From Microbacterium commune (GTDB lineage: Bacteria > Actinomycetota > Actinomycetes > Actinomycetales > Microbacteriaceae): a stretch of DNA of 64,000 bases. Below, piece by piece: positions 1-64,000 of this stretch. Position 1 is the stretch's first letter. Each line of letters begins with the position of its first letter. The stretch is from NCBI RefSeq assembly GCF_014836945.1, contig NZ_JACSPX010000001.1:1449510-1513509 (forward strand), read 5' to 3'. The translations under genes and the position numbers were made by a program. The notes under the pieces are model-generated. The model worked only from the letters and a program-made list of their open reading frames with translations, did not search any database and was not told where the DNA came from.

Positions 1-92
1 TCGGCGAGCTCGCGGACCCACCTCGGGGTCCCGTCCGGGTCACCGCTGAGCGCGGTGAGCAGTCGCGCTCGCAGGGGTGTGCGCTGCGTCAT
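1..92 (-). CDS. N-terminus of a protein resembling the MpaB/DUF2236 oxygenase family (partial)
   Basis: Only the first 30 codons lie in the window and the rest runs off the left edge. The peptide starts MTQRTPLRARLLTALSGDPD and continues with a GTPRWV stretch. From memory this resembles the N-terminus of MpaB-like (DUF2236) oxygenases of Microbacteriaceae. The ATG at 92 is preceded by GACGCT and then six bases, the spacing seen at many other starts in this window. It lies 49 bases downstream of hemA on the same strand. The family call is tentative because no conserved catalytic residue is visible. Confidence 0.45.
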   Translation of the reverse strand, partial: MTQRTPLRARLLTALSGDPDGTPRWVRELA

Positions 93-141
93 GCTCTCAG
101 CGTCGCACGTCTCGGGTGGCGCGGGGCTGGAGCGCGCTCGT

Positions 142-1404
142 TCAGGCGGTCGCGGCGTCGGACGCGGTGTTCGGTTCGGCGCTCAGCCCGTACAGCGTCT
201 CGAGCGCGGCGTGGAACTCGTCGGCACGGCCCTCGGCGGCGAGCTCGTGAGCGCGCGTGGTCGGGGTGTGCAGCAGCACACCGGCGAGGTGGCGCATGGC
301 CTGTTCGACGCGGCCGTTCTCGTCGCCGCGGCGTCGGGCACGGTCGATCTCCGCCTCGAGCAGACCGAAGATGTGGGTGCGCAGCGCCACGACCGCGGGG
401 GTCACGCTCTGACGCGAGCCGTCGAGGTGGAAGCTCTCCGCAGCCTCGCGCACGACGTGACGCGCGGCATCGGTCGCGTGCAGCTCCTCGAGCGGGGCGT
501 GCAGGCGGATGGTCTCGAGGTCGAGCAGCGCGACGCCTTCGAGCTGCGCGACGGCGGGATCGACGTTGCGCGGCATGCCGAGGTCGATGACGAGCTGCGA
601 GTGGGTGCCGACCGGGCATCCGGCAGCGGCATCCGGGCGACGCTCGAACTGCGCAGGCCCCAGCACCATCTCGGCGGAGGTGCAGGTGATCAGCAGCGAC
701 GAGTGCTGCGCGACGTTCGCGTAATCGCCGGGTGAGACCGGACGGATGCCGTGCTTCTGCGCGAACGGCACAGCGCGCCCCGACGGGGAGTAGACCGAGA
801 TGTCGACGGCGCCGCGCTGGCGCAGCGAGGCGAGCGTGACGGCGGCGTACGAACCGGTGCCGACGAGCAGCACGCGCTGGGTGCTCCAGTCGGCGATGCG
901 GCTGTCGGCGAGCTCGAGCGAAAGGCGCACGAGCGAGCGGCCGGCACGGTGCAGAGCGGTGACGTTCTTCACCTTGCGCTGGGCCTGGCTGGCCCGCTGG
1001 AACAGACGCTCGAGCTGGGGGGAGGTGGTGCCCTGCTCACGCGCACCGCTGAGGGCGCGGCGCACCTGACCGGCGATCTCACCCTCGCCCGACACGACCG
1101 ACTCGAGACCGGAGGCGACGGCGAACAGGTGCTCTGCCACGTGGGAGTCTTCGACCACCTGGTACGAGCCGTCGAGGTCTGCGGAGGGGATGCCGGTGGC
1201 CTGCGCGACCGTCTCGATGACCGCCTCCGAGTCCACCTCCTCGGCCTCGACGTAGGCTTCGAATCGGTTGCAGGTGGCGAGCACGACGGCTCCCTGCACA
1301 CCCGCAGCCATCAGGCTGGGGGCGACGGTCTCGGGCTGGCGGCTGAGGCGTTCGAGCAGTTCGAAAGAGGCGGTCTTGTGACTCGCCGTCACGCAGAGCA
1401 GCAC
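142..1404 (-). CDS. hemA: Glutamyl-tRNA reductase
   Basis: This 420-residue protein reduces glutamyl-tRNA(Glu) to glutamate-1-semialdehyde, the first committed step of C5-type tetrapyrrole synthesis. The N-terminus [10 protein letters not shown] and the block [10 protein letters not shown], whose Cys45 should be the catalytic thiol, are diagnostic. A Rossmann-like NADPH domain follows with [11 protein letters not shown], and the C-terminus carries the dimerisation helices. The start is GTG at 1404. TAGACT lies six bases upstream with no Shine-Dalgarno sequence, so the transcript may be leaderless. It is divergent from hemE across about 100 bases. HemL, which uses its product, is at the far end of the same cluster. 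Confidence 0.96.
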
Positions 1405-1507
1405 CCGACAAGTCTACGTCGCGTTGCTGTGGGAGGCATCCAAGGGCGACCTAACCCGACATCCGAACCCCACCGCACGCATAGGCACGCGGTGCGAGGA
1501 TGGCGGC
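1405..1507. promoter_or_regulatory. hemA / hemE divergent promoter region
   Basis: This 103-base spacer separates two divergent heme genes. For hemA a -10-like TAGACT is read on the minus strand at 1416-1411, ending six bases before the GTG. For hemE the GAGGAT at 1496-1501 ends six bases before the ATG and could act as a ribosome-binding site or an extreme leaderless -10. No clear operator palindrome or -35 box was found. Confidence 0.45.
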
Positions 1508-2521
1508 ATGAGTGATCTGCTGCGCGCGCTCGCCGGCGAGGCCCCCGAGCGCACCCCCGTCTGGTTCATGCGTCAGGCCGGGCGGTCGCTGCCCGAGTAC
1601 CGCGAGCTGCGGGTCGGCACCCGGATGCTGGATGCCTGCCTCACCCCCGACCTGGCATCCGAGATCACCCTGCAGCCGGTGCGTCGGCACAAGGTGGACG
1701 CCGCGGTGTTCTTCAGCGACATCGTGATCCCGCTGCGCCTGGCAGGAGTCGAGGTCGAGATCGAACCCGGCCGCGGTCCGGTGTTCGCCAACCCGGTGCG
1801 CACCGCTGACGATGTCGCACGCATCACGCAGATCGACCCCGCCGACCTCGACGGCACCGCCGTGGCCGAGGCCGTGCGCCTGACCGTCGCCGAGCTGGGC
1901 GACACCCCGCTGATCGGCTTCGCCGGTGCGCCGTTCACCCTCGCCGCGTACCTGATCGAGGGCGGTCCCTCGAAGGAGCACCTGCGCGCTCGCGCCATGA
2001 TGCACGCCGACCCCGAGGCGTGGAACGCGCTGGCCGGATGGCTCTCGCGCATCTCGCGTCGCTTCCTCGAGATCCAGCGCGACGCGGGCGCCTCGGTCGT
2101 GCAGCTGTTCGACTCGTGGGCCGGCTCGCTGAGCACGGCCGACTACCGCGCGCATATCGCCCCTCATTCGAAGGCGGCACTCGAGGGGATCGGGCTGCCG
2201 AGCATCCACTTCGGCGTCGGCACCGGCCCCTTCCTCGCCGACATGCGGCTGGACGGCGTTGCGGATGCCGTGGGCGTCGACTGGCGGATGCCGCTCGACG
2301 AGGCGATCCGCATCGTCGGCCCCGACACGGCGGTGCAGGGCAACATCGATCCCGCGATGCTGCAGGCGCCGTGGCCGGTGCTCGAGGCACACGTCCGCGA
2401 TGTCATCGCTCGCGGACGCGGGGCGAAGGGGCACATCCTGAACCTCGGACACGGCGTCCCGCCCGAGACCGACCCCGATCAGCTCACCCGCATCGTGCAG
2501 CTCGCGCACGGCGAGCTCTGA
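1508..2521 (+). CDS. hemE: Uroporphyrinogen decarboxylase
   Basis: This 337-residue enzyme decarboxylates the four acetate side chains of uroporphyrinogen III to give coproporphyrinogen III. The family signature is near the N-terminus: [19 protein letters not shown], with the arginines that bind substrate carboxylates. The [17 protein letters not shown] block and the C-terminal [12 protein letters not shown] are also typical. The ATG at 1508 gives the normal family length. An in-frame extension to 1424 adds non-conserved residues and was rejected. It is the first rightward gene of the heme cluster, followed by cgoX after a repeat-bearing spacer. Confidence 0.96.
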
Positions 2522-2553
2522 CCCGGATCGAGTCCGACCCGGCGGTCCCGCTC

Positions 2554-2616
2554 GGTCCCGCCGGTGCCGCCGGTCCCGCCGGTCCCGCCGGTGCCGCCGG
2601 TCCCGCCGGTCTCGCC
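2554..2616 (+). repeat. Seven tandem 9-bp units in the hemE-cgoX spacer
   Basis: Seven head-to-tail nonamers alternate between GGTCCCGCC and GGTGCCGCC, the last being GGTCTCGCC. They sit just after the hemE stop. In one frame they would read as Gly-Pro-Ala repeats, but that frame has no start of its own after hemE, so they are treated as non-coding. Such an array is prone to slippage and copy-number variation. Confidence 0.8.
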
Positions 2617-2737
2617 GGGGCCCGGTCGGGTGCTCGCAAGCCCTCCGGCCCGGCCTTCGCAGCCCGTGCGGCTCCCTCGGGTCATGCACGGCGGCGTCGG
2701 GCATCCGGTGCATAGCCCCCGGTGGAAGAATCGGGGC

Positions 2738-4204
2738 ATGACCTCCGAGCATTCCCCCGAACTCGCCGCGCGAGCGGCGCAGCAGCACGTCGTCGTCGTC
2801 GGCGGCGGGATCGGCGGCCTGGTCGCCGCCCGCGAATGCGCGAAGGTCGGCATGCGCGTGACCCTGCTCGAAGCCGCTGACGCGCTGGGCGGCAGCATCC
2901 GCACCGCCGATCTCGACGGCATCCTCGTCGACGCGGGTGCCGAGAGCTTCGCCACCCGCGGTGGACACGTGAAGGCGCTGGTCGACGAGCTCGGCCTCGC
3001 CGACCAGGTCGTGCCGCCGCAAGGCGGCGGAGCATGGCTGAGCGGCATCCCGGATGCCCCGGACGCACCCCTTCCCAAGGGGAGCCTGCTCGGCATCCCG
3101 GCGAACCCCTTCCAGGATGACGTGCGTCGCATCATCGGGTGGCGCGGCGCGTGGCGGGCGTACGTCGACCGGTTGCGGCCGCCGCTGACCATCGGGCACG
3201 AGCGCAGCCTCGGCAAGCTGGTCAGCACGCGGATGGGCGATCGGGTCCGCGACCGTCTCGTCGCCCCGGTGACGGCGGGCGTGTACTCGGCCGATCCCGA
3301 CGAGGTCGACACCGACGTCGCGGCGCCCGGTCTCAACGCCGCGCTCACCCGCATCGGGTCGCTGACCGGAGCGGTCGGCCTGCTCGCGGCCGAGCGCAAG
3401 GGCACCGCGCCGGGGTCTGCGGTGCTCGGGCTGGTCGGCGGCATGGGCCGTCTGGTCGAGGCGCTGCGCGCCGACCTCGTCGCGTACGGGGCCGACATCC
3501 GCACCGGCACAAGCGTGATTCGCCTCGAGCGCGACGGCGCGGACTGGACGGTCGCGATCGAGTCGGCGCAGGGCGAGCATCCGGATGCCGAGGGTGAGGC
3601 GTCGCTGCGCGCCACCGGCGTCATCGTGGCCACCGCCGAGCCCTCCGCGCGTGAGCTCGTCGACGCGCACGTCGCCGGCCTCGGCGATGCCGGCGACGCT
3701 CCGGAGATCGAGATCGTCACGCTGCTGCTGGACGCCCCCGAGCTCGACTCAGCCCCCCGCGGCAGCGGTGTGCTCACCGTGCCGGGCAGTCACACGGCCA
3801 AGGCGCTCACCCACTCCACCGCGAAGTGGGGCTGGCTGCGCGAGGCCGCCGCGGGCCGCCACCTCGTGCGGGTGTCGTTCGGCAGCCAGGGCGAGCCGGC
3901 GGCGACGGCCGACCTCGACGACGACGCGGCCGCCGCGCTGGCGCTGTCCGAGGCATCCGCTCTGCTCGGCGTCACTCTGCACCCCACCCAGCTGCTCGCC
4001 GCTCACCGCGCACGGTACGTGCAGGCTCAGCCGACTTCGCTGATCGGGGCCACCGAGCGGCGAGCGGCGGTGCGCCAGGCGGTGACCGCCACACGCGGCC
4101 TGGGAGTGGTGGGTGCGTGGGTGGCCGGTACCGGGCTCGCGCAGGTGGTTCCGGATGCCGTGGCCGAGGCCGATCGGCTGCGCGCGAGCCTGCTCTGGGA
4201 CTGA
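2738..4204 (+). CDS. cgoX: Coproporphyrinogen III oxidase (annotated in many genomes as protoporphyrinogen oxidase)
   Basis: This 488-residue FAD enzyme of the HemY/HemG family has the dinucleotide-binding VVVVGGGIGGLVAARECAK close to the N-terminus, then SIRTADLDGILVDAGAESF and a C-terminal GLGVVGAWVAGTGLAQVV that completes the FAD site. In actinobacteria with a HemQ/ChdC enzyme, as here, this family is known to oxidise coproporphyrinogen III to coproporphyrin III, hence the symbol. The ATG at 2738 is preceded by AAGAAT and six bases. A longer frame from 2564 only adds the low-complexity repeat spacer. The role follows from family knowledge and neighbours. Confidence 0.93.
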   Translation: MTSEHSPELAARAAQQHVVVVGGGIGGLVAARECAKVGMRVTLLEAADALGGSIRTADLDGILVDAGAESFATRGGHVKALVDELGLADQVVPPQGGGAWLSGIPDAPDAPLPKGSLLGIPANPFQDDVRRIIGWRGAWRAYVDRLRPPLTIGHERSLGKLVSTRMGDRVRDRLVAPVTAGVYSADPDEVDTDVAAPGLNAALTRIGSLTGAVGLLAAERKGTAPGSAVLGLVGGMGRLVEALRADLVAYGADIRTGTSVIRLERDGADWTVAIESAQGEHPDAEGEASLRATGVIVATAEPSARELVDAHVAGLGDAGDAPEIEIVTLLLDAPELDSAPRGSGVLTVPGSHTAKALTHSTAKWGWLREAAAGRHLVRVSFGSQGEPAATADLDDDAAAALALSEASALLGVTLHPTQLLAAHRARYVQAQPTSLIGATERRAAVRQAVTATRGLGVVGAWVAGTGLAQVVPDAVAEADRLRASLLWD

Positions 4205-4282
4205 TCGGATGCCCGCTCCGCGGCCGACCCGTTACATCCAACCGGCCTCCGGCGCAAGGGTAGATGCCGAACGAGGAATATG

Positions 4283-4316
4283 TGGTTACCCTGGAACGCG
4301 AAAGAGGCCGTAACCA
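4283..4316 (+). promoter_or_regulatory. Likely promoter with inverted repeat upstream of the small-protein genes
   Basis: TGGTTAC (4283-4289) and GTAACCA (4310-4316) form a seven-base inverted repeat. TACCCT at 4287-4292, overlapping its left arm, could be a -10 box. A strong ribosome-binding site, AGGAGG at 4322-4327, precedes the ATG at 4333. The repeat may be an operator or a 5' UTR stem; the sequence does not decide between them. Confidence 0.35.
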
Positions 4317-4332
4317 ACGTCAGGAGGCCCTC

Positions 4333-4728
4333 ATGAAGGGAAAGATCGGACTCGTCATCGGACTCGGCGCGGGCTACGTCCTCGGCAGCCGAGCAGGACG
4401 CGAGCGCTACGAGCAGATCCGGACGCAGTGGATGAAGGTCTGGAACCTCGATCCCGTGCAGGAGCAGGTCTCCCGCGTGCAGGACTTCGCGAAGTCGCAG
4501 GCCGCTGCTGTTCCCGGTGCTGTCTGGACCGGTGCGGTGAAGGTCGTCAAGGCCGTCTCGAAGTCGGGCACTCCCGGTGAGAAGCTCGACGGCGCGATCG
4601 ACGCGACGAAGGACGCGGCCGAGAAGGTGGCCGACGCCAAGGAGTCGCACGATTCCCCCTCGGGCGGCACGATGGCGCCCGCCAAGCCGGTCGGCTCCGA
4701 GGGCGTCGCGCCGAAGAACAAGGGCTGA
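4333..4728 (+). CDS. Small YtxH-like protein of unknown function
   Basis: This 131-residue protein begins MKGKIGLVIGLGAGYVLGSR, a short hydrophobic Gly-rich segment followed by basic residues. A charged, amphipathic helical region (AIDATKDAAEKVADAKES) follows, and the tail is low in complexity and rich in Pro and Lys. The pattern resembles YtxH-type stress proteins or general membrane-anchored small proteins. The ATG at 4333 is chosen because AGGAGG lies five bases before it. It leads a three-gene run with the holin-like protein and a second small membrane protein, so the three probably act together at the envelope. Confidence 0.75.
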   Translation: MKGKIGLVIGLGAGYVLGSRAGRERYEQIRTQWMKVWNLDPVQEQVSRVQDFAKSQAAAVPGAVWTGAVKVVKAVSKSGTPGEKLDGAIDATKDAAEKVADAKESHDSPSGGTMAPAKPVGSEGVAPKNKG

Positions 4729-4731
4729 CGC

Positions 4732-5142
4732 ATGCTCCGCGGATACCGCGACCGCGCTGACGACAGCCTGCTGACCCTGCTCGGGGACCTCCCCGAGCTG
4801 GTGCGCAACCTCGTCACCGCCGAGATCAACGCCGCCAAGGCGTGGGTCTCGCGCACGGCAAAGGATGCCGGCATGGGCGGGCTGTGGTTCGTCATCGTGC
4901 TGTTCCTGCTGTTCTGGGCGATCCCGGTGCTGCTGGCTTTCGGCATCATCGGGCTGAGCTCGTGGTGGCCCGCCTGGCTCTCGGCCCTCGCCGTGTTCGG
5001 CTTGCTGCTCGTGTTCATCGTGATCTTCGCTCTGCTCGGTCTGGCGCGGTTCCGCAAGGTGATGAAGCGCCAGAACCCGGGTCAGGCCGTCGCCACCGAT
5101 GTGCGCATCATCAAGGGAGACTCCGCCAATGACCGATCTTGA
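4732..5142 (+). CDS. Phage-holin-family (Holin-X type) membrane protein
   Basis: This 136-residue protein has a soluble N-terminal helix (SLLTLLGDLPELVRNLVTAE) followed by two long hydrophobic segments, GLWFVIVLFLLFWAIPVLL and WLSALAVFGLLLVFIVIFAL, and a basic C-terminus. This layout matches the actinobacterial Holin-X family (PF07332), which despite the name is chromosomal and not linked to lysis. It starts three bases after the preceding gene ends and its last 14 bases overlap the next, so all three are probably translated from one message. Confidence 0.8.
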   Translation: MLRGYRDRADDSLLTLLGDLPELVRNLVTAEINAAKAWVSRTAKDAGMGGLWFVIVLFLLFWAIPVLLAFGIIGLSSWWPAWLSALAVFGLLLVFIVIFALLGLARFRKVMKRQNPGQAVATDVRIIKGDSANDRS

Positions 5143-5437
5143 GAAGACGGCGCTGCCCAACGCCGCCCTGACCACCACCGAGGTTCCCCGCACGGTCGTG
5201 CCGGCGGGAATCACCGATCCCGTCGCCTCGGCTCGCGCCGAACTGCGTGCGGCGCTCGCGGCGATCGAGGTGCGGGGCAACTTCCCTCGTCGCATCGAGA
5301 AGGCGACCTCGCGGGGCGTCGTGCGCGCCCGCGCGTTCGCCCATCGCAATCCGCCCGCGGCGGGCGCGGCCGTGGTCGCGGCCGCAGCTGCCGTCGGCGG
5401 CCTCGTGTGGGTGCTCGCGCGCGCGATCTCGCGCTGA
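5129..5437 (+). CDS. Small membrane protein, DUF3618-like architecture
   Basis: This 102-residue protein starts MTDLEKTALPNAALTTTEVP. It has a soluble Arg/Ala-rich middle (ARAELRAALAAIEVRGNFPR) and one C-terminal transmembrane segment (AAVVAAAAAVGGLVWVLARA). The plan of a short soluble region plus a terminal anchor is like DUF3618 proteins, which commonly follow Holin-X genes in actinobacteria. The ATG at 5129 overlaps the upstream gene by 14 bases and has an AGGGAGA ribosome-binding site. No function is recognised beyond membership of the three-gene envelope unit. Confidence 0.75.
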   Translation: MTDLEKTALPNAALTTTEVPRTVVPAGITDPVASARAELRAALAAIEVRGNFPRRIEKATSRGVVRARAFAHRNPPAAGAAVVAAAAAVGGLVWVLARAISR

Positions 5438-5497
5438 CGACGCCGACGGCCCGCCGTCGAGTTCGCCCCCTTCGCTGAGAAGGGGCAGACTGGAAGC

Positions 5498-6175
5498 ATG
5501 TCCGAAACGCGCGATGACAACCCGTCCGGATTCACCCTGTGGGCCGTCTGGCGTCGAAACCCCGACGCGCCGACGATCGAGACCGACGAGAGCGAGCTCG
5601 AGGCGCTCGTCGGCCACATCGAGAGCTCTGGGGTGAGCGTCCGCGGCTTCTACGACGTCAGCGGCCTGAAGGCCGACGCCGACCTGATGGTGTGGCTGCA
5701 CGGCGACACCGTCGAGGAGCTGCAGCGTGCGCTGCGCCGCCTGCGCCGCACCGAGCTGCTGCGCAACCTGCTGCCCGTGTGGAACGTGATGGGCGTGCAC
5801 CGCGACGCGGAGTTCAACCGCGCGCACGTCCCCGGCTTCCTGCGCGGCGTCGAGCCCAAGCAGTGGCTCTGCCTCTACCCGTTCGTGCGCACCCCCGAGT
5901 GGTACCTGATCGAGGAGTCCGAGCGCCGCAAGATGCTCGCCGATCACGGACGCAAGGGCGCAGCCTTCACCGGGGTGATCGCCAACACCGTCGCGGCTTT
6001 CGCACTCGGCGACTACGAGTGGCTGCTGCCTCTCGAGTCCGATTCGCCGACCGAGCTCGTCGATCTGATGCGCGACCTGCGCTACACCGAGGCCCGTCGC
6101 TACGTGAAGGAGGAGGTGCCCTTCTACACGGGGCGCCGCCTGCGTCTCGACGAGATCGCCGAAGTGCTTCAGTGA
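5498..6175 (+). CDS. chdC: Coproheme decarboxylase (HemQ, chlorite-dismutase-like)
   Basis: This 225-residue protein of the chlorite dismutase superfamily catalyses the last step of the coproporphyrin-dependent pathway, peroxide-driven decarboxylation of coproheme to heme b. The YPFVRTPEWYLI stretch supplies the tyrosine used in catalysis in this family, and MLADHGRKG carries the candidate proximal histidine. Its presence fixes the pathway type for the cluster. CAGACT followed by six bases precedes the ATG, so it may have its own leaderless promoter. Its stop overlaps the hemC GTG by four bases, showing tight coupling. Confidence 0.94.
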   Translation: MSETRDDNPSGFTLWAVWRRNPDAPTIETDESELEALVGHIESSGVSVRGFYDVSGLKADADLMVWLHGDTVEELQRALRRLRRTELLRNLLPVWNVMGVHRDAEFNRAHVPGFLRGVEPKQWLCLYPFVRTPEWYLIEESERRKMLADHGRKGAAFTGVIANTVAAFALGDYEWLLPLESDSPTELVDLMRDLRYTEARRYVKEEVPFYTGRRLRLDEIAEVLQ

Positions 6176-7158
6176 CCGCGCTCGCCCCGATCCGTCTCGG
6201 CACCCGCCGCAGCGCGCTCGCACAGGCGCAGTCCGGGCACGTCGCCGACGCGCTCGCCGCGATCGCCGGGCGTCCGGTCGAACTCGTTCCGATCGTCTCG
6301 GAGGGAGACACGAACCGGGCATCCCTGTCAGAGATCGGCGGCACCGGCATCTTCGCGAACCGTCTGCGGGAGGCGCTGATCGCGGGCGAGTGCGACATCC
6401 TCGTGCACTCCCTGAAGGATCTGCCGACCGCCGTGCCCGCCGAGCTGGTCATCGCGGCAACCCCGCAGCGAGCGGATGCCAGGGACGTCGTCATCACGCG
6501 GGGCGGCACACCCCTGCACGAGCTGCGTCACGGCAGCACGGTGGGCACCGGCTCGCCGCGCCGCATCGCGCAGGTGCGCCGCCGCGCGCCGCACGCCGAG
6601 GTGGTCGACATCCGCGGCAACGTGGACTCCCGCCTCGAGCGCGTGTCGTCGGGTGAGCTGGATGCCGTGATCCTCGCCGCCGCGGGTCTCACGCGTCTCG
6701 GCTCGGAGACGACCCTGCGCCGCGAAGAGCTGGGTCTCACCGAATGGCCGACAGCGCCGGGGCAGGGTGCGCTCGCCGTGGAGACGACGGCGGATGCACC
6801 GGCGGAGCTGCTCGATGCGCTCAGCCGCCTCGACGACCTCGACACCCGCATCGCGGTGACGGTGGAGCGAGCCGTGCTGGCGGGACTCGAGGCCGGCTGC
6901 CAGGCTCCGATGGGGGCACACGCGGTCGTCACGGGAGACAGCATCCGTCTGCGAGCCGTCGTGTACGAGCCCGGTGGCGGCCGCCGAATCGGACTCGACG
7001 TCTCCGAGCCCCTGAACAGGGGGTATATTCGACGGAACGGCAGCGGCAACGGAGCGGATGCTGCCGATGGTGCAGACCCGGTGCGCACGGCTCGTGAGCT
7101 CGGCGACTCTGCGGCCCATCGGCTGCTCGAACAGGGAGCGGCCGACCTCCTCCCCTGA
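6172..7158 (+). CDS. hemC: Hydroxymethylbilane synthase (porphobilinogen deaminase)
   Basis: This 328-residue enzyme polymerises four porphobilinogens into hydroxymethylbilane. It begins with the typical IRLGTRRSALAQAQSGHVAD and contains HSLKDLPTAV and GTGSPRRIAQ, whose arginines bind substrate. The dipyrromethane cofactor attaches to the cysteine in LEAGCQAPMGAH. The GTG at 6172 overlaps the chdC stop (GTGA) and keeps the conserved N-terminus intact. The C-terminal region includes a short Gly/Asn-rich insertion (RRNGSGNGADAADGAD), a likely flexible loop. It is followed closely by hemD. Confidence 0.96.
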   Translation: MTALAPIRLGTRRSALAQAQSGHVADALAAIAGRPVELVPIVSEGDTNRASLSEIGGTGIFANRLREALIAGECDILVHSLKDLPTAVPAELVIAATPQRADARDVVITRGGTPLHELRHGSTVGTGSPRRIAQVRRRAPHAEVVDIRGNVDSRLERVSSGELDAVILAAAGLTRLGSETTLRREELGLTEWPTAPGQGALAVETTADAPAELLDALSRLDDLDTRIAVTVERAVLAGLEAGCQAPMGAHAVVTGDSIRLRAVVYEPGGGRRIGLDVSEPLNRGYIRRNGSGNGADAADGADPVRTARELGDSAAHRLLEQGAADLLP

Positions 7159-7169
7159 GAGTGATCGAG

Positions 7170-7967
7170 ATGACTGCTTCCGAAACCAAGACCGCCAGGC
7201 CGCTCGACGGCTGGCGCGTTCTCGTGCCGCGGGGTGGCCCCTGGGGTGATAGCGTCGCCGCCAGTCTTCGCGCGATGGGTGCGGTGCCGGTGGTGGCGCC
7301 TCTCATCAACTTCGCCCCGACCACCGACCAGGACGCCCTCGACGCGGCGCTCGCTCGTCTGCAGGCCGGCGAGTACGACTGGCTGACCATCACCAGCGCC
7401 ACGACGGTCGACGTGCTGTACGCGCATCGCGTCGCGATACCGTCGAAGACGAAGGTCGCCGCCGTCGGTGAGACGACCGCGGCGGCTCTGCAGGCCGTGG
7501 GGTACGACGTCGCGCTGATGCCCGAGCTCGACAACTCCGCGGCCGGGATGGCCGAGAAGATCATCTCGATCGAACCCGACGCGCAGCGCGTCCTCACCCT
7601 GCGCAGCGAGATCGCGAAGCCCGTCCTCTCGGTCATGCTCACGGAGGCAGGGCACGACGTCGACAGCGTGGTCGCCTACCGCACCGTCGGCGTGCCGGTC
7701 ACCGAGCGCATCCGCCGCGACGTGGAGAACGGCCGCATCAACGCGATCCTGATCACCAGCGGCTCGGTGGCCAAGCAGGTGCGCGAGCAGTTCCCCGAGA
7801 TCCCCGACACGACGATGCTCGCCGCGATCGGCCCCCGTACCGCGAAGGATGCCGAGAAGGCCGGCCTTCCCGTCACGGCCATCGCCGACAAGCAGACGGT
7901 CGACGCGCTGATCGACACGGTCTCGCGGTTCACTCTTCCGCACGCGGCAGACGAGTTCGCGCCGTGA
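7170..7967 (+). CDS. hemD: Uroporphyrinogen-III synthase
   Basis: This 265-residue protein closes hydroxymethylbilane into uroporphyrinogen III with inversion of ring D. The family is poorly conserved, but [20 protein letters not shown] at the N-terminus, the [12 protein letters not shown] block and the [14 protein letters not shown] block in the second lobe are typical of the two-domain fold. The ATG at 7170 has GAGAG eight bases upstream, and a GTG nine bases earlier at 7161 is an alternative start. Its last bases form a GTGA overlap with hemB. Position between hemC and hemB supports the call. Confidence 0.92.
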
Positions 7968-8947
7968 GTCGCTTCCCCGACGCACGGCTGCGCCGCCTTC
8001 GCCAGTCGGCTCCCGTGCGCGACCTCGTGCGCGAGACGTCGCTCGAGCCGCGTCAGCTGGTGCTGCCCATGTTCGTGCGCGAGGGCCTCACCGACGCCGC
8101 GCCGATCGGCTCCATGCCGGGGGTCGTGCAGCACTCCCTCGATTCGCTGAAGGCGGCCGCGGCGGACGCCGCCGAGGCCGGTCTCGGCGGGGTGATGCTG
8201 TTCGGGGTGCCGGCCGAGCGCGACGCGATCGGATCGGGCGCCGACGATCCCGACGGCATCCTCAACGTCGCCGCGACGGCGCTGGCCGCCGAGGTCGGTG
8301 ACGCCCTGGTCGTGCAGACCGACCTGTGCCTCGACGAGTTCACCGACCACGGCCACTGCGGTGTGCTGACCCCGGCTGGAGCGGTGGACAACGACGCCAC
8401 ACTCGAGCGCTACGCGTCGATGGCGCTCGCGCAGGCCCGCGCGGGATCTCAGCTGCTGGGCCTCAGCGGCATGATGGACGGGCAGGTCGCGGTCATCCGC
8501 GAAGCGCTCGACGACGAGGGCTTCCACGACACGCTGCTGCTCGCCTACTCGGCCAAGTACGCCAGCGCCTTCTATGGTCCGTTCCGAGAGGCGGTGGACT
8601 CGCAGCTGCAGGGTGACCGGCGCACGTACCAGATGGATCCGGGCAACCGCCGCGAAGGCGTGCGCGAGGCGCTGTTCGATCAGGACGAGGGCGCCGACAT
8701 CGTGATGGTCAAGCCGGCGATGGCGTTCCTGGACGTGCTGCGCGAGGTGCGCGACGCGGTCGACGTGCCGGTATGGGCGTACCAGGTCTCGGGCGAGTAC
8801 GCGATGATCGAGGCCGCCGCGGCGAACGGCTGGATCGACCGCCGCGCCGCCGTGCTCGAGTCGCTCATGTCGATCCGCCGGGCCGGCGCCGACGCCGTCC
8901 TCAGCTACTGGGCCGTCGAGGCGGCCCGCTGGCTCCGCACCCCCTGA
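7964..8947 (+). CDS. hemB: Delta-aminolevulinic acid dehydratase (porphobilinogen synthase)
   Basis: This 327-residue enzyme condenses two 5-aminolevulinates into porphobilinogen. The two active-site lysines are visible in [17 protein letters not shown] and [15 protein letters not shown]. The metal-site segment reads [16 protein letters not shown]. It keeps two of the usual cysteines but has Asp at the position between them, so the mix differs from both the classical zinc set and the [13 protein letters not shown] magnesium set. The GTG at 7964 overlaps the hemD stop. A 65-bp palindrome begins 13 bases after its stop, separating it from hemL. Confidence 0.95.
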
Positions 8948-8960
8948 CCCCCACCGCCAC

Positions 8961-9025
8961 TCGCTCCGGTATGAGTTCGTGCCGTCTGCATCGCCGCGAC
9001 GCGGCACGAACTCATACCGGAGCGA
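8961..9025. repeat. Dispersed palindrome family, copy 1 (between hemB and hemL)
   Basis: Perfect 24-base arms (8961-8984 and 9002-9025) flank a 17-base loop. The arms contain the family core CGCTCCGGTATGAGTTCGTG and its reverse complement. This copy separates two genes in the same direction, ending 28 bases before the hemL start. In RNA it would form a very stable hairpin without a T tract. It may lower or retime hemL expression relative to hemB. Six further copies occur from 37.9 to 55.7 kb. Confidence 0.95.
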
Positions 9026-9053
9026 TGGGCGGGTCGAGAAGTAGAGGAATCCG

Positions 9054-10370
9054 ATGACCGACCGCAACGACTCCCTGTTCGACACCGCCCGCTCCGTGAT
9101 CCCGGGCGGCGTGAACTCGCCGGTGCGCGCGTACGGCTCGGTCGGCGGGACCCCGCGGTTCCTGGCATCCGCCTCCGGCGCCCGCGTGACGGATGCCGCG
9201 GGACGCGAGTACATCGACCTCGTCGCATCGTGGGGCCCCGCGCTGCTCGGTCACGCGCAGCCCGAGGTGGTGCGGGCGGTTCAGGATGCCGCGACCCGCG
9301 GCCTCTCGTTCGGAGCACCCACCGAGGGCGAGGTCGAGCTCGCGCAGCTGATCGCCGAGCGGGTGCGCCACGGCGACGTCCGCCCGGTGGAGCGGGTGCG
9401 CCTGGTCTCGACGGGCACCGAGGCGACCATGACGGCGATCCGCCTCGCCCGCGGTGCCACCGGACGCGACCTGCTGGTGAAGTTCGCCGGCCACTACCAC
9501 GGCCACTCCGACGGGCTGCTCGCCGCGGCAGGATCCGGCGTCGCCACGCTCGCGCTGCCGGGATCGGCCGGCGTGCCCGCGCCGATCGCCGCGCAGACAC
9601 TCGTGATCGACTACAACGACCCGGATGCCCTGGCCGCGGTCTTCGCCGAGCACGGCGACCGGATCGCCGCGGTGATCGTCGAGGCGGCCTCGGCGAACAT
9701 GGGCGTGGTCGCACCGCTGCCCGGCTTCAACAAGCTCATCGCCGACACCGCCCACGCGCACGGCGCGCTGATGATCCTCGACGAGGTGCTCACCGGCTTC
9801 CGCGTGCACCCCGCCGGGTTCTGGGGGCTGCAGCAGCAGGCGGGCGAGCAGTACGTTCCCGACATCATCACGTTCGGCAAGGTCGTCGGTGGCGGGATGC
9901 CGCTCGCGGCCCTGGGTGGCAGCTCCGCGGTCATGGACATGCTGGCCCCGGTCGGTCCCGTCTACCAGGCGGGCACGCTGTCGGGGAATCCGCTGTCGGT
10001 GGCCGCGGGGATCGCGACGCTGCGGCTCGCGACGCCCGAGGTCTACGCACACATCGACGCCGCGGCCGGGCGGCTGGCTGCGTCGCTGGACGCGGCCCTC
10101 ACCGACGCCGGCGTCGTGCACTCGGTGCCCAGGGCTGGCAGCCTGTTCGGTGTCGCCTTCCTGCCCGAGGCTCCGCGCGACTACGCGACCGCCCAGACGC
10201 AGGAGTCGTTCCGGTACGCCCCGTTCTTCCACTCCATGCGCGAGCAGGGCGTGGCGCTGCCGCCCAGCGTGTTCGAAGCGTGGTTCCTCACGGCCGCGCA
10301 CGGCGACGATGAGCTCGCCGCCATCGAGGCTGCACTGCCCGCGGCGGCTGCGGCCGCGGCATCCGCCTGA
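9054..10370 (+). CDS. hemL: Glutamate-1-semialdehyde 2,1-aminomutase
   Basis: This 438-residue PLP enzyme of aminotransferase class III converts glutamate-1-semialdehyde to 5-aminolevulinate. Typical blocks are [20 protein letters not shown] near the start, [13 protein letters not shown] (cofactor phosphate binding), [16 protein letters not shown] (Asp to the pyridine ring) and [18 protein letters not shown] with the Schiff-base lysine. The ATG at 9054 has AGAGGA upstream. It supplies the substrate of hemB, and hemA at the other end of the cluster supplies its own substrate. The upstream palindrome makes a separate mRNA level likely. Confidence 0.96.
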
Positions 10371-10489
10371 CCCGACCGTCGCGGTCTGCGCATCCCCGTT
10401 CGGGGTTGCCGGTTCAGCACAAGAGGATCGTTGCGCTCCTGTCAGCAAGTCGCGTGCGCGTCGCTCGCGCGGTTTGGCAGACTGGACGC

Positions 10490-10942
10490 ATGGTGACCCT
10501 GCTGCTGGATCAGACGCGACTTGAGATCGTGCTCTCGCCGATCGAGCGGGCCTCGACCTTCCACCGCCAGAACGTGCGGGTCGAGCGCGAGCACATCACC
10601 AAGGTGCAGCTGACTCAGGATGCCTGGACCTGGCTCCGCGGTGTGCCGGGACCCGGCACGTACATCCCGGGCGTCCTCGCCGCCGGCACGTGGAAGGCCG
10701 CCGAGACCACCGACTTCGTGCTGATCCGGCGCAGAAAGCCCAGCGTCGTGATCGACCTCGAAGGCGACGCGCAGTTCCAGAGGCTCATCCTCACCACCCG
10801 GCACGGGCTCGCGCTGACCCAGGCTCTCCGGCTCGAGGTCAGCGACCAGCCCGAGGATGTCGTCGACATCGCGACCGGCTCGGTGCCGGTGCAGAAGCAG
10901 CGCCCGCGTCCGGTCATCCGTCCGCGACCGCGCACCGTCTGA
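10490..10942 (+). CDS. Conserved hypothetical protein, possible PH-like fold
   Basis: This 150-residue protein has no signal peptide or membrane segment. It is rich in beta-prone stretches (LEIVLSPIERASTFHRQNVR, VVIDLEGDAQFQRLILTT) with a conserved-looking RGVPGPGTYIPGVLAAGTW centre and a basic Pro/Arg tail. Alternating strands with a GT..PG turn recall small bacterial PH-like domains, but this is only an impression. The ATG at 10490 is preceded by CAGACT and six bases, as at chdC. It converges on the acidic-tailed ABC ATPase. No function is assigned. Confidence 0.7.
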   Translation: MVTLLLDQTRLEIVLSPIERASTFHRQNVRVEREHITKVQLTQDAWTWLRGVPGPGTYIPGVLAAGTWKAAETTDFVLIRRRKPSVVIDLEGDAQFQRLILTTRHGLALTQALRLEVSDQPEDVVDIATGSVPVQKQRPRPVIRPRPRTV

Positions 10943-11010
10943 CCGAAGCGGCGTGTGCCGCGCCCGCCGACCGTGAGATCTCCGACCGTGCGGGGCGACG
11001 CAGCGAGTCG

Positions 11011-13239
11011 TCAGCGCTCCTGGTGGCCCTGGTCGCCGTCGTTGGAAGCGGGGTCGGTGCTCGGGTCTACGTCAGAGCCCTCTGTCGCGGCATCGGCATC
11101 CGCCTCAGCAGACTCCTCGCGGCGCTGGGCACGCGAGCTGTACGGGTAGTCGGGAGCCGGGCCGTCGAAGAAGCGGCTGGCCGCGGCCGACAGCGAAGTG
11201 CGCATGGCGGCGAGCCGCGGGTCGTCGTCGCCGTCGTCGACCGTGTCATCGTCATCGTCGCCCGAGAGCGAGGGTGTCACGATCGAGATGGCCTCGGTCG
11301 CGGGAGCCGCGTTCTCGGACCCTTCGGTGGTGACCGACGCGGGCAGGCCCGTGATCAGCTCGGTGAAGGTCGGCTCGACGGATGCTGACGGCAGCGTCAC
11401 CGCCTCGGTCGCGAGCGGCAGGATGAGCGGCCGCGTCTCGTCCGAGTGAGTGGTCTCGTCGTCGGCGACAGTGTCGTCCGCGTCGGTGCCGTCAGTGCCG
11501 GCGTCGATGTCGGCGTCGTCGGCTGCGGCTGCGTCTGAATCCGTGTCTGCGTCGGCGCCGTCGGTCTCGGTGCTGGTGGCGGCACCTGCGTCTGTGGCGT
11601 CTTCCGCGCCGGTGCCAGCGCCTGAAGCGGACTCGTCGACGTGGTCGCGGGTGGCATCCTCGTCCGCCGCCGACGAGGCGTCTGCCTCGACATCGGTCGC
11701 CGTCGCGGCGTCCAGGTCGGTCGCCGTCGCGGCGTCCAGGTCGGTCGTCTGCGCGGCATCGGCGTCCGCGTCCGTGTCCGTGTCCGAGTCCGTATCGGCA
11801 TCCGAGCCCATGTCGGCGTCGTCCACCGCGCCCGAGTCGGCGTCCGCGCCCGCGTCGGCCTGGGTGTCCGCGTCGGCATCCGCGTCCGAGTCAGCGGCCT
11901 CGGCCTCGGCGTCGGCGTCGGCCGCGGCGTCGGCCTCCGGGCCGGAATCCGCGTCCGTGTCGGCATCCGCGCCCGAGTCGGGATCGGTGCCGGAGTCCTC
12001 CGACACGGCCTCATCCGCGTCATCCGCGTCATCCGTGTCGGCTGGGGCCGCCCCGTATCCGGCACCGGCTGCTGCGACGGCGCCGCCATCGGCGACGAGA
12101 GCGGCCGCGCCCGAGAACGGCATGCCGCCCGCGACGAGGGCCGCGTCGGCAGCGCCGGCGTCCCCGGTGTCGGCGTGCTCCGCAGCAGCGTCGGCATCCG
12201 CGGCATCCGTCTCGGCCGGGGCGGCCGGGGCGGCCGGGGCGTCGGGAGCGGTGCCCGGCGCAGCGTCGGCAGCGGCGGTCGCATTCACCGGATCCGACGC
12301 GTGCGCCACCCGGTTCGCGGAGGTGTCGAGGCGCGGGCTGTCGGCGCGGCGGCCGTAGACGAGGTCGAGGAAGACCTCCTCGAGGCTGGGGCCGCGCTGC
12401 TGCAGCATGGTCAGCGCGACACCGGCTTCGGCGGCGACGGCGCCGACGGCGGCCGAGTCAGAATCGCGCACGGTGACGCCCGAGCGCAGCACGTCGAAGT
12501 CGAGCTTCGCAGCCGACAGCGCGGTGATCAGGGGTGCGCGGTTCTCGGCATCCACCACGACCGCGCCGCCCGAGGCATCCGCGAGCTCCGAGATCGGACC
12601 GGCGTGCACCGCACGGCCCTTCGAGAGCACGACGACGTCGTCGGCGACCTGCTCGATCTCACTCAGCACGTGAGACGAGACAAGCACGGTGCGACCCTCA
12701 TCCGCCAGGCGGCGCATCAGCAGACGCATCCATCGGATGCCCTCGGGGTCGAGTCCGTTGGCCGGCTCATCGAGCACGAGCACGCCCGGGTCGCCGAGCA
12801 GCGCCGACGCGACGGCGAGACGCTGCCGCATACCCAGTGAATAGCTGCCGAGGCGGGTGTCGCCGTCGTCCTGCAGGCCGACCAGGTGCAGCACCTCGGC
12901 GACCCGAGCGGACGGGATGCCGTTCGCCTTGGCGGCGAGCATCAGCTGGCGACTCGCGGTGCGGCGAGGGCGGTACGCCGACTCCTCGAGGACGGCGCCG
13001 ATGGTGCGCAGCGGGTGCCGCAGGTCGGAGTAGCTTGCACCGCCGATGGTCGCGGTGCCCGAGGTCGGACGGATCTGGCCGAGCAGGATGCGCAGCGACG
13101 TGGTCTTCCCTGCGCCGTTCGGCCCGAGGAATCCGGTGACAGCGCCCGGCTCGACGCGGACGGAGAGGTCGGAAACGGCGGTCACCGCGCCGAAGCGCTT
13201 TGTGACCTGGGTGAACTCGAGCACCTGTCCTTCGGGCAT
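11011..13239 (-). CDS. ABC transporter ATP-binding protein with a very long acidic Ala/Asp/Thr/Ser tail
   Basis: This is a 742-residue protein. Residues 1-300 are a standard ABC ATPase: Walker A GPNGAGKTT (39-47), signature YSLGMRQR (133-140), Walker B VLVLDEPANGLDP (153-165) and His190. It is like the drug- or bacteriocin-export ATPases that pair with a separate permease. From about residue 305 to the end the chain is low complexity, dominated by Asp, Ala, Thr, Ser and Glu, with runs such as ADTDSDTDTDADADAA. A short ordered-looking piece (RLAAMRTSLSAAASRFFDG) lies near the end. The ATG at 13239 has AGGAGAGG upstream. No permease gene is adjacent. The tail roughly doubles the usual length of this family. 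Confidence 0.85.
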   Translation of the reverse strand: MPEGQVLEFTQVTKRFGAVTAVSDLSVRVEPGAVTGFLGPNGAGKTTSLRILLGQIRPTSGTATIGGASYSDLRHPLRTIGAVLEESAYRPRRTASRQLMLAAKANGIPSARVAEVLHLVGLQDDGDTRLGSYSLGMRQRLAVASALLGDPGVLVLDEPANGLDPEGIRWMRLLMRRLADEGRTVLVSSHVLSEIEQVADDVVVLSKGRAVHAGPISELADASGGAVVVDAENRAPLITALSAAKLDFDVLRSGVTVRDSDSAAVGAVAAEAGVALTMLQQRGPSLEEVFLDLVYGRRADSPRLDTSANRVAHASDPVNATAAADAAPGTAPDAPAAPAAPAETDAADADAAAEHADTGDAGAADAALVAGGMPFSGAAALVADGGAVAAAGAGYGAAPADTDDADDADEAVSEDSGTDPDSGADADTDADSGPEADAAADADAEAEAADSDADADADTQADAGADADSGAVDDADMGSDADTDSDTDTDADADAAQTTDLDAATATDLDAATATDVEADASSAADEDATRDHVDESASGAGTGAEDATDAGAATSTETDGADADTDSDAAAADDADIDAGTDGTDADDTVADDETTHSDETRPLILPLATEAVTLPSASVEPTFTELITGLPASVTTEGSENAAPATEAISIVTPSLSGDDDDDTVDDGDDDPRLAAMRTSLSAAASRFFDGPAPDYPYSSRAQRREESAEADADAATEGSDVDPSTDPASNDGDQGHQER

Positions 13240-13330
13240 GGCGACCTCTCCTGTTCGGGACAATCTCTTCCATCTTCGCGGAAACCTGGGAGAATCCGCG
13301 CTTCACCTGCCGGAAACGGGCATCCTCGTG

Positions 13331-13370
13331 CGCAGATCGGGGCAGATAGGAGCAGATCGGAGCAGATCGG
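13331..13370 (+). repeat. Four tandem 10-bp units upstream of the acyl-CoA hydrolase gene
   Basis: Four near-identical decamers of the form AGCAGATCGG lie head to tail between two divergent genes, ending 22 bases before the GTG at 13393. A repeat period close to one helical turn would place each unit on the same DNA face, which suits cooperative protein binding. They could also be a slippage product. Confidence 0.75.
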
Positions 13371-13392
13371 GAAGCGGAGTAGCCTGACAGGC

Positions 13393-14451
13393 GTGACCGA
13401 CACCGAAGCCGCCACCGTCCTCGTTCGCACCGACAGCTCGCTCGGACGCATCACGCTCAATCGTCCCCGCGCGATCAACGCACTGGATCTCGGGATGATC
13501 GAGCAGATCACCGCAGCGCTCACCGCATGGGTCGACGACACCGACGTGCAGACCGTCCTGATCGACGGTGCCGGCGATCGAGGCCTCTGCGCGGGCGGCG
13601 ACGTGCGTGCCCTGTACGACTCGATCACCGCGGGCCATCCCGATCACATCGCGGAGTTCTTCCGCGCCGAGTACGCGATGAACGCGTTGATCGCCGAGTA
13701 CCCCAAGCCCATTGTCGTCTTCGCAGACGGCATCACGATGGGCGGTGGCATCGGCCTCGCCGGCCACGCCGCCGTGCGCATCGTGACAGAGCGCTCGCGT
13801 CTGGCGATGCCCGAGACGCGCATCGGCTTCACTCCCGACGTCGGCGGCACCTGGCTGCTCGGCCGGGCGCCGGGTCGGCTGGGCGAGTACTTCGGCCTCA
13901 CGGGTCAGAGCATGAGCGCGGCGGATGCCCTGTATCTGGGCTTCGCCGATCATCACGTGCCGTCCGAGAACCTCGACGGCCTGCGCGACGCGCTCGCCAC
14001 CCGCGCCGACCCGGGCACCCCGAACGAGCTGACCCTGCTGTTCGACGAGACGCCGGAGCCGTCGCAGCTGCCCGCCGCGCGGGTGTGGATCGACGAGGCG
14101 TTCTCGGCCGACACGGTGGGGGAGATCATGCAGCGGCTGCGCGAATCGGATGCTCAGGATGCCGCGACTGCGCTGGCGACGCTGGAGGAGCTCTCGCCCA
14201 CCGCCCTCGCCGTCACGCTCGATGCGGTGCGCGAGGCGCGGACGATGAGCGGCGTGCGGGAGGCGCTCGAGGGCGAGTACCGCCGGGTCATGTGGTTCGG
14301 ACACAGTCATCCCGACCTGGTCGAGGGCATCCGTGCTCAGCTGGTCGATAAGGACCGCAATCCGAAGTGGCAGCCCGCGACCGTCGCCGACCTGCCGCCG
14401 GATGCCGGTGCGCCGGCGCGCGCCTACGTGCCCGAGCCGGCGCTGTTCTGA
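13393..14451 (+). CDS. Enoyl-CoA hydratase/isomerase family protein, probable 3-hydroxyisobutyryl-CoA hydrolase
   Basis: This 352-residue crotonase-fold protein has the oxyanion-hole segments GLCAGGDVRALYD and GITMGGGIGLAGHA, and MPETRIGFTPDVGGTW with the catalytic Glu and Asp. The length and the PDVGGTW motif fit 3-hydroxyisobutyryl-CoA hydrolases (valine degradation) rather than short enoyl-CoA hydratases. The start is GTG at 13393 with TAGCCT seven bases before it and no Shine-Dalgarno sequence, so it may be leaderless. No other valine-pathway genes are adjacent, so the substrate is inferred from family resemblance only. Confidence 0.85.
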   Translation: MTDTEAATVLVRTDSSLGRITLNRPRAINALDLGMIEQITAALTAWVDDTDVQTVLIDGAGDRGLCAGGDVRALYDSITAGHPDHIAEFFRAEYAMNALIAEYPKPIVVFADGITMGGGIGLAGHAAVRIVTERSRLAMPETRIGFTPDVGGTWLLGRAPGRLGEYFGLTGQSMSAADALYLGFADHHVPSENLDGLRDALATRADPGTPNELTLLFDETPEPSQLPAARVWIDEAFSADTVGEIMQRLRESDAQDAATALATLEELSPTALAVTLDAVREARTMSGVREALEGEYRRVMWFGHSHPDLVEGIRAQLVDKDRNPKWQPATVADLPPDAGAPARAYVPEPALF

Positions 14452-14598
14452 GCCGGGCCTTTGCAGGTGCTTCGCCCGCTGGGGCGGCGCTCGCTGGGGC
14501 GGCGCTGTCGTTGAGCGCGCCCGCTCGAGGTAGGTCAACAGCCCGACGTAGGTGATTCTGCGCGGTATTCGCCTGTGTTCGCGGGTTCGCCTACCTCC

Positions 14599-14640
14599 GA
14601 TGAGTGGTCAGACTGAGGCGATGAGCGGTCAGACCGAGGC
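14599..14640 (+). repeat. 21-bp tandem duplication over the end of the glycosyltransferase gene
   Basis: Two 21-base copies (14599-14619 and 14620-14640) differ at two positions. The right copy includes the last codons and the stop of the leftward glycosyltransferase gene, so the left copy is a duplicated gene end lying just past the stop. A truncated third start follows. The rest of the 14452-14628 spacer shows nothing recognisable. Confidence 0.8.
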
Positions 14641-15792
14641 GACGAGCTCCAGCAGTCGCGCGACGTGGGCGGCGGCCACCCGCTCGCTCGCATACGCGAC
14701 CGCGGCCTCGCGCGGAGCCGCGAGCAGCGCGCGGTCGGCCGCGAGCCGGATGATCAGGTCGGCCAGGCCCTCAGCATCCGGACTGGGGGTGCCGAGCGCG
14801 GCGTCGCCGAACTCCGTCGCGAGCACGGGGTCGCTGACGATCACCGGGCGTCCGTGCGCGAACGCCTCGAGCGCGACCATCGGCTGGTTGTCGAAGCCGA
14901 GCGAGGTGATGAGGGCGGCATCCGCGGCATCCATCAGCTCGCCGACTCGTTCACCCGGAACCGATCCGTGGAAGGTCACGCCCGGCACGGGTCGGTGCGT
15001 GCCGCCGGCGACGTCGAGGTGCACCCGGCCCTCACCGAGACGCTCGACAACGAGGCGCATCGCGTCGAGTGCGACGTCGACGCGCTTCTCGGGCGCGAAG
15101 CGCGCCACCCACAGCAGGCGCAGCGGTTCGTCCTCCGGCGCGGGGGCCACCCGAAGCGGCTGGGCGACGTTCGAGAACGCCTCGACCCGCCCTGCGCCCG
15201 CATCGCGCAGCGCCACAGCTTGGTGCTTCGAGGGCGAGAGAACGATGTCGGCGCGCTCCGCGACGCGCAGCGTCATGGTCCGCAGAGAATTGTTCAGCGG
15301 ATGGCTGCCAGTGAAACGGCCGCCATTCCGGATGCCGGTGAGCGAGCGGTGCACGCGCGAGACCACCGGCGCGAATGGGGCCAGCGCTGCCGGAGCGCGC
15401 CAGAAGAAGGTGTGCACGGTGTGCAGCGAGGGGATCCCCAGCTGGCGCGCCACGTCGATCGCGGCCGCCGCGACTGCGAACTCGGAGTGCAGGACGACCG
15501 CACCGACACCGTGCCGACGGATCGTCGCGGCGACCAGCGGCTCGAGATCGCGGGCCCGTCCGAGCAGCGGCAGGTCGAGCACCGGGATCGTGCCGCGCCT
15601 CGGCGGGGAGACCGTGGTGATGCCGTCTGACGTCAGAGCGTCCGCATCCGGTGCCAGGACGACAACCCTCACACCTTCGCCGGCGAGAGCCTGCGCCTGA
15701 CGGATGAAAGCCGTCTGCGCACCGCCGAGGTACTTCAGCGAGTAGTCGCACACCATCAGCACGGCAGGGCGGGCGGCGTTCTCAGAGGGCAT
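14629..15792 (-). CDS. Glycosyltransferase, GT4-like (GT-B fold)
   Basis: This 387-residue cytosolic glycosyltransferase has an N-terminal Rossmann domain with the typical glycine-rich loop KYLGGAQTAFIRQAQALAGEG. The C-terminal domain has LRLLWVARFAPEKRVDVALD and NQPMVALEAFAHGRPVIVSD, where the Glu binds the donor sugar-nucleotide. It probably moves a sugar from an activated donor to a lipid, protein or metabolite; donor and acceptor cannot be read. The ATG at 15792 is preceded by TAGACT and seven bases, suggesting a leaderless transcript. It stands alone, divergent from a small membrane protein. Confidence 0.88.
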   Translation of the reverse strand: MPSENAARPAVLMVCDYSLKYLGGAQTAFIRQAQALAGEGVRVVVLAPDADALTSDGITTVSPPRRGTIPVLDLPLLGRARDLEPLVAATIRRHGVGAVVLHSEFAVAAAAIDVARQLGIPSLHTVHTFFWRAPAALAPFAPVVSRVHRSLTGIRNGGRFTGSHPLNNSLRTMTLRVAERADIVLSPSKHQAVALRDAGAGRVEAFSNVAQPLRVAPAPEDEPLRLLWVARFAPEKRVDVALDAMRLVVERLGEGRVHLDVAGGTHRPVPGVTFHGSVPGERVGELMDAADAALITSLGFDNQPMVALEAFAHGRPVIVSDPVLATEFGDAALGTPSPDAEGLADLIIRLAADRALLAAPREAAVAYASERVAAAHVARLLELVASV

Positions 15793-15862
15793 GACAGCGA
15801 GTCTATTCAGGGTCGTGCGGCCCGACGCTGTGCGCTACCGTGAGCTGTGACGAGGAGGTCTC

Positions 15863-16144
15863 ATGAGCACGTCGATCGAGCGTCGAGATGGGCGCATGGC
15901 CGTGGCCGGGGCATTGCTCGCGGGCGCGGGCGTCGTCAGTGCGGCCATCGCCGCTGTGTTGATGTTCGCCGTCGATGATGCGGATGCGGCACGCGGGTTC
16001 GCATTCGTCGGTATGGTCGGCGTCATCGGCGCCGTCACTGCGGCTGTGAATTCGGCAACGAGCGAGCGCAAGGCCGTGTTCGCCACCGGAGGAGTGCTGC
16101 TGTTCGTCGCGTCATCCACGATGTTCGGGATGAGCTTCTCCTGA
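15863..16144 (+). CDS. Small membrane protein of unknown function
   Basis: This 93-residue protein has three hydrophobic segments: VAGALLAGAGVVSAAIAAVL, FAFVGMVGVIGAVTAAV and FATGGVLLFVASSTMFGMSF. They are separated by short charged turns (DDADAA, SATSERKA). A clear ribosome-binding site, GAGGAGG, precedes the ATG at 15863. It lies between a divergent glycosyltransferase and the ABC exporter pair, about 140 bases from the latter, so it may be a separate unit. No family is recognised. Confidence 0.7.
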   Translation: MSTSIERRDGRMAVAGALLAGAGVVSAAIAAVLMFAVDDADAARGFAFVGMVGVIGAVTAAVNSATSERKAVFATGGVLLFVASSTMFGMSFS

Positions 16145-16284
16145 AGCGCGATCGGGCCGCCGGCTGATCCTGTTCCGCTGACAGCGAAGGTCAGCCCTGC
16201 GGGGGATACGGATGTCGGCGGTTAGTGGCACGATGTGTGATGGCCGCGTCTCGGCCCTCCGAATCCTCACAAGGAAGTCCGCCT

Positions 16285-18012
16285 GTGCTCGGAAAACTCC
16301 TCACCCGCTATCTGAAGCGCTACTGGCCGCTGCTGGTCACGATCATCGTGCTGCAGTTCGCCAGCGTGATGGCATCCCTCAACCTGCCCGAGATCAACGC
16401 CGACATCATCAACAACGGTGTCGCCAAGGCCGACATCGGCTACATCTGGAACCGCGGCGGCTTCATGCTGCTCGTGTCGCTCGGGCAGATCCTCGCCTCG
16501 ATCCTCGCCACCTTCTTCGCCGCGCGCATGGCGATGAGCGCCGGGCGTGACATCCGCGCCGACGTCTTCGCCCGGGTGAGTGGATTCTCCGAGCGTGAGG
16601 TGTCTCAGTTCGGCGCGGGCTCGCTGATCACCCGCAACACGAACGACGTGCAGCAGGTGCAGATGCTGGCGATGATGGGCGCGACGATGTTCGTCACCGC
16701 ACCGCTGCTGGCGATCGGCGGCATCATCAAGGCCATCCAGACCGACGTCGGCCTCAGCTGGCTGATCGCCGTGTCGGTGCCCCTGCTGCTGATCATCGCG
16801 GTCGTGATCATCGGGCGCATGGTGCCGCTGTTCCGTCGCAACCAGGCCAAGCTCGACGACGTCAACCGCATCATGCGCGAGCAGCTGACCGGCGTGCGCG
16901 TGGTGCGCGCCTTCGTGCGTGAGCGCATCGAAGAGCGCCGGTTCCGCGAGGTCAACACCGACCTCATGGTGCTGGGCCGCAACATCGGCTCGCTGTTCGT
17001 GCTGATGTTCCCGCTGTTCATGCTCGTGCTCAACGTCACGATCGTCGCGGTGGTGTGGTTCGGCGGCGTGGAGATCAACGCGGGTAACGCAGAGATCGGC
17101 ACGATCTTCGCGTTCATGCAGTACATCGGCCAGATCATGATGGGCGTCATCATGTCGAGCTTCATGGCGATGATGATTCCGCGCGCCGCGGTCTCGGCCG
17201 AGCGCGTCACCGAGGTGCTCGACGCGGAGTCGTCGATGACCCGTCCCGAGAACGGCGTCACCGAGTTCCCCGAGCCGGGGGTGGTCGCCTTCCGCAACGT
17301 CGAGTTCACCTACCCCGGTGCCGAGGTCCCGGTGCTGAACGACATCACCTTCGAGGCCCGGCCTGGTGAGACGGTGGCGATCATCGGATCGACCGGCTCG
17401 GGAAAGACCACGCTCGTCTCGCTGATCCCGCGACTCTTCGACGCGACCGGCGGTGTCGTGCAGGTCGGCGGGGTCGACGTGCGCGAGGCCGACCTCGACG
17501 CGCTGTGGCAGGGCATCGGACTCGTGCCGCAGCGACCCTTCCTGTTCTCCGGCACCGTGGCATCCAACCTGCGCTACGGGCGGGCGGACGCCACCGACGA
17601 CGAGCTGTGGGCGGCGCTCGAGATCGCCCAGGGGCGGGACTTCGTCGAGGCGATGCCCGACGGGCTCGCGTCGCGCATCGCCCAGGGCGGCACGAACGTC
17701 TCGGGCGGCCAGCGGCAGCGTCTGGCGATCGCCAGGGCGATCGTGCACCGGCCGCGCATCCTCGTGTTCGACGACTCGTTCTCGGCTCTCGACCTGACGA
17801 CGGATGCCCGGCTGCGCCAGGCGCTGTGGCGAGAGCTTCCCGACGTCACCAAGATCGTCGTCGCGCAGCGCGTCTCGACCATCACGGATGCCGACCGCAT
17901 CGTCGTCCTCGACGACGGTGCCGTGGTCGGCGTGGGCAGGCACGACGAGCTGCTCGTCGCCAGCCCCACGTACCGGGAGATCGTCGAATCGCAGCTGGGG
18001 GTGGACGCGTGA
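16285..18012 (+). CDS. ABC exporter half-transporter, subunit with the degenerate ATPase site
   Basis: This 575-residue fused membrane/ATPase protein has a six-helix exporter domain at about residues 15-305, then a nucleotide-binding domain with Walker A GSTGSGKTT, signature NVSGGQRQRLAIARA and Walker B ILVFDDSFSALD. The residue after the Walker B Asp is Asp rather than Glu, and the H-loop reads VAQRVSTI, with Gln for His, so this ATP site should be non-hydrolytic. It overlaps the next gene by four bases. The pair fits heterodimeric exporters such as BmrCD and TM287/288. The GTG start at 16285 follows AAGGAAG. Confidence 0.93.
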   Translation: MLGKLLTRYLKRYWPLLVTIIVLQFASVMASLNLPEINADIINNGVAKADIGYIWNRGGFMLLVSLGQILASILATFFAARMAMSAGRDIRADVFARVSGFSEREVSQFGAGSLITRNTNDVQQVQMLAMMGATMFVTAPLLAIGGIIKAIQTDVGLSWLIAVSVPLLLIIAVVIIGRMVPLFRRNQAKLDDVNRIMREQLTGVRVVRAFVRERIEERRFREVNTDLMVLGRNIGSLFVLMFPLFMLVLNVTIVAVVWFGGVEINAGNAEIGTIFAFMQYIGQIMMGVIMSSFMAMMIPRAAVSAERVTEVLDAESSMTRPENGVTEFPEPGVVAFRNVEFTYPGAEVPVLNDITFEARPGETVAIIGSTGSGKTTLVSLIPRLFDATGGVVQVGGVDVREADLDALWQGIGLVPQRPFLFSGTVASNLRYGRADATDDELWAALEIAQGRDFVEAMPDGLASRIAQGGTNVSGGQRQRLAIARAIVHRPRILVFDDSFSALDLTTDARLRQALWRELPDVTKIVVAQRVSTITDADRIVVLDDGAVVGVGRHDELLVASPTYREIVESQLGVDA

Positions 18013-20201
18013 GCGGGCAGAGCACGGCGCAGGTCGAGATGACCGCCGCCGAGAAGGAAGAAGCCGAGCTCGCCGAGAAGGCGCGCCTCGAGGGCGGCAG
18101 CATGTGGGACGGCCCGGCACCGGGCAAGGCCGACAATTTCGGGCCCAGCTTCAGGCGCATGATCGGGCTGCTCAAGCCCTCCGCCTGGTGGTTCGCGCTG
18201 GTGTCGTTCTTCGGCGCCATCGGCGTCGTGCTCGCCGTCGCCGCGCCGAAGGTGCTCGGCGAGGCGACCAACGTCGTATACGAGGGATTCATCTCGAGCG
18301 TGCTCGGCCGGGGCTTCGGCGGTGCGCCCGGTTTCCCGCAGGGCACCAGCCGCGATCAGGTCGTCGAGGCGCTGCGCGGCACCGGACAGGACGAGTTCGC
18401 CAACATGATCTCGGCGATGGACGACTTCGCGGTCGGCGACGGAGTCGACTTCGAGCGCCTGCGCTGGATCATCATCGCCGTGCTGGCCATCTACGTCGTC
18501 TCCTCGATCCTCAGCTGGCTGCAGGGGTACGTGATCAACGTCATCATGGTGCGCACCATGTGGCGTCTGCGTGAGGACGTCGAGGCGAAGATCAACCGGC
18601 TGCCGCTGTCGTACTTCGACAAGGTGCAGCGCGGTGAGCTGATCTCACGCGTCACCAACGACATCGACAACATCACCCAGACCATGCAGCAGTCGCTCTC
18701 GGGCGCGCTCACCAGCGTGCTCACGGTGGTCGGCGTGCTGGTCATGATGTTCTCGATCTCGTGGCAGCTGGCGCTGGTCGCCCTCGTCTCGCTGCCGCTC
18801 ATGGGCGTCATCTTCGGCATCATCGGTCCGCGCTCGCAGAAGGCCTTCGGCACGCAGTGGCGCAAGGTCGGTCGTCTGAACGCGCGGGTGGAGGAGGCGT
18901 TCTCCGGTCACGCACTGGTGAAGGTGTTCGGCCGTGAGAAGGACGCCCTCGAGAGCTTCCAGGTCGAGAACGAGGAGCTGTTCCAGGCGGCGTTCAAGGC
19001 GCAGTTCCTCTCGGGCATCATCATGCCCGCGATGATGTTCGTCGGAAACCTGCAGTACGTCGGCATCGCGGTGCTCGGTGGACTGCTCGTCGCGGGCGGC
19101 AACCTGCGCCTCGGTGACGTGCAGGCGTTCATCCAGTACTCGCAGCAGTTCAGCCAGCCGCTCAGCGAGCTGGGCGGCATGGCCGCCGTCGTGCAGTCGG
19201 GCACCGCCTCGGCCGAGCGGGTGTTCGACCTGCTCGACGCCGAGGAGCAGGATCCGGATGCCGAAGACGCACCCTCCGCGCCGGAGGGCAAGGGCGTCAT
19301 CGAGTTCGAGCACGTCGCGTTCTCGTACACCTCCGATCGTCCGCTGATCACCGACCTGTCGTTCCGGGTGGAGCCGGGGCAGACCGTCGCGATCGTGGGA
19401 CCGACCGGCGCGGGCAAGACGACGCTCGTGAACCTCATCATGCGGTTCTACGAGCTCGACTCGGGCCGTATCCTGCTCGACGGTCAGGACATCTCCGAGC
19501 TGCGCCGCGACGACCTCCGTGCGCGCACGGGCATGGTCCTGCAGGATCCGTGGCTGTTCGCCGGCAGCATCCGCGAGAACATCCGCTACGGCAACGACGC
19601 GGCCACCGACGAGCAGATCGTCGCCGCGGCCGAGGCGACCTACGTCGACCGGTTCGTGCACTCGCTGCCCGAGGGCTACGAGACCGTGCTCGACGAAGAC
19701 GCCTCGAACGTCTCGGCGGGTGAGCGTCAGCTGATCACCATCGCCCGCGCCTTCGTGTCGCAGCCGTCGATCCTCATCCTCGACGAGGCGACGAGCGCGG
19801 TCGACACCCGCACCGAGCTGCTGCTGCAGCAGGCGATGGCGGCGCTTCGCGAGGGGCGCACGTCGTTCGTGATCGCCCATCGCCTGTCGACCATCCGCGA
19901 CGCCGACCTCATCCTGGTGATGGAGCACGGTGACATCGTCGAGCAGGGCGACCACGACGAGCTGATCGCCCGCCGCGGCGCGTACTGGCGGCTGTACCAG
20001 TCGCAGTTCGAGCAGGCGGCGACCGACATCGACGCCGAGGAGGCGATCACAGGCTCTGTGCCCGTGATCGTCGCCGAAGACGCGCACGATGAGCGCGAGG
20101 CGATCGTCGAGCAGAAGGTCATCGCCGCCCCTGACACCCGCCAGCTCGGCGAAGCGGTGAAGGAGGCCGAGTCGACGGCATCCGACCCTGAACGCGGCTG
20201 A
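18009..20201 (+). CDS. ABC exporter half-transporter, catalytic subunit
   Basis: This 730-residue partner of the preceding gene starts at a GTG overlapping its stop. A charged leader of about 50 residues (AAEKEEAELAEKARLEGG) precedes a six-helix exporter domain. The nucleotide-binding domain has Walker A GPTGAGKTT, signature NVSAGERQLITIARA, Walker B ILILDEATSAVD with the catalytic Glu, and the H-loop IAHRLSTI. Together with the degenerate first subunit it should form one heterodimeric multidrug or lipid exporter. A C-terminal extension of about 60 acidic residues is unusual. The substrate is unknown. Confidence 0.93.
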   Translation: MSGQSTAQVEMTAAEKEEAELAEKARLEGGSMWDGPAPGKADNFGPSFRRMIGLLKPSAWWFALVSFFGAIGVVLAVAAPKVLGEATNVVYEGFISSVLGRGFGGAPGFPQGTSRDQVVEALRGTGQDEFANMISAMDDFAVGDGVDFERLRWIIIAVLAIYVVSSILSWLQGYVINVIMVRTMWRLREDVEAKINRLPLSYFDKVQRGELISRVTNDIDNITQTMQQSLSGALTSVLTVVGVLVMMFSISWQLALVALVSLPLMGVIFGIIGPRSQKAFGTQWRKVGRLNARVEEAFSGHALVKVFGREKDALESFQVENEELFQAAFKAQFLSGIIMPAMMFVGNLQYVGIAVLGGLLVAGGNLRLGDVQAFIQYSQQFSQPLSELGGMAAVVQSGTASAERVFDLLDAEEQDPDAEDAPSAPEGKGVIEFEHVAFSYTSDRPLITDLSFRVEPGQTVAIVGPTGAGKTTLVNLIMRFYELDSGRILLDGQDISELRRDDLRARTGMVLQDPWLFAGSIRENIRYGNDAATDEQIVAAAEATYVDRFVHSLPEGYETVLDEDASNVSAGERQLITIARAFVSQPSILILDEATSAVDTRTELLLQQAMAALREGRTSFVIAHRLSTIRDADLILVMEHGDIVEQGDHDELIARRGAYWRLYQSQFEQAATDIDAEEAITGSVPVIVAEDAHDEREAIVEQKVIAAPDTRQLGEAVKEAESTASDPERG

Positions 20202-20248
20202 TCCCGCGGGGTGCTCGGCTGTCCGTCGGCGCCCCGTCGGAGGGGCGG

Positions 20249-21856
20249 TCAGTCGTTGTCGAGGCCGAGGAGCGCGAGCGGGTGGGTCAGTCGCCACCAG
20301 GCACTCGGCTGGGTGATGTCGTCGGCGAGCGAGACCGAGGCGGTCGCGGTGCCGATGGGGCCCTCGACGGTGAGGGTGCCGACCTCAGCGCCCGCTGACC
20401 TCTTGTCGCCGAGCGAGAACGAGGTCGTGGCCGACGCGTCGGAGCCGTTCCAGAGCAGCACGCGCGCGTCGGCATCCGTCACCACGTCGACGCGATCGCC
20501 CCACTCGGTGCTGACTCGGCCGACCACGGTTCGCGAGGGAACGGACGGCGGCTGCTCGGCGAGCGTCGTCTCCATCTCGGACAGAAGCTGACGGGTCGCA
20601 TCCAACCGCTCAGTGTTCCCGACCTGCCCGAGCACCGAGGTGTACAGGCGCACGGTGGTGTCGCCGAACGCGACGTCCTTCGCGGTGAGCAGGTGCCAGC
20701 GCGTCAGCGTCCCCGTCTTCACCCCGACCACACCCGGGTCGTCGAGCATCTGGTTGGTGTTGGTGACCACTCCCGCACCGGGGATGTCGGCCGAGCGGGT
20801 GGCGACGATCTCGGCGAAGACGGGATTCGCCATCGCGAGCTCGGCGATCTGGATCAGCGCTGCGGGCGGCGCCACATTCGCTTCGCTGAAACCCGAGGGG
20901 GAGGCGAGGGTGACGCCCTCGATGCCGCGGTCGCTGAGCCACTTCGCCGACGCCTCGGCGAACCCGCGCTGCGAGCCCCAGATCTCCTTCGCGAGGCGGT
21001 CGATGTAGTTGTTCGCCGAGCCCAGCATGACGCCCTGCAGCATCTGATACTCGGTCAGGCTGCCGCCGACCGGCACATCGAGCGACGACTGGTCCATGCT
21101 GCGGTAGCGCCAGAACTCGCGGGCGTCCGCGAGGGTGAAGGCGAAGCTCGGGCCCTGCTCGCCGACCTTCAGCGGCAGCTCGTCGAGCACCATCATCACG
21201 CTGACCACCTTCGAGATGCTCGCGATCTCGCCGGCCGACGCGGTGGACGCGACCGGTGTCATGCCCTGGATGCCCACGGCCGCACTGCCCGTGGTGGGCC
21301 ACGTCATGGTCGCGGCCGGAGCGGGAGCGATCTCGATGGTGGATGCCTCGACCACCGGCGCCACCTCGTCCAGCGGCCACAGCAGCATGGTCGAGACGTA
21401 CGCGCCGCACAGCGCGAGGACGAAGCCGAGCGGCAGGAGCACGCGAGGACGACGCCACTCCGGGGTGAGCCGGGCACCGGCGAAGAGGTCGCGCGGCTGC
21501 GCCCCCCGCACGTGCTCGTCGAGCAGGTCGGACGGCTCCAACCAGGTCAGCGCGGTGGGAGGGCGGGCGGCGTCCGCCCACTCCGTCTGAGACTCACCGC
21601 CCGTGTGCGACTCCTCGGCTGCGCGGGGCTCCTCGGCTGCGCGGGAGCGGGTTCCCGCGGGCTCCGCGGTCGGCAGCGCCGCGTCGGGGGCATCCCCAGC
21701 CGCAGCATCCTCGACGGCGAACCGCTCCGGTCCGAGGCTCTCGCCGAACGCGGGAAGCGCCGCCGCACCGGCGGAGGGATGCTCGGCGCGTGCGCGAGTG
21801 CGCTCGCGCACGGCACGGCGCGTCGCCGGCGTCGTCGACTTGGGGGGAGGTGTCAC
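20249..21856 (-). CDS. D-alanyl-D-alanine carboxypeptidase, membrane-anchored (S11 type)
   Basis: This 535-residue protein has a long cytoplasmic N-terminal region of about 140 residues, one membrane segment (VLLPLGFVLALCGAYVSTML) and an extracytoplasmic penicillin-binding domain. The three active-site motifs are present in order: SISK (SxxK), SAN (SxN, in MLGSANNYIDRL) and KTGT. It should trim the terminal D-Ala of peptidoglycan stem peptides. The GTG start at 21856 has TAGCGT six bases before it and no Shine-Dalgarno sequence, supporting a leaderless start. It is divergent from the thiamine riboswitch unit and convergent with the ABC exporter. Confidence 0.9.
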   Translation of the reverse strand: MTPPPKSTTPATRRAVRERTRARAEHPSAGAAALPAFGESLGPERFAVEDAAAGDAPDAALPTAEPAGTRSRAAEEPRAAEESHTGGESQTEWADAARPPTALTWLEPSDLLDEHVRGAQPRDLFAGARLTPEWRRPRVLLPLGFVLALCGAYVSTMLLWPLDEVAPVVEASTIEIAPAPAATMTWPTTGSAAVGIQGMTPVASTASAGEIASISKVVSVMMVLDELPLKVGEQGPSFAFTLADAREFWRYRSMDQSSLDVPVGGSLTEYQMLQGVMLGSANNYIDRLAKEIWGSQRGFAEASAKWLSDRGIEGVTLASPSGFSEANVAPPAALIQIAELAMANPVFAEIVATRSADIPGAGVVTNTNQMLDDPGVVGVKTGTLTRWHLLTAKDVAFGDTTVRLYTSVLGQVGNTERLDATRQLLSEMETTLAEQPPSVPSRTVVGRVSTEWGDRVDVVTDADARVLLWNGSDASATTSFSLGDKRSAGAEVGTLTVEGPIGTATASVSLADDITQPSAWWRLTHPLALLGLDND

Positions 21857-21935
21857 GCGACCACGCTACAGCCCGGTGTTTCACGGAACGAAACGCCCGC
21901 CCCGGATGGTGGCGACCGGGGCTATGATCGTGCCA

Positions 21936-22024
21936 TCACCACGGGAGTCCGGACAGCCGGGCTGAGAGGAAGCGATCCGCGCTTCGACCGTCGAACCTGA
22001 TCCGGATCATGCCGGCGCAGGGAG
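21936..22024 (+). promoter_or_regulatory. TPP riboswitch (THI box)
   Basis: The conserved TPP aptamer strings appear in order and spacing: ACGGGAGTCC, GGCTGAGAGG, then GAACCTGATCCGGATCATGC followed by CGGCGCAGGGA. The element ends a few bases before the ribosome-binding site of the ykoE-like gene at 22033. It should therefore shut down translation when thiamine pyrophosphate is high. GCAGGGAGGAG overlaps the expected Shine-Dalgarno region, favouring translational control. Confidence 0.95.
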
Positions 22025-22032
22025 GAGTTCAG

Positions 22033-22677
22033 ATGAGCACGTCCATGTCCGCGTCCACCGCGCAGACCACCCCCGCACCCGCCGCTCGCAACCTGCGCTG
22101 GCGCGTCGTCGACATCGTCGTCGCCGCCGTGCTCGGCGTCGCGATCGGCCTGCTGTTCTGGGGCTGGAACATCATCGGCGGCGCCTGGTTCGGGGCCGCC
22201 GACGCCCTGACCCCCGGATTCGGCGGCATCGCCGTCGGCATCTGGCTGATCGGCGGCGTCATCGGCGGACTCGTGATCCGCAAGCCCGGCGCCGCTCTCG
22301 TCGTCGAGCTGATCGCCGCGATCATCTCCATGCTCATCGGCAACGTGTGGGGCGTCTCGACCGTGCTCTCCGGGCTCGTGCAGGGTCTCGGCGCCGAACT
22401 GATCTTCGCGCTGTTCCTCTACCGCCGGTTCGGCATCGTCGTCGCCGCCCTCTCGGGCGTGGGTGCGGCGGTGGCCGCGTGGGTCTTCGAGATGTTCTAC
22501 GGCTCGTCGCCGAACTTCCTCAAGAGCATCGAGTTCAACGCGATCTACCTCGGTGCGCTCGTCATCTCGGGTGCGCTGCTGGCCGGCGTGGTCGGCTGGC
22601 TGCTCGTGCGCGCGCTCGCCTCGACGGGGGCGCTGAGCCGGTTCGCGGCCGGCCGGGAAGTGCGCCAGGAGGTCTGA
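22033..22677 (+). CDS. ykoE: ECF transporter substrate-binding (S) component for thiamine/HMP, YkoE family
   Basis: This 214-residue integral membrane protein has about six hydrophobic helices, with WRVVDIVVAAVLGVAIGLLF at the start and the GxxN-type turn ELIAAIISMLIGNVWGVST in the middle. It matches the YkoE family of S-components that bind thiamine or its pyrimidine moiety. It lies directly under a TPP riboswitch and is followed by the energising ATPase and the T-component, completing an ECF importer. The ATG at 22033 is chosen over one at 22009 because the latter lies inside the aptamer. Confidence 0.92.
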   Translation: MSTSMSASTAQTTPAPAARNLRWRVVDIVVAAVLGVAIGLLFWGWNIIGGAWFGAADALTPGFGGIAVGIWLIGGVIGGLVIRKPGAALVVELIAAIISMLIGNVWGVSTVLSGLVQGLGAELIFALFLYRRFGIVVAALSGVGAAVAAWVFEMFYGSSPNFLKSIEFNAIYLGALVISGALLAGVVGWLLVRALASTGALSRFAAGREVRQEV

Positions 22678-22679
22678 GC

Positions 22680-24179
22680 GTGTCGTCTCCGGCTCGCGTC
22701 ACCGCGAACGGGTGGGGCTGGCGCTACGCCGGCCGACGGCTGCCCGCGGTCAGCGACGTCTCGTTCACCATCGAGCCCGGCGAGCGGGTGCTGCTGCTGG
22801 GTGCCTCGGGTGCGGGCAAGTCGACGCTGCTCGCCGGCCTCGCCGGCGTGCTCGGCGACGCTGATGAGGGCGAGCGCACCGGTGCGCTGCTCGTCGACGG
22901 GGCCGCGCCCGAGTCGCAGCGAGGGCGGATCGGCCTGGTGCTGCAGGACCCGGATGCCGGGGTCGTGCTGTCGAAGGTCGGCGATGACGTGGCCTTCGGC
23001 TGCGAGAACCTCGGCGTGCCGGCAGACGAGATCCCCGGCCGCGTCGCATCGGCGCTCGAGTCCGTCGGTCTCGATGTGCCGCTGGATCGTCCCACGAAGG
23101 CCCTCTCGGGTGGCCAGAAGCAGCGCCTCGCGCTGGCCGGCGCCCTCGCGATGCAGCCCGGCCTGCTGCTGCTCGACGAGCCGACCGCGAACCTCGACCC
23201 GACCGGGGTGCGGGAGGTGCGCGACAGCGTCGGCAGGGCGCTGGATGCCACCGGCGCCACGTTCGTCGTCGTCGAGCACCGCACCGAGGTCTGGCTCGAC
23301 CTGCTGACCCGCGTCATCGTGCTCGCCGCCGACGGCGGCCTGCTCGCAGACGGTCCGCCCGCGGTCGTGTTCGCGCAGCACGGCGATGCGCTCGCCGATG
23401 CCGGAGTGTGGGTGCCCCACCACGACATCGATGTGCCGGTGCTCCCGTCCGCCGATCCCGTGACGGGCGCGGTGCTCGAGACGGCCGATCTCGCCGTGTC
23501 GCGTGACGGTCGCACCGCCGTGCAGAGCAGACTCGAGCTGCGGATACCGTGCGCGGCGGCGACGGTCGTCACCGGACCCAACGGTGCCGGCAAGTCCACG
23601 CTCGCGCTCACCCTCGCGGGTCTGCTGCCGGAACTGCAGGGAACGGTGCTCGCCGCACCCGACCTGGCCGGCCGATCCGGCCGCCGGCCCTCGCGCTGGA
23701 GGTCGCGTGAGCTGCTGACCCGGATCGGAACCGTCTTCCAGGAGCCGGAGCACCAGTTCCTCGCCCGGACTCTGCGCGACGAGCTGGCCGTCGGTCCCCG
23801 GGCGCTCCGGCTGTCTGACACGCAGGTCGATGCGGTCGTCGACGACCTTCTCGAGCGCCTGCACCTCGCTCCGCTCGCGCTCGCGAATCCGTTCACGCTC
23901 AGCGGCGGACAGAAGCGGCGGCTGTCGGTGGCGACCGTGCTGGCGGCCGCTCCGCAGGTGCTCGTGCTCGATGAGCCCACCTTCGGTCAGGATCGACGCG
24001 GATGGATCGGGCTCGTGGAGCTGCTGCAGGCCGAGGTCCGCGCGGGTCGCACGGTGATCGCCGTCAGTCACGATGACGCGGTGGTGCGCCACCTCGGCGG
24101 GCATCGCATCCAGCTCGATCCGGCGCCGGGAGACGACCATCGGCCATCGCCGGCTGACGTCCGAAGGGGGCGGCGATGA
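22680..24179 (+). CDS. ykoD: ECF transporter double ATPase (YkoD-like)
   Basis: This 499-residue protein carries two complete ABC ATPase domains in tandem. The first has GASGAGKST, LSGGQKQRLALAGAL and LLLLDEPTANLDP. The second has GPNGAGKST, LSGGQKRRLSVATVL and VLVLDEPTFGQDR. Fusing both ATPases of an ECF importer into one chain is the YkoD arrangement. The GTG at 22680 follows the ykoE stop by two bases, and the stop overlaps the T-component ATG (ATGA). It should power uptake of thiamine or hydroxymethylpyrimidine. Confidence 0.93.
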   Translation: MSSPARVTANGWGWRYAGRRLPAVSDVSFTIEPGERVLLLGASGAGKSTLLAGLAGVLGDADEGERTGALLVDGAAPESQRGRIGLVLQDPDAGVVLSKVGDDVAFGCENLGVPADEIPGRVASALESVGLDVPLDRPTKALSGGQKQRLALAGALAMQPGLLLLDEPTANLDPTGVREVRDSVGRALDATGATFVVVEHRTEVWLDLLTRVIVLAADGGLLADGPPAVVFAQHGDALADAGVWVPHHDIDVPVLPSADPVTGAVLETADLAVSRDGRTAVQSRLELRIPCAAATVVTGPNGAGKSTLALTLAGLLPELQGTVLAAPDLAGRSGRRPSRWRSRELLTRIGTVFQEPEHQFLARTLRDELAVGPRALRLSDTQVDAVVDDLLERLHLAPLALANPFTLSGGQKRRLSVATVLAAAPQVLVLDEPTFGQDRRGWIGLVELLQAEVRAGRTVIAVSHDDAVVRHLGGHRIQLDPAPGDDHRPSPADVRRGRR

Positions 24180-24994
24180 CGACCACGACGACCCGTTCGA
24201 CGTCGACGCGGTCCACTCCTCCCGGCGCAGCCGATCGCCCGGTATGGCTCGACGGGGTGAATCCCGTCACGAAGATCGTGCTCGCGCTGCTGCTGTCGGT
24301 GCCGCTGTTCGCGTCGATCGACCCGGTGAGCGCCCTGGTGGCCATCGCCCTGCAGCTGCTCTGCCTGCCGTTGACCGGCCTGCCCGTGCGCACCGTGCTG
24401 CTGCGGCTGCTGCCCATCGCCCTGTTCTCGCCGATCGCCGGACTCAGCATGCTGCTCTACGCCGAGCCGGAGGGGGAGGTGTTCTTCCGCTTCGGCTTCG
24501 CCGCCATCAGCGAGGGGTCGATCGCGCTCGCCGTGGCGGTGACGCTGCGCGTGATCGCCCTCGGTCTGCCGACCATCCTGCTGTTCGGACGCACGGATCC
24601 GACCGAGCTCGGCGATGCCCTCGCGCAGGTCGCGCACCTGCCGAGCCGGTTCGTGCTCGGGGCGCTGGCCGGAGCGAGGATGCTGGGGCTCTTCATCGAC
24701 GACTGGCGCACCATGTCGCTGGCCCGACGTGCGCGGGGTGTGGGTGATCACGGCGCGCTGCGTCGCTTCTTCTCGATGGCCTTCGTCCTGCTCGTCTTCG
24801 CGGTGCGCCGCGGCACCAAGCTGGCGATGGCGATGGAGGCGCGGGGGTTCGGCTCGGGAATCGAGCGCACGTGGTCGCGTCCCTCGCGCCTGCACGCGCG
24901 CGATGGTGCGGCGCTGCTCGGCGGCATCGCGATCATGGCACTCGCCATCGCCGCGGCGGTCGTGACAGGGGTCTTCCGGTTCGTGTGGAGCTGA
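24176..24994 (+). CDS. ykoC: ECF transporter transmembrane (T) component, YkoC-like
   Basis: This 272-residue membrane protein completes the ykoEDC importer. A hydrophilic Thr/Ser-rich leader ([20 protein letters not shown]) precedes hydrophobic segments such as VTKIVLALLLSVPLFASI. The coupling helices carry the two Ala-Arg-Gly signatures of EcfT proteins, MSLARRARGVG and MAMEARGFGSG, which contact the ATPases. The start overlaps the ATPase stop by four bases. Expression should follow the upstream TPP riboswitch. Confidence 0.9.
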   Translation: MTTTTTRSTSTRSTPPGAADRPVWLDGVNPVTKIVLALLLSVPLFASIDPVSALVAIALQLLCLPLTGLPVRTVLLRLLPIALFSPIAGLSMLLYAEPEGEVFFRFGFAAISEGSIALAVAVTLRVIALGLPTILLFGRTDPTELGDALAQVAHLPSRFVLGALAGARMLGLFIDDWRTMSLARRARGVGDHGALRRFFSMAFVLLVFAVRRGTKLAMAMEARGFGSGIERTWSRPSRLHARDGAALLGGIAIMALAIAAAVVTGVFRFVWS

Positions 24995-25178
24995 CTCGGT
25001 ACCCGTCGTCGGGCGAGGCGCTGTCGTAGGCTCGTTCGCGACGAGGGTCCATGGTCTCAGCATCCATCCGCCCGCATCCGCCGGGGCACTCATCCGTCGG
25101 GACACTCGGGGCCACGTATGCTGAGACTCAGTCGCATTCGGCGTCCGACCGAGGCCGAGCCGTTCGAAGGAGAACACG

Positions 25179-25940
25179 ATGCAGATCACGGGACAGGGCG
25201 CGCTCATCACGGGCGGCGCCAGCGGACTCGGGCTCGCCACGGCGCGCAGGCTCTCGGCCGCCGGAGCGCGGGTCGCGATCATCGACCTGCCGTCCTCCGC
25301 GGGTGAGGAGATCGCCGCCGAGCTCGGCGGGCTGTTCCTGCCTGCCGACGTGACGAGTTCCGAGCAGATCGCCGCCGCCGTGGCATCCGCGCACACCGTC
25401 GCACCGCTGCGCATCGTCGTCAACTGCGCGGGCATCGCCCCGCCGGCGAAGGTTCTCGACCGGGACGGCAACCCCGCCGACCTCGACGCGTTCGAGCGCA
25501 TCGTGCGCATCAACCTCGTGGGCACCTTCAATGTCATCTCGCAGGCCGCGGCCGTCATCGCCCAGACCGAGCCGACCGACGGCGGCGATCGAGGCGTCAT
25601 CGTGAACACCGCCAGTGTCGCCGCGTTCGACGGACAGATCGGACAGCCCGCCTACTCGGCATCGAAGGGCGGAGTGCACGCCATGACGCTGCCGATCGCA
25701 CGAGAGCTCGCGCGTCACGGCATCCGGGTCTGCACGATCGCTCCCGGCATCATGGAGACCCCGATGCTCGCCGGCCTCCCGCAGGCCGCCCAGGACTCCC
25801 TCGGTCAGCAGGTGCCGTATCCGTCGCGCCTCGGCAGGCCCGACGAGTATGCGGCCCTCGTCGAGCACATCGTCACCAACGGCTACCTCAACGGCGAGAC
25901 CATCCGTCTCGACGGCGCCATCCGCATGGCCCCGAAGTAA
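25179..25940 (+). CDS. SDR dehydrogenase, 3-hydroxyacyl-CoA dehydrogenase type II-like
   Basis: This is a 253-residue classical short-chain dehydrogenase. The NAD-binding TGGASGLG is at 11-18, NCAG at 82-85, and the catalytic set is Ser146, Tyr159 and Lys163 (YSASK). The segment IAPGIMETPMLAGLP and the overall pattern are closest to 3-hydroxyacyl-CoA / 2-methyl-3-hydroxybutyryl-CoA dehydrogenases used in fatty-acid or isoleucine breakdown. GAAGGAG precedes the ATG. A palindrome and then another SDR gene follow in the same direction, so the two may form one unit. Confidence 0.85.
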   Translation: MQITGQGALITGGASGLGLATARRLSAAGARVAIIDLPSSAGEEIAAELGGLFLPADVTSSEQIAAAVASAHTVAPLRIVVNCAGIAPPAKVLDRDGNPADLDAFERIVRINLVGTFNVISQAAAVIAQTEPTDGGDRGVIVNTASVAAFDGQIGQPAYSASKGGVHAMTLPIARELARHGIRVCTIAPGIMETPMLAGLPQAAQDSLGQQVPYPSRLGRPDEYAALVEHIVTNGYLNGETIRLDGAIRMAPK

Positions 25941-25955
25941 CCCCCCGCCGGCCCG

Positions 25956-26012
25956 TCGAATCGCTCATATTGCCTCGAAACCCTCCGGGTTCGAGCAATA
26001 TGAGCGATTCGA
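25956..26012. repeat. Palindrome between the two SDR genes (different sequence from the main family)
   Basis: Perfect 18-base arms are present: TCGAATCGCTCATATTGC at 25956-25973 and its reverse complement at 25995-26012. Inside them, TCGAAACCC and GGGTTCGA extend the stem with one bulge. It lies 16 bases after the first SDR stop and ends just before the ribosome-binding site of the second. It shares only the ATGAG core with the seven-copy family, so it is treated as a separate element. Confidence 0.9.
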
Positions 26013-26038
26013 AGCCAGAGACCTCCAGGAGAGAAACC

Positions 26039-26869
26039 ATGTCCCTTGCAGGCAAGACCATTCTGATGTCGGGCGGCAGCCGCGGCATCGGCCTCGCCAT
26101 CGCGCTGCGCGCTGCGGCCGACGGCGCCAACATCGCGATGCTCGCCAAGACCGACACCCCGCATCCGAAGCTCGAGGGCACGGTGCATTCCGCGGCCGAC
26201 GCGATCCGCGCGGCCGGCGGGCAGGCTCTGCCGATCGTGGGCGATGTGCGCGACGATGCCCAGGTCACCGAGGCCGTCCTGAAGACGCAGGGCGAGTTCG
26301 GCGGCATCGACGTCGTCATCAACAACGCCAGCGTCATCGACCTGTCGCGCTCGCTCGACCTGTCCGCCAAGAAGTACGACCTCATGCAGGACGTGAACGT
26401 GCGCGGCACCTTCATGCTCTCCCGCGCGGCCGTGCCCGTGCTGCGCGACTCGGCGAACCCGCACATCCTGTCGCTGTCGCCCCCGCTGAACCTCTCGCCC
26501 AAGTGGCTGGGCGCGCACACCGGGTACACGCTGGCGAAGTACGGCATGACGATGGCGACGCTGGGTCTGGCTGCCGAGTTCGCGGATGCCGGCATCGCAG
26601 CGAACACGCTGTGGCCGCGCACCACGATCGCCACCGCGGCCGTGCAGAACCTGCTGGGCGGCGACCGGGTGATGGCGGCCAGCCGCACCGCCGACATCTA
26701 CGCCGACGCCGCGTATTCGGTGATCACCAAGCACGCCTCGTCGTACACCGGTCAGACCCTGATCGTCGAGGACGTGCTCGAGGCCGACGGGGTCACCGAC
26801 TTCTCGTCGTACGCCGCGGTGCCGGGCACGCCGGACGACCGCCTGTTCCCGGACATCTTCCTCGACTGA
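26039..26869 (+). CDS. SDR oxidoreductase, HSDL2-like
   Basis: This 276-residue short-chain dehydrogenase has the cofactor loop SGGSRGIG at 11-18, INNAS near 95, and the catalytic Tyr163 and Lys167 in YTLAKYGM. The segment LSLSPPLNLSPKWLG before the Tyr and the WPRTTIATAAVQN loop after it are typical of the HSDL2-like branch, linked to fatty-acyl metabolism. The ATG at 26039 follows AGGAGAG. With the upstream SDR it suggests a small lipid-oxidation unit; the substrate cannot be read. Confidence 0.85.
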   Translation: MSLAGKTILMSGGSRGIGLAIALRAAADGANIAMLAKTDTPHPKLEGTVHSAADAIRAAGGQALPIVGDVRDDAQVTEAVLKTQGEFGGIDVVINNASVIDLSRSLDLSAKKYDLMQDVNVRGTFMLSRAAVPVLRDSANPHILSLSPPLNLSPKWLGAHTGYTLAKYGMTMATLGLAAEFADAGIAANTLWPRTTIATAAVQNLLGGDRVMAASRTADIYADAAYSVITKHASSYTGQTLIVEDVLEADGVTDFSSYAAVPGTPDDRLFPDIFLD

Positions 26870-26896
26870 CCGGCCGGCCGGCCGACTGACCGGCCG
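26863..26896 (+). repeat. 20-bp-period duplication over the SDR stop codon
   Basis: CGACTGACCGGCCG occurs at 26863-26876, spanning the stop of the SDR gene, and again at 26883-26896. Degraded further copies continue to about 26920. The rest of this short spacer before the convergent TauE gene holds only this GC-rich repeat. Confidence 0.75.
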
Positions 26897-26924
26897 CGCG
26901 ATTGACCGGCTGACCGGCCGCGCC

Positions 26925-27686
26925 TCAGAGCAGCAGGTAGACCGATCCGGCGATCGTGAGCCCGATCACGAGCCGGTCGAACAGCCGCTGGGGGATCCGT
27001 CGGGCGATGCGGATGCCGATCAGCGCGCCGATCACGACCATCGGCGCGAGCGCGAGGTCGAGCAGCAGCACCTCGGGAGTGAGCAGCCCGATGCCGGCGA
27101 GGAACGGCACCTTCGTGAGGTTGACGATCGCGAAGAACCACGCCGAGGTGCCCAGGAACACCTTCACCGGGGCGCGGGTCGCGAGGAAGTACATCGACAT
27201 GACCGGTCCGCCCGAGTTGGCGACCATGGTCGTGAACCCGGCCAGCGTCCCGTACCCGGCTGCGGCGATGCGGGCGGATGCCCGGGTGCCGAGAGCATCC
27301 GCGTCGACCGCCGACCCGGCGGCGTGCCGTCGCCGCCACAGCGTGAGCGCGATCATCGCGAGCAGGATCACGCCGATCGTGCGACGCACGATGCCGTCGG
27401 TGCTGAGCGCCAGGAAGACCGCGCCCACGAGCAGCCCGGCCACGACCGCCGGCGCGAGCCTCAGCAGGGTTCGCCAGTCGGCGTGCCGCCGGTAGGCGAT
27501 GAGCGCGAAGACGTCGCCGACGATGAACAGCAGCAGCATCGCCGCAGTCGAGGTGCGGGCGGGCAGCACGGATGCCAGGATCACCACCGCGATGGTCGAG
27601 CTGCCCGGCAGCGCGGTCTTGCCGAGGCCGGCGATGAGCGCCGCCAGGCCGAGCAGCGCCCACGCGCCGGGCTCCAGAGCGATCAT
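26925..27686 (-). CDS. TauE/SafE family membrane exporter
   Basis: This 253-residue membrane protein has about eight hydrophobic helices in two repeats (WALLGLAALIAGLGKTALPG near the start; LAGFTTMVANSGGPVMSMYF in the second half). The glycine-rich motifs GLGKTALPGSS and ANSGGPVM are typical of the TauE/SafE (DUF81) family, which exports sulfite, sulfoacetate or other small organic anions. It lies 24 bases downstream of the KDPG-type aldolase gene on the same strand, so it may release an anion made in that pathway. The substrate is inferred only from family. Confidence 0.87.
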   Translation of the reverse strand: MIALEPGAWALLGLAALIAGLGKTALPGSSTIAVVILASVLPARTSTAAMLLLFIVGDVFALIAYRRHADWRTLLRLAPAVVAGLLVGAVFLALSTDGIVRRTIGVILLAMIALTLWRRRHAAGSAVDADALGTRASARIAAAGYGTLAGFTTMVANSGGPVMSMYFLATRAPVKVFLGTSAWFFAIVNLTKVPFLAGIGLLTPEVLLLDLALAPMVVIGALIGIRIARRIPQRLFDRLVIGLTIAGSVYLLL

Positions 27687-27710
27687 GTCGTGACGCCGGG
27701 CACGGCGTGC

Positions 27711-28361
27711 TCAGCGCGCGGTGGCGAGAGCGGCGGCGAAGCCGGTGGCCCTGGCCTCGAGGTCGGCCCAGTCGGATGCCGCGATCGCGGCGGCGTTGGC
27801 CAGATCGCCGCCCGCCCCGACGGCGACGGCGCCCGCGGCGAACCAGGCGGCGAGGTTCTGCGGGGTCACGCCGCCGGTCGGCATCAGGGGAGCGTCGGGG
27901 AACGGGCCGCGCAGGGCGCCCAGGTAGCCCGGACCGCCGAGCGAGGCGGGGAAGATCTTGACGACGTCGACGCCCAGGTCGAGGGCGGTCATGACCTCGG
28001 TCGGCGTGAGTGCCCCGGTCATCACCACTCGACCGGTCTCGCACATGGCGCGGGTGAGCTCGGGGACGGTGCCGGGGCTGACGAGGAACTCGGCGCCGGC
28101 ATCCGCGGCCTCAGCCGCCTGGTCGAGGGTGGTCACAGTGCCTGCGCCGACATGCGCGCGCTCGCCGTGCCGACGGATCAGCTCGCGGATGACGGCTGCC
28201 GCATCGGGTGTGGAGTAGGTCACCTCGATGCCGGTGATCCCCCCGCGGATGATCGCCTCGGCGGCCTCCAGCGCGGATTCGGGGGACGGTGCGCGCAGAA
28301 CGGCGAGCACGCCGGCCTCGCGGGTGCGGGTCAGGCGGTCGCTCAGCGGTGCTCGGTTCAT
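27711..28361 (-). CDS. eda: 2-keto-3-deoxy-6-phosphogluconate / 4-hydroxy-2-oxoglutarate aldolase
   Basis: This 216-residue class I aldolase of the KDPG family has GGITGIEVTYSTPDA, HVGAGTVTTLDQAAEA and VDVVKIFPASLGGPGYLGAL with the Schiff-base lysine. GPFPDAPLMPTGGV binds the phosphate or carboxylate. It splits 2-keto-3-deoxy sugar acids to pyruvate plus an aldehyde. A GntR-type operator-like site lies 64 bases upstream and is shared with the ribose, epimerase/ABC and FGGY-kinase units at 37, 46 and 55 kb. It therefore probably belongs to the same sugar-acid regulon. TauE follows in the same operon. Confidence 0.93.
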   Translation of the reverse strand: MNRAPLSDRLTRTREAGVLAVLRAPSPESALEAAEAIIRGGITGIEVTYSTPDAAAVIRELIRRHGERAHVGAGTVTTLDQAAEAADAGAEFLVSPGTVPELTRAMCETGRVVMTGALTPTEVMTALDLGVDVVKIFPASLGGPGYLGALRGPFPDAPLMPTGGVTPQNLAAWFAAGAVAVGAGGDLANAAAIAASDWADLEARATGFAAALATAR

Positions 28362-28424
28362 GGCGTCTCCTGCGCTCGGTCTGTCGGGCGTCGTGCTGAC
28401 GGCCGTTCCTTATTCTGCGCTGGT

Positions 28425-28448
28425 AGCACCTGTAATGACAAGTTGACG
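28425..28448. promoter_or_regulatory. GntR-type operator-like site upstream of eda (type A, site 1)
   Basis: Read leftward, the site contains CTTGTCATTACAGGT, which fits the TGT-n4-ACA pattern also found at 37173-37196, 46467-46512 (two sites) and 54994-55017. It lies between divergent eda and rlmN, 64 bases from the eda start and about 40 from the rlmN start. rlmN is a housekeeping gene, so the likely target is eda. Confidence 0.7.
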
Positions 28449-28488
28449 CTCGGTGATATCCGAGCCGGCAGCCCGTACCCTGGATGAT

Positions 28489-29760
28489 ATGCCCGCATCC
28501 GACAAGACGCCGCCCGCCCGCAGCACCCCCGTGCGCAAGACGGGGTCCGCTCGCGGCCCTCAGGTGCGCCCGGCGACGGAGGGCTGGACGCAGCAGAAGG
28601 ATGCCGAGGGTCGCCCGCTCCTGCAGTTCGCGAGCCCCAAGCGGGGCAAGCCGCCGGTGCACCTGGCCGACCTCACCCCCGCCGAGCGCGTCGAGAAGGT
28701 GAAGGAGCTGGGGCTGCCGGGCTTCCGCGCCAAGCAGCTGTCGACCCACTACTTCACCCACTACACGTCCGACCCGGCGCACATGACCGACCTCCCGGCC
28801 GCGCAGCGCGACGAGCTGGTCGCGGGCATGATGCCGCCGCTGATGACCGAGGTGAAGCGCCTCGAGACCGACAAGGGCGACACGATCAAGTTCCTCTGGC
28901 GGCTGCACGACGGTGCGCTCGTCGAGTCGGTGCTCATGCGCTACCCGGGCCGGATCACCCTGTGCGTGTCGTCTCAGGCCGGCTGCGGCATGAACTGCCC
29001 GTTCTGCGCCACCGGGCAGGCGGGACTCACGCGCAACATGTCGACGGCAGAGATCATCGAGCAGATCGTGCGTGCCAACCGGGCCATCGCCGACGGGGAG
29101 CTCGGCGGCAAGAAGGCGAACGACCATTCGATGGAGCGGGTGTCGAACATCGTCTTCATGGGCATGGGCGAGCCGCTCGCCAACTACAAGCGCGTGATGG
29201 ACGCCGTGCGCATCATGGTCGCCCCGCAGCCGGACGGACTCGGCATGAGCGCCCGCGGCATCACCGTCTCGACCGTCGGCCTCGTCCCGGCGATCAGGAA
29301 GCTCGCCGACGAGGACATCCCCGTCACCTTCGCGCTGTCGCTGCACGCGCCGGACGACGAGCTGCGCGACGAGCTGATCCCGGTCAATTCCCGCTGGAAG
29401 GTGGGGGAGGCGCTGGATGCCGCTCGCGAGTACTTCGACAAGACCGGCAGGCGCGTGTCGATCGAGTACGCCCTGATCAAGGACATGAACGATCACCCGT
29501 GGCGCGCGGATCTGCTCGCCTCGAAGCTGAACTCCCGCGGGCGGGGCTGGGTGCACGTGAACCCGATTCCGCTGAATCCGACGCCCGGGTCGATCTGGAC
29601 CGCGTCGGAGGTGCACGTGCAGAACGAGTTCGTGCGCCGACTCAACGACGCCGGCATCCCGACCACCCTGCGCGACACCCGTGGCAAGGAGATCGACGGG
29701 GCCTGCGGCCAGCTGGTCGCGACCAGCGAAGACGAGGCCGAGGCCGCAGCGCTGGTCTGA
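28489..29760 (+). CDS. rlmN: 23S rRNA (adenine2503-C2)-methyltransferase
   Basis: This 423-residue radical-SAM enzyme methylates A2503 of 23S rRNA and A37 of certain tRNAs. The cluster-binding CxxxCxxC is in [30 protein letters not shown] follows, and the C-terminal GACGQL contributes the cysteine that forms the methylene adduct. An N-terminal extension of about 45 residues is basic and Pro-rich. The ATG at 28489 has TACCCT seven bases before it and no Shine-Dalgarno sequence, so it is probably leaderless. An in-frame start at 28453 would fall upstream of that -10-like box. Confidence 0.95.
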
Positions 29761-29784
29761 TCCCCGTCGCGCTGGTCTGATCCC
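29749..29784 (+). repeat. 20-bp-period duplication over the rlmN stop codon
   Basis: GCGCTGGTCTGATCCC occurs at 29749-29764, covering the last codons and stop of rlmN, and again at 29769-29784. The second copy fills almost the whole gap to the convergent phosphatase gene. Confidence 0.85.
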
Positions 29785-29786
29785 GG

Positions 29787-30260
29787 CTACCGCGGTGTGC
29801 GCCGACGGAGCAGCCGACCGGATCCCTCGATCAGCTCCGCCCACGCGTCGACGTCGACCGCGCATTCCACGACGGCGCAGGTCGGGAGGTCCACGAACTC
29901 GCCGGTGAGGTCGGCCACGGCATCCGCCATTCCGGGGTTGTGTCCGACGAGCATCGCGACGTCGACATCGTCGGGCAGCGCAGCGGCGACCGACAGGATG
30001 GTGCGCGCCGACGCGGCGTAGAGCGCGGGCTCGTCGGCCACCTCCATGCGGAACACGGCGGCGTACTCGTCGGCCGTCGCGCGCGCGCGCAGCGCCGTGC
30101 TCGCGACGATGTGCTGCACTCGCACGCCCTCCGCGAGAAGTCGCCGTGCCATGGCCGGCGCGTCGCGCGTGCCCCGCGCGTTGAGGGGACGGTCGTGGTC
30201 GCGCACCGACGGATCGCCCCAGTCGGACTTGGCGTGCCGGGCGAGCAGGAGGGTCTTCAT
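29787..30260 (-). CDS. SixA-like histidine phosphatase
   Basis: This 157-residue member of the histidine phosphatase superfamily starts MKTLLLARHAKSDWGDPSVR. The RHA motif contains the phospho-accepting His, and the second catalytic His is in VGHNPGMADAV. The short form without extra domains matches SixA-type phosphohistidine phosphatases and small phosphoesterases; the true target is not evident. The ATG at 30260 follows CAGGCT and seven bases, suggesting a leaderless transcript. It is divergent from the DUF4407 gene. Confidence 0.85.
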   Translation of the reverse strand: MKTLLLARHAKSDWGDPSVRDHDRPLNARGTRDAPAMARRLLAEGVRVQHIVASTALRARATADEYAAVFRMEVADEPALYAASARTILSVAAALPDDVDVAMLVGHNPGMADAVADLTGEFVDLPTCAVVECAVDVDAWAELIEGSGRLLRRRTPR

Positions 30261-30364
30261 GGCGTCCAGCCTGGCATCCGCGATCGCTCGCCGCACCCCA
30301 TTCTGGGAGCGGCTCGCAGGGAGCATCCGGCGGTCGCACAGCCACGATTTCCTAGTCTGGAGGG

Positions 30365-31957
30365 ATGTCCTATTCCGCACATCGCCCTGGCCGGATGGAT
30401 TCCCAGGGGCGGATCTCGTTCGAGTCCGACGCTCCCCAAGGCGCGGTCACCGACGAAGACCTCGATTTCCTGCGTCAGTACGAGCCGACCGGCGCAGAGC
30501 CGGAGCGCGCGCACGACGACGGGCCCGAGACGCACCCGACCGCGGTGATCGACGACGCCGCGCCCGCGGCATCCGACGACCGCCCGATCGAGCCGCGCCG
30601 GCCGCGTCAGCCGACGCGCGCACCGCGCCCGACCCGCGAGCGTCGCCCGCGAACCCCCGGATCGCGCCTGCGCACGATGGCCATCCTCGGCGGTGCCGAG
30701 GGTGAGATCCTCGATCGCGTGCCCGGCGAGACGCCCCGTTTCGTGCAGATGTTCTTCGTGCTGGTGGGCACCGCGCTGGTCTCGGCCATCTCGATGATGT
30801 TCGCGCTGACCACCGGAGTGCAGGTCGCGATCTGGGCGGCCGTGCCGCTCGCGATCGTGTGGGCGGCCATCATCTTCAACCTCGACCGCTTCCTCACGTC
30901 GACGATGTCCTCGACCCGCAACGTGGGCAAGATGCTCGCTCTGGCCCTGCCGCGTGTGGCGATGGCGGCGCTGATCGGGTTCCTCGTCGCCGAGCCGCTC
31001 GTGCTGCAGGTGTTCCACAACGACATCGCTCGCGAGGTGGCATCCACCAACATCACCCAGTCGCAGTCCGATCAGGACGCCCTCGAGAAGGGGCCCGAGA
31101 AGAAGGCCCTGGACGCGGCGACCGAGCGCGTCGCCGCTCTCGAGAACCAGGCTGCGACCGGTGTCGTCGCCGGCACCGACTCCGGCTCGGCCACCACCGC
31201 AGCGGCGCAGGCGACGGTCGATGAGCTCACCGCCAAGATCGCCGAGCAGCAGAAGGTCATCGACTCCGCCCGTGCGCTGTACCAGTGCGAGCTGACCGGA
31301 GAGGGCGCGGGCACCGTGCCTGGCTGCACCGGGGTGAACGGTCAGGGCTCGAGCTCCGACGCCGCGAAGGCGCAGCTCGCTCAGGCCCAGCAGACCTACG
31401 ACGCGCTCGCCGCCCAGCTTCGTTCGGCCAACGACGACCTCTCGGCAGCCGAGACGGGAGCGCAGGCGAACACCGCGGCCTCCGAGGCCACCAACCGCGA
31501 GCAGGCGAAGGATCAGCTGCCCGCTGCGAAGAAGACCTATGAGCAGGCGCTCGATGCATACAACACCCGGGCCGACGCGATCGCGCAGGGCAACGCCGGT
31601 GCCGTCGGCCTGCTCAGCCAGATCACCGGGCTCAACCGCCTCGGCGAGAAGGAGCCCACCATCTTCTGGGCACATTGGCTCATCGCGGCGCTGTTCTTCA
31701 TGATCGAACTGCTGCCCGTGCTCGTGAAGGTGCTCACCAGCTGGGGCGACCCCTCGCTGTACGAGAAGGCCCGCTCGATCCGCAGGCAGGTCGAGCTCGA
31801 TCGCGTGACCGCAGAGGGGTTCCGAGACAGGGCGGCGATCGTGACCGCAGCGGATGCCACTGCGGGCCGATCCCCGGCATCCGGAGTCCCGTCTGCGGAT
31901 CCGGCGCCCACCGCGCCGATCACCCGCGCCGACATCCGCGAGACCGCCTCCGTCTGA
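30365..31957 (+). CDS. DUF4407 membrane protein with coiled-coil domain
   Basis: This 530-residue protein has a disordered acidic/basic N-terminal region of about 100 residues. Three hydrophobic helices follow (FVQMFFVLVGTALVSAISM, VAIWAAVPLAIVWAAIIFN, PRVAMAALIGFLVAEPLVL). A long extracytoplasmic coiled-coil (TERVAALENQ, QATVDELTAKIAEQQKVIDS) carries two cysteines (CELTGEGAGTVPGC) likely to form a disulfide. A last helix (AHWLIAALFFMIELLPVLVK) and a cytoplasmic tail complete it. This is the DUF4407 plan; its function is unknown. TAGTCT then GGAGGG lies directly before the ATG. Confidence 0.88.
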   Translation: MSYSAHRPGRMDSQGRISFESDAPQGAVTDEDLDFLRQYEPTGAEPERAHDDGPETHPTAVIDDAAPAASDDRPIEPRRPRQPTRAPRPTRERRPRTPGSRLRTMAILGGAEGEILDRVPGETPRFVQMFFVLVGTALVSAISMMFALTTGVQVAIWAAVPLAIVWAAIIFNLDRFLTSTMSSTRNVGKMLALALPRVAMAALIGFLVAEPLVLQVFHNDIAREVASTNITQSQSDQDALEKGPEKKALDAATERVAALENQAATGVVAGTDSGSATTAAAQATVDELTAKIAEQQKVIDSARALYQCELTGEGAGTVPGCTGVNGQGSSSDAAKAQLAQAQQTYDALAAQLRSANDDLSAAETGAQANTAASEATNREQAKDQLPAAKKTYEQALDAYNTRADAIAQGNAGAVGLLSQITGLNRLGEKEPTIFWAHWLIAALFFMIELLPVLVKVLTSWGDPSLYEKARSIRRQVELDRVTAEGFRDRAAIVTAADATAGRSPASGVPSADPAPTAPITRADIRETASV

Positions 31958-31969
31958 CATGATGGCGCC

Positions 31970-32065
31970 ATGGCGGGCACCAGGGCGACCCTCGGTGCGG
32001 CCGCCGCGACGGTGGTGCTCTCGCTGAGGATGACGGGGCCTGACCCGGCTGCTGTCAAGGTTTGA
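31970..32065 (+). CDS. Possible 31-residue small protein
   Basis: This short open frame (MAGTRATLGAAAATVVLSLR, ending VKV) has an Arg followed by a hydrophobic Ala/Val stretch, like a truncated signal or membrane peptide. CATGAT lies six bases before its ATG, the spacing seen at presumed leaderless genes here. It has no recognised homologue, may be a remnant, and could be chance. The rest of the 31958-32109 spacer shows only a ten-base palindrome, ATGGCGCCAT. Confidence 0.22.
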   Translation: MAGTRATLGAAAATVVLSLRMTGPDPAAVKV

Positions 32066-32109
32066 CGCTTGGATCTGCAGCGCGCCCGATCACGGATAGC
32101 GTTGTACTC

Positions 32110-33123
32110 ATGGTCAACTATCGCTATCTCGGAAACAGTGGTCTCAAGGTATCTGAGATCACCTACGGCAACTGGGTGACGCACGCGTCGCAGGTCGATG
32201 ACGACGCCGCCGTCGCCACCGTCCATGCCGCGCTGGATGCCGGGATCACCACCTTCGACACCGCCGACACCTATGCGAACACGGCAGCAGAGGTCGTGCT
32301 CGGTAAGGCGCTCGCAGGTCAGCGTCGCGCCGGTCTCGAGATCTTCACCAAGGTGTACTTCCCGACCGGCCCGATGGGGCCCAACGACACCGGGCTGAGC
32401 CGCAAGCACATCTTCGAGTCGATCGACGGCTCCCTGCAGCGGCTCGGCACCGACTACGTCGACCTCTACCAGGCGCACCGCTTCGACTACGAGACCCCAC
32501 TCGAGGAGACGATGCAGGCGTTCGCCGACGTCGTCCGCCAGGGCAAGGCGCTCTACATCGGCGTCTCGGAGTGGACCGCGGAGCAGCTGCGCGAGGGTCA
32601 CGCGCTGTCGCGTCAGCTCGGCTTCCAGCTGATCTCGAACCAGCCGCAGTACTCGATGCTGCACCGCGTGATCGAGGGCAAGGTGGTGCCCACATCCGAG
32701 AGCCTCGGCATCTCGCAGATCGTGTGGTCGCCGATGGCGCAGGGTGTGCTCAGCGGCAAGTACCTGCCCGGCCAGCCCGTGCCCGACGGCTCGCGCGCGA
32801 CCGACCCGCACTCCGGCGCCGACTTCATCAAGCGCCTGCTGCAGGACGACATCCTCGAGGCCGTGCAGAAGCTCAAGCCGATCGCGGCGGATGCGGGTCT
32901 GTCGATGCCGCAGCTCGCGATCGCGTGGGTGCTGCAGAACCCGAACGTCGCCGCCGCCCTGGTGGGCGCGTCGCGCCCCGAGCAGCTGGCCGAGACCGTC
33001 AAGGCCTCCGGTGTGCGCCTCGGCGCCGACGTGATGTCGGCGATCGACGAGGCCCTGGGCGACGTCGCGAACACCGACCCGCTGGACACCTACGACGTGT
33101 CGCCGAAGACCCGCCTGGTCTGA
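32110..33123 (+). CDS. Aldo/keto reductase (KvAP-beta/YghZ-like)
   Basis: This 337-residue TIM-barrel oxidoreductase has the NADPH-dependent catalytic tetrad: Asp and Tyr in FDTADTYANTAAEVVLGKAL, Lys in LEIFTKVYFP and His in YQAHRFDYETPLEE. The NQPQYSMLHR and GASRPEQLAE blocks match the branch related to voltage-gated potassium channel beta subunits and YghZ, which reduces methylglyoxal and similar carbonyls. The ATG at 32110 has TAGCGT seven bases upstream. It stands alone between DUF4407 and a convergent ACT-domain gene; the true substrate is unknown. Confidence 0.88.
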   Translation: MVNYRYLGNSGLKVSEITYGNWVTHASQVDDDAAVATVHAALDAGITTFDTADTYANTAAEVVLGKALAGQRRAGLEIFTKVYFPTGPMGPNDTGLSRKHIFESIDGSLQRLGTDYVDLYQAHRFDYETPLEETMQAFADVVRQGKALYIGVSEWTAEQLREGHALSRQLGFQLISNQPQYSMLHRVIEGKVVPTSESLGISQIVWSPMAQGVLSGKYLPGQPVPDGSRATDPHSGADFIKRLLQDDILEAVQKLKPIAADAGLSMPQLAIAWVLQNPNVAAALVGASRPEQLAETVKASGVRLGADVMSAIDEALGDVANTDPLDTYDVSPKTRLV

Positions 33124-33257
33124 CCCGCACGCTCTCACGAAAGGGCCCCGGGGTCATCGCGGGCACGAGCACGCGGAACAGCGCACCGAGGCGCGAGCAT
33201 CCGTCGATCTGCGGGTCCTTGGCGCGGTTGCGCGGCGGGCATGCGGCTCGGATCGGG

Positions 33258-33767
33258 TCAGAGCACGGTGATGTCGACCTGCAGGTCGTGCGTGAGCCGC
33301 TCGATGTCGGCGCGCAGCGCCTCGAGATCGGCGGATACCGGCAGTGTGGCGGTGACGGATGACTCGAACAGCCGGCCCCCGGCCATCGCGGCGTCCCGGG
33401 TCTGCGTGGTCATGCTCTCGATGCTCAGTGCGTGAGCGCTCAGCACACCGGAGATCTCCCGCACGATGCCTGCGCGGTCGTTGCCGAGCACGCTGATCGA
33501 GATGCGCTGCGCGGGGCCGGATGCCGGGGCGTCGGCGCCCGCGTGGACGGTGACCGCGAGCATCCCCTCGAGCGCGTCGAGATCGCTTCGCAGGGCAGCG
33601 ACGCGATCGTCGGCGACCGAGATCTCGATCACCCCCGCGAAGGTGCCGGCGAGCTCTGCGAGCTGGCTGTTCTCCCAGTTTCCGCCGTGCGCGGCGACGA
33701 CGTCGGCGACCGTCGAGACGAGCCCGGGCCGATCCGCTCCCGCGACCGTGAGGATGAGCGTGGTCAT
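33258..33767 (-). CDS. Double ACT-domain protein, GcvR-like
   Basis: This 169-residue protein has two ACT domains: TLILTVAGADRPGLVSTVAD at the start and ISISVLGNDRAGIVREISGV in the second half. This is the arrangement of GcvR, the regulator of the glycine cleavage system, and of several amino-acid sensor proteins. No gcv genes are nearby, so the target is open. TACGCT followed by six bases precedes the ATG at 33767. The 134-base gap between its stop and the convergent aldo/keto reductase shows no clear feature. Confidence 0.82.
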   Translation of the reverse strand: MTTLILTVAGADRPGLVSTVADVVAAHGGNWENSQLAELAGTFAGVIEISVADDRVAALRSDLDALEGMLAVTVHAGADAPASGPAQRISISVLGNDRAGIVREISGVLSAHALSIESMTTQTRDAAMAGGRLFESSVTATLPVSADLEALRADIERLTHDLQVDITVL

Positions 33768-33785
33768 GCGCTCAGCGTAGCGCTC

Positions 33786-34835
33786 TCACCAGGCGCCGCC
33801 ATCGAGGAAGCGCTGCATCCTCTCGAGATGCGGCGTCAGATCCCAGCCCTGCGCGGCGACCCAATCGTCGTCGTAGTAGGTCTGGGTGTAGCGGATGCCG
33901 CTGTCGCAGATGAGCGTGACGACGCTGCCGGTCTCGCCGGCATCGCGCATCCGGCTGATCAGCTCGAAGGCGCCGTACAGGTTGGTGCCGGTGGATCCGC
34001 CGGTCAGGTGCAGCGTGCGCTCGCGCAGCAGGCGGATCGCGGCAACGGATGCCGCGTCGGGGACGACGATCATCTCGTCGATGACGCTCGGCACGAACGA
34101 CGGCTCCATGCGGGGGCGGCCGATGCCCTCGATCATCGAGGGCGTGCCGACGGCATCCCGGTCGCCGCGCCAGGCGGCGTAGAACGCCGAGCCCTCGGGG
34201 TCGACCACGGCGACCTCGGTCGCGTGACGGCGGTATCGCACGTAGCGGCCGAAGGTGGCGCTCGTGCCGCCGGTGCCGGCGCCGACGACGATCCAGCGGG
34301 GGATGGGATGCCGCTCCTGCGACAGCTGGCTGAAGACGCTCTCGGCGATGTTGTTGTTGCCGCGCCAGTCGGTCGCGCGCTCGGCGAAGGTGAACTGGTC
34401 GAGGTAGTGGCCGTGGCATCCGGCCGCGAGGCGCCGCGCCTCAGGTGAGATCTGCTCGGCATGCTCGACGAAGTGGCACCCTCCCCCGTAGAACTCGATG
34501 AGGTCGATCTTCTCCTGGCTGGTCGACCGCGGAACGACGGTGATGAAGTTCAGTCCGAGCATCCGGGCGAAATAGGCCTCGGAGACCGCCGTCGACCCGC
34601 TCGAGGACTCGACGAGCGTCGTGTCCTCATCGATCAGGCCATTGACCAGCCCGTAGAGGATCAGCGAGCGGGCGAGACGGTGCTTGAGTGAGCCGGTCGG
34701 ATGCACGGACTCGTCCTTCAGGTACAGGTCGATGCCCCAGTCGGCCGGAAGGGGGAACAGATGCAGGTGCGTGTCGGCCGAGCGGTTGGCGTCCGCCTCG
34801 AGCACCTGGATGGCGGAACTGACCCAATCGCTCAT
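33786..34835 (-). CDS. PLP-dependent cysteine synthase family protein, Cds1-like cysteine desulfhydrase
   Basis: This 349-residue fold-type II PLP enzyme has its Schiff-base lysine in [13 protein letters not shown], followed by [12 protein letters not shown] (substrate carboxylate loop) and the phosphate-binding [12 protein letters not shown]. The N-terminus [20 protein letters not shown] and the HPTGSLKHR motif resemble mycobacterial Cds1, which degrades cysteine to sulfide, pyruvate and ammonia, more than the CysK synthases. The ATG at 34835 follows TACCCT and six bases. It ends 18 bases from the GcvR-like gene start, so the order is this gene, then the ACT protein. Confidence 0.85.
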
Positions 34836-34885
34836 GATCCGAGGGTAGCGGTGCGCGCGGGCGAAGCCGGAGGAACCGGATGCCG

Positions 34886-35689
34886 TCAGGGCACGTGTAC
34901 CAGCGCGCCCTGCGAGCTGTCGGTGCCGAGGCGGAACTCGAAGCGCGAGCGATCGCCGCGGTGGTAGGCGATGAAGAACTCGATCGGCCGGCCCGACGCG
35001 TCGCGGCTGACGCTGCGCAGACGCAGCAGCGCCGAGCCGGCGCTCACGCCCAGCTGCGTCGCCTGCTCATGCGTGGCCACCGTGGCCTCGGCGGAGCGGA
35101 CGCCGTGCGTCGCCACCACGCCGTTCGCGGCCAGCAGGGCGTACAGCGAGGAATCTTGCAGGTCCACTCCGAGCGTCGGCTCGCCGACGGCGAGGGGCAT
35201 CCACGTCGTCGACAGCGACCACGCCTGGCCGTCGACATGGCGCAGTCGGGTGAGTATGACCACGGGCTCGCCCGGCTCCAGCTCCAGGGCGGCCGCGACC
35301 TCGGCATCCGCGTCGATCACCTCGTGCCGCAGCACCTCGCTGCGCACGTGGCCCCCGCGGCGCTGCACCTCGTCGAACAGCCCGACCAGCGTGTGCACGA
35401 GCGACTCGCTCGTGCGCGGGCGGGCGACGAAGGTGCCCTTGCCCTTGATGCGCTCGACCACACCCTCGTGTTCGAGCTGCGCCAGCGCCTGACGCACCAC
35501 CGTGCGCGAGATGCCGTACTGCTCGCACAGGCGGTGCTCTCCGGGCAGGGGGTCGCCCGGCTGCAGGCCGTCGCGGGTGATGCCGTCGAGGATCAGCTGG
35601 CGCAGCTGGTCGTACATCGGGGCGGTCGCGTCGCGATCGATGCCGTCGACGACGACGCCGGGCGTGGCGGAGGAAGGGACGGTGCTCAT
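34886..35689 (-). CDS. GntR-family transcriptional regulator with UTRA domain
   Basis: This protein of about 267 residues has an N-terminal winged helix ([20 protein letters not shown], then [20 protein letters not shown] and KGKGTFVA) and a C-terminal UTRA effector domain with [24 protein letters not shown] regulators usually sense sugars or sugar phosphates. It is the last gene of the rbsK-rbsD operon, starting eight bases after the rbsD stop. It is the nearest candidate reader of the type A operators at 28.4, 37.2, 46.5 and 55.0 kb. A GTG at 35710 overlapping rbsD is an alternative start. Confidence 0.9.
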
Positions 35690-35696
35690 GCGCGGC

Positions 35697-36095
35697 TCAG
35701 TACGCGACACCGGCGTGCAGGATCACGTTGGCGTACGGGGTGAACTCGCCCGAGCGCACGAAGGCGCGGGCGGCGCGGGTGCGGGTCTTGAACTCGACAT
35801 GCGGCACGAGCTCGATCTCGATGCCGGGAAGACGCTCTCGCAGCGCCTCGAGCACGTGCGGGCTGATCTCGGCGACCTCGGCCGAGACCGTCGCGCCCTC
35901 GACGACCAGCTCCGCCAGCACCGTGTCGAGCACGTCGAGGAAGGCGGGAGCGCCGGGGCGGTAGGCCAGATCGATGCGCTCGGCGTCCGGAGGGATGGGC
36001 AGGCCCGCGTCGGTGACGACGATGAGGTCGGTGTGCCCGGTCTCGCTGATCACCCGGGACAGGGCGGGGTTGATGGTGGTGTTCGTCTTGCGCAT
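35697..36095 (-). CDS. rbsD: D-ribose pyranase
   Basis: This 132-residue protein interconverts pyranose and furanose forms of D-ribose so that ribokinase can act. It begins MRKTNTTINPALSRVISETG, with the catalytic His21 in GHTD, and ends FTPYANVILHAGVAY, both typical of RbsD. GGAGGAAAG precedes the ATG at 36095. It follows rbsK by 26 bases and precedes the GntR regulator. It is a distant homologue of the FucU protein encoded at 44956, and the two together indicate handling of both ribose and fucose. Confidence 0.94.
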   Translation of the reverse strand: MRKTNTTINPALSRVISETGHTDLIVVTDAGLPIPPDAERIDLAYRPGAPAFLDVLDTVLAELVVEGATVSAEVAEISPHVLEALRERLPGIEIELVPHVEFKTRTRAARAFVRSGEFTPYANVILHAGVAY

Positions 36096-36121
36096 CGTCT
36101 TTCCTCCGGCGTCGGGTGCGG

Positions 36122-37096
36122 TCAGTTCGACGCCGGGACGGGCGCCGGCGCTGCCTCGGGGTGTGCGGCGAGCAGCGCGTCGACCTCGCCGCGGTGCGGC
36201 AGGCTCGGCGATGCTCCCTGCCGGGTCACGGTGATCGCCCCGGCGGCACTGGCCAGGCGGGTGGCCTCGGTCAGGCTCCAGCCCTCGGCGAGTGCTGCGC
36301 CCAGGTAGCCGGCGTAGGCGTCGCCCGCAGCCGTGGTGTCGACCGGCGAGACGGGGATCGGCGCGATGAATGCGACGCCCTCGACGGTCACGACGCACGA
36401 CCCCTTCTCGGCCATGGTGATCACCGCGGCGCCGACACCCTGCTCGAGGAACCAGCGTCCGGCCCGCTCGGCCGATGCCGCGTCGGTGACCTCGATGCCG
36501 CTGAGCAGCGTCGCCTCGGTCTCGTTCGGAGTGACGATGTCGATGTTGCGCCACACCGCGGCATCCAGCGGGGCCGCCGGCGCCGGGTCGAGCACGACGG
36601 TCATGCCGTGCTCGCGCGCGCGGGAGGTGATGTGCAGAGTCAGCGAGGCCGGAGTCTCGAGCTGGGTGAGCAGCACCGACGTCGTGGGGGCGAGCGCGGC
36701 GAGGGCGGCGTCGATCTGCTCCTCCGACAGCTGCGCGTTGGCGAGCGGCACCATCACGATGTCGTTCTGCGCCGACGCGTCGACGCGGATGTGGGCGATG
36801 CCGGTCGGCCCCGGCACGGTGCGCAGGTGCGTGAGGTCGACGCCGGCGCTGCTGAGTCCGTCGACGACGAGGTCGTGGAAGAGATCGTCGCCCACGCATC
36901 CGACGAAGCTCGTGCGGGCTCCCGCGAGACCCGCGGCGACCGCCTGGTTCGCGCCCTTGCCACCCAGCAGCAGAGTGAACTGATCGCCGAGGATGGTCTC
37001 TCCGCGCGCGGGGAGGCGCTGCGAGAAGGTGGTCACGTCAGCGGTGACGCTGCCGACGATCACGACGCCGGTGCGGGAGGTCGGGGCGGGGGTCAT
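36122..37096 (-). CDS. rbsK: Ribokinase (PfkB family)
   Basis: This 324-residue sugar kinase begins with VVIVGSVTADVTTFSQRLPA, has the sugar-binding GGKGANQAVAAGLAGA, and carries the catalytic Asp in PVDTTAAGDAYAGYLGAAL. It should phosphorylate D-ribose to ribose-5-phosphate. It leads the rbsK-rbsD-gntR operon and is divergent from a transaldolase-like gene. A near-perfect operator palindrome, AACCTGT-n4-ACAGGTT, lies 80 bases upstream. The usual GAGD tetrad of the family reads AAGD here, a tolerated change. Confidence 0.92.
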   Translation of the reverse strand: MTPAPTSRTGVVIVGSVTADVTTFSQRLPARGETILGDQFTLLLGGKGANQAVAAGLAGARTSFVGCVGDDLFHDLVVDGLSSAGVDLTHLRTVPGPTGIAHIRVDASAQNDIVMVPLANAQLSEEQIDAALAALAPTTSVLLTQLETPASLTLHITSRAREHGMTVVLDPAPAAPLDAAVWRNIDIVTPNETEATLLSGIEVTDAASAERAGRWFLEQGVGAAVITMAEKGSCVVTVEGVAFIAPIPVSPVDTTAAGDAYAGYLGAALAEGWSLTEATRLASAAGAITVTRQGASPSLPHRGEVDALLAAHPEAAPAPVPASN

Positions 37097-37172
37097 GGTG
37101 GTCCGATCGTCGTCGTCTCGGCGTCCGGCTGTCTTTGGACGCCGACGGATGCTGTCATAACATTAGCCGAGT

Positions 37173-37196
37173 GCAAACCTGTAACGACAGGTTGAC
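37173..37196. promoter_or_regulatory. GntR-type operator palindrome between rbsK and the transaldolase-like gene (type A, site 2)
   Basis: AACCTGT (37176-37182) and ACAGGTT (37187-37193) are perfect inverted repeats around AACG. This is the most symmetric member of the type A set. It sits 14 bases before the rightward start, overlapping the leader or ribosome-binding region, and 80 bases from rbsK. It is placed to repress both genes. Confidence 0.8.
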
Positions 37197-37209
37197 GGGA
37201 GGAGAACCG

Positions 37210-37866
37210 ATGACAGCTCCGCGGCTGTACGTGGACAGTGCCGATGTCGATCGCGTCGGCAGGCTGCTCGCCGCCGGAGTGGTGCACGGCGTCACCACGA
37301 ATCCCACGATCCTCGAGCGTGGCGGGCGGGATGCCGCTGCCATCCCCGAGCTCTACCGACGCTGGGTCGACGAGGGCGCCGACGAGGTGTTCTTCCAGAC
37401 CTGGGGCGGCGACGCGGCATCCTTCCTGCGCAACGCCGACGGCATCCGCGCGCTGGGAGACCGCGTCGCTGTGAAGGTGCCGGCGACCGCCGAGGGCTTC
37501 GCCGCAGCATCCGCCCTGGTACGCGACGGTGCTTCGGTGCTCGTCACGGCGGTGTATTCGGTCGCGCAGGCACTCGCGTGCGCGAGCATCGGCGTGCGCT
37601 ACATCGCGCCTTACCTCGGACGGATGCGCGATGCCGGCCTGGACGGCGCGGATCTGATCCGGCGGATGCAGGCGGTGTGCGAGGGCAGCGGCACGGATGT
37701 GCTGGCCGCGAGCCTGCGCAGCGCCGATGACATCGTCGGACTGCGCGAGCTGGGCGTGCCGTATTTCACCGCCGCGCCCGACGTGCTCGACGAACTGCTG
37801 TTCCACGAGGTCAGCGAATCCTCGGCGGCCGAGTTCGACGCCGCGATGGTGCGCCTCGGCGCCTGA
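37210..37866 (+). CDS. Transaldolase / fructose-6-phosphate aldolase-like protein
   Basis: This 218-residue TIM-barrel aldolase begins MTAPRLYVDSADVDRVGRLL, a typical start with the DSAD/DTA-like substrate loop. VHGVTTNPTIL follows, and the Schiff-base lysine is in RVAVKVPATAEGF. The length matches the short transaldolases and FSA-type aldolases. It should transfer or split a dihydroxyacetone or C3 unit of sugar phosphates, linking ribose and other pentoses to central metabolism. GGGAGGAG precedes the ATG at 37210. A type A operator is immediately upstream, shared with rbsK. Confidence 0.87.
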   Translation: MTAPRLYVDSADVDRVGRLLAAGVVHGVTTNPTILERGGRDAAAIPELYRRWVDEGADEVFFQTWGGDAASFLRNADGIRALGDRVAVKVPATAEGFAAASALVRDGASVLVTAVYSVAQALACASIGVRYIAPYLGRMRDAGLDGADLIRRMQAVCEGSGTDVLAASLRSADDIVGLRELGVPYFTAAPDVLDELLFHEVSESSAAEFDAAMVRLGA

Positions 37867-37890
37867 CCCCGCCCCCCTCGACCGCCGGCC

Positions 37891-37958
37891 CGCTTCTCGC
37901 TCCGTCGACCCGCTTCTCGACTGCCGACCCGCTTCTCGACTGCCGACCCGCTTCTCGC
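37891..37958 (+). repeat. Tandem 19-20 bp repeats leading into palindrome copy 2
   Basis: CGCTTCTCG recurs at 37891, 37911, 37930 and 37949 within units of 19-20 bases (GACCCGCTTCTCGACTGCC type). The unit matches the outer flank of the palindrome family (CCCGCTTCTCGCTCC). The array therefore looks like partial duplications of the palindrome edge that accumulated beside copy 2. Confidence 0.8.
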
Positions 37959-38025
37959 TCCGGTATGAGTTTCGGTCGCCTAAAGCGGAATCGGGCGGCA
38001 CCAACTCATACCGGAGCGAGTGGCG
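37951..38025. repeat. Dispersed palindrome family, copy 2 (diverged)
   Basis: CTTCTCGCTCCGGTATGAGT on the left and ACTCATACCGGAGCGAG on the right form the arms. The central part has drifted (TTCGGTCGCC against GGCGGCACCA), so this copy is partly decayed. It lies between the convergent transaldolase-like and FCD-regulator genes, 85 and 33 bases from their stops. The loop orientation matches copy 4. Confidence 0.85.
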
Positions 38026-38057
38026 GGGGTGTTCGCCGGAGGGGACGGGCCGCCGGG

Positions 38058-38738
38058 TCAGGCGTTGGCCGCCTGGCGCAGCCAGCGCTCGACGCCGGCG
38101 ACGTGCGCCGTCGCCAGAGACGTGGCCAAGGCCGAGTCGTGCGCGGCGATGGCCTCGGCGATCGCGCGGTGCTCTGAGAGCGTGCGATCGACCGCGCCCT
38201 GCTCGGTGACCCCGCGCCACACCCGGGCGCGGATCGTCTGGCTGCTGAGGCTGTCGATCAGGCTCGCGAGATAGCCGTTGCGGGTGAGCCTGACGATCTC
38301 GCGGTGGAAGCGGATGTCATGCGCGACCAGGTCATCGATCGACACGGTGCCCGGATCGATCGAAGAGATCTCGTCGATCAGTCCCTGCGCTTCCTCGGCG
38401 GTGGCGTTGCCGGCGGCGAGACCGGTGGCCTGCGATTCCAGCATCCGGCGCACGGCGAACAGCTCCAGCAGCGAGTCGTCGTCGTGCATGTCGACGACGA
38501 AGCTGATCGCTTCGAGCAGCAGGTGCGGTTCGAGGCTGGTGACGTAGGTGCCGTCTCCGCGGCGCACGTCGAGAACACGGATCACCTCGAGGGCCTTCAC
38601 CGCCTCGCGCATCGAATTGCGCGAGAGGCCCAGACGCTCGGAGAGCTCCTTCTCGGGCGGGAGCCGGTCGCCGGGGGCGAGCTCGCCCGAGACGATCATC
38701 GCCTTGATCTTCTGGATCGCCTCATCGGTGACTGCCAT
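38058..38738 (-). CDS. FadR-type GntR regulator with FCD domain
   Basis: This 226-residue regulator has an N-terminal winged helix (LPPEKELSERLGLSRNSMRE, then GDGTYVTS) and an all-helical FCD domain. The metal/ligand residues lie in HDIRFHREIVRL, SEHRAIAEAI and ATAHVAG. FCD regulators commonly sense sugar acids such as aldonates and uronates. It is divergent from the L-fuconolactonase gene, with an ACATCCGAT site between them. The same motif occurs at the FAH/fuconate-dehydratase and ABC promoters, so it is the best candidate controller of the L-fucose genes. TAGGAT and six bases precede the ATG. Confidence 0.92.
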   Translation of the reverse strand: MAVTDEAIQKIKAMIVSGELAPGDRLPPEKELSERLGLSRNSMREAVKALEVIRVLDVRRGDGTYVTSLEPHLLLEAISFVVDMHDDDSLLELFAVRRMLESQATGLAAGNATAEEAQGLIDEISSIDPGTVSIDDLVAHDIRFHREIVRLTRNGYLASLIDSLSSQTIRARVWRGVTEQGAVDRTLSEHRAIAEAIAAHDSALATSLATAHVAGVERWLRQAANA

Positions 38739-38750
38739 GCGCTCATCCTA

Positions 38751-38772
38751 ATCATTGATCGGATGTCTGAAG
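38751..38772. promoter_or_regulatory. FCD-regulator operator-like site (type B, site 1)
   Basis: The minus-strand reading TTCAGACATCCGATCAATGA matches the sites at 42625-42640 (AGACATCCGATGTTT) and 46572-46595 (AAACATCGGATCAAT). It lies in the 55-base divergent gap between the FCD regulator and the lactonase gene, next to the regulator's -10-like TAGGAT. Autorepression is therefore plausible. Confidence 0.65.
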
Positions 38773-38793
38773 CGGGCGTGTGAGGATGGGAGC

Positions 38794-39672
38794 ATGCGCG
38801 TCGTCGACAGCCATCTGCATCTCTGGGATCCGACTGTTCTCCACTATCCCTGGCTCGCCGGCGCCCTCGATGCGCGCTATGCCACGGCGGAGCTGCTCGC
38901 CGCGCCCATCGCGGATGCCGCAGAGCAGATCGCCGTGTTCGTCCAAGCCGCCGCCGTGGAAGAGCAGGCGCTGGACGAGGTGCGCTGGGTGGACTCGATC
39001 GCGCCCGCGACAGGGGTGTTCGGCATCGTCGCCGACGCCCGTCTGCACCGGCCGCAGGGGCTCGGCGACCACCTCGATGCGCTGGCGGAGTTCGACCGCG
39101 TCGTCGGGGTGCGGCACCTGCTGCAGGGCGAGCCCGACGGATTCGCCCGCACGGATGTCTTCATCGCGGGTGCCCGTGAACTGGCCGACCGGGGGCTCAC
39201 CTTCGACGCCTGCGTGCGCGCCCACCAGATCCCCGACGTCATTGCGTTGGCCGATGCGGTTCCGGGTCTGCCCATCGTGCTCGATCACCTCGGCAAGCCG
39301 GCGCTCGGCACAGCGGCGGAGTCGCTTCGCCCGGCTGCGGACTGGGCGCGCGACCTGCGCCTTCTGGCGGAGCACCCGAACGTGCACGTCAAGCTGTCGG
39401 GGCTGCCGGCCGAGGCCGACGGTGTGATCGACGCGGCCCGGATGGTGCCGTTCCTCGATGCGGCCGCTGAGGTGTTCGGCGAGGATCGACTGATGTGGGG
39501 CAGCGACTGGCCGGTGTCCTCGGTGGATACCGGCGATGCCGCCGGAGACCGCTACGTCTCCGGCGGACGCGACGCGTGGTTCCGCACCGCGCGCGACTGG
39601 GCTGCTGCGCGCGGCCTCGACACCGACCGGGTCTTCTGGTCGAACGCGCTCGCGTTTTACCGCATCCACTGA
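38794..39672 (+). CDS. Amidohydrolase-family sugar lactonase, probable L-fucono-1,5-lactonase
   Basis: This 292-residue metal-dependent hydrolase (COG3618 type) has DSHLHLWDP with the HxH motif at the N-terminus, FDACVRAHQIPD, VLDHLGKPAL with the third His, and MWGSDWPVSSVD with the catalytic Asp. This branch includes L-fucono- and L-rhamnono-lactonases. It should open the lactone made by the fucose dehydrogenase at 43971. The type B operator and FCD regulator next door support that role. GAGGAT and six bases precede the ATG at 38794. A palindrome starts on the last base of its stop codon. Confidence 0.87.
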   Translation: MRVVDSHLHLWDPTVLHYPWLAGALDARYATAELLAAPIADAAEQIAVFVQAAAVEEQALDEVRWVDSIAPATGVFGIVADARLHRPQGLGDHLDALAEFDRVVGVRHLLQGEPDGFARTDVFIAGARELADRGLTFDACVRAHQIPDVIALADAVPGLPIVLDHLGKPALGTAAESLRPAADWARDLRLLAEHPNVHVKLSGLPAEADGVIDAARMVPFLDAAAEVFGEDRLMWGSDWPVSSVDTGDAAGDRYVSGGRDAWFRTARDWAAARGLDTDRVFWSNALAFYRIH

Positions 39673-39754
39673 CCCGCTCTTCGCTCCGGTATGAGTTCGT
39701 GCCGCGTCGGCGCCGTTCAGGCGGCACAAACTCATACCGGAGCGAGAAGCGGGT
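39672..39754. repeat. Dispersed palindrome family, copy 3
   Basis: The outer arms ACCCGCTCTTCGCT and AGCGAGAAGCGGGT and the inner arms with CCGGTATGAGTTCGTGCCGC enclose the loop GTCGGCGCCGTTCAG. One inner position is unpaired (GTTCGTG against CACAAAC). It fills the space between the convergent lactonase and endonuclease-like genes. Its loop is identical to that of copy 5. Confidence 0.95.
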
Positions 39755-39777
39755 CGCGGGGTCGCCGACGAGCGGCG

Positions 39778-40806
39778 TCAGGGGCGGGCGCGCAGCGCCG
39801 CGCTGACGCGTTCGACGAGCATCCGAGGGTCGGCGAGCAGCGTCGCCGTGACCTCGATCACCACCCACCCCGCCGCCCGCAGGCGGGCGAGGCGCTCGAC
39901 ATCGGCGGCGTAGCTGTTCGCGTGCAGCACGCCCTGGTACTCGATCGCTACCTTCCGCTCGGGGTATGCCAGATCGGCGCAGGCGACGAACCGGCCGTGC
40001 TCGTCGTAGACATCCTGATTCAGCACCGGCTCGGGCAGGCCGGCGAACACGAGATGGCAGCGCACAGCCGACTCCCGAGGAGACCACGAATCCTCACGGA
40101 TGAGTTCGACCGCCTCCCGAAGCCGACGGATGCCCGTCCTGCGGCCGGCATCGATCGCCGCCTGCAGGCGTGCGACGGTCGACAACGGGGGCGTGCCCGC
40201 GCGCGGCCGACCGTACCCGGCACGCCAGACCCTGCAGAAGTAGTCGCCCAGGGCGACCAGATCGACCAGCGGAAGATGCCCGAGGCTGGCCCACGTCGTC
40301 GCGGGATCGGCGACCGGGATGCGCTCGACGTGCGTGTAGCGCGAGGTGCGATGCCGCGCGCGGTGGGCACTGACACCCTCCGCGCGGATCAGGTGGCCGC
40401 GTCCGAAGGTGCTCACGTGCACCGTCAGGTCGGATGACGACGCCGGCGCACCGGCATCCGTCCACGTCAGCGGGAGCGGGGCGTGCCACATCGCGGCCGC
40501 TGACTCGTGACTGATGAACTGCGATCCCTCGAGGCGGGGCGCATAGCGGCGCACCAGGTCACGTCGCGCCTCGGCCTGGAGCGTGAACGGATCCGGTTCG
40601 GCGGCTCGGGGCGGGTCCTCTGCGTCGGACTCGTCCTCAATCTCGGCGTCGGCCGCGGCCAGGAGAGCCGGCACGGCACGGATGCCGCGGAACGGGCGCT
40701 CGAGATCCCCGCGGCGAAGGCGCGAGCGAGCGACCCCCGCCTGCGCAGCTTCCCGCACGCTGAAGATCGCACCCAGCTGGGCGGGGAGAGGTCGAGGTTT
40801 CGGCAT
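39778..40806 (-). CDS. AbiEi/DUF559-like protein with a possible endonuclease fold
   Basis: This 342-residue protein has an N-terminal winged-helix-like segment (QLGAIFSVREAAQAGVARSR, RGIRAVPALL), as in AbiEi-type antitoxins. The C-terminal segment resembles DUF559/Vsr-type endonucleases: DLAYPERKVAIEYQGVLHAN followed by RLARLRAAGWVVIEVTA. The acidic residue, then a hydrophobic strand with Glu-Tyr-Gln and a nearby His, matches that nuclease core. The gene is flanked on both sides by copies of the palindrome family and interrupts the fucose genes. The ATG at 40806 lies six bases after GAAGGT. The function is unknown. Confidence 0.75.
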   Translation of the reverse strand: MPKPRPLPAQLGAIFSVREAAQAGVARSRLRRGDLERPFRGIRAVPALLAAADAEIEDESDAEDPPRAAEPDPFTLQAEARRDLVRRYAPRLEGSQFISHESAAAMWHAPLPLTWTDAGAPASSSDLTVHVSTFGRGHLIRAEGVSAHRARHRTSRYTHVERIPVADPATTWASLGHLPLVDLVALGDYFCRVWRAGYGRPRAGTPPLSTVARLQAAIDAGRRTGIRRLREAVELIREDSWSPRESAVRCHLVFAGLPEPVLNQDVYDEHGRFVACADLAYPERKVAIEYQGVLHANSYAADVERLARLRAAGWVVIEVTATLLADPRMLVERVSAALRARP

Positions 40807-40880
40807 CCGCCGACCTTCGCAGATCCGCGGCCGGCGCGCGCGAGCTATCCACAGCGCCCCGGAGCCGCCCGCAACCACCG

Positions 40881-40943
40881 CGCTCCGGTATGAGTTCGTG
40901 CCGCCTGAATGCGATCCAGGCGGCACGAACTCATACCGGAGCG
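40881..40943. repeat. Dispersed palindrome family, copy 4
   Basis: Perfect 27-base arms (40881-40907 and 40917-40943) enclose a nine-base loop, AATGCGATC. This is the longest perfect copy. It sits upstream of the endonuclease-like gene and 13 bases past the stop of the leftward SDR gene. It separates two same-strand genes rather than a convergent pair. The asymmetric CCTGAA loop edge shows it is inverted relative to copies 3, 5 and 7. Confidence 0.95.
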
Positions 40944-40956
40944 AGAAGCGGGTGGG

Positions 40957-41709
40957 TTATTCGGGGCGCAGGCGCAGGGCGGCCATGCCGCCGTCGACCT
41001 CGATGAACGTGCCGGTGGTCGAACCGGAAGCGGGACTGACCAGGTACAGCACCGCGCCGGCGACCTCGTCCGCCGAGACCAGGCGGCCGTGCGGCTGGCG
41101 GGCGTTGAGCGCCGCGCGCTCGGCCGCCGGGTCCGCAGCCGAGTCGAGCAGGCGCCCCACCCACGGGGTGTCGGCGGTGCCCGGATTGACGGCGTTCACC
41201 CGGATGCCCTCGCGCAGATGGTCGGCGGCCATCGCGCGCGTCAGGGCCGAGACCGCGCCCTTCGACGCCGAGTACAGCGCGCGCTGCGGCAGCCCGGTCG
41301 TCGAGGCGATGGATGCCGTGTTGCACACCGCCGCAGCCGGTGACCGGCGCAGCCACGGCAGGGCCGCCGAGGTCACCCGGGCGATGCCGGTGACGTTGAT
41401 CGAGAGCACGCGAGCCCACTCGTCGTCGTCGTTCGCGGCGACGTCGCCCTGGGCGCCGATGCCGGCGTTGTTGATCACGATGTCGATGCGCCCGAACCGC
41501 TCGGCGACGCCGGCGACGGCGGCATCCACCGATGCACGATCCGAGACATCCGCGGTGAACGCGGCGAAGCGCTCGTCGGCGCCCGACGGGTCGCGGTCGA
41601 GCACCGCCACCTGCGCCCCTTCTTCGTGCAGCCGGCGCGCGATCGCCGCGCCGATGCCGGATGCTCCGCCGGTCACGATCGCGACGAGACCCTCCACCTG
41701 CCCGCTCAT
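40957..41709 (-). CDS. SDR dehydrogenase, probable 2-keto-3-deoxy-L-fuconate dehydrogenase
   Basis: This 250-residue classical SDR has VTGGASGIGAAIARRLHEEG for cofactor binding, INNAGIG, a catalytic Ser in NTASIAS, and Tyr/Lys in YSASKGAVSALTRAM. It ends with the usual FIEVDGGMAAL. In the non-phosphorylating L-fucose pathway an SDR oxidises 2-keto-3-deoxy-L-fuconate to the 2,4-diketo acid. The gene overlaps the FAH-type hydrolase by four bases (ATGA), and that hydrolase would act on its product. The ATG at 41709 is chosen for this overlap. Confidence 0.88.
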   Translation of the reverse strand: MSGQVEGLVAIVTGGASGIGAAIARRLHEEGAQVAVLDRDPSGADERFAAFTADVSDRASVDAAVAGVAERFGRIDIVINNAGIGAQGDVAANDDDEWARVLSINVTGIARVTSAALPWLRRSPAAAVCNTASIASTTGLPQRALYSASKGAVSALTRAMAADHLREGIRVNAVNPGTADTPWVGRLLDSAADPAAERAALNARQPHGRLVSADEVAGAVLYLVSPASGSTTGTFIEVDGGMAALRLRPE

Positions 41710-42566
41710 CGCTGCGCCTCCCACGCCACGAATTCCTGACGCTGACGGCCCAGGCCCTCGATCTCGATCTCGACCACGTCGCCCGCACGCAGGTAGGGGA
41801 ATTTGCCGCCGAACGCGACACCCTGCGGGGTTCCGGTGAGGATGAGGTCACCGGGCTCGAGGGTCACGTACTGCGAGAGGTGGTGCACGATGGTGCGCAC
41901 GTCGAAGATCATGTCGTTCGTGTTCGAGTCCTGTCGTGCCTCGCCGTTCACGAAGCTCTTCAGGTTCAGGTTGTCGACATCCACCTCGTCGGGGGTGACC
42001 AGCCACGGGCCGGTGGGGTTGAAGCCGAAGGCGATCTTGCCCTTCGACCACTGCCCGCCCGACACCTCCATCTGGAACGCGCGCTCGGAGACGTCGTTCG
42101 CGACGACGTAGCCCGCGATGTGGGCCGCGGCCTCGTCGACCGAATCGAGGTAGGCCGCTCGCGTGCCGATCACGATGCCGAGCTCGACCTCCCAGTCGGT
42201 CTTCTCGCTGCCGCGGGGGATGGTCACGGTGTCGTTGGGGCCGACGACGGTGTTCGGCGTCTTCAGGAAGATGATCGGCACCGTGGGCGGCTCGGAGCCC
42301 GACTCCCGGGCGTGGGCGGCGTAGTTCTGCCCGATGCAGATGACCGCGCTGGGGCGGGCGATCGGCGCGCCGATGCGCAGGGCCGCGGCGTCGGTCACCT
42401 CGGGCAGCGAGGCCCCGTCCAGGGCTGCGCGGGTGCGGCCGACCGGGTCGTCGGCGAGGAAGTCGCCGTTCACATCGGATGTCACGGGGCGCAGATCGTA
42501 GGTGCGGTCACCGTCGATGACGACCGGGATCTCTCTTCCGGACTCGCCGAGTCGTGCGAACTTCAT
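41706..42566 (-). CDS. FAH-family hydrolase, probable 2,4-diketo-3-deoxy-L-fuconate hydrolase
   Basis: This 286-residue fumarylacetoacetate-hydrolase-fold protein has the metal site in TDWEVELGIVIG (two Glu) and ANDVSERAFQ (Asp), plus CIGQNYAAHARESG and the C-terminal LTGTPQGVAFG. This family cleaves C-C bonds of diketo acids. Here it should split 2,4-diketo-3-deoxy-L-fuconate to pyruvate and L-lactate. AAGGAG precedes the ATG at 42566. It is divergent from the fuconate dehydratase gene across a shared promoter with a type B operator, and leads the two-gene unit with the SDR. Confidence 0.9.
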   Translation of the reverse strand: MKFARLGESGREIPVVIDGDRTYDLRPVTSDVNGDFLADDPVGRTRAALDGASLPEVTDAAALRIGAPIARPSAVICIGQNYAAHARESGSEPPTVPIIFLKTPNTVVGPNDTVTIPRGSEKTDWEVELGIVIGTRAAYLDSVDEAAAHIAGYVVANDVSERAFQMEVSGGQWSKGKIAFGFNPTGPWLVTPDEVDVDNLNLKSFVNGEARQDSNTNDMIFDVRTIVHHLSQYVTLEPGDLILTGTPQGVAFGGKFPYLRAGDVVEIEIEGLGRQRQEFVAWEAQR

Positions 42567-42614
42567 GATTCTCCTTCGTCTCAGACGGGCGGATGCTGAG
42601 ACGGCACCCGCACG

Positions 42615-42648
42615 TTGACAGTATAGACATCCGATGTTTACACTCCAA
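42615..42648. promoter_or_regulatory. Face-to-face overlapping promoters with a type B operator in the shared spacer (site 2)
   Basis: Rightward: TTGACA (42615-42620), a 17-base spacer, then TTACAC (42638-42643). Leftward: TTGGAG (42648-42643), a 17-base spacer, then TATACT (42625-42620). The two promoters overlap almost completely. The palindrome ACATCCGATGT (42627-42637) lies inside both spacers. A single bound repressor would block fuconate dehydratase and FAH/SDR transcription at once. Confidence 0.75.
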
Positions 42649-42688
42649 GGGTCTGCGTCGGACTTTCCCACGCACCCGAAGGAGCACT

Positions 42689-43984
42689 GTGAGCCGTATC
42701 GTCGCGCTGGACACCAGCGACATCCGCTTTCCCACGTCGCTGAGCCTGGACGGCTCGGATGCGATGAATCCCGACCCCGACTACTCCGCGGCCTACGTGA
42801 TCATCCGCACCGACGCCGGCGACGACATCGACGGGCACTCCTTCGTGTTCACGATCGGCCGCGGCAACGATGTGCAGGTCGCCGCGATCGACGCGCTCGC
42901 CGGCCACCTCGTGGGCCGCGAGATCGAGCCGCTGCTCGACGACATGGGCGGCACCTTCCGCGACATCATCGGCGACTCGCAGCTTCGCTGGCTCGGGCCC
43001 GAGAAGGGCGTGATGCACATGGCCATCGGCGCCGTCATCAACGCCCTGTGGGACATCAAGGCCAAGCGCGCCGGGCTGCCGCTCTGGCAGCTGCTGGCGC
43101 GCATGACGCCCGAGCAGATCGTCGATCTCGTCGACTTCCGCTATCTCACCAACGCGCTCACCCGCGACGAGGCGCTCGAGATCCTCCGCGCCGCCGTGCC
43201 CGGACGCGCCGAGCGCGAAGCCGAGCTGCTCGCGACCGGCTATCCCGGATACACCACCAGCCCGGGATGGCTCGGCTACTCCGACGAGAAGCTCGAGCGC
43301 CTCGCACGCGAGGCGATGGCCGACGGCTTCACCCAGATCAAGCTCAAGGTCGGCGCCGACCTCGACGACGACATCCGCCGCTTCCGCAAGGCCCGCGAGG
43401 TCGTCGGTCCCGACTTCCCGATCGCGATCGACGCCAACCAGCGCTGGGAGGTGTCCGAGGCGATCGAATGGGTGAACGCGCTCGCCGAGTTCAACCCCGC
43501 CTGGATCGAGGAGCCCACCAGCCCGGACGACATCCTCGGCCACGCCGAGATCGCCCGCGGCGTCGCCCCCATCCGGGTCGCCACCGGCGAGCACGCCCAG
43601 AACCGGATGATCTTCAAGCAGCTGCTGCAGGCCGACGCCATCAAGGTCATGCAGATCGACGCGGTGCGGGTCGGGGGCGTGAACGAGAACATCGCCAACC
43701 TGCTGCTGGCCGCCAAGTTCGGCGTGCCGGTGTGCCCGCACGCCGGCGGCGTGGGACTGTGCGAAGCCGTGCAGCACCTGTCGATGTTCGACTTCGTCGC
43801 CGTCAGCGGCAGCCGTGAAGGTCGTCTGATCGAATTCGTCGACCACCTGCACGAGCACTTCGTGGTGCCCACCGACATCCAGGGCGGGTCGTACATGGCC
43901 CCCACGGCGCCGGGCACGAGCATGGAGATGCACGCCGCCAGCATCGCCAAGTACACCTGGACGGGCCAGCATGTCATCGACTGA
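42689..43984 (+). CDS. L-fuconate dehydratase (enolase superfamily)
   Basis: This 431-residue enzyme dehydrates L-fuconate to 2-keto-3-deoxy-L-fuconate. Enolase-superfamily landmarks are in order: [15 protein letters not shown] with the KxK base, IAIDANQRW (first metal Asp), [10 protein letters not shown] (second ligand), VATGEHAQN (third) and [11 protein letters not shown] with the His acid/base. The N-terminal [20 protein letters not shown] and [16 protein letters not shown] are characteristic of fuconate dehydratases. The GTG at 42689 follows AAGGAG. It overlaps the fucose dehydrogenase gene by 14 bases. Confidence 0.94.
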
Positions 43985-44936
43985 CCTCGCCCTGCCCGCT
44001 CTGGGCTACGGGGCGGCGAACGTGGGCAATCTGTTCCGCGAGCTCAACGACGATGAGGCGTGGGCGGTGCTCGAGGCGGCCTGGGATGCCGGCATCCGCT
44101 ACTTCGACACCGCACCGCACTACGGGCTGGGGCTCAGCGAGCGCCGTCTCGGCGCCTTCCTGCAGACCAAGCCGCGCGACGAATTCGTGCTCTCGACCAA
44201 GGTGGGGCGGCTGCTGCGCCCGAACCCCGCCCACGCTCCCGGCGGCCTCGACACGGCCAACGACTTCCACGTGCCCGACGATCTGCAGCGGGTGTGGGAC
44301 TTCACCGAGGCGGGCATCCGGGCCAGCATCGCCGAGTCCCAGGAGCGTCTCGGTCTCGACCGCATCGATCTGCTGTATCTGCACGACCCCGAGCGCAACG
44401 ACCTCGATCTGGCGCTCGCCGAGGCCTTCCCCGCCCTGGAGGCGGTGCGCGCCGACGGGATCGTGCGCGCGATCGGCGTCGGATCGATGGTCTCGGAGGC
44501 CCTCGCGCGGTCGGTGCTCGAGGTCGATCTCGACCTGATCATGGTCGCGGGCCGGTACACGCTGCTCGAGCAGCCCGCGGCGGCCGAGGTGCTGCCCGCG
44601 TGCGCGGCGCGCGGGACCGGGGTCGTCGCGGCATCCGTCTTCAACTCCGGGCTGCTCGCGCAGAGCGAGCCGCGGCGCGACGGCCGGTACGAGTACGGTC
44701 AGCTGCCGGAGGAGCTCTGGCAGCGCCTCGTGCGGATCGCCGCCGTCTGCGCGGCGCACGACGTGCCGCTGCCTGCCGCGGCGATCCAGTTTCCGCTGCG
44801 GGCGCCCGAGGTGCGCTCGGTCGTCGTCGGCGGCAGCCGCCCCGCGCAGCTGCGCCAGAACGCCGAGTACGCCGCGCTCGACATCCCCGACGAGCTGTGG
44901 GCCGAGCTCGCCGCCGAAGGACTCATCCCCGCCTGA
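43971..44936 (+). CDS. Aldo/keto reductase, probable L-fucose dehydrogenase (D-threo-aldose 1-dehydrogenase)
   Basis: This 321-residue aldo/keto reductase has the tetrad Asp/Tyr in [20 protein letters not shown], Lys in [12 protein letters not shown] and His in [16 protein letters not shown]. The [10 protein letters not shown] and VGRLLRP segments are typical of the D-threo-aldose 1-dehydrogenases, which oxidise L-fucose to L-fucono-1,5-lactone. It starts inside the end of the fuconate dehydratase gene and is followed 19 bases later by fucU, giving a dehydratase-dehydrogenase-mutarotase operon. Confidence 0.92.
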
Positions 44937-44955
44937 ATCGTCGAAGGAGATCCGG

Positions 44956-45375
44956 ATGCTCGAAGGAATCAACCCTCTGCTCACCGGCGAGCTGCTGCTG
45001 CACCTCGACCGGATGGGCCACTCCGACGCGGTGGTCGTCGCCGACGCGCACTTCCCGGCCTGGGCGCTGGGGGAGCGGGTGGTGGACCTGCCGGGCACGA
45101 CGACCCCCGAGGTGGTCGCGGCGATCCGTTCGGTGCTGCCGCTGGACGACGCCCCCGGTATGGACCTCATGGAGTCGGCGGACGGGGAGGTGCTCGACGT
45201 GCAGCGCGAGCTGATGACTGCGGCCGGCACGACGCTGCAGACGACGGGTTTCGTCGAGCGCTTCGCGTACTACGACGTCGCGAAGGGCGCGTATCTGATG
45301 GTGCGCACCGGCGAGACCCGCAAGTACGGCAATGCCCTGCTGCGCAAGGGCGTGGTCGGCCATCCGTCCGCCTGA
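44956..45375 (+). CDS. fucU: L-fucose mutarotase (RbsD/FucU family)
   Basis: This 139-residue protein interconverts the anomers of L-fucose. It starts MLEGINPLLTGELLLHLDRM, with the catalytic His22 in MGHSDAVVVADAHFP. The conserved tyrosine region is FVERFAYYDVAKGAYLMVRT, and it ends RKYGNALLRKGVV, all typical of FucU rather than RbsD. GAAGGAG precedes the ATG. It is the clearest marker that the surrounding dehydrogenase, lactonase and dehydratase genes act on L-fucose. Confidence 0.94.
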   Translation: MLEGINPLLTGELLLHLDRMGHSDAVVVADAHFPAWALGERVVDLPGTTTPEVVAAIRSVLPLDDAPGMDLMESADGEVLDVQRELMTAAGTTLQTTGFVERFAYYDVAKGAYLMVRTGETRKYGNALLRKGVVGHPSA

Positions 45376-45385
45376 CCCGGCCCCC

Positions 45386-45433
45386 GCCGCCGTTGCCCGC
45401 CTGGCGGCCGCCGCCGTTGCCCGCCTGGCGGCC
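45386..45433 (+). repeat. 24-bp direct duplication downstream of fucU
   Basis: Two perfect 24-base copies starting GCCGCCGTTGCCCGCCTGGC occupy 45386-45409 and 45410-45433, just after the fucU stop and before palindrome copy 5. The remaining bases to 45470 are GC-rich triplet-like sequence with no recognisable signal. Confidence 0.8.
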
Positions 45434-45470
45434 GCCGCCGCTCACGCCGCCGCCGACACCGAACCCGCCC

Positions 45471-45537
45471 CTCGCTCCGGTATGAGTTCGTGCCGCGTCG
45501 GCGCCGTTCAGGCGGCACGAACTCATACCGGAGCGAG
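45471..45537. repeat. Dispersed palindrome family, copy 5
   Basis: Perfect 26-base arms (45471-45496 and 45512-45537) enclose the 15-base loop GTCGGCGCCGTTCAG, identical to the loop of copy 3. It sits between the convergent fucU and epimerase genes and ends 13 bases from the epimerase stop. Confidence 0.95.
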
Positions 45538-45550
45538 AAGCGGTGGCCGG

Positions 45551-46426
45551 TCAGTGGAGGTCGATCGTGCGCACGGCGTGCAGGCCGTCGCGGATGAAGC
45601 GGTTCGCGTGCGCGGCAAGGTCATCGGAGTCCTGCCAGAGGTTGCGCCAGATGCCGAGCGTGTTGCTCAGCTCGGCGCTGACCACTGCCGACGAGAACGA
45701 TTCGAACACCACCGGGCCGTCGTAGCGCACGTCGTGCAGGGCGCGGAAGAACGCGCCGAAGTCGACCGAGCCGGTGCCGAGGTACCCGCGGTGGCTCTCG
45801 CCGATGTGCACGTATCCGAGCCGACCGGCGGCGGCGACGTCGTGCACGGGCTGGAAGAGATCGGACTCCTCGATGTTCATGTGGTACGTGTCGAGGTGCA
45901 CCGACACCCCGTCGAGCCCGGCGCTGTCGAGGTAGGCGAGCGCTCCCCGTCCGGTGTTGAAGACATTGGACTCGTAGCGGTTCACGACCTCGAGCGAGAG
46001 GCGGATGCCGCGCTGCGCGGCCTTCTCGGCGAGGCGCGCGATCGCGGCGCGGCTGTTCGCCACCCCGCGCTCGGTGGTCGGAGCGCCGTACTTCTGCATG
46101 GCGGAGTAGATCACGCCGCACAGCACGTCGCCGCCCATGGCGGCGACGTGATCGAGGCAGCGCTCCAGCATCCGCTCGCCGGCGGCGACGACGGCCTGAT
46201 CCTCGCTGGTCAGGTCGGTGTCGGCGGTCAGCCCGAGGGATGCCGTGACCGCCAGCTCGTTGTCACGCAGCAGGCGTCCGGCCAGGTCGGCGTCGAACCC
46301 CGCGACGTCCATCAGCGGGATCTCGACGAGGTCGAAGCCGGCCCGTTTGGCCCCCTCGATCGCCCGACGCAGCCCCTGCTCGTCGAAGGTGCCGGTGAAG
46401 ACCAGGGCGTGCGCGCCGATGAGCAT
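45551..46426 (-). CDS. Sugar epimerase of the D-tagatose/D-allulose 3-epimerase family
   Basis: This 291-residue TIM-barrel protein has the metal ligands of ketose 3-epimerases: Glu in SLEVVNRYESNVFNTGRGAL, Asp and His in VSVHLDTYHMNIEESDLF, and the last Glu in GPVVFESFSS. The VNRYESN and HLDTYHMNIEE motifs are close to D-allulose (psicose), D-tagatose and L-ribulose 3-epimerases. AAGGAG precedes the ATG at 46426. It is divergent from the sugar ABC importer across two tandem type A operators, so it may process the imported ketose. The exact substrate cannot be read. Confidence 0.88.
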   Translation of the reverse strand: MLIGAHALVFTGTFDEQGLRRAIEGAKRAGFDLVEIPLMDVAGFDADLAGRLLRDNELAVTASLGLTADTDLTSEDQAVVAAGERMLERCLDHVAAMGGDVLCGVIYSAMQKYGAPTTERGVANSRAAIARLAEKAAQRGIRLSLEVVNRYESNVFNTGRGALAYLDSAGLDGVSVHLDTYHMNIEESDLFQPVHDVAAAGRLGYVHIGESHRGYLGTGSVDFGAFFRALHDVRYDGPVVFESFSSAVVSAELSNTLGIWRNLWQDSDDLAAHANRFIRDGLHAVRTIDLH

Positions 46427-46466
46427 GACTCTCCTTCCGGGCGCACGCACCTCGCACGCCGTCGTG

Positions 46467-46512
46467 ACCAAGATGTTATTACATGTCTGGCAAGATGTCA
46501 TTACAGGTCTTC
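46467..46512. promoter_or_regulatory. Two tandem GntR-type operator-like sites (type A, sites 3 and 4)
   Basis: CAAGATGTTATTACATGT and CAAGATGTCATTACAGGT lie with their TGT cores 22 bases apart, close to two helical turns. Cooperative binding on one DNA face is therefore likely. They fit the TGT-n4-ACA motif found also at 28.4, 37.2 and 55.0 kb. They sit between the divergent epimerase and ABC importer genes. Confidence 0.75.
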
Positions 46513-46547
46513 CGCACGACGATCTGGTCACGTACTGTCAGATGCAC

Positions 46548-46595
46548 TTGCGCGAGCGGTGAGACCGACGCACAATTGATCCGATGTTTGAAATG
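46548..46595 (+). promoter_or_regulatory. ABC importer promoter with type B operator (site 3)
   Basis: TTGCGC (46548-46553), a 17-base spacer and CACAAT (46571-46576) form a candidate promoter. The type B site, ATTGATCCGATGTTTGA in forward reading, begins at the -10 box and covers the expected start of transcription. It lies about 75 bases downstream of the type A pair, so the importer appears to answer to two regulators. Confidence 0.55.
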
Positions 46596-46643
46596 GATTC
46601 CACAACCGCGGGATCCGCAAGACCTTCAAGGGAGCAGGTGCCC

Positions 46644-48149
46644 ATGAGTGATCCCATCCTCCGGATGGAGGGAATCAGCAAGGGATTCCCCGGCGTGCAG
46701 GCGCTCCAGGACGTGCACCTCGAGGTGCACCCCGGTGAGGTGCTCGTGCTGGTCGGCGAGAACGGTGCCGGCAAGTCCACCCTCATGAAGATCCTCTCGG
46801 GTATCTACACCCGCGACGCGGGCACGATCACCTTCGAGGGCGAGCAGGTCGAGCTCACCGGTCCGCTGCAGGCGCAGCAGCTGGGCATCACGATCATCCA
46901 CCAGGAGCTGAACATGATGCCCGACCTCACGGTCGCGCAGAACATCTACATCGGCCGCGAGCCGAAGACCGGCCCCTTCCTGTCGGAGCGCGCGCTGAAC
47001 CGCCGCACCGAGGAGCTGCTGCAGCGCCTGGACATCAAGCTCGACCCGCGCAGGAAGGTCGGCGATCTCACGGTGGCCGAGCAGCAGATGGTCGAGATCG
47101 CCAAGGCCCTCTCGTTCAACGCCAAGGTGCTCATCATGGATGAGCCCACATCCGCGCTCACCGACGCGGAGGTGGAGACCCTCTTCGTGCTCATCGAGCA
47201 GCTCAAGCAGCGCGGCACCGGCATCGTCTACATCTCGCATCGCATGGACGAGCTTCGTCGGCTGGCAGACCGGGTGAGTGTGCTGCGCGACGGCGCCTAC
47301 ATCGGATCACTGGAGAAGTCCGAGATCAGCATCCCGAGGATCATCGAGATGATGGTGGGCCGCGCGATCGACGAGGGCACCCGCCCCGAGGCACGCGAGC
47401 ACGCCGGCGATCCCGTGGTGCTCGACGTGCAGGGCCTGTCGACGAAGACGCTGCTGAAGGATGTCTCGTTCCAGCTGCACAAGGGCGAGATCCTCGGTTT
47501 CGCCGGGCTGATGGGGGCCGGTCGCACCGAGACCGCCCGCGCCATCATCGGCGCCGACCGCAAGGACGCCGGCACGATCAACGTCGGCGGCAAGCCGGCG
47601 CGCATCCGCCAGCCCGAGGACGCCGTCAAGCGGGGCATCGGCTACCTCTCCGAGGACCGCAAGCTGCTCGGTCTCATGCTCGAGCAGGATGTGACGTTCA
47701 ACACCGTGCTGGCCTCGCTGGACTCCTACGCCAACGCGATCGGCTGGATGGGCGACCGCAAGGCGAAGAACCAGACCAAGGACTACGTGCAGCAGCTGCG
47801 GGTGAAGACCCCGTCGGTCAACCAGATCGTGAAGCTGCTGTCGGGAGGAAACCAGCAGAAGGTCGTCATCGCCCGGTGGCTGATGCGCGACTGCGACATC
47901 CTCATCTTCGACGAGCCCACCCGCGGCATCGACGTCGGAGCCAAAGAGGAGATCTACCGCCTGATGCAGCAGCTCGCGGCATCCGGCAAGTCCATCATCG
48001 TCATCTCATCGGAGCTGCCGGAGATCCTCCGCGTCGCGAACCGCATCGCCGTGTTCGCGAACGGCCGGATCACCGGCACCCTCCGCAACGAGGAAGCCAG
48101 CCAGGAGAAGATCATGCAGCTCGCCGCCCATGGGGAGGAAGAAGAATGA
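46644..48149 (+). CDS. Sugar ABC importer, double ATPase (RbsA/XylG type)
   Basis: This 501-residue protein has two ABC domains. The first has GENGAGKST, a signature in LTVAEQQMVEIAKALSF and VLIMDEPTSALTD. The second has the degenerate loop GLMGAGRTETARAIIG with LSGGNQQKVVIARWLM and ILIFDEPTRGIDVGAKEE. This is the CUT2 architecture used for ribose, xylose, fucose and related monosaccharides. The ATG at 46644 follows GGGAGCAGG. It overlaps the permease gene by four bases. Both operator types lie upstream. Confidence 0.94.
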   Translation: MSDPILRMEGISKGFPGVQALQDVHLEVHPGEVLVLVGENGAGKSTLMKILSGIYTRDAGTITFEGEQVELTGPLQAQQLGITIIHQELNMMPDLTVAQNIYIGREPKTGPFLSERALNRRTEELLQRLDIKLDPRRKVGDLTVAEQQMVEIAKALSFNAKVLIMDEPTSALTDAEVETLFVLIEQLKQRGTGIVYISHRMDELRRLADRVSVLRDGAYIGSLEKSEISIPRIIEMMVGRAIDEGTRPEAREHAGDPVVLDVQGLSTKTLLKDVSFQLHKGEILGFAGLMGAGRTETARAIIGADRKDAGTINVGGKPARIRQPEDAVKRGIGYLSEDRKLLGLMLEQDVTFNTVLASLDSYANAIGWMGDRKAKNQTKDYVQQLRVKTPSVNQIVKLLSGGNQQKVVIARWLMRDCDILIFDEPTRGIDVGAKEEIYRLMQQLAASGKSIIVISSELPEILRVANRIAVFANGRITGTLRNEEASQEKIMQLAAHGEEEE

Positions 48150-49177
48150 GCACGCCGCAGCAGTCCGGATCGACGACCACCGTCGTCCAGCAGGCCGTCG
48201 CCGAGAACACCGACAAGCGCGACATCAGCGGGATGCTGAAGCGCCAGCTGCAGCAGTCGCTGGCCTTCGGCACGCTCGTCGTGCTGGTCATCTTCTTCGC
48301 GATCGCCAGCCCCGCGTTCTTCACGGTGAGCAACCTCACCACCGTGCTCCTGTCGACCGCGGTGATCGCGATCCTCGCGCTCGGCACCACGTTCGTGATC
48401 ATCACCGGCGGCATCGACCTGTCGCTGGGCACCGGCATGGCGTTGTGCGCGGTGATGACCGGTGTGTTCATCACGAACTGGGGCCTGCCCATCTGGGTGG
48501 GCGTGCTCGGCGGCATCGCGACGGGCGTGCTGATGGGCCTGGTCAACGGCGTGAACATCACCGTCCTGCGTCTGCCGCCGTTCATCGCCACCCTCGCGAT
48601 GATGATGATCGCGGGCGGTCTCGCACTGGTCATCTCGAACGTGCGCCCGATCTACTTCTCGACCTCGGCGCCCGACTTCAAGCGCATCGCGCTCGGTGTG
48701 CTGATCCCCGGCATCCCGAACGCGGTGCTCATCACGATCGTGCTCGCGATCGTCGCCGCCCTCGTGCTGTCGAAGACCCTGCTCGGTCGCTACACCTTCG
48801 CGATCGGCTCGAACGAGGAGGCCACCCGCCTCTCGGGCGTCAACACCCGCCGCTGGACGATCTTCGTCTACATGTTCGCCGGCGCGTTCGTCGGCGTGGC
48901 CGGCGTCGTCATCGCGGCCCGCCTCGACTCGGCGCAGCCGCAGATCGGCATGGGCTACGAGCTGCAGGCGATCGCCGCGGTCATCATCGGCGGCACTTCG
49001 CTGCTCGGTGGTCGCGGCTCGATCATCGGCACCGTGATCGGCGCGCTCATCATGAGCGTGCTCGTCAACGGCCTCAGCATCTTGTCGATCCAGACCGAGT
49101 GGCGCAACATCGTCGTCGGTGTCGTCGTGCTGCTCGCCGTGTTCTTCGACTCGCTGCGCAACCGCCAGCGCAACTGA
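48146..49177 (+). CDS. Sugar ABC importer permease (RbsC type)
   Basis: This 343-residue permease has a soluble N-terminal region of about 35 residues, then eight to ten hydrophobic helices. The conserved CUT2 motif TTFVIITGGIDLSLGTGMAL is in the second or third helix, and the coupling segment RYTFAIGSNEEATRLSGVN and ELQAIAAVIIGGTSLLGGRG follow. It should form a homodimeric channel with the preceding ATPase. The ATG at 48146 overlaps the ATPase stop. A hairpin separates it from the binding-protein gene. Confidence 0.94.
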   Translation: MSTPQQSGSTTTVVQQAVAENTDKRDISGMLKRQLQQSLAFGTLVVLVIFFAIASPAFFTVSNLTTVLLSTAVIAILALGTTFVIITGGIDLSLGTGMALCAVMTGVFITNWGLPIWVGVLGGIATGVLMGLVNGVNITVLRLPPFIATLAMMMIAGGLALVISNVRPIYFSTSAPDFKRIALGVLIPGIPNAVLITIVLAIVAALVLSKTLLGRYTFAIGSNEEATRLSGVNTRRWTIFVYMFAGAFVGVAGVVIAARLDSAQPQIGMGYELQAIAAVIIGGTSLLGGRGSIIGTVIGALIMSVLVNGLSILSIQTEWRNIVVGVVVLLAVFFDSLRNRQRN

Positions 49178-49203
49178 ACGTCTCTTCCCGCACCATCACC
49201 CGC

Positions 49204-49223
49204 GGCTGATCACCCGATCAGCC
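49204..49223 (+). promoter_or_regulatory. Intercistronic hairpin between permease and binding-protein genes
   Basis: GGCTGATC and GATCAGCC form a perfect eight-base stem around ACCC. In sugar ABC operons a stem at this place can protect one part of the mRNA from decay, or partly terminate it, so that the binding protein is made in excess. There is no T tract. The function is inferred from position. Confidence 0.5.
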
Positions 49224-49249
49224 CACACACAGAGAACAATGGAGTTTCC

Positions 49250-50251
49250 ATGCGATTCAGCAAGAAGAAGACTGCCTTCGCAGCTCTCCTGGCGGCATCC
49301 GCGATCGCCCTCGCCGGCTGCGGCGGCGGCGACGTCGTCAGCGAGAACCCCGGCGGCGACGCAGGATCCTCGGACGGCGAGATGTATGTCGCGCTCGTGT
49401 CGAAGGGCTTCCAGCACCAGTTCTGGCAGGCCGTGAAGACGGGCGCCGAGGAGAAGGCGAAGGAGCTCGGCGTGCGCGTCACGTTCGAGGGCCCCGCTGC
49501 CGAGACCGAGATCGCCCAGCAGCTCGACATGCTCACCACGGCGATCAACGCCAACCCGGATGCGATCGGCTACGCCGCCCTCGACCCCGAGGCCTGTGTC
49601 GCCCCGCTCGAGCAGGCCAAGTCCAAGGACATCCCGGTCGTGTACTTCGACGCGCCGTGCAACGGCGACGTCGGACTCAGCCTGGCCGCGACCGACAGCA
49701 AGGCCGCCGGCGCGCTGGCAGCCGAACACATGGCGAAGCTCATCGGCGGCAAGGGCGAGGTCGCGATCGTCGGCCACTCGCAGATCAACTCGACCGGTGT
49801 CGAGCGTCGCGACGGCTTCGTCGAGAAGATCGAGGCGGACTTCCCCGACATCAAGATCGTCGACATCCAGTACGGCGACGGCGACCACCTGAAGTCGGCC
49901 GACATCGCCAAGAGCATGATCGCCGCTCACCCCGACCTCAAGGGCATCTACGGCACCAACGAGGGTTCGGCGATCGGTGTGGTCAACGCGGTCAACGAGC
50001 TCGGCATCGAGAAGGGCAAGCTGACCATCATCGGCTTCGACTCGGGTGCGGCACAGGTCAACGCGATCAAGGACGGCATCATGGCCGGCGCGATCACGCA
50101 GGACCCGATCGGCATCGGCGCCCGCACCGTGGAGTCGGCTGTCGCCGCCGCCAAGGGCGAGAAGCTCGATGACTTCTACGACACCGGTTCGTACTGGTAC
50201 GACGCCGAGAACATCGACGACCCGAAGATCGCCGCGGTTCTCTACGAGTGA
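49250..50251 (+). CDS. Sugar ABC importer substrate-binding lipoprotein (RbsB-like)
   Basis: This 333-residue lipoprotein has a basic N-terminus and hydrophobic core (MRFSKKKTAFAALLAASAIA) and a lipobox LAGC with the lipidated Cys24. A short disordered linker follows, then the two-lobe periplasmic-binding-protein fold of the LacI/ribose type (YVALVSKGFQHQFWQAVKTG, GTNEGSAIGVVNAVNELG, ITQDPIGIGARTVE). Acidic and aromatic ligand residues such as the FDAPCN and GFDS stretches fit a monosaccharide. L-fucose or a ketose is the likely cargo, judged from the operators and neighbours only. Confidence 0.93.
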   Translation: MRFSKKKTAFAALLAASAIALAGCGGGDVVSENPGGDAGSSDGEMYVALVSKGFQHQFWQAVKTGAEEKAKELGVRVTFEGPAAETEIAQQLDMLTTAINANPDAIGYAALDPEACVAPLEQAKSKDIPVVYFDAPCNGDVGLSLAATDSKAAGALAAEHMAKLIGGKGEVAIVGHSQINSTGVERRDGFVEKIEADFPDIKIVDIQYGDGDHLKSADIAKSMIAAHPDLKGIYGTNEGSAIGVVNAVNELGIEKGKLTIIGFDSGAAQVNAIKDGIMAGAITQDPIGIGARTVESAVAAAKGEKLDDFYDTGSYWYDAENIDDPKIAAVLYE

Positions 50252-50270
50252 TCCGCTGACGCTCTGATCG

Positions 50271-50305
50271 GGAAGGGCCCCTCACTGACGGTGAGGGGCC
50301 CTTCC
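50271..50305 (+). terminator. Terminator-like hairpin after the sugar ABC operon
   Basis: A perfect 15-base stem, GGAAGGGCCCCTCAC against GTGAGGGGCCCTTCC, closes a five-base loop 20 bases after the binding-protein stop. It is followed by a weakly T-containing stretch (TGCATGCTCCTCTTCC). This is the clearest Rho-independent-like hairpin in the window. Direct repeats of CTGCATCCGCCCCCGT fill 50322-50370, before palindrome copy 6. Confidence 0.85.
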
Positions 50306-50374
50306 TGCATGCTCCTCTTCCTGCATCCGCCCCCGTCTGCATCCGCCCCCGTGTGCACCGCCCCCGTCTGCAAA

Positions 50375-50459
50375 GAACCGCCCCTCGCTCCGGTATCAGT
50401 TCGTGCCGCTGCCGCGCGCAACAGGCGGCACAAACTGATACCGGAGCGAGAAGCGGTTC
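50375..50459. repeat. Dispersed palindrome family, copy 6 (with matched arm changes)
   Basis: In this copy the core reads TATCAGTT on the left and AACTGATA on the right, where other copies have TATGAGTT and AACTCATA. The outer flank is likewise changed on both sides (GAACCGC and GCGGTTC instead of ACCCGC and GCGGGT). Two independent changes preserved in pairs show that the stem, not just the sequence, is kept. It lies between the convergent binding-protein and PTE-family genes. Confidence 0.93.
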
Positions 50460-50476
50460 CGGGGAGGGGAGGGGAG

Positions 50477-51574
50477 TCAGTGGGAGAGGGAGAGGAGTCG
50501 GGCGGGGTTGTCGATCAGCATCCGCTCGACTGCCGCCTCGCCGATGAGGGCGGTGAGTCGCGGCAGGTAGCGGTCGCCGAGGTATCCCAGGCCCGGCATC
50601 CCGCCGTAGGAGATGTACCGGGTGCGGCGCGCGACGTCGCCGCCGAGCACGATCCGCTCGCCACCGCCCGCCTCGACCACGGATGCCGTGAGAGCCAGCA
50701 GCTCGGCATCCGAGCGCGTGCGGGGGCGGGCGAAGCCGTCGTAGCCCAGGTAGGCGCCGCGCTCCGACAGTGAGGCATGCAGCCCGGCATCCGGGTCGCG
50801 GTCAGCGTGCGCGAGCACGACGCGGTGCTCGGCGACGCCGGCAGCGGCGAGCAGATCGAGCACCTCGTGCGCTGCCGTGCAGAACTCCAGGTGCACCATC
50901 ACCGGGGCGCCGGTGGCACGATGCGCGATCGCGATGGCATCGAGCGTCGCACGCTCGAACGCACTGATCGACCAGTAGCCGATGCCGCCTTTCAGCATCC
51001 CGGCGTGCACGGGGGCGCCCTCGGCGGTGCGGGCGAGAGCGACGTCGGGGCGTTCGAAGGTCTGCGCGTCGTCGGCCGCCATACCCGTCTGCACCTCGGC
51101 GGTGAACAGCGCCGCCCGGCGCTCGACATCCCACACCTGCAGCGGGTGGTCGTCGCCGTAGTGCGCCTCTCGGTGCAGGCCGGTGGTCGCGACGACGGCG
51201 AGGCCGGTCGCGCCACTGATGCGCGCCACCGCCTCGGGGTCGCGCCCCAGGCCGAACGGCGTCGCGTCGACCATCGCGGCGAAGCCGCTGCGCTGCAGCA
51301 GCGTCGCCTCGGCGCGGGAGGCGCTCTCGTCGTCGAGCTCGTCACCGGGAAGAAGCGGGCTGACCTGGAACAGGTGCTCGTGGTAGTTCACCCGGCCGAG
51401 CGCCTCCGACGGGATGTCGCCGAGAACGGTGCGAACCGGACCGCCCGCAGAAACCGCACCGACAGCACCGCCCGCAGAAACCGCACCGACCGCACCGCCC
51501 GCAGAAACCGCACCGACAGCACCGCCCGCAGGAACCGCACTGCCCGCACCGACCGTGCCGCCCGGCCCCGGCAT
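50477..51574 (-). CDS. Phosphotriesterase-family (COG1735-like) lactonase
   Basis: This 365-residue metal-dependent hydrolase has VNYHEHLFQVSPLL (HxH), a bridging lysine in HAGMLKGGIGYW, His residues in PVMVHLEFCTAAHE and VVLAHADRDPD, and the last ligand Asp in IVLGGDVARRT. This is the PTE fold with its binuclear site. COG1735 relatives include lactonases acting on phosphorylated sugar lactones, which suits the kinase and dehydrogenases of the same operon. The first 45 residues are a Gly/Ala/Val repeat encoded by four 27-bp units. The ATG overlaps the upstream stop (TGATG). Confidence 0.85.
   Translation of the reverse strand: MPGPGGTVGAGSAVPAGGAVGAVSAGGAVGAVSAGGAVGAVSAGGPVRTVLGDIPSEALGRVNYHEHLFQVSPLLPGDELDDESASRAEATLLQRSGFAAMVDATPFGLGRDPEAVARISGATGLAVVATTGLHREAHYGDDHPLQVWDVERRAALFTAEVQTGMAADDAQTFERPDVALARTAEGAPVHAGMLKGGIGYWSISAFERATLDAIAIAHRATGAPVMVHLEFCTAAHEVLDLLAAAGVAEHRVVLAHADRDPDAGLHASLSERGAYLGYDGFARPRTRSDAELLALTASVVEAGGGERIVLGGDVARRTRYISYGGMPGLGYLGDRYLPRLTALIGEAAVERMLIDNPARLLSLSH
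51441..51548 (-). repeat. Four 27-bp tandem repeats coding the PTE-family N-terminus
   Basis: Units run 51441-51467, 51468-51494, 51495-51521 and 51522-51548. The first three differ by one base and the last by several. Each encodes nine residues of the VGAVSAGGA type. The length keeps the frame, so copy-number changes would lengthen or shorten the leader without breaking the enzyme. Confidence 0.9.
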
Positions 51575-52503
51575 CAGCGCACCGACTCCGCGGCCTGCGC
51601 GAGCTGCTCGACGACGTCAGGGGTGAGGGTCAGCTCGAAGACGTCGGCGACCACCTGCGACCAGCCGTGGATGAAGTAGCGCCAGCCGTCGACGACGTGC
51701 AGTCCGCGGGAGTCCTGCTGCGCGCGCGCCTGGTGCAGGAACTCCAGCGAGCCGCGGTAGTTGAACTCCCACGCCCAGGCGCCCTCGGGGTACACCACCG
51801 CATCGGTCAGCGGTGAGCCGGGGCGGTCCTTGCCGAGTCCGGTGGCATTGGCGATGACTGAGCCGGCGGGCGCGGCCGCGACGAGGGCGTCGGCCTGCTC
51901 TGCCGTCTCGGTGAGGACGTAGCGGATCAGACCCTCGTCGGTGCCGTGCTGACGGTGCACCTCACGCAGATGGTCGAGCTTGTCCTGCGAGCGCGCGGTC
52001 ACGGTGATCCGCGCGGGCGCGTCGGCTCGCTCGGCGAGCGCCCAGCTCAGCGCGGTGCCCGAGCCTCCGGCGCCGAGGATGATCACCTCAGCACCGGTGC
52101 GGGCGAAATGATCGGCCGGCAGGAAGTCGTTCAGCGCCAGATCGACGGTCACCGGGTCCTTCGCCCGTCCGATCAGCCGGTCGCCGCGCTTGGAGATGCT
52201 CGAGATCTCCGAGCACGACACCGCGAACGGGTCGAGTTCGTCGAACAGGTCGGATGCCGCGGCGTAGAGGTTCATCTTGTGCGTCGTCACCAGGGCGCCG
52301 CGGTGGTGCGGATCGTCGCGGATCTGCTCGACCATCGCCCGATACGCCGCAGGCTCGGCGTCCATCGGCAGGTCGTGGCCGACCAGGGTGCGCGTGGGCA
52401 GACCGAGGATGTCGGCCCACAGCGGGAACACCTTCATGATCGATGACGATCCGGTGGTGACGCCGACGAATCCCATGCAGTCGGCGGGGGCGGTCTCGGT
52501 CAT
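51574..52503 (-). CDS. Shikimate/quinate dehydrogenase-like protein
   Basis: This 309-residue protein has a shikimate-dehydrogenase-type layout: a substrate domain with MGFVGVTTGSSSIMKVFPLW and GALVTTHKMNLYAAASDLFD (the catalytic Lys of VTTHK), then a Rossmann domain with EVIILGAGGSGTALSWALAE. A C-terminal region (EFNYRGSLEFLHQARAQQ) follows. The SSSI and THK motifs replace the usual SLSP and VPHK, so the substrate is probably not shikimate but another polyol or sugar acid. It lies in a translationally coupled operon with a sugar kinase, a 2-hydroxyacid dehydrogenase and a lactonase. Confidence 0.8.
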   Translation of the reverse strand: MTETAPADCMGFVGVTTGSSSIMKVFPLWADILGLPTRTLVGHDLPMDAEPAAYRAMVEQIRDDPHHRGALVTTHKMNLYAAASDLFDELDPFAVSCSEISSISKRGDRLIGRAKDPVTVDLALNDFLPADHFARTGAEVIILGAGGSGTALSWALAERADAPARITVTARSQDKLDHLREVHRQHGTDEGLIRYVLTETAEQADALVAAAPAGSVIANATGLGKDRPGSPLTDAVVYPEGAWAWEFNYRGSLEFLHQARAQQDSRGLHVVDGWRYFIHGWSQVVADVFELTLTPDVVEQLAQAAESVR

Positions 52504-52511
52504 GGGGTCTC

Positions 52512-53462
52512 CTAGCGGGTGACGGGGTGGGCCGGGGCGTCGCCGCGCAGCACGGCGATCGCGTCGTCGAGCGACATGCGGCCCATGTTGTCGACGGCCT
52601 GGGTGGTCTGTGCACCGAGGTGCGGGGTCACGATCACGCGCGCGGCGAGCTCGGTGGCCAGCAGCGGACTCGCGCTCGCGGCCGTGTCGCCGTCGAGCGT
52701 GTCGGCGGCGTACGCGGCGAGGATGCCGTCGGCGAGCGCCTGCGCGACAGCCTGCTCGTCGACGAGATCAGGGCGGGCGGTGTTCACCAGGACGGTCCCC
52801 GGCCGCATCCCGGCGAGGCGCTCGGCGTCGACCAGACGCTGCCCGCCGGGGGCGTGCAGGGTGATCACGTCGGCGGTGCCGAACAGGTCGTCGAGCGCGA
52901 GGGGCTCCGCCCCCGCCGCGTGCACGAGCTCCTCGGGCAGGAACGGATCGGATGCCACGACGCGCGGACCGAAGCCGCTCAGGCGGGCGGCCACCCCCTG
53001 GCCGATGCGGCCGAAGCCGACGATGCCGACGGTCGCGGCTCCCAGCTCGCGTCCGCGGCGCACCGACCAGTCGCCGGCGCGCACGCGACGGTCGCCGTCG
53101 GGAATGGTGCGCAGGGCGGCGAGCATCAGACCGACCGCGTGGTCGGCGACGGCGTCGGCGTTGGCGCCCGGGGTGTTGGTCACGACGACGCCGCGCCGCA
53201 CGGCCGCTGCGACGTCGACCGCCTCGGTGCCCACGCCGTACCGGGCCACCACGCGCAGCCGCGGCGCGGCAGCCAGGTGCTCGTCGGTCACCGGGCCGGT
53301 GCCTGCGATCCAGGCATCCGCGTCGAGGAGCAGGGGGCGCAGCTCAGCGAGGTCGTGATGCGCCGGTCCGCGCAGGATGCTGTGCCCGGCCTCATCGGCA
53401 CGGGCGACCAGATCGAGATCGCCGTCCGAGAACGAGCGGCTCGTGACGAGGATGACGCCCAT
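52512..53462 (-). CDS. D-2-hydroxyacid dehydrogenase (phosphoglycerate dehydrogenase-like)
   Basis: This 316-residue dehydrogenase has the NAD-binding TVGIVGFGRIGQGVAARLSG, the catalytic Arg in LVNTARPDLVDEQA, Asp in AYAADTLDGDTAASAS and His in VIVTPHLGAQTTQA. The chain lacks the ACT or ASB regulatory domains of true SerA, so it probably reduces or oxidises a sugar-derived 2-hydroxy acid, such as an erythronate- or aldonate-type compound. The ATG at 53462 overlaps the kinase stop by one base (TGATG), showing tight coupling to the FGGY kinase gene. Confidence 0.87.
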   Translation of the reverse strand: MGVILVTSRSFSDGDLDLVARADEAGHSILRGPAHHDLAELRPLLLDADAWIAGTGPVTDEHLAAAPRLRVVARYGVGTEAVDVAAAVRRGVVVTNTPGANADAVADHAVGLMLAALRTIPDGDRRVRAGDWSVRRGRELGAATVGIVGFGRIGQGVAARLSGFGPRVVASDPFLPEELVHAAGAEPLALDDLFGTADVITLHAPGGQRLVDAERLAGMRPGTVLVNTARPDLVDEQAVAQALADGILAAYAADTLDGDTAASASPLLATELAARVIVTPHLGAQTTQAVDNMGRMSLDDAIAVLRGDAPAHPVTR

Positions 53463-54952
53463 CAGCGCGGCCTTCCTGCGAACCACGGCGCGAGGGCCGT
53501 GTAGGCGTCGGTGAAGCGAGCGTGCCGCTCGGCGTAGACCGCGTGGCGCGCGGCATCCGGGGTGAACTCCGCGGTCACCTCGCTGAGCGCCCGCGCGGCC
53601 GAGAAGTCGGCGAGACCGAGTCCGACGGCGCCGGTCACCGCAGCGCCGAGGCTGTTCGCCTCCTCCACGATGCTGCGGCGGCGCACCGGCACGCCCCAGA
53701 CGTCAGCGAGCACCGCCAGGTAGGCATCGCTCTGCGCCCCGCCGCCGACGGCGTCGATGCGGTCGATCCTCGCGCCGGACTCGCGGAACGCGTGGATGCA
53801 CGTGAGCAGGTTGAACGCGGTGCCCTCGAGCACGGCGCGCATCAGGTGCGCGCGGGTGTGATGCCGGCCGAGTCCGATGAAGGCGCCTCGCGCGTCGGGG
53901 TCCCAGATCGGGGCGCGCTCGCCGAGCAGGTAGGGCAGGAAGTAGAGGTCTTCGGTGTCGACGTCGGCGGCGGCCTCGGCCGTGAGCCGACCCGTCTCGG
54001 GGCGCGACGGGTCGGGGGAGAGCGCCTCGGCGATCCACTGCACCGAGGCGCCGCCGGCCTGCATGGTGGCGGTGGGCACGAAGCCGCCGGGCACGACGTT
54101 GTCGAAGGTGAAGGTGCGCATCTGCGGGTCGAGCAGCGGCCGTTCGGCGGCGAACGAGATCCACGAGCTGGTGCCGAGGCAGACGTAGGCGCCGTCCTCG
54201 GGGGCGACCACTCCCGAGCCGACGGCGGCCATCGGGCCGTCGCCGCCGCCCATCACGACCTGCACGCCGGTGTGCAGTCCCAGCGCGTCGGCGGCCGAGG
54301 CGGTGAGCGCCCCGGCGATCGCGGTGGAGTCGAGGATCTCGGGGAACAGTGCGCGGTCGAGTCCCGCCGCGGCGAGCACCTCGTCCGACCAGTCGCCGGC
54401 CTGCTGGTCGTAGGCGTTCGTGCCCGACGCGTCGGAGCGGTCGGTGGCCAGGCGGCCGGTGAGACGCAGGACGATGTAGTCCTTCGCGACGCAGACCCGG
54501 CGCACCCGCTCCCAGATGTTCGGCTCGTTGTCGCGCACCCACATGATCTTCTCGATCGAGTAGGTGGGGTTGAGTCGGTGCCCGAGCACGCGATACGCGT
54601 GCTCGGCGCCGAGCGCGCTCTCGAGTCGGCGCTGCTGCGCACCGGCGCGCGTGTCGGCCCAGATGATGGCGGGGCGGGCGGGTGCACCGTCGGCGTCCAG
54701 CAGCACGGCGCCCATCATCTGCCCGCTCACCACCAGGCCGGTGACCGCGGAGGGCGCGGTTCCGGTGCGCTCCAGCAGATCGCGCGTCGCCGAGACGACC
54801 GCACCCCACCAGTCGTGCGGATCCTGTTCGGCCACCCCGCCCGCCGCGAACCGCGCGGGATAGGGCACGGTGACGGATGCCACCGGACGGCCGTCGTCGT
54901 GGTGCAGCGAGGCCTTGTCGCCGGTGGTGCCGAGGTCGTGGGCGATGATCAC
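53462..54952 (-). CDS. FGGY-family carbohydrate kinase (xylulokinase-like)
   Basis: This 496-residue kinase has the N-terminal phosphate loop IIAHDLGTTGDKASLHHDDG, GLVVSGQMMGAVLLDADG and the catalytic Asp region IIWADTRAGAQQRRLE. In the second domain it has MGGGDGPMAAVGSGVV and the FGGY-like signature IDRIDAVGGGAQSDAYLAVL. It is closest to xylulokinases by pattern, though the sugar cannot be fixed. The start is GTG at 54952. A type A operator lies 42 bases upstream, shared with the divergent cupin isomerase. It leads a four-gene operon ending with the PTE-family lactonase. Confidence 0.9.
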   Translation of the reverse strand: MIIAHDLGTTGDKASLHHDDGRPVASVTVPYPARFAAGGVAEQDPHDWWGAVVSATRDLLERTGTAPSAVTGLVVSGQMMGAVLLDADGAPARPAIIWADTRAGAQQRRLESALGAEHAYRVLGHRLNPTYSIEKIMWVRDNEPNIWERVRRVCVAKDYIVLRLTGRLATDRSDASGTNAYDQQAGDWSDEVLAAAGLDRALFPEILDSTAIAGALTASAADALGLHTGVQVVMGGGDGPMAAVGSGVVAPEDGAYVCLGTSSWISFAAERPLLDPQMRTFTFDNVVPGGFVPTATMQAGGASVQWIAEALSPDPSRPETGRLTAEAAADVDTEDLYFLPYLLGERAPIWDPDARGAFIGLGRHHTRAHLMRAVLEGTAFNLLTCIHAFRESGARIDRIDAVGGGAQSDAYLAVLADVWGVPVRRRSIVEEANSLGAAVTGAVGLGLADFSAARALSEVTAEFTPDAARHAVYAERHARFTDAYTALAPWFAGRPR

Positions 54953-54970
54953 AGTCGGTGCCTGCTCCTG

Positions 54971-55017
54971 TTGGGGTTTCGGGACGTTTCGGAGTATACC
55001 TGTAATTACAAGCTGTC
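54971..55017. promoter_or_regulatory. Promoter with GntR-type operator (type A, site 5)
   Basis: TTGGGG (54971-54976) and TATACC (54995-55000) form a candidate rightward promoter with an 18-base spacer. The operator-like ACCTGTAATTACAAG at 54998-55012 overlaps the -10 box. It matches the type A sites at 28.4, 37.2 and 46.5 kb and stands between the divergent FGGY kinase and cupin isomerase genes. Confidence 0.7.
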
Positions 55018-55029
55018 AGGAGGACGAAC

Positions 55030-55647
55030 TTGAGCACCGCCACCACCGCCGCCGACACGGTCGACACCCCCGTGCCGCTGACCATCTCGCCGCTGGGCGG
55101 CATCGAAGGCCGCTCCCGCCGATACGAGAAGACCCTGGGCGAGATGTCCGGCGTCTACCGCGACGACGCGGCATGGCGTGCCGCTGTCGCGGAGCGCGGC
55201 GCCGACGAACTGGTCTACTGGGTCGACGACCACCGCTACCAGGAGGGGCCGGGGGCGCTCATCGTGGGCACCAGCACCCTGCTGCCCGGGCGCATCGGCG
55301 ACGAGTTCGCGGTGACCCGCGGGCATCTGCACGCCGTCGCCGACCGCGCCGAGCTGTACCACTGCCTGAGCGGCCGAGGCGTCATGCTCCTGGAGACCCT
55401 CGACGGACAGTCGGCGGCCATCGAGCTCACCCCGGGCAAGGCCGTCAACGTGCCCGGGCACTGGATCCACCGCAGCGTGAACGTCGGCGACGAGCCGTTC
55501 GTCACGCTGTTCTGCTACGCCGCCGACGCGGGGCAGGACTACGCCGTGATCTCGGATGCCGGCGGCATGCAGAACCTCGTCGTGGCCGACGGTGACGGTT
55601 GGACGCTGACGGCCAACCCCGATCACACCGGCTACCCGCGCCCCTGA
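55030..55647 (+). CDS. Cupin-type glucose-6-phosphate isomerase-like protein
   Basis: This 205-residue single-domain cupin of the archaeal-type phosphoglucose isomerase family has the metal site in AVTRGHLHAVADRAELYHCL (two His and Glu) and the second motif in VPGHWIHRSVNVGDE (His). SVYRDDAAW-like and LGEMSGVYRDD segments precede the barrel. It may isomerise glucose-6-phosphate or a related sugar phosphate. The start is an unusual TTG at 55030, supported by AGGAGG seven bases upstream (55018-55023). A type A operator covers its promoter. Confidence 0.85.
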   Translation: MSTATTAADTVDTPVPLTISPLGGIEGRSRRYEKTLGEMSGVYRDDAAWRAAVAERGADELVYWVDDHRYQEGPGALIVGTSTLLPGRIGDEFAVTRGHLHAVADRAELYHCLSGRGVMLLETLDGQSAAIELTPGKAVNVPGHWIHRSVNVGDEPFVTLFCYAADAGQDYAVISDAGGMQNLVVADGDGWTLTANPDHTGYPRP

Positions 55648-55656
55648 CGCGGCCCC

Positions 55657-55737
55657 ACCGCCTCTCGCTCCGGTATGAGTATGTGCCGCATCGGCGCCGT
55701 TCAGGCGACGCGAACTCATACCGGAGCGAGAAGTGGT
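55657..55737. repeat. Dispersed palindrome family, copy 7
   Basis: CTCTCGCTCCGGTATGAGT on the left and ACTCATACCGGAGCGAGAAG on the right are the arms. The inner part has drifted (ATGTGCCGC against GCGACGCGA), and the loop ATCGGCGCCGTTCAG differs from copies 3 and 5 by one base. It starts nine bases after the isomerase stop and ends 13 bases before the stop of the convergent DUF2264 gene. Confidence 0.92.
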
Positions 55738-55750
55738 CGCCGGCCCGTGC

Positions 55751-57751
55751 TTACGGTCGGCGGATGAGCTGCGCCTCGACGTCGGCGGGGAGGAACTCGG
55801 CCAGCGACCAGCGGAACACGCACCGCTCGCCGTCGACGGTCAGGGCGACGTGATCGTCGTGCACGACCACGTCGCTGATCGCGAGCGCGGCGATCGATGC
55901 CCGTGACAGGGCGGTCTGCCAGACGATGACCACCTCGGCGGGCAGGGGGCCGAGGCGCACGGTCGGGCAGAGCAGGACGTCGGCGCCGTCGGCGATCCGC
56001 TCGACCACGCCGACGGGCGCCAGCGGGAGGGCCGCCGGCTCCGCAGACGGGGATGCCGCCCATGCACCGAGGAAGCGGACGGCGCTGACGAGGCCCGCGC
56101 TCTGCGCCACCGCCTCGCCCTGATCCCGCGCCGCGCTTCGCGCCACCGCCTCGCCCTGATCCCGCACCTCGCCTCGGTCCACCACCTCGCCCTGACCCTG
56201 CGGGGCGATCCCGACCGGCCTGTCGTCGTCGGCGACGAGGGCGGCACCGCTCACCCGACCCGGGAGTCCGACGCAGCCGGTCAGGCGCGCCACGTGCACG
56301 ACGCCGGCGCCGACGATTTTGGTCGCCACGCGGGAGACCACGTGCCGCCCGCCGGCGTCGAGGGCGCGGGTCACCGCACCGCCGCGCGCCCCGACCGTGG
56401 CGCGGGTCGCCGGGCGGTGCACGGCCCCGTCGATGGTGAGGTCGCTGTCGCGCACGGTGCCGCCGGGGACGGGCCGGGTGACGGAGGAGAACTGCAGACG
56501 GCGATACAGCGGGTCATCGCGGGTCGGGTGCCCGTCGCTGCCGAAGTTGTGCAGTCGCACGATGCCGTCGTCCGCGCGACCTTCGATCAGCCAGCGCGGC
56601 CCGTCGAGCACACGGCGCACGTCCGTCCGCTCGATCTGCAGCGGGGCCTCCGCCGCGCTCCACACCGGATCGTCAGCGGGCAGCGCCAGGCCCAGGAAGC
56701 CCTTCGCGGCCCAGTACGGCGATCCCGGCCCGCTGTACGACTGCACCATGCTCGGGATCGGACCTCGCTGCCAGCCCAGCGAGAGCACCCCGGTGTCGAG
56801 GCTGCCGCTGTCGACGAAGTGCCTCAGGATGCCGCTGGTCAGCCGCCGTGTCATCCCGGGGCCGAGCACGTCCAGGCCCTCCCGGCGCGCCATCCAGAAC
56901 GGCGCCGCCGTCGCCCACCGGTAGATCAGCGAGCGACCCTGGAAGACCGGCGCGCAGCGGGCGTCGAACAGGAGCTGATAGCCGTCGACGAACGCTGCGA
57001 GACGCTCGCGGTGCAGGGCGCGCCGGTCGTCGAAGCCGGCGCCCATCAGCTCGTCGATGAAGAACGGATACCAGTGGAATGCGAAGGCGTTGTAGTGATC
57101 GAAGCGTCTCCCGTCGCCGTCGGTGTACCAGCCGTCGGCCCGGTGCCAGTCGTCCATCCGGTCGAGCGCGTTCTCGACCGTGTCCCGTCCGTCGGCGAAG
57201 CCGCCGGCATGGTTGAACGCCGCCAGGGTGGCACCCAGCAGCACGTGGTTGTTGTCGGCGCACCAGGTGCCCCTGGCCTGCGCGAACCAGGCGTGCACGC
57301 CGTCACGTGTCGCGTCGTCCAGTGCCGCCCACACCGTGTCGCGCGTCAGGTGCAGGGCGATCGCGATGGATGCCGCCTCGACGGTGGCCTGGCTGTGATC
57401 GGTGAGCGCCGGCCATATCCGCTGCGCGATCGCGTGCTGCACGGCCTCGGCGTAATGCGCGATCAGCGGCGCCGTGCCCTCGGTGCCGGCCGGATCACCG
57501 GAGATGCGCAGAGCCGCAAGCAGAAAAGTGCGCGCGAACCCCTCGAGCCGGTCCATCGGCGGCCCCGCTCCGGCATCCGCCGTGCCCGGGGCGGCTGAGA
57601 AGTCGACCAGCGCCCCGCCGTTCGTCGACCGCTGTCGTGCCGCGTCGAGGATCCGGTCGGCCGCGGCCACCCAGTGCGCGCGGGTGTACCCGGTGTACGG
57701 GGCGGAGAGCGGGTCGTCGGGAGGCATCCACGCGGGGGCGATCGTCGGCAT
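55751..57751 (-). CDS. DUF2264 family protein, possible polysaccharide-degrading (alpha/alpha barrel) enzyme
   Basis: This 666-residue protein has an N-terminal helical domain of about 380 residues typical of DUF2264 (PF10022): YTRAHWVAAADRILDAARQR, WCADNNHVLLGATLAAFNHA, DGRRFDHYNAFAFHWYPFFI and MVQSYSGPGSPYWAAKGFLG. The Asn/Asp/His and aromatic residues resemble those in (alpha/alpha)6 glycan-active enzymes. A beta-rich C-terminal part follows, with an internal repeat. There is no signal peptide. It is divergent from a sulfatase across a 105-base region with an inverted repeat. A sugar hydrolase role is inferred, not shown. Confidence 0.8.
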   Translation of the reverse strand: MPTIAPAWMPPDDPLSAPYTGYTRAHWVAAADRILDAARQRSTNGGALVDFSAAPGTADAGAGPPMDRLEGFARTFLLAALRISGDPAGTEGTAPLIAHYAEAVQHAIAQRIWPALTDHSQATVEAASIAIALHLTRDTVWAALDDATRDGVHAWFAQARGTWCADNNHVLLGATLAAFNHAGGFADGRDTVENALDRMDDWHRADGWYTDGDGRRFDHYNAFAFHWYPFFIDELMGAGFDDRRALHRERLAAFVDGYQLLFDARCAPVFQGRSLIYRWATAAPFWMARREGLDVLGPGMTRRLTSGILRHFVDSGSLDTGVLSLGWQRGPIPSMVQSYSGPGSPYWAAKGFLGLALPADDPVWSAAEAPLQIERTDVRRVLDGPRWLIEGRADDGIVRLHNFGSDGHPTRDDPLYRRLQFSSVTRPVPGGTVRDSDLTIDGAVHRPATRATVGARGGAVTRALDAGGRHVVSRVATKIVGAGVVHVARLTGCVGLPGRVSGAALVADDDRPVGIAPQGQGEVVDRGEVRDQGEAVARSAARDQGEAVAQSAGLVSAVRFLGAWAASPSAEPAALPLAPVGVVERIADGADVLLCPTVRLGPLPAEVVIVWQTALSRASIAALAISDVVVHDDHVALTVDGERCVFRWSLAEFLPADVEAQLIRRP
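56104..56201 (-). repeat. 36-bp tandem repeats inside the DUF2264 gene
   Basis: Units begin at 56104, 56140 and 56176 (the last partial). Each encodes 12 residues of the DQGEAVARSAAR type in the C-terminal part of the protein. Because the period is a multiple of three the frame is kept. The repeat looks like a recently grown linker. Confidence 0.85.
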
Positions 57752-57777
57752 GCCCCGATCGTCGCCGTGGCGAACAG

Positions 57778-57809
57778 GAGGATTCAAGACGAGAACGTGT
57801 TGAATCCTC
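57778..57809. promoter_or_regulatory. Inverted repeat between the DUF2264 and sulfatase genes
   Basis: GAGGATTCAA (57778-57787) and TTGAATCCTC (57800-57809) are perfect ten-base inverted repeats around a 12-base spacer. They are centred in the divergent gap and lie 27 bases from one start and 48 from the other. Two half-sites two turns apart suit a dimeric LacI/GntR-type regulator. The regulator encoded at 63103 is a candidate. Confidence 0.6.
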
Positions 57810-57856
57810 TCCTCCCGATCGCGTTGACTGACGTGACCCCGAGCCAGGAGACCGCC

Positions 57857-59254
57857 GTGCCGCACCGCCCGAACATCCTCGTCGTGATGGCCGATCAGTT
57901 CCGCGCCGCATCGCTCGGCGTCGTCGGGGAGGACCCGGTGCACACCCCGCATCTCGACGCGCTGGCCGAGAGCGGGCGGGTCATGCGCCAGGCGGTGAGC
58001 GGGTACCCGGTGTGCAGCCCGCACCGGGCGATGTTCCTCACCGGGATGCGTCCGTATGTGAACGGCGTGACCCTGAACGTGAATTCCGAGAGCGCGCAGG
58101 ATGGGGTCGGTCTGCGCGACGATCTGCCGACGTGGGCGAGTGCGCTGCGGCAGAGCGGATGGCGGACCGGCTACATCGGCAAGTGGCATCTCGAGGCGCC
58201 GGTCGACGACGACGAGCGGTTCGGCGAGGGGCGCCGCGACGACGGCAAGGTGTGGGATGCCTGGTCGCCGCCGCATCGACGCTTCGGCTTCGACTACTGG
58301 TACTCGTACGGTGCGGCCGACCGGCACCTCGCGCCCCACTACTGGACGACCGACGCCGGCCGGGAGGACCGGGTGGACGTGGACCAGTGGTCGGCCGAGC
58401 ACGAGATCGACGTCGCGATCGACTTCGTGCGGGATGCCGGCGACGAGCCCTACGCGCTGATGGTCTCGCTCAACCCGCCCCACCAGCCGTTCGACCAGGT
58501 CCCCGACCGCTATCGCGCGCACTACGCCGACCTCGACCCGCGTGCGCTGCTGAACCGGCCCAACGTGCCGCACCGCACCCCCATCGCCGACGAGGCGGCG
58601 GTGATCGCCCGCGACTACTTCGCCGCGATCACCGGTGTCGACGAGCAGGTCGGCCGTCTGGCATCGGCCGTCGCCGAGCAGAACACGACGCGACCCACGG
58701 TGATCCTGTTCACCTCGGACCACGGGATGCAGCTCGGCAGCCACGGCCTGATGTACAAGAACGTCCCCTTCGAGGAGTCGATGCGCCTGCCGCTCATCGT
58801 GCATGCGCCCGACCTCGTCCCGGCAGGGGAGTGCCACACCGTGCTGGACTCCCTCGACTTCGCACCGACCATCCTCGGCCTGGCCGGCGTCGACGCGCGC
58901 GATGAGCGGATGGTGGGACGCGACCGCTCCGGCGTGCTGCGCGGCGCCGCCGAGGTCCCCGCCACCGACGATGACGACGCCACCGTCTACACGCGGTACG
59001 CGTCGCGCTCCGACCCCGGCAGCGTGCGCGGGCTGCGCACACGCACCGCGAAGGTCGTCGCGACCTGGCATCCGGCGTCGGGTCTGAGAGTGCAGTTCTT
59101 CGACCTCGCCGCCGATCCCTACGAGATGGACGACAGCCCGCAGCATCCGCGCGCGGCCGGCCTGATCGGCCGCCTGCGCGACGAGCTGGAGCGCGCCGGG
59201 GATGAGTGGGAGGGCGCCGCCGCGCTCGCCGGAATGCTCAGTCCCCTGACGTAG
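57857..59254 (+). CDS. Sulfatase (Cys-type, arylsulfatase family S1)
   Basis: This 465-residue sulfatase has the formylglycine motif CSPHR at residues 53-57 (PVCSPHRAMFLTG), followed by GYIGKWHLEAP with the active-site Lys and His, and FTSDHGMQLGSHG with metal ligands. The first metal pair reads DQ (MADQFRA) where many sulfatases have DD. No signal peptide is seen, so it should act in the cytoplasm on imported sulfated sugars. The GTG at 57857 has AGGAG six bases upstream; a GTG at 57833 is possible. Its end overlaps the next, convergent sulfatase gene by 17 bases. Confidence 0.92.
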   Translation: MPHRPNILVVMADQFRAASLGVVGEDPVHTPHLDALAESGRVMRQAVSGYPVCSPHRAMFLTGMRPYVNGVTLNVNSESAQDGVGLRDDLPTWASALRQSGWRTGYIGKWHLEAPVDDDERFGEGRRDDGKVWDAWSPPHRRFGFDYWYSYGAADRHLAPHYWTTDAGREDRVDVDQWSAEHEIDVAIDFVRDAGDEPYALMVSLNPPHQPFDQVPDRYRAHYADLDPRALLNRPNVPHRTPIADEAAVIARDYFAAITGVDEQVGRLASAVAEQNTTRPTVILFTSDHGMQLGSHGLMYKNVPFEESMRLPLIVHAPDLVPAGECHTVLDSLDFAPTILGLAGVDARDERMVGRDRSGVLRGAAEVPATDDDDATVYTRYASRSDPGSVRGLRTRTAKVVATWHPASGLRVQFFDLAADPYEMDDSPQHPRAAGLIGRLRDELERAGDEWEGAAALAGMLSPLT

Positions 59255-60683
59255 GCGCGGGCGGCAGCCCGACCCGTTGCCGCCAGCGCTCGTGCGCGCG
59301 GGTGAGCTGGGCGACCAGCCGCGGACGACGGGATGCGAGATTGTCGCGCTCGCCGGGGTCGCCGGCCAGGTCCGTGAGGATGAGGCCCTCGCCGGTGCTC
59401 GTGTGCTCGACCGCGCGCACGTACTCGGCGGTCGGGCTGTCGCCGTCCACCCAGAGCAGCTTCCAGTCGCCGCGACGCACCGCCCACTGCCAGCCGCAGT
59501 CCCAGTGCAGCTCGCGGTCGCCGTGCCGCTCGTCCGCGAGCGTCTCGGCATCGGACATCTCCGCGTCGGGCGTCTCCGCGTCGGTCGTCTCGGCGAGCAC
59601 CTGGCGCAGATCGCGCCCGTCACCGTCCGGGTCGGCTTCGAGCCCCGCGGCGGCCGCGAACGTGGCGGCGAGATCCAGCGCGCTCACCGGCTCGCTCACC
59701 ACCGTGCTCGCCGCGGCGACGCCGGGCCAGCGCACGAGGAACGGCACCCGGATGCCGCCCTCCCACAGCGTGTACTTGGTGCCGCGCAGCGCACCGTTGT
59801 CACCGTAGTTGCACTGCGACCCGCCGTTGTCGGTGAGGTAGACGACGATGGTGTCCCCGGCGACGCCGCCGGCGTCGAGGGTGTCGAGCAGGCGGCCGAT
59901 CGCGCGATCCATCAGCTCGAGCTGCGCGAGGTAGAACGCGCGCCCGTCCGGCAGATTCGGGCTGATCGCCCCGTCGTACCAGTCGAGGTACTCCGCGGCT
60001 CCCGGATGCCAGTCGTCTGGCTTCTCGAGGCCGCGTGCGGCCAGCTCGTCGTCGGGCAGCTGCCAGCAGAAGTTGTGCACGGCGTTGAAGGCGACCATGG
60101 CGAAGAACGGCTGCTCGCCGGCGCGGCTCTCGATGAACGCGCCCGCGCGGTCGGCGATCTCGTCGGTCGTGAAGCCGTCGAACTCGACGGGCTCCTCGCC
60201 CGACCAGAACGGCTGCACCCCCATCGCCTCCGCGGCCTCGCCGTACTCGGCGACCGCGTCGTCGCTGTGGTGCAGGTAGTGCAGGCGCCCCATCGACTGA
60301 CCGGCCAGGCCGTAGAAGGACTCGTCGAAACCGTGGTGCGGCGGCGCGCCGCGGTCGGCGGCGGTCTCGTGTCCGTAGTGCACCTTGCCGAAGTACCCGG
60401 TCGCGTAGCCGGCGTCGCGAAGACGCTCGGCGATGGTCGGGGCGTCGCCGATGTGCGCCGAGTCGAACCACAGTCCGCCCCAGCGCTGCTGGTACTGCCC
60501 GGTGATGAGCCCGGCGCGCGACGGCGAGCAGATCGGCGCGGTCACGTAGGCGTCGGTGCACGTCGCGCCCTCGGCCGCCAGGCGGTCGAGCACCGGAGTG
60601 CGCACCCCGGGCGTGCCCATGGCGGAGCGGTCGGCGTGACCGTGGTCGTCGGAGACGATCAGGAGGATGTTCGGGCGGTTCAT
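59238..60683 (-). CDS. Sulfatase (Cys-type), second gene
   Basis: This 481-residue sulfatase has metal residues SDDHG at 11-15, the formylglycine motif CSPSR at 52-56 (PICSPSRAGLITGQ), GYATGYFGKVHYGHE and VVYLTDNGGSQCNYG. A short acidic repeat (TDAETPDAEMSDAETLADE) is inserted in the C-terminal half. There is no signal peptide. The ATG at 60683 overlaps the stop of the upstream sulfatase gene (ATGA), so the two are co-translated. The pair plus the facing sulfatase suggest removal of several different sulfate esters from one glycan. Confidence 0.92.
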   Translation of the reverse strand: MNRPNILLIVSDDHGHADRSAMGTPGVRTPVLDRLAAEGATCTDAYVTAPICSPSRAGLITGQYQQRWGGLWFDSAHIGDAPTIAERLRDAGYATGYFGKVHYGHETAADRGAPPHHGFDESFYGLAGQSMGRLHYLHHSDDAVAEYGEAAEAMGVQPFWSGEEPVEFDGFTTDEIADRAGAFIESRAGEQPFFAMVAFNAVHNFCWQLPDDELAARGLEKPDDWHPGAAEYLDWYDGAISPNLPDGRAFYLAQLELMDRAIGRLLDTLDAGGVAGDTIVVYLTDNGGSQCNYGDNGALRGTKYTLWEGGIRVPFLVRWPGVAAASTVVSEPVSALDLAATFAAAAGLEADPDGDGRDLRQVLAETTDAETPDAEMSDAETLADERHGDRELHWDCGWQWAVRRGDWKLLWVDGDSPTAEYVRAVEHTSTGEGLILTDLAGDPGERDNLASRRPRLVAQLTRAHERWRQRVGLPPAPTSGD

Positions 60684-62095
60684 GGGGCTCCATCCCATCC
60701 AGGCGGTGCGAAGGCGCCGAGCGGGTCGTCGTCGAGGGAGCGCGTCTGTCCGGCGCCGACGACGGGCAGACCGCGGCCGTCCGCCTGCGCGTCGGCATGC
60801 TCAGTGAACCAGGCGTCCAGCATCCCGCGCATCCGCGCGAGATCTGCGGCGTGCGCAGGGTCGTCGGCGAGATTCACCCGCTCGCGCGGATCGGCCTCGA
60901 GGTCGTACAGCTCGTGAGGGCCGTACGGATGCCGGTGCACGTACTTGCGGTCTGTCGTGCGGATCATGCGGACGGGGCCGTATTCGCTGTGCACGACCAC
61001 GGGTCGCGGCTCACGCTCCGCGCGCTCGCCGCGCAGCGCGGCGGCGAAGCTGCGCCCCGGGCCCTGCTCGAACGGCGCCGGGTCGAGTCCGAGCAGCTCG
61101 AGGAGCGTCGCGGGCAGGTCGTAGGCGCTGCGCAGATCGTCGTGCACGTCGCCCTCGGGCAGCGCTCCGGGCTGCGCGACGATGAACGGCACCATCACGG
61201 ACTCGTCGTACATGTTCATCGGGAAGGTGCCGTTGCCCTTGCCCCAGAAGCCGTGCTGGCCGCAGCTGAACCCGTTGTCGCTGAGGAACACCACCATGGT
61301 GTCGTCGAGGATGTCGTGCGCGCGCAGCCGATCGAGAACACGCCCGATCGCGGCATCCATCGCCGTCACTGCGGCGAAATAGCCGATCAGGGCCTCTCGG
61401 GTATCGGCCTCGCCGCCGATCGGCGCGCCGTCGAGGGTCTGCAGCCACGGGTGGGGCTGCTCCTGCGGGCACGTCTCGAACGCGCAGTCGCGATAGAGGT
61501 CGGTGAATTCCGCGGGATGCTGACCGGCGAACGGTTTGTGCGGCGCGGTGAAGTTCAGGGCGAGGAAGAACGGTGCGTCGTGCTGCTGCTCGGCGTCGAG
61601 GAACGCGATCGCATCGTCGGCGATCGCATCGGTGAGGTACTCGGTGACATGCTCGGTCCGGCCGTCTCCGGTGTGCATCACCGCATCGTGGTACGCGCTG
61701 CCGCCGCCGTCGAGGGCGAACCAGTGCACGAAGCCGCGCCGCGGAACATCGCTGGCGCCCAGATGCCACTTGCCCGACAGGCCGAGGCGGTAGCCTGCGT
61801 CGGCGAGCGCATCGGTGAGGGTCGGCATCCCCGCCAGGTAGTCACGACTGGCCGCGCCGGCGTGCGCGCCGTCGAGGTAGTCGTGCACGCCGTGTGCCGA
61901 CGGGATCCGTCCGGTGAGCAGGCTGGCCCGGGCCGGTGAGCACACGGGCGAGGCGCAGAAGAAGCGGTCGAGACGGATGCCGCGCTCGGCCAGCTCATCG
62001 AGGACCGGCGTGCGGATCTCGTGGTTCCCCGCCGCGCCCAGCGCCCACGGGCCCTGGTCGTCGCTGACGATCAGGACGAGGTTGGGGTGGGTCAT
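60680..62095 (-). CDS. Sulfatase (Cys-type), third gene
   Basis: This 471-residue sulfatase has SDDQG at 11-15, the formylglycine motif CSPAR at 52-56 (PVCSPARASLLTGR), YRLGLSGKWHLGASD with the Lys/His pair and FLSDNGFSCGQHGFWGKGN. The C-terminal RKYVHRHPYGPHELYDLEAD is common in S1 sulfatases. There is no signal peptide. It starts four bases inside the end of the Gfo/Idh gene and ends overlapping the next sulfatase. The order is regulator, oxidoreductase, sulfatase, sulfatase in one operon. The substrate position cannot be told from sequence alone. Confidence 0.92.
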   Translation of the reverse strand: MTHPNLVLIVSDDQGPWALGAAGNHEIRTPVLDELAERGIRLDRFFCASPVCSPARASLLTGRIPSAHGVHDYLDGAHAGAASRDYLAGMPTLTDALADAGYRLGLSGKWHLGASDVPRRGFVHWFALDGGGSAYHDAVMHTGDGRTEHVTEYLTDAIADDAIAFLDAEQQHDAPFFLALNFTAPHKPFAGQHPAEFTDLYRDCAFETCPQEQPHPWLQTLDGAPIGGEADTREALIGYFAAVTAMDAAIGRVLDRLRAHDILDDTMVVFLSDNGFSCGQHGFWGKGNGTFPMNMYDESVMVPFIVAQPGALPEGDVHDDLRSAYDLPATLLELLGLDPAPFEQGPGRSFAAALRGERAEREPRPVVVHSEYGPVRMIRTTDRKYVHRHPYGPHELYDLEADPRERVNLADDPAHAADLARMRGMLDAWFTEHADAQADGRGLPVVGAGQTRSLDDDPLGAFAPPGWDGAP

Positions 62096-63087
62096 CTCAG
62101 CGCATCCGCCTCGGCGAACAGCAGTGCCGACCCCTCTTCCGCGGAGCGGTACGCCGCGAGGATCAGCTCGACCACGTGTCGGGCGTGCGCGATCGGCACG
62201 GTGGGAGTGCCGCCCTGCACCACACGCTGGAAGTCCTCCAGCTGCGCGGTGAAGGCGCTCTGGATGTCGTCGGGATGGCTGCGGTGCACCAGCCGCGAGC
62301 GGCCGTCGATGTGCACGGTGGTGCCGTGGCGTGGATTGATCTCGATGACGCCGCCGTCGCACACGATGGTCACGAGGTCGCCCCGGGTCGCCGGATCGCT
62401 CACCACGACGATGCTCACCGCGACCCCGTTGTCGAGGCGCAGCATCATCGCACCGTCGGTCTCGACCGCCGAGCCGAAGCGGTTGACCGTGGTGGCGAGC
62501 ATCTCGACCGCCCGCCCGGCGCCCAGCCACAGCGCCCGGTCGATGCAGTGACCGCCGATATTCATCAGCGCCCCGCCGCCGGCGATCTCGGGAGAGAAGA
62601 ACCACGGCGAGCGGGTGCCCGGACGGTAGTCGGTGCTGCGGTTGTCGCGCACCATCCGCACCGTCCCCAGCTCGCCAGACGCCAGCACCCTCTGGGCGGC
62701 GACCTTCTCGGGCAGGTAGTGCTGGATGTGTCCCACGGTCAGCGCGACGCCAGCGCTCTCGCACGCGGCGACCAGCCGGTCGCAGTCCTCCAGGGTGGTG
62801 GCCATCGGCTTCTCCACCAGCACGTGCGCACCGGCGGCGGCGGCATCCACGCCGATCGGCAGGTGCGTCGCGTGCGGCGTGTTCACGATAACGGCATCCA
62901 CCACCCCCGCCGCCAGCATCGCCCGATGATCGGTGAAGACGGCGGCATCCGGGCATCCGGCGGCTGCCCTTCGAGCGGCGGCCTCGTCGATGTCGCAGAC
63001 GGCGACGAGCTGCACGCCGTCCAACGCCGCCGCTGCGGCGCAGTGGTACGGGGCGACGGCCCCGGCTCCGATCAATCCGATCCGCAC
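62092..63087 (-). CDS. Gfo/Idh/MocA family oxidoreductase
   Basis: This 331-residue NAD(P)-dependent sugar oxidoreductase has MRIGLIGAGAVAPYHCAAAA for the nucleotide, NTPHATHLPIGVDAAAAGAH, the EKP motif in HVLVEKPMATTLED and MNIGGHCIDRALWLG in the catalytic domain. Members oxidise or reduce sugars and inositols, and some run glycosidases through a redox step. It lies between the regulator and two sulfatases in one operon, so it probably acts on the desulfated sugar. It follows the regulator gene by 15 bases. Confidence 0.9.
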   Translation of the reverse strand: MRIGLIGAGAVAPYHCAAAAALDGVQLVAVCDIDEAAARRAAAGCPDAAVFTDHRAMLAAGVVDAVIVNTPHATHLPIGVDAAAAGAHVLVEKPMATTLEDCDRLVAACESAGVALTVGHIQHYLPEKVAAQRVLASGELGTVRMVRDNRSTDYRPGTRSPWFFSPEIAGGGALMNIGGHCIDRALWLGAGRAVEMLATTVNRFGSAVETDGAMMLRLDNGVAVSIVVVSDPATRGDLVTIVCDGGVIEINPRHGTTVHIDGRSRLVHRSHPDDIQSAFTAQLEDFQRVVQGGTPTVPIAHARHVVELILAAYRSAEEGSALLFAEADALR

Positions 63088-63102
63088 GTGTGTCTCCCTC
63101 GA

Positions 63103-64000
63103 TCAGTCCTGGTGAAGTGCGCTCGCGCCGCACGAGCGACGGATCACGATGCGCGGCCGCAGCCGGATCTGGTGCAGCGGGCATTCGTCGCCCTCCACCA
63201 GCCGGCGCAGCATGACGTCAGCGGCCATGCGACCGATGCGGTACTTGGGCGGGGCCACCGCGGTCAGCGGCACCTCGGCGAGGTCGGCCACCTCGTCGTC
63301 GTACGAGACGAGGGCGACGTCGTCGGGGATGCTCACCCCGGCTCGGCGCGCGGCACCCTGCAGCAGCGCCGCCTCCCGGTCGCCGAACACGAGGGCGGCG
63401 GTGGCGTCGAACTCGCGCAGCGCAGTGAACGCGGACGACCCGGAATCGGCTTCCCACTCCTGCTTGGTCTGCGCGAACTCGAGCCCGGTGGGCAGCTCGA
63501 GGCCGGCGATGGCCCGGCGGTAGCCGCGCACGATGCCGAACTCGGTGACGGTGGCCGAGCGCGTGAGAAGGGCGATGCGCGAGTGGCCGAGGCGTGCCAG
63601 GTGGACGATCGCGTCGTACGCCCCGCCGGCATGGTCGGAGCAGACGTGCTCGGTGGTGTCGGCGGGGCCGACATCGGCCAGGCTGCGCTCGACCAGCACG
63701 ACCGGGACAGGCAGCGCCATGAGCTGCTGAGCGCGGGCGAGCGGGGCGTCGAGCCCCGTGAGCGTGGGCGCGAGGATGAGTCCGTCGACACCGGCATCCA
63801 GCAGCGACGCGATCGCGTCGTCCTCGCGCTCGGGCTGGTAGCGGTAGGTCGCCAGCTGCAGCGAGGCGCCCGCCGCCTGCAGGGATTCGTCGATGCCCTG
63901 CAGAACTCTGGGGTAGTAGAGCTGGGTGTCGGGCAGCAGCACGCCGATGCGCCGACGCGTGCGCTCCTCGCGTGGGCGGGTGTGCGCGACGAAGCTGCCG
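63103..64000 (-). CDS. Transcriptional regulator, probable GntR head with LacI-type sensor domain (partial)
   Basis: The last 299 residues are present and the N-terminal end lies outside the window. The sensor domain starts RRRIGVLLPDTQLYYPRVLQ and has the LacI/periplasmic-binding fold (DGLILAPTLTGLDAPLARAQ, SYDDEVADLAEVPLTAVAPP, LRPRIVIRRSCGAS). Upstream of it the visible frame reads GSFVAHTRPREERT. GSFVA resembles the wing end of GntR winged helices, not the LacI hinge. The whole may be an AraR-like hybrid. It leads the Gfo/Idh-sulfatase operon and probably controls it. Confidence 0.8.
   Translation of the reverse strand, partial: GSFVAHTRPREERTRRRIGVLLPDTQLYYPRVLQGIDESLQAAGASLQLATYRYQPEREDDAIASLLDAGVDGLILAPTLTGLDAPLARAQQLMALPVPVVLVERSLADVGPADTTEHVCSDHAGGAYDAIVHLARLGHSRIALLTRSATVTEFGIVRGYRRAIAGLELPTGLEFAQTKQEWEADSGSSAFTALREFDATAALVFGDREAALLQGAARRAGVSIPDDVALVSYDDEVADLAEVPLTAVAPPKYRIGRMAADVMLRRLVEGDECPLHQIRLRPRIVIRRSCGASALHQD

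Follow-up and report, generated by a model that had tools for sequence, protein, structure and literature searches.

ABC proteins that do without a permease are known from the tandem-NBD ABC-E/F type and from repair or Fe-S ATPases. NosF, Rv1218c, and DrrA, nucleotide-binding domains (NBDs) of ABC-2-type exporters, act with a permease. MsmX, MsmK, and MsiK are NBDs of type I sugar importers that are encoded apart from any permease, have known NBD-less permeases as partners, and have no reported acidic tail (PMC7658222). In FtsZ, the linker is a tether that works within length and charge limits, and the terminal peptide docks partners (PMC9939409, PMC12747378). In the open-access literature, no paper was found on the 742-aa protein described here or on bacterial ABC NBDs with disordered acidic tails.

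The window, a stretch of 64,000 nucleotides of Microbacterium commune (genome G000), encodes this protein on its minus strand. It was compared mainly with its closest relative, from Actinomycetales bacterium SN12 (L031 = G080; NBD 99% identical, tail of 425 residues), and with another close relative, L117 (NBD 96% identical, tail of 601 residues). The parts of the gene and its neighbors are as follows, in window coordinates.

11011..13239, minus strand: whole gene, ABC ATPase with acidic tail, 742 aa (ATG at 13239, TGA at 11011-11013)
12340..13239, minus strand: NBD, residues 1-300, including a C-terminal subdomain at 226-300 (PF00005, motifs, model, Foldseek)
12145..12339, minus strand: variable tail start, residues 301-365, diverged and gapped past residue 317 relative to the nearest relative
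12037..12144, minus strand: Ala/Gly-rich, mildly hydrophobic island, residues 366-401 (comparison with L031)
11434..12036, minus strand: hypervariable acidic core, residues 402-602 (L031 comparison, tandem repeats, low pLDDT)
11092..11433, minus strand: conserved C-terminal island, residues 603-716 (L031 and L117 comparisons)
11347..11373, minus strand: short motif PTFTELITG, residues 623-631 (FDDLLxG-like in relatives; helix at 625-630)
11140..11223, minus strand: helical motif DPRLAAMRTSLSAAASRFFDGPAPDYPY, residues 673-700 (alignment; helix at 674-690)
10943..11010, no strand: 68-bp gap at the position of the sister clade's permease, with no permease remnant (synteny with the 178-aa gene)
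10406..10942, plus strand: 178-aa convergent protein, downstream synteny anchor (synteny; no Pfam family)
13393..14451, plus strand: divergent enoyl-CoA hydratase/isomerase-family gene, upstream synteny anchor (name from sequence, start inferred)

The sequence-only reading of this DNA had described an ABC ATPase with an intact frame, an ATPase domain ending near residue 300, and an acidic tail of roughly 440 residues, and all of this was borne out: the frame is uninterrupted from the ATG at 13239, a start common to the orthologues, to the TGA at 11011-11013; the NBD stops at about position 12340 with all ABC motifs intact; and the noted span, 11011 to 12330, corresponds to the tail (residues 301 to 742, 442 aa, pI 4.05). 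Third-position GC content was similar in tail and NBD (0.86 versus 0.88). The acidic-minus-basic excess of the tail was +0.24 per residue in the coding frame and between -0.37 and +0.02 in the other five frames of the same DNA, and after shuffling of the tail DNA (500 shuffles) it was -0.13 ± 0.02, with the frame still open in 0.2% of the shuffles. A chance open frame in GC-rich DNA was ruled out by these shuffles and by the constrained C-terminal island. The same reading had allowed for an assembly error in the repeats, or for orthologues ending near residue 310 with a frameshift in the window; both were discarded, since the tail is present in the independent assemblies of L031 and L117, at the lengths given above, and the orthologues do not stop at about residue 310 against a frameshift in the window.

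The NBD matched PF00005 with 97 bits (cutoff, 25) and contained a Walker A motif (GPNGAGKTT), a signature (SLGMRQR), a Walker B motif with the catalytic Glu (VLVLDEP), a D-loop, and an H-loop (SSH). By sequence it was closest to ABCA NBDs, NosF, and Rv1218c, and by fold (Foldseek) to TM_1403 and NosF, the latter part of the NosDFY transporter. With NosF, Rv1218c, TM_1403, and DrrA it has in common the fold, the motifs, and a subdomain C-terminal to the NBD, at 27 to 37% identity to ABC-2-type exporter NBDs in structural alignments. The protein scored below the cutoffs of the DrrA family (TIGR01188; 179.9 versus 312.45) and of DrrA1-3_C (PF13732; 13.1 versus 27.4), and unlike NosF, Rv1218c, and DrrA it is without a permease and adds the 442-residue acidic tail. 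Matches in PADLOC were taken as generic ATPase similarity, and a role as an anti-phage defense ATPase was set aside.

No permease gene adjoins the ATPase gene, as the sequence-only reading had noticed, and a similarity search detected no orthologous one elsewhere in genome G000, so that the ABC-2 exporter arrangement, a cognate permease encoded with the NBD, is lacking there. Among 149 Microbacterium species, an even sampling of the genus rather than a species tree, the NBD orthologue was present in 142 and the permease in 85; comparing the two lists gave 57 species with the NBD and no permease (including that of the window), 7 with neither, and none with the permease alone, counts obtained with one permease query (E ≤ 1e-8 or 1e-30) that a very diverged permease could escape. 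Because the ATPase is missing in 7 of the 149 species, it is dispensable. Three genomes with 56 to 60% NBD identity and no permease match (G050, G061, and G145) may be separate cases. We regard this clade-wide loss of the permease, with the ATPase kept, as the more informative finding; the earlier reading had caught just the absent neighbor.

The NBD gene of many Microbacterium species is followed at once by a gene for an ABC-2 permease, and the stop codon of the first often overlaps the start codon of the second. Among the 81 NBDs placed in a tree, the 25 permease-less sequences all fell in one branch (support, 100/99), which also holds five sequences cut by contig ends, and the permease-bearing ones formed the other. 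Since the permease-less genes make up a single fully supported clade, one loss of the permease, in the ancestor of the window's clade, is probable. The sister-clade pair is a direct orthologue at an identical locus with an acidic tail of like kind; there the permease gene overlaps or abuts the NBD stop codon, whereas the window's genome has none. The gene for the 178-aa convergent protein is kept across the genus and marks the downstream side of almost all informative loci: in the permease clade it comes after the permease, in the permease-less clade immediately after the NBD. The loss was therefore clean. In other families of the order, genomes carry the NBD-permease pair but no long tail, so in the simplest history, with its polarity set by three outgroup genomes, the pair would be ancestral, the tail would have been gained early in Microbacterium, and the permease would have been lost later. 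A Shine-Dalgarno-like site for the permease within the codons of the tail end was found in 30 of 47 genes of the permease clade versus 3 of 25 permease-less ones, which would explain the EGGxxR endings of the former. The genus offers a natural before-and-after comparison, with a transporter pair in one clade and the ATPase alone in its sister at the same locus, and it lets one ask what role an ABC ATPase has without its permease and which features are altered once coupling is lost.

The tail consists of 119 Ala (27%), 93 Asp (21%), 25 Glu, and 11 Arg among its residues, with no Lys and no Cys. Aligned with the SN12 gene, the NBD had 59 silent and 3 changing codons, the Ala/Gly-rich island (residues 366 to 401) had 13 and 5 (five changed residues, no gaps), the C-terminal island had 34 and 11 (no gaps), and the acidic core had 31 and 99 with 49 gap columns, all these counts coming from a single pair of close relatives and those of the core hanging on an uncertain alignment. 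Purifying selection on the NBD is strong, and because NBD and islands are constrained while the core changes, a hypervariable spacer separates constrained parts. From residue 600 on, 96 of 114 residues were identical to L117. Segments comparable to the Ala/Gly-rich island occur in many other tails; it is mildly hydrophobic (Kyte-Doolittle, 1.38), and a transmembrane helix in the tail was unsupported.

In an AlphaFold2 model (33 sequences) the NBD had pLDDT values mostly above 80, and the tail was disordered, with values mostly of 30 to 45. The small ordered-looking end piece suspected earlier corresponds to predicted helices at 625 to 630, within PTFTELITG, and at 674 to 690 (PRLAAMRTSLSAAASRF; pLDDT, 77 to 84), with a weaker one at 700 to 713; the model came without inter-domain error values, and we therefore draw no docking claim from it. 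The PTFTELITG or FDDLLxG-like motif occurs in 17 of 25 permease-less tails. Confident matches to the helical motif at 673 to 700 were confined to the orthologous gene of permease-less genomes, and a search with the C-terminal island gave no confident match beyond orthologues (best others, E of 0.001 to 0.006) and none in the PDB for the C-terminal motif. Part of the permease-less clade is without the helical island; the M. murale, M. aerolatum, and M. halophytorum relatives carry other motifs.

Across relatives the tails span 12 to about 1,584 residues and are attached at the same conserved place. The idea of a tail peculiar to this ATPase gene found no support, nor is the tail unique to one strain: it is genus-wide. 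Its acidic excess lay between 0.20 and 0.30 per residue in 25 of 25 complete permease-less tails, at lengths of 168 to 608. The tail is a hypervariable spacer that holds its charge density steady, at about -0.25 per residue, and is followed by a conserved, partly helical end island. As a bacterial disordered region it is a clean example of charge density being conserved while length and sequence are free to vary, beside a constrained motif. Tandem repeats of 6, 9, 18, and 24 bp occur in the tail, and the length differences among the window gene, L031, and L117 sit in its low-complexity, repeat-bearing part; with differences this large between near-identical strains, repeat expansion, one of the origins proposed beforehand, stands as the likely route of length change. 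Of the other suggestions, ion binding and phase separation gained no specific support, and the conserved C-terminal island agrees with a role in docking.

The VASTGVID motif of the sister clade is also present in part of the permease-less clade and absent from the window's own tail; as a docking tag common to several proteins it was rejected, all 12 genome matches within the genus lying in the ATPase gene. The longest tail, about 1,584 of 1,884 aa, belongs to the G065 orthologue (L111:742-6396); it carries two copies of a VAxTG motif and one FDDLLLG motif, and a permease lies about 5 kb past the NBD. In Microbacterium sp. NIBRBAC000506063 (L059, 6380-9058), the NBD, the tail, and part of the permease share a single open frame, which is either a sequencing error or a recent step of decay; the region between looks frameshifted, and an ATPase-permease fusion was not relied on.

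We propose, giving it an even chance of being right, that the protein is a permease-less ABC-2 ATPase, kept in its clade, that uses the tail and end island in the manner of FtsZ to reach a partner. An ABC-2-type exporter ATPase would have been left without its permease, in the simplest case by one loss in the clade ancestor, and have been retained since. The NBD very probably still works as an ATPase, because it is catalytically complete (its catalytic residues are 100% conserved in both clades) and is under strong purifying selection, and it would bind and hydrolyze ATP as a dimer. The acidic core would serve as a flexible, self-repelling spacer. The helical island at the C terminus would be a docking site that links the ATPase cycle to the partner, as in FtsZ; candidates for the partner are a different protein, some other permease working in trans, or the permease-binding groove of the NBD itself, now left vacant. 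The likeness to FtsZ is one of layout only, a nucleotide-hydrolyzing core, a variable linker, and a conserved docking end (PMC9939409, PMC12747378), since its fold is unrelated to that of ABC ATPases and its linkers are far shorter than the window tail; the corresponding elements found here are a conserved core, a hypervariable disordered linker, and a conserved terminal motif. Weighing against the proposal are the part of the permease-less clade that is without the helical island, the seven species without the ATPase, and the small number of clade-diagnostic changes in the presumed permease groove. A more specific version, possible but held tentatively, makes the protein a stand-alone soluble ATP-driven switch or assembly factor in which tail and terminal motif replace the permease as the coupling element; if true, this would be a further route to permease-free ABC proteins.

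Like MsmX, MsmK, and MsiK, the NBD is encoded apart from any permease, and it might, as MsmX and MsmK do, energize one or more other permeases in trans, the tail helping to find them. We consider this somewhat doubtful. Orphan NBDs serving several importers are a precedent (PMC7658222) and the NBD is intact throughout the clade, but the precedents are type I importers, not ABC-2 exporters, and no NBD-less permease is evident as its partner. Six more ABC-2 permeases were detected in the genome and each adjoins an NBD, which weakens such a role; in the families searched, the only members without an adjacent NBD were three YhgE/Pip proteins, whose ABC-2-like membrane parts and lack of an NBD of their own speak for it. 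To our knowledge, there is no evidence that YhgE/Pip proteins require an NBD. Two of the three are encoded in tandem (L119:402-5668; G000:C1:1180300-1186300) and the third lies at C1:788900-791600.

The repeats, the quick length change, the unalignable core, and the spread of tail lengths from 12 to about 1,584 residues would also suit a tail that is mostly neutral GC-rich repeat expansion, with nothing of importance beyond the NBD and, perhaps, the final 100 residues; this is unlikely given an acidic excess held at 0.20 to 0.30 in every complete permease-less tail versus -0.13 in shuffled DNA, tails almost without Lys and with no Cys, a frame open everywhere, and a constrained C-terminal island. 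Less likely still, in our view, is an intramolecular switch in which the tail or C-terminal helix docks on the groove vacated by the permease and regulates ATP hydrolysis. The clade-diagnostic substitutions H90R and G92R, with Y102A and A106N close by, bring positive charge to a region of the NBD that, going by general ABC structures, we take to face the permease, hinting that this surface is reused, and binding of the FtsZ tail to the FtsZ core has been reported (PMC12747378); yet just 4 of 32 positions in the presumed groove are diagnostic, the groove itself is assigned from general structural knowledge, and the predicted model, reported with no inter-domain errors, gives no sign of contact between tail and core.

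Three repeat arrays were seen elsewhere in the window. A 10-bp direct repeat (GCAGATCGGA, 3.9 copies) at 13332-13370, in the short intergenic region between the ATPase gene and the divergent hydratase gene, is possibly regulatory. A 27-bp array of 4.3 copies at 51435-51555 lies in an open frame with AVSAGGAVG units on the minus strand, and a 9-bp array of 8.9 copies at 2538-2622 translates into Gly-Gly-Thr repeats from the minus strand or into Pro-Pro-Val repeats from the plus strand.
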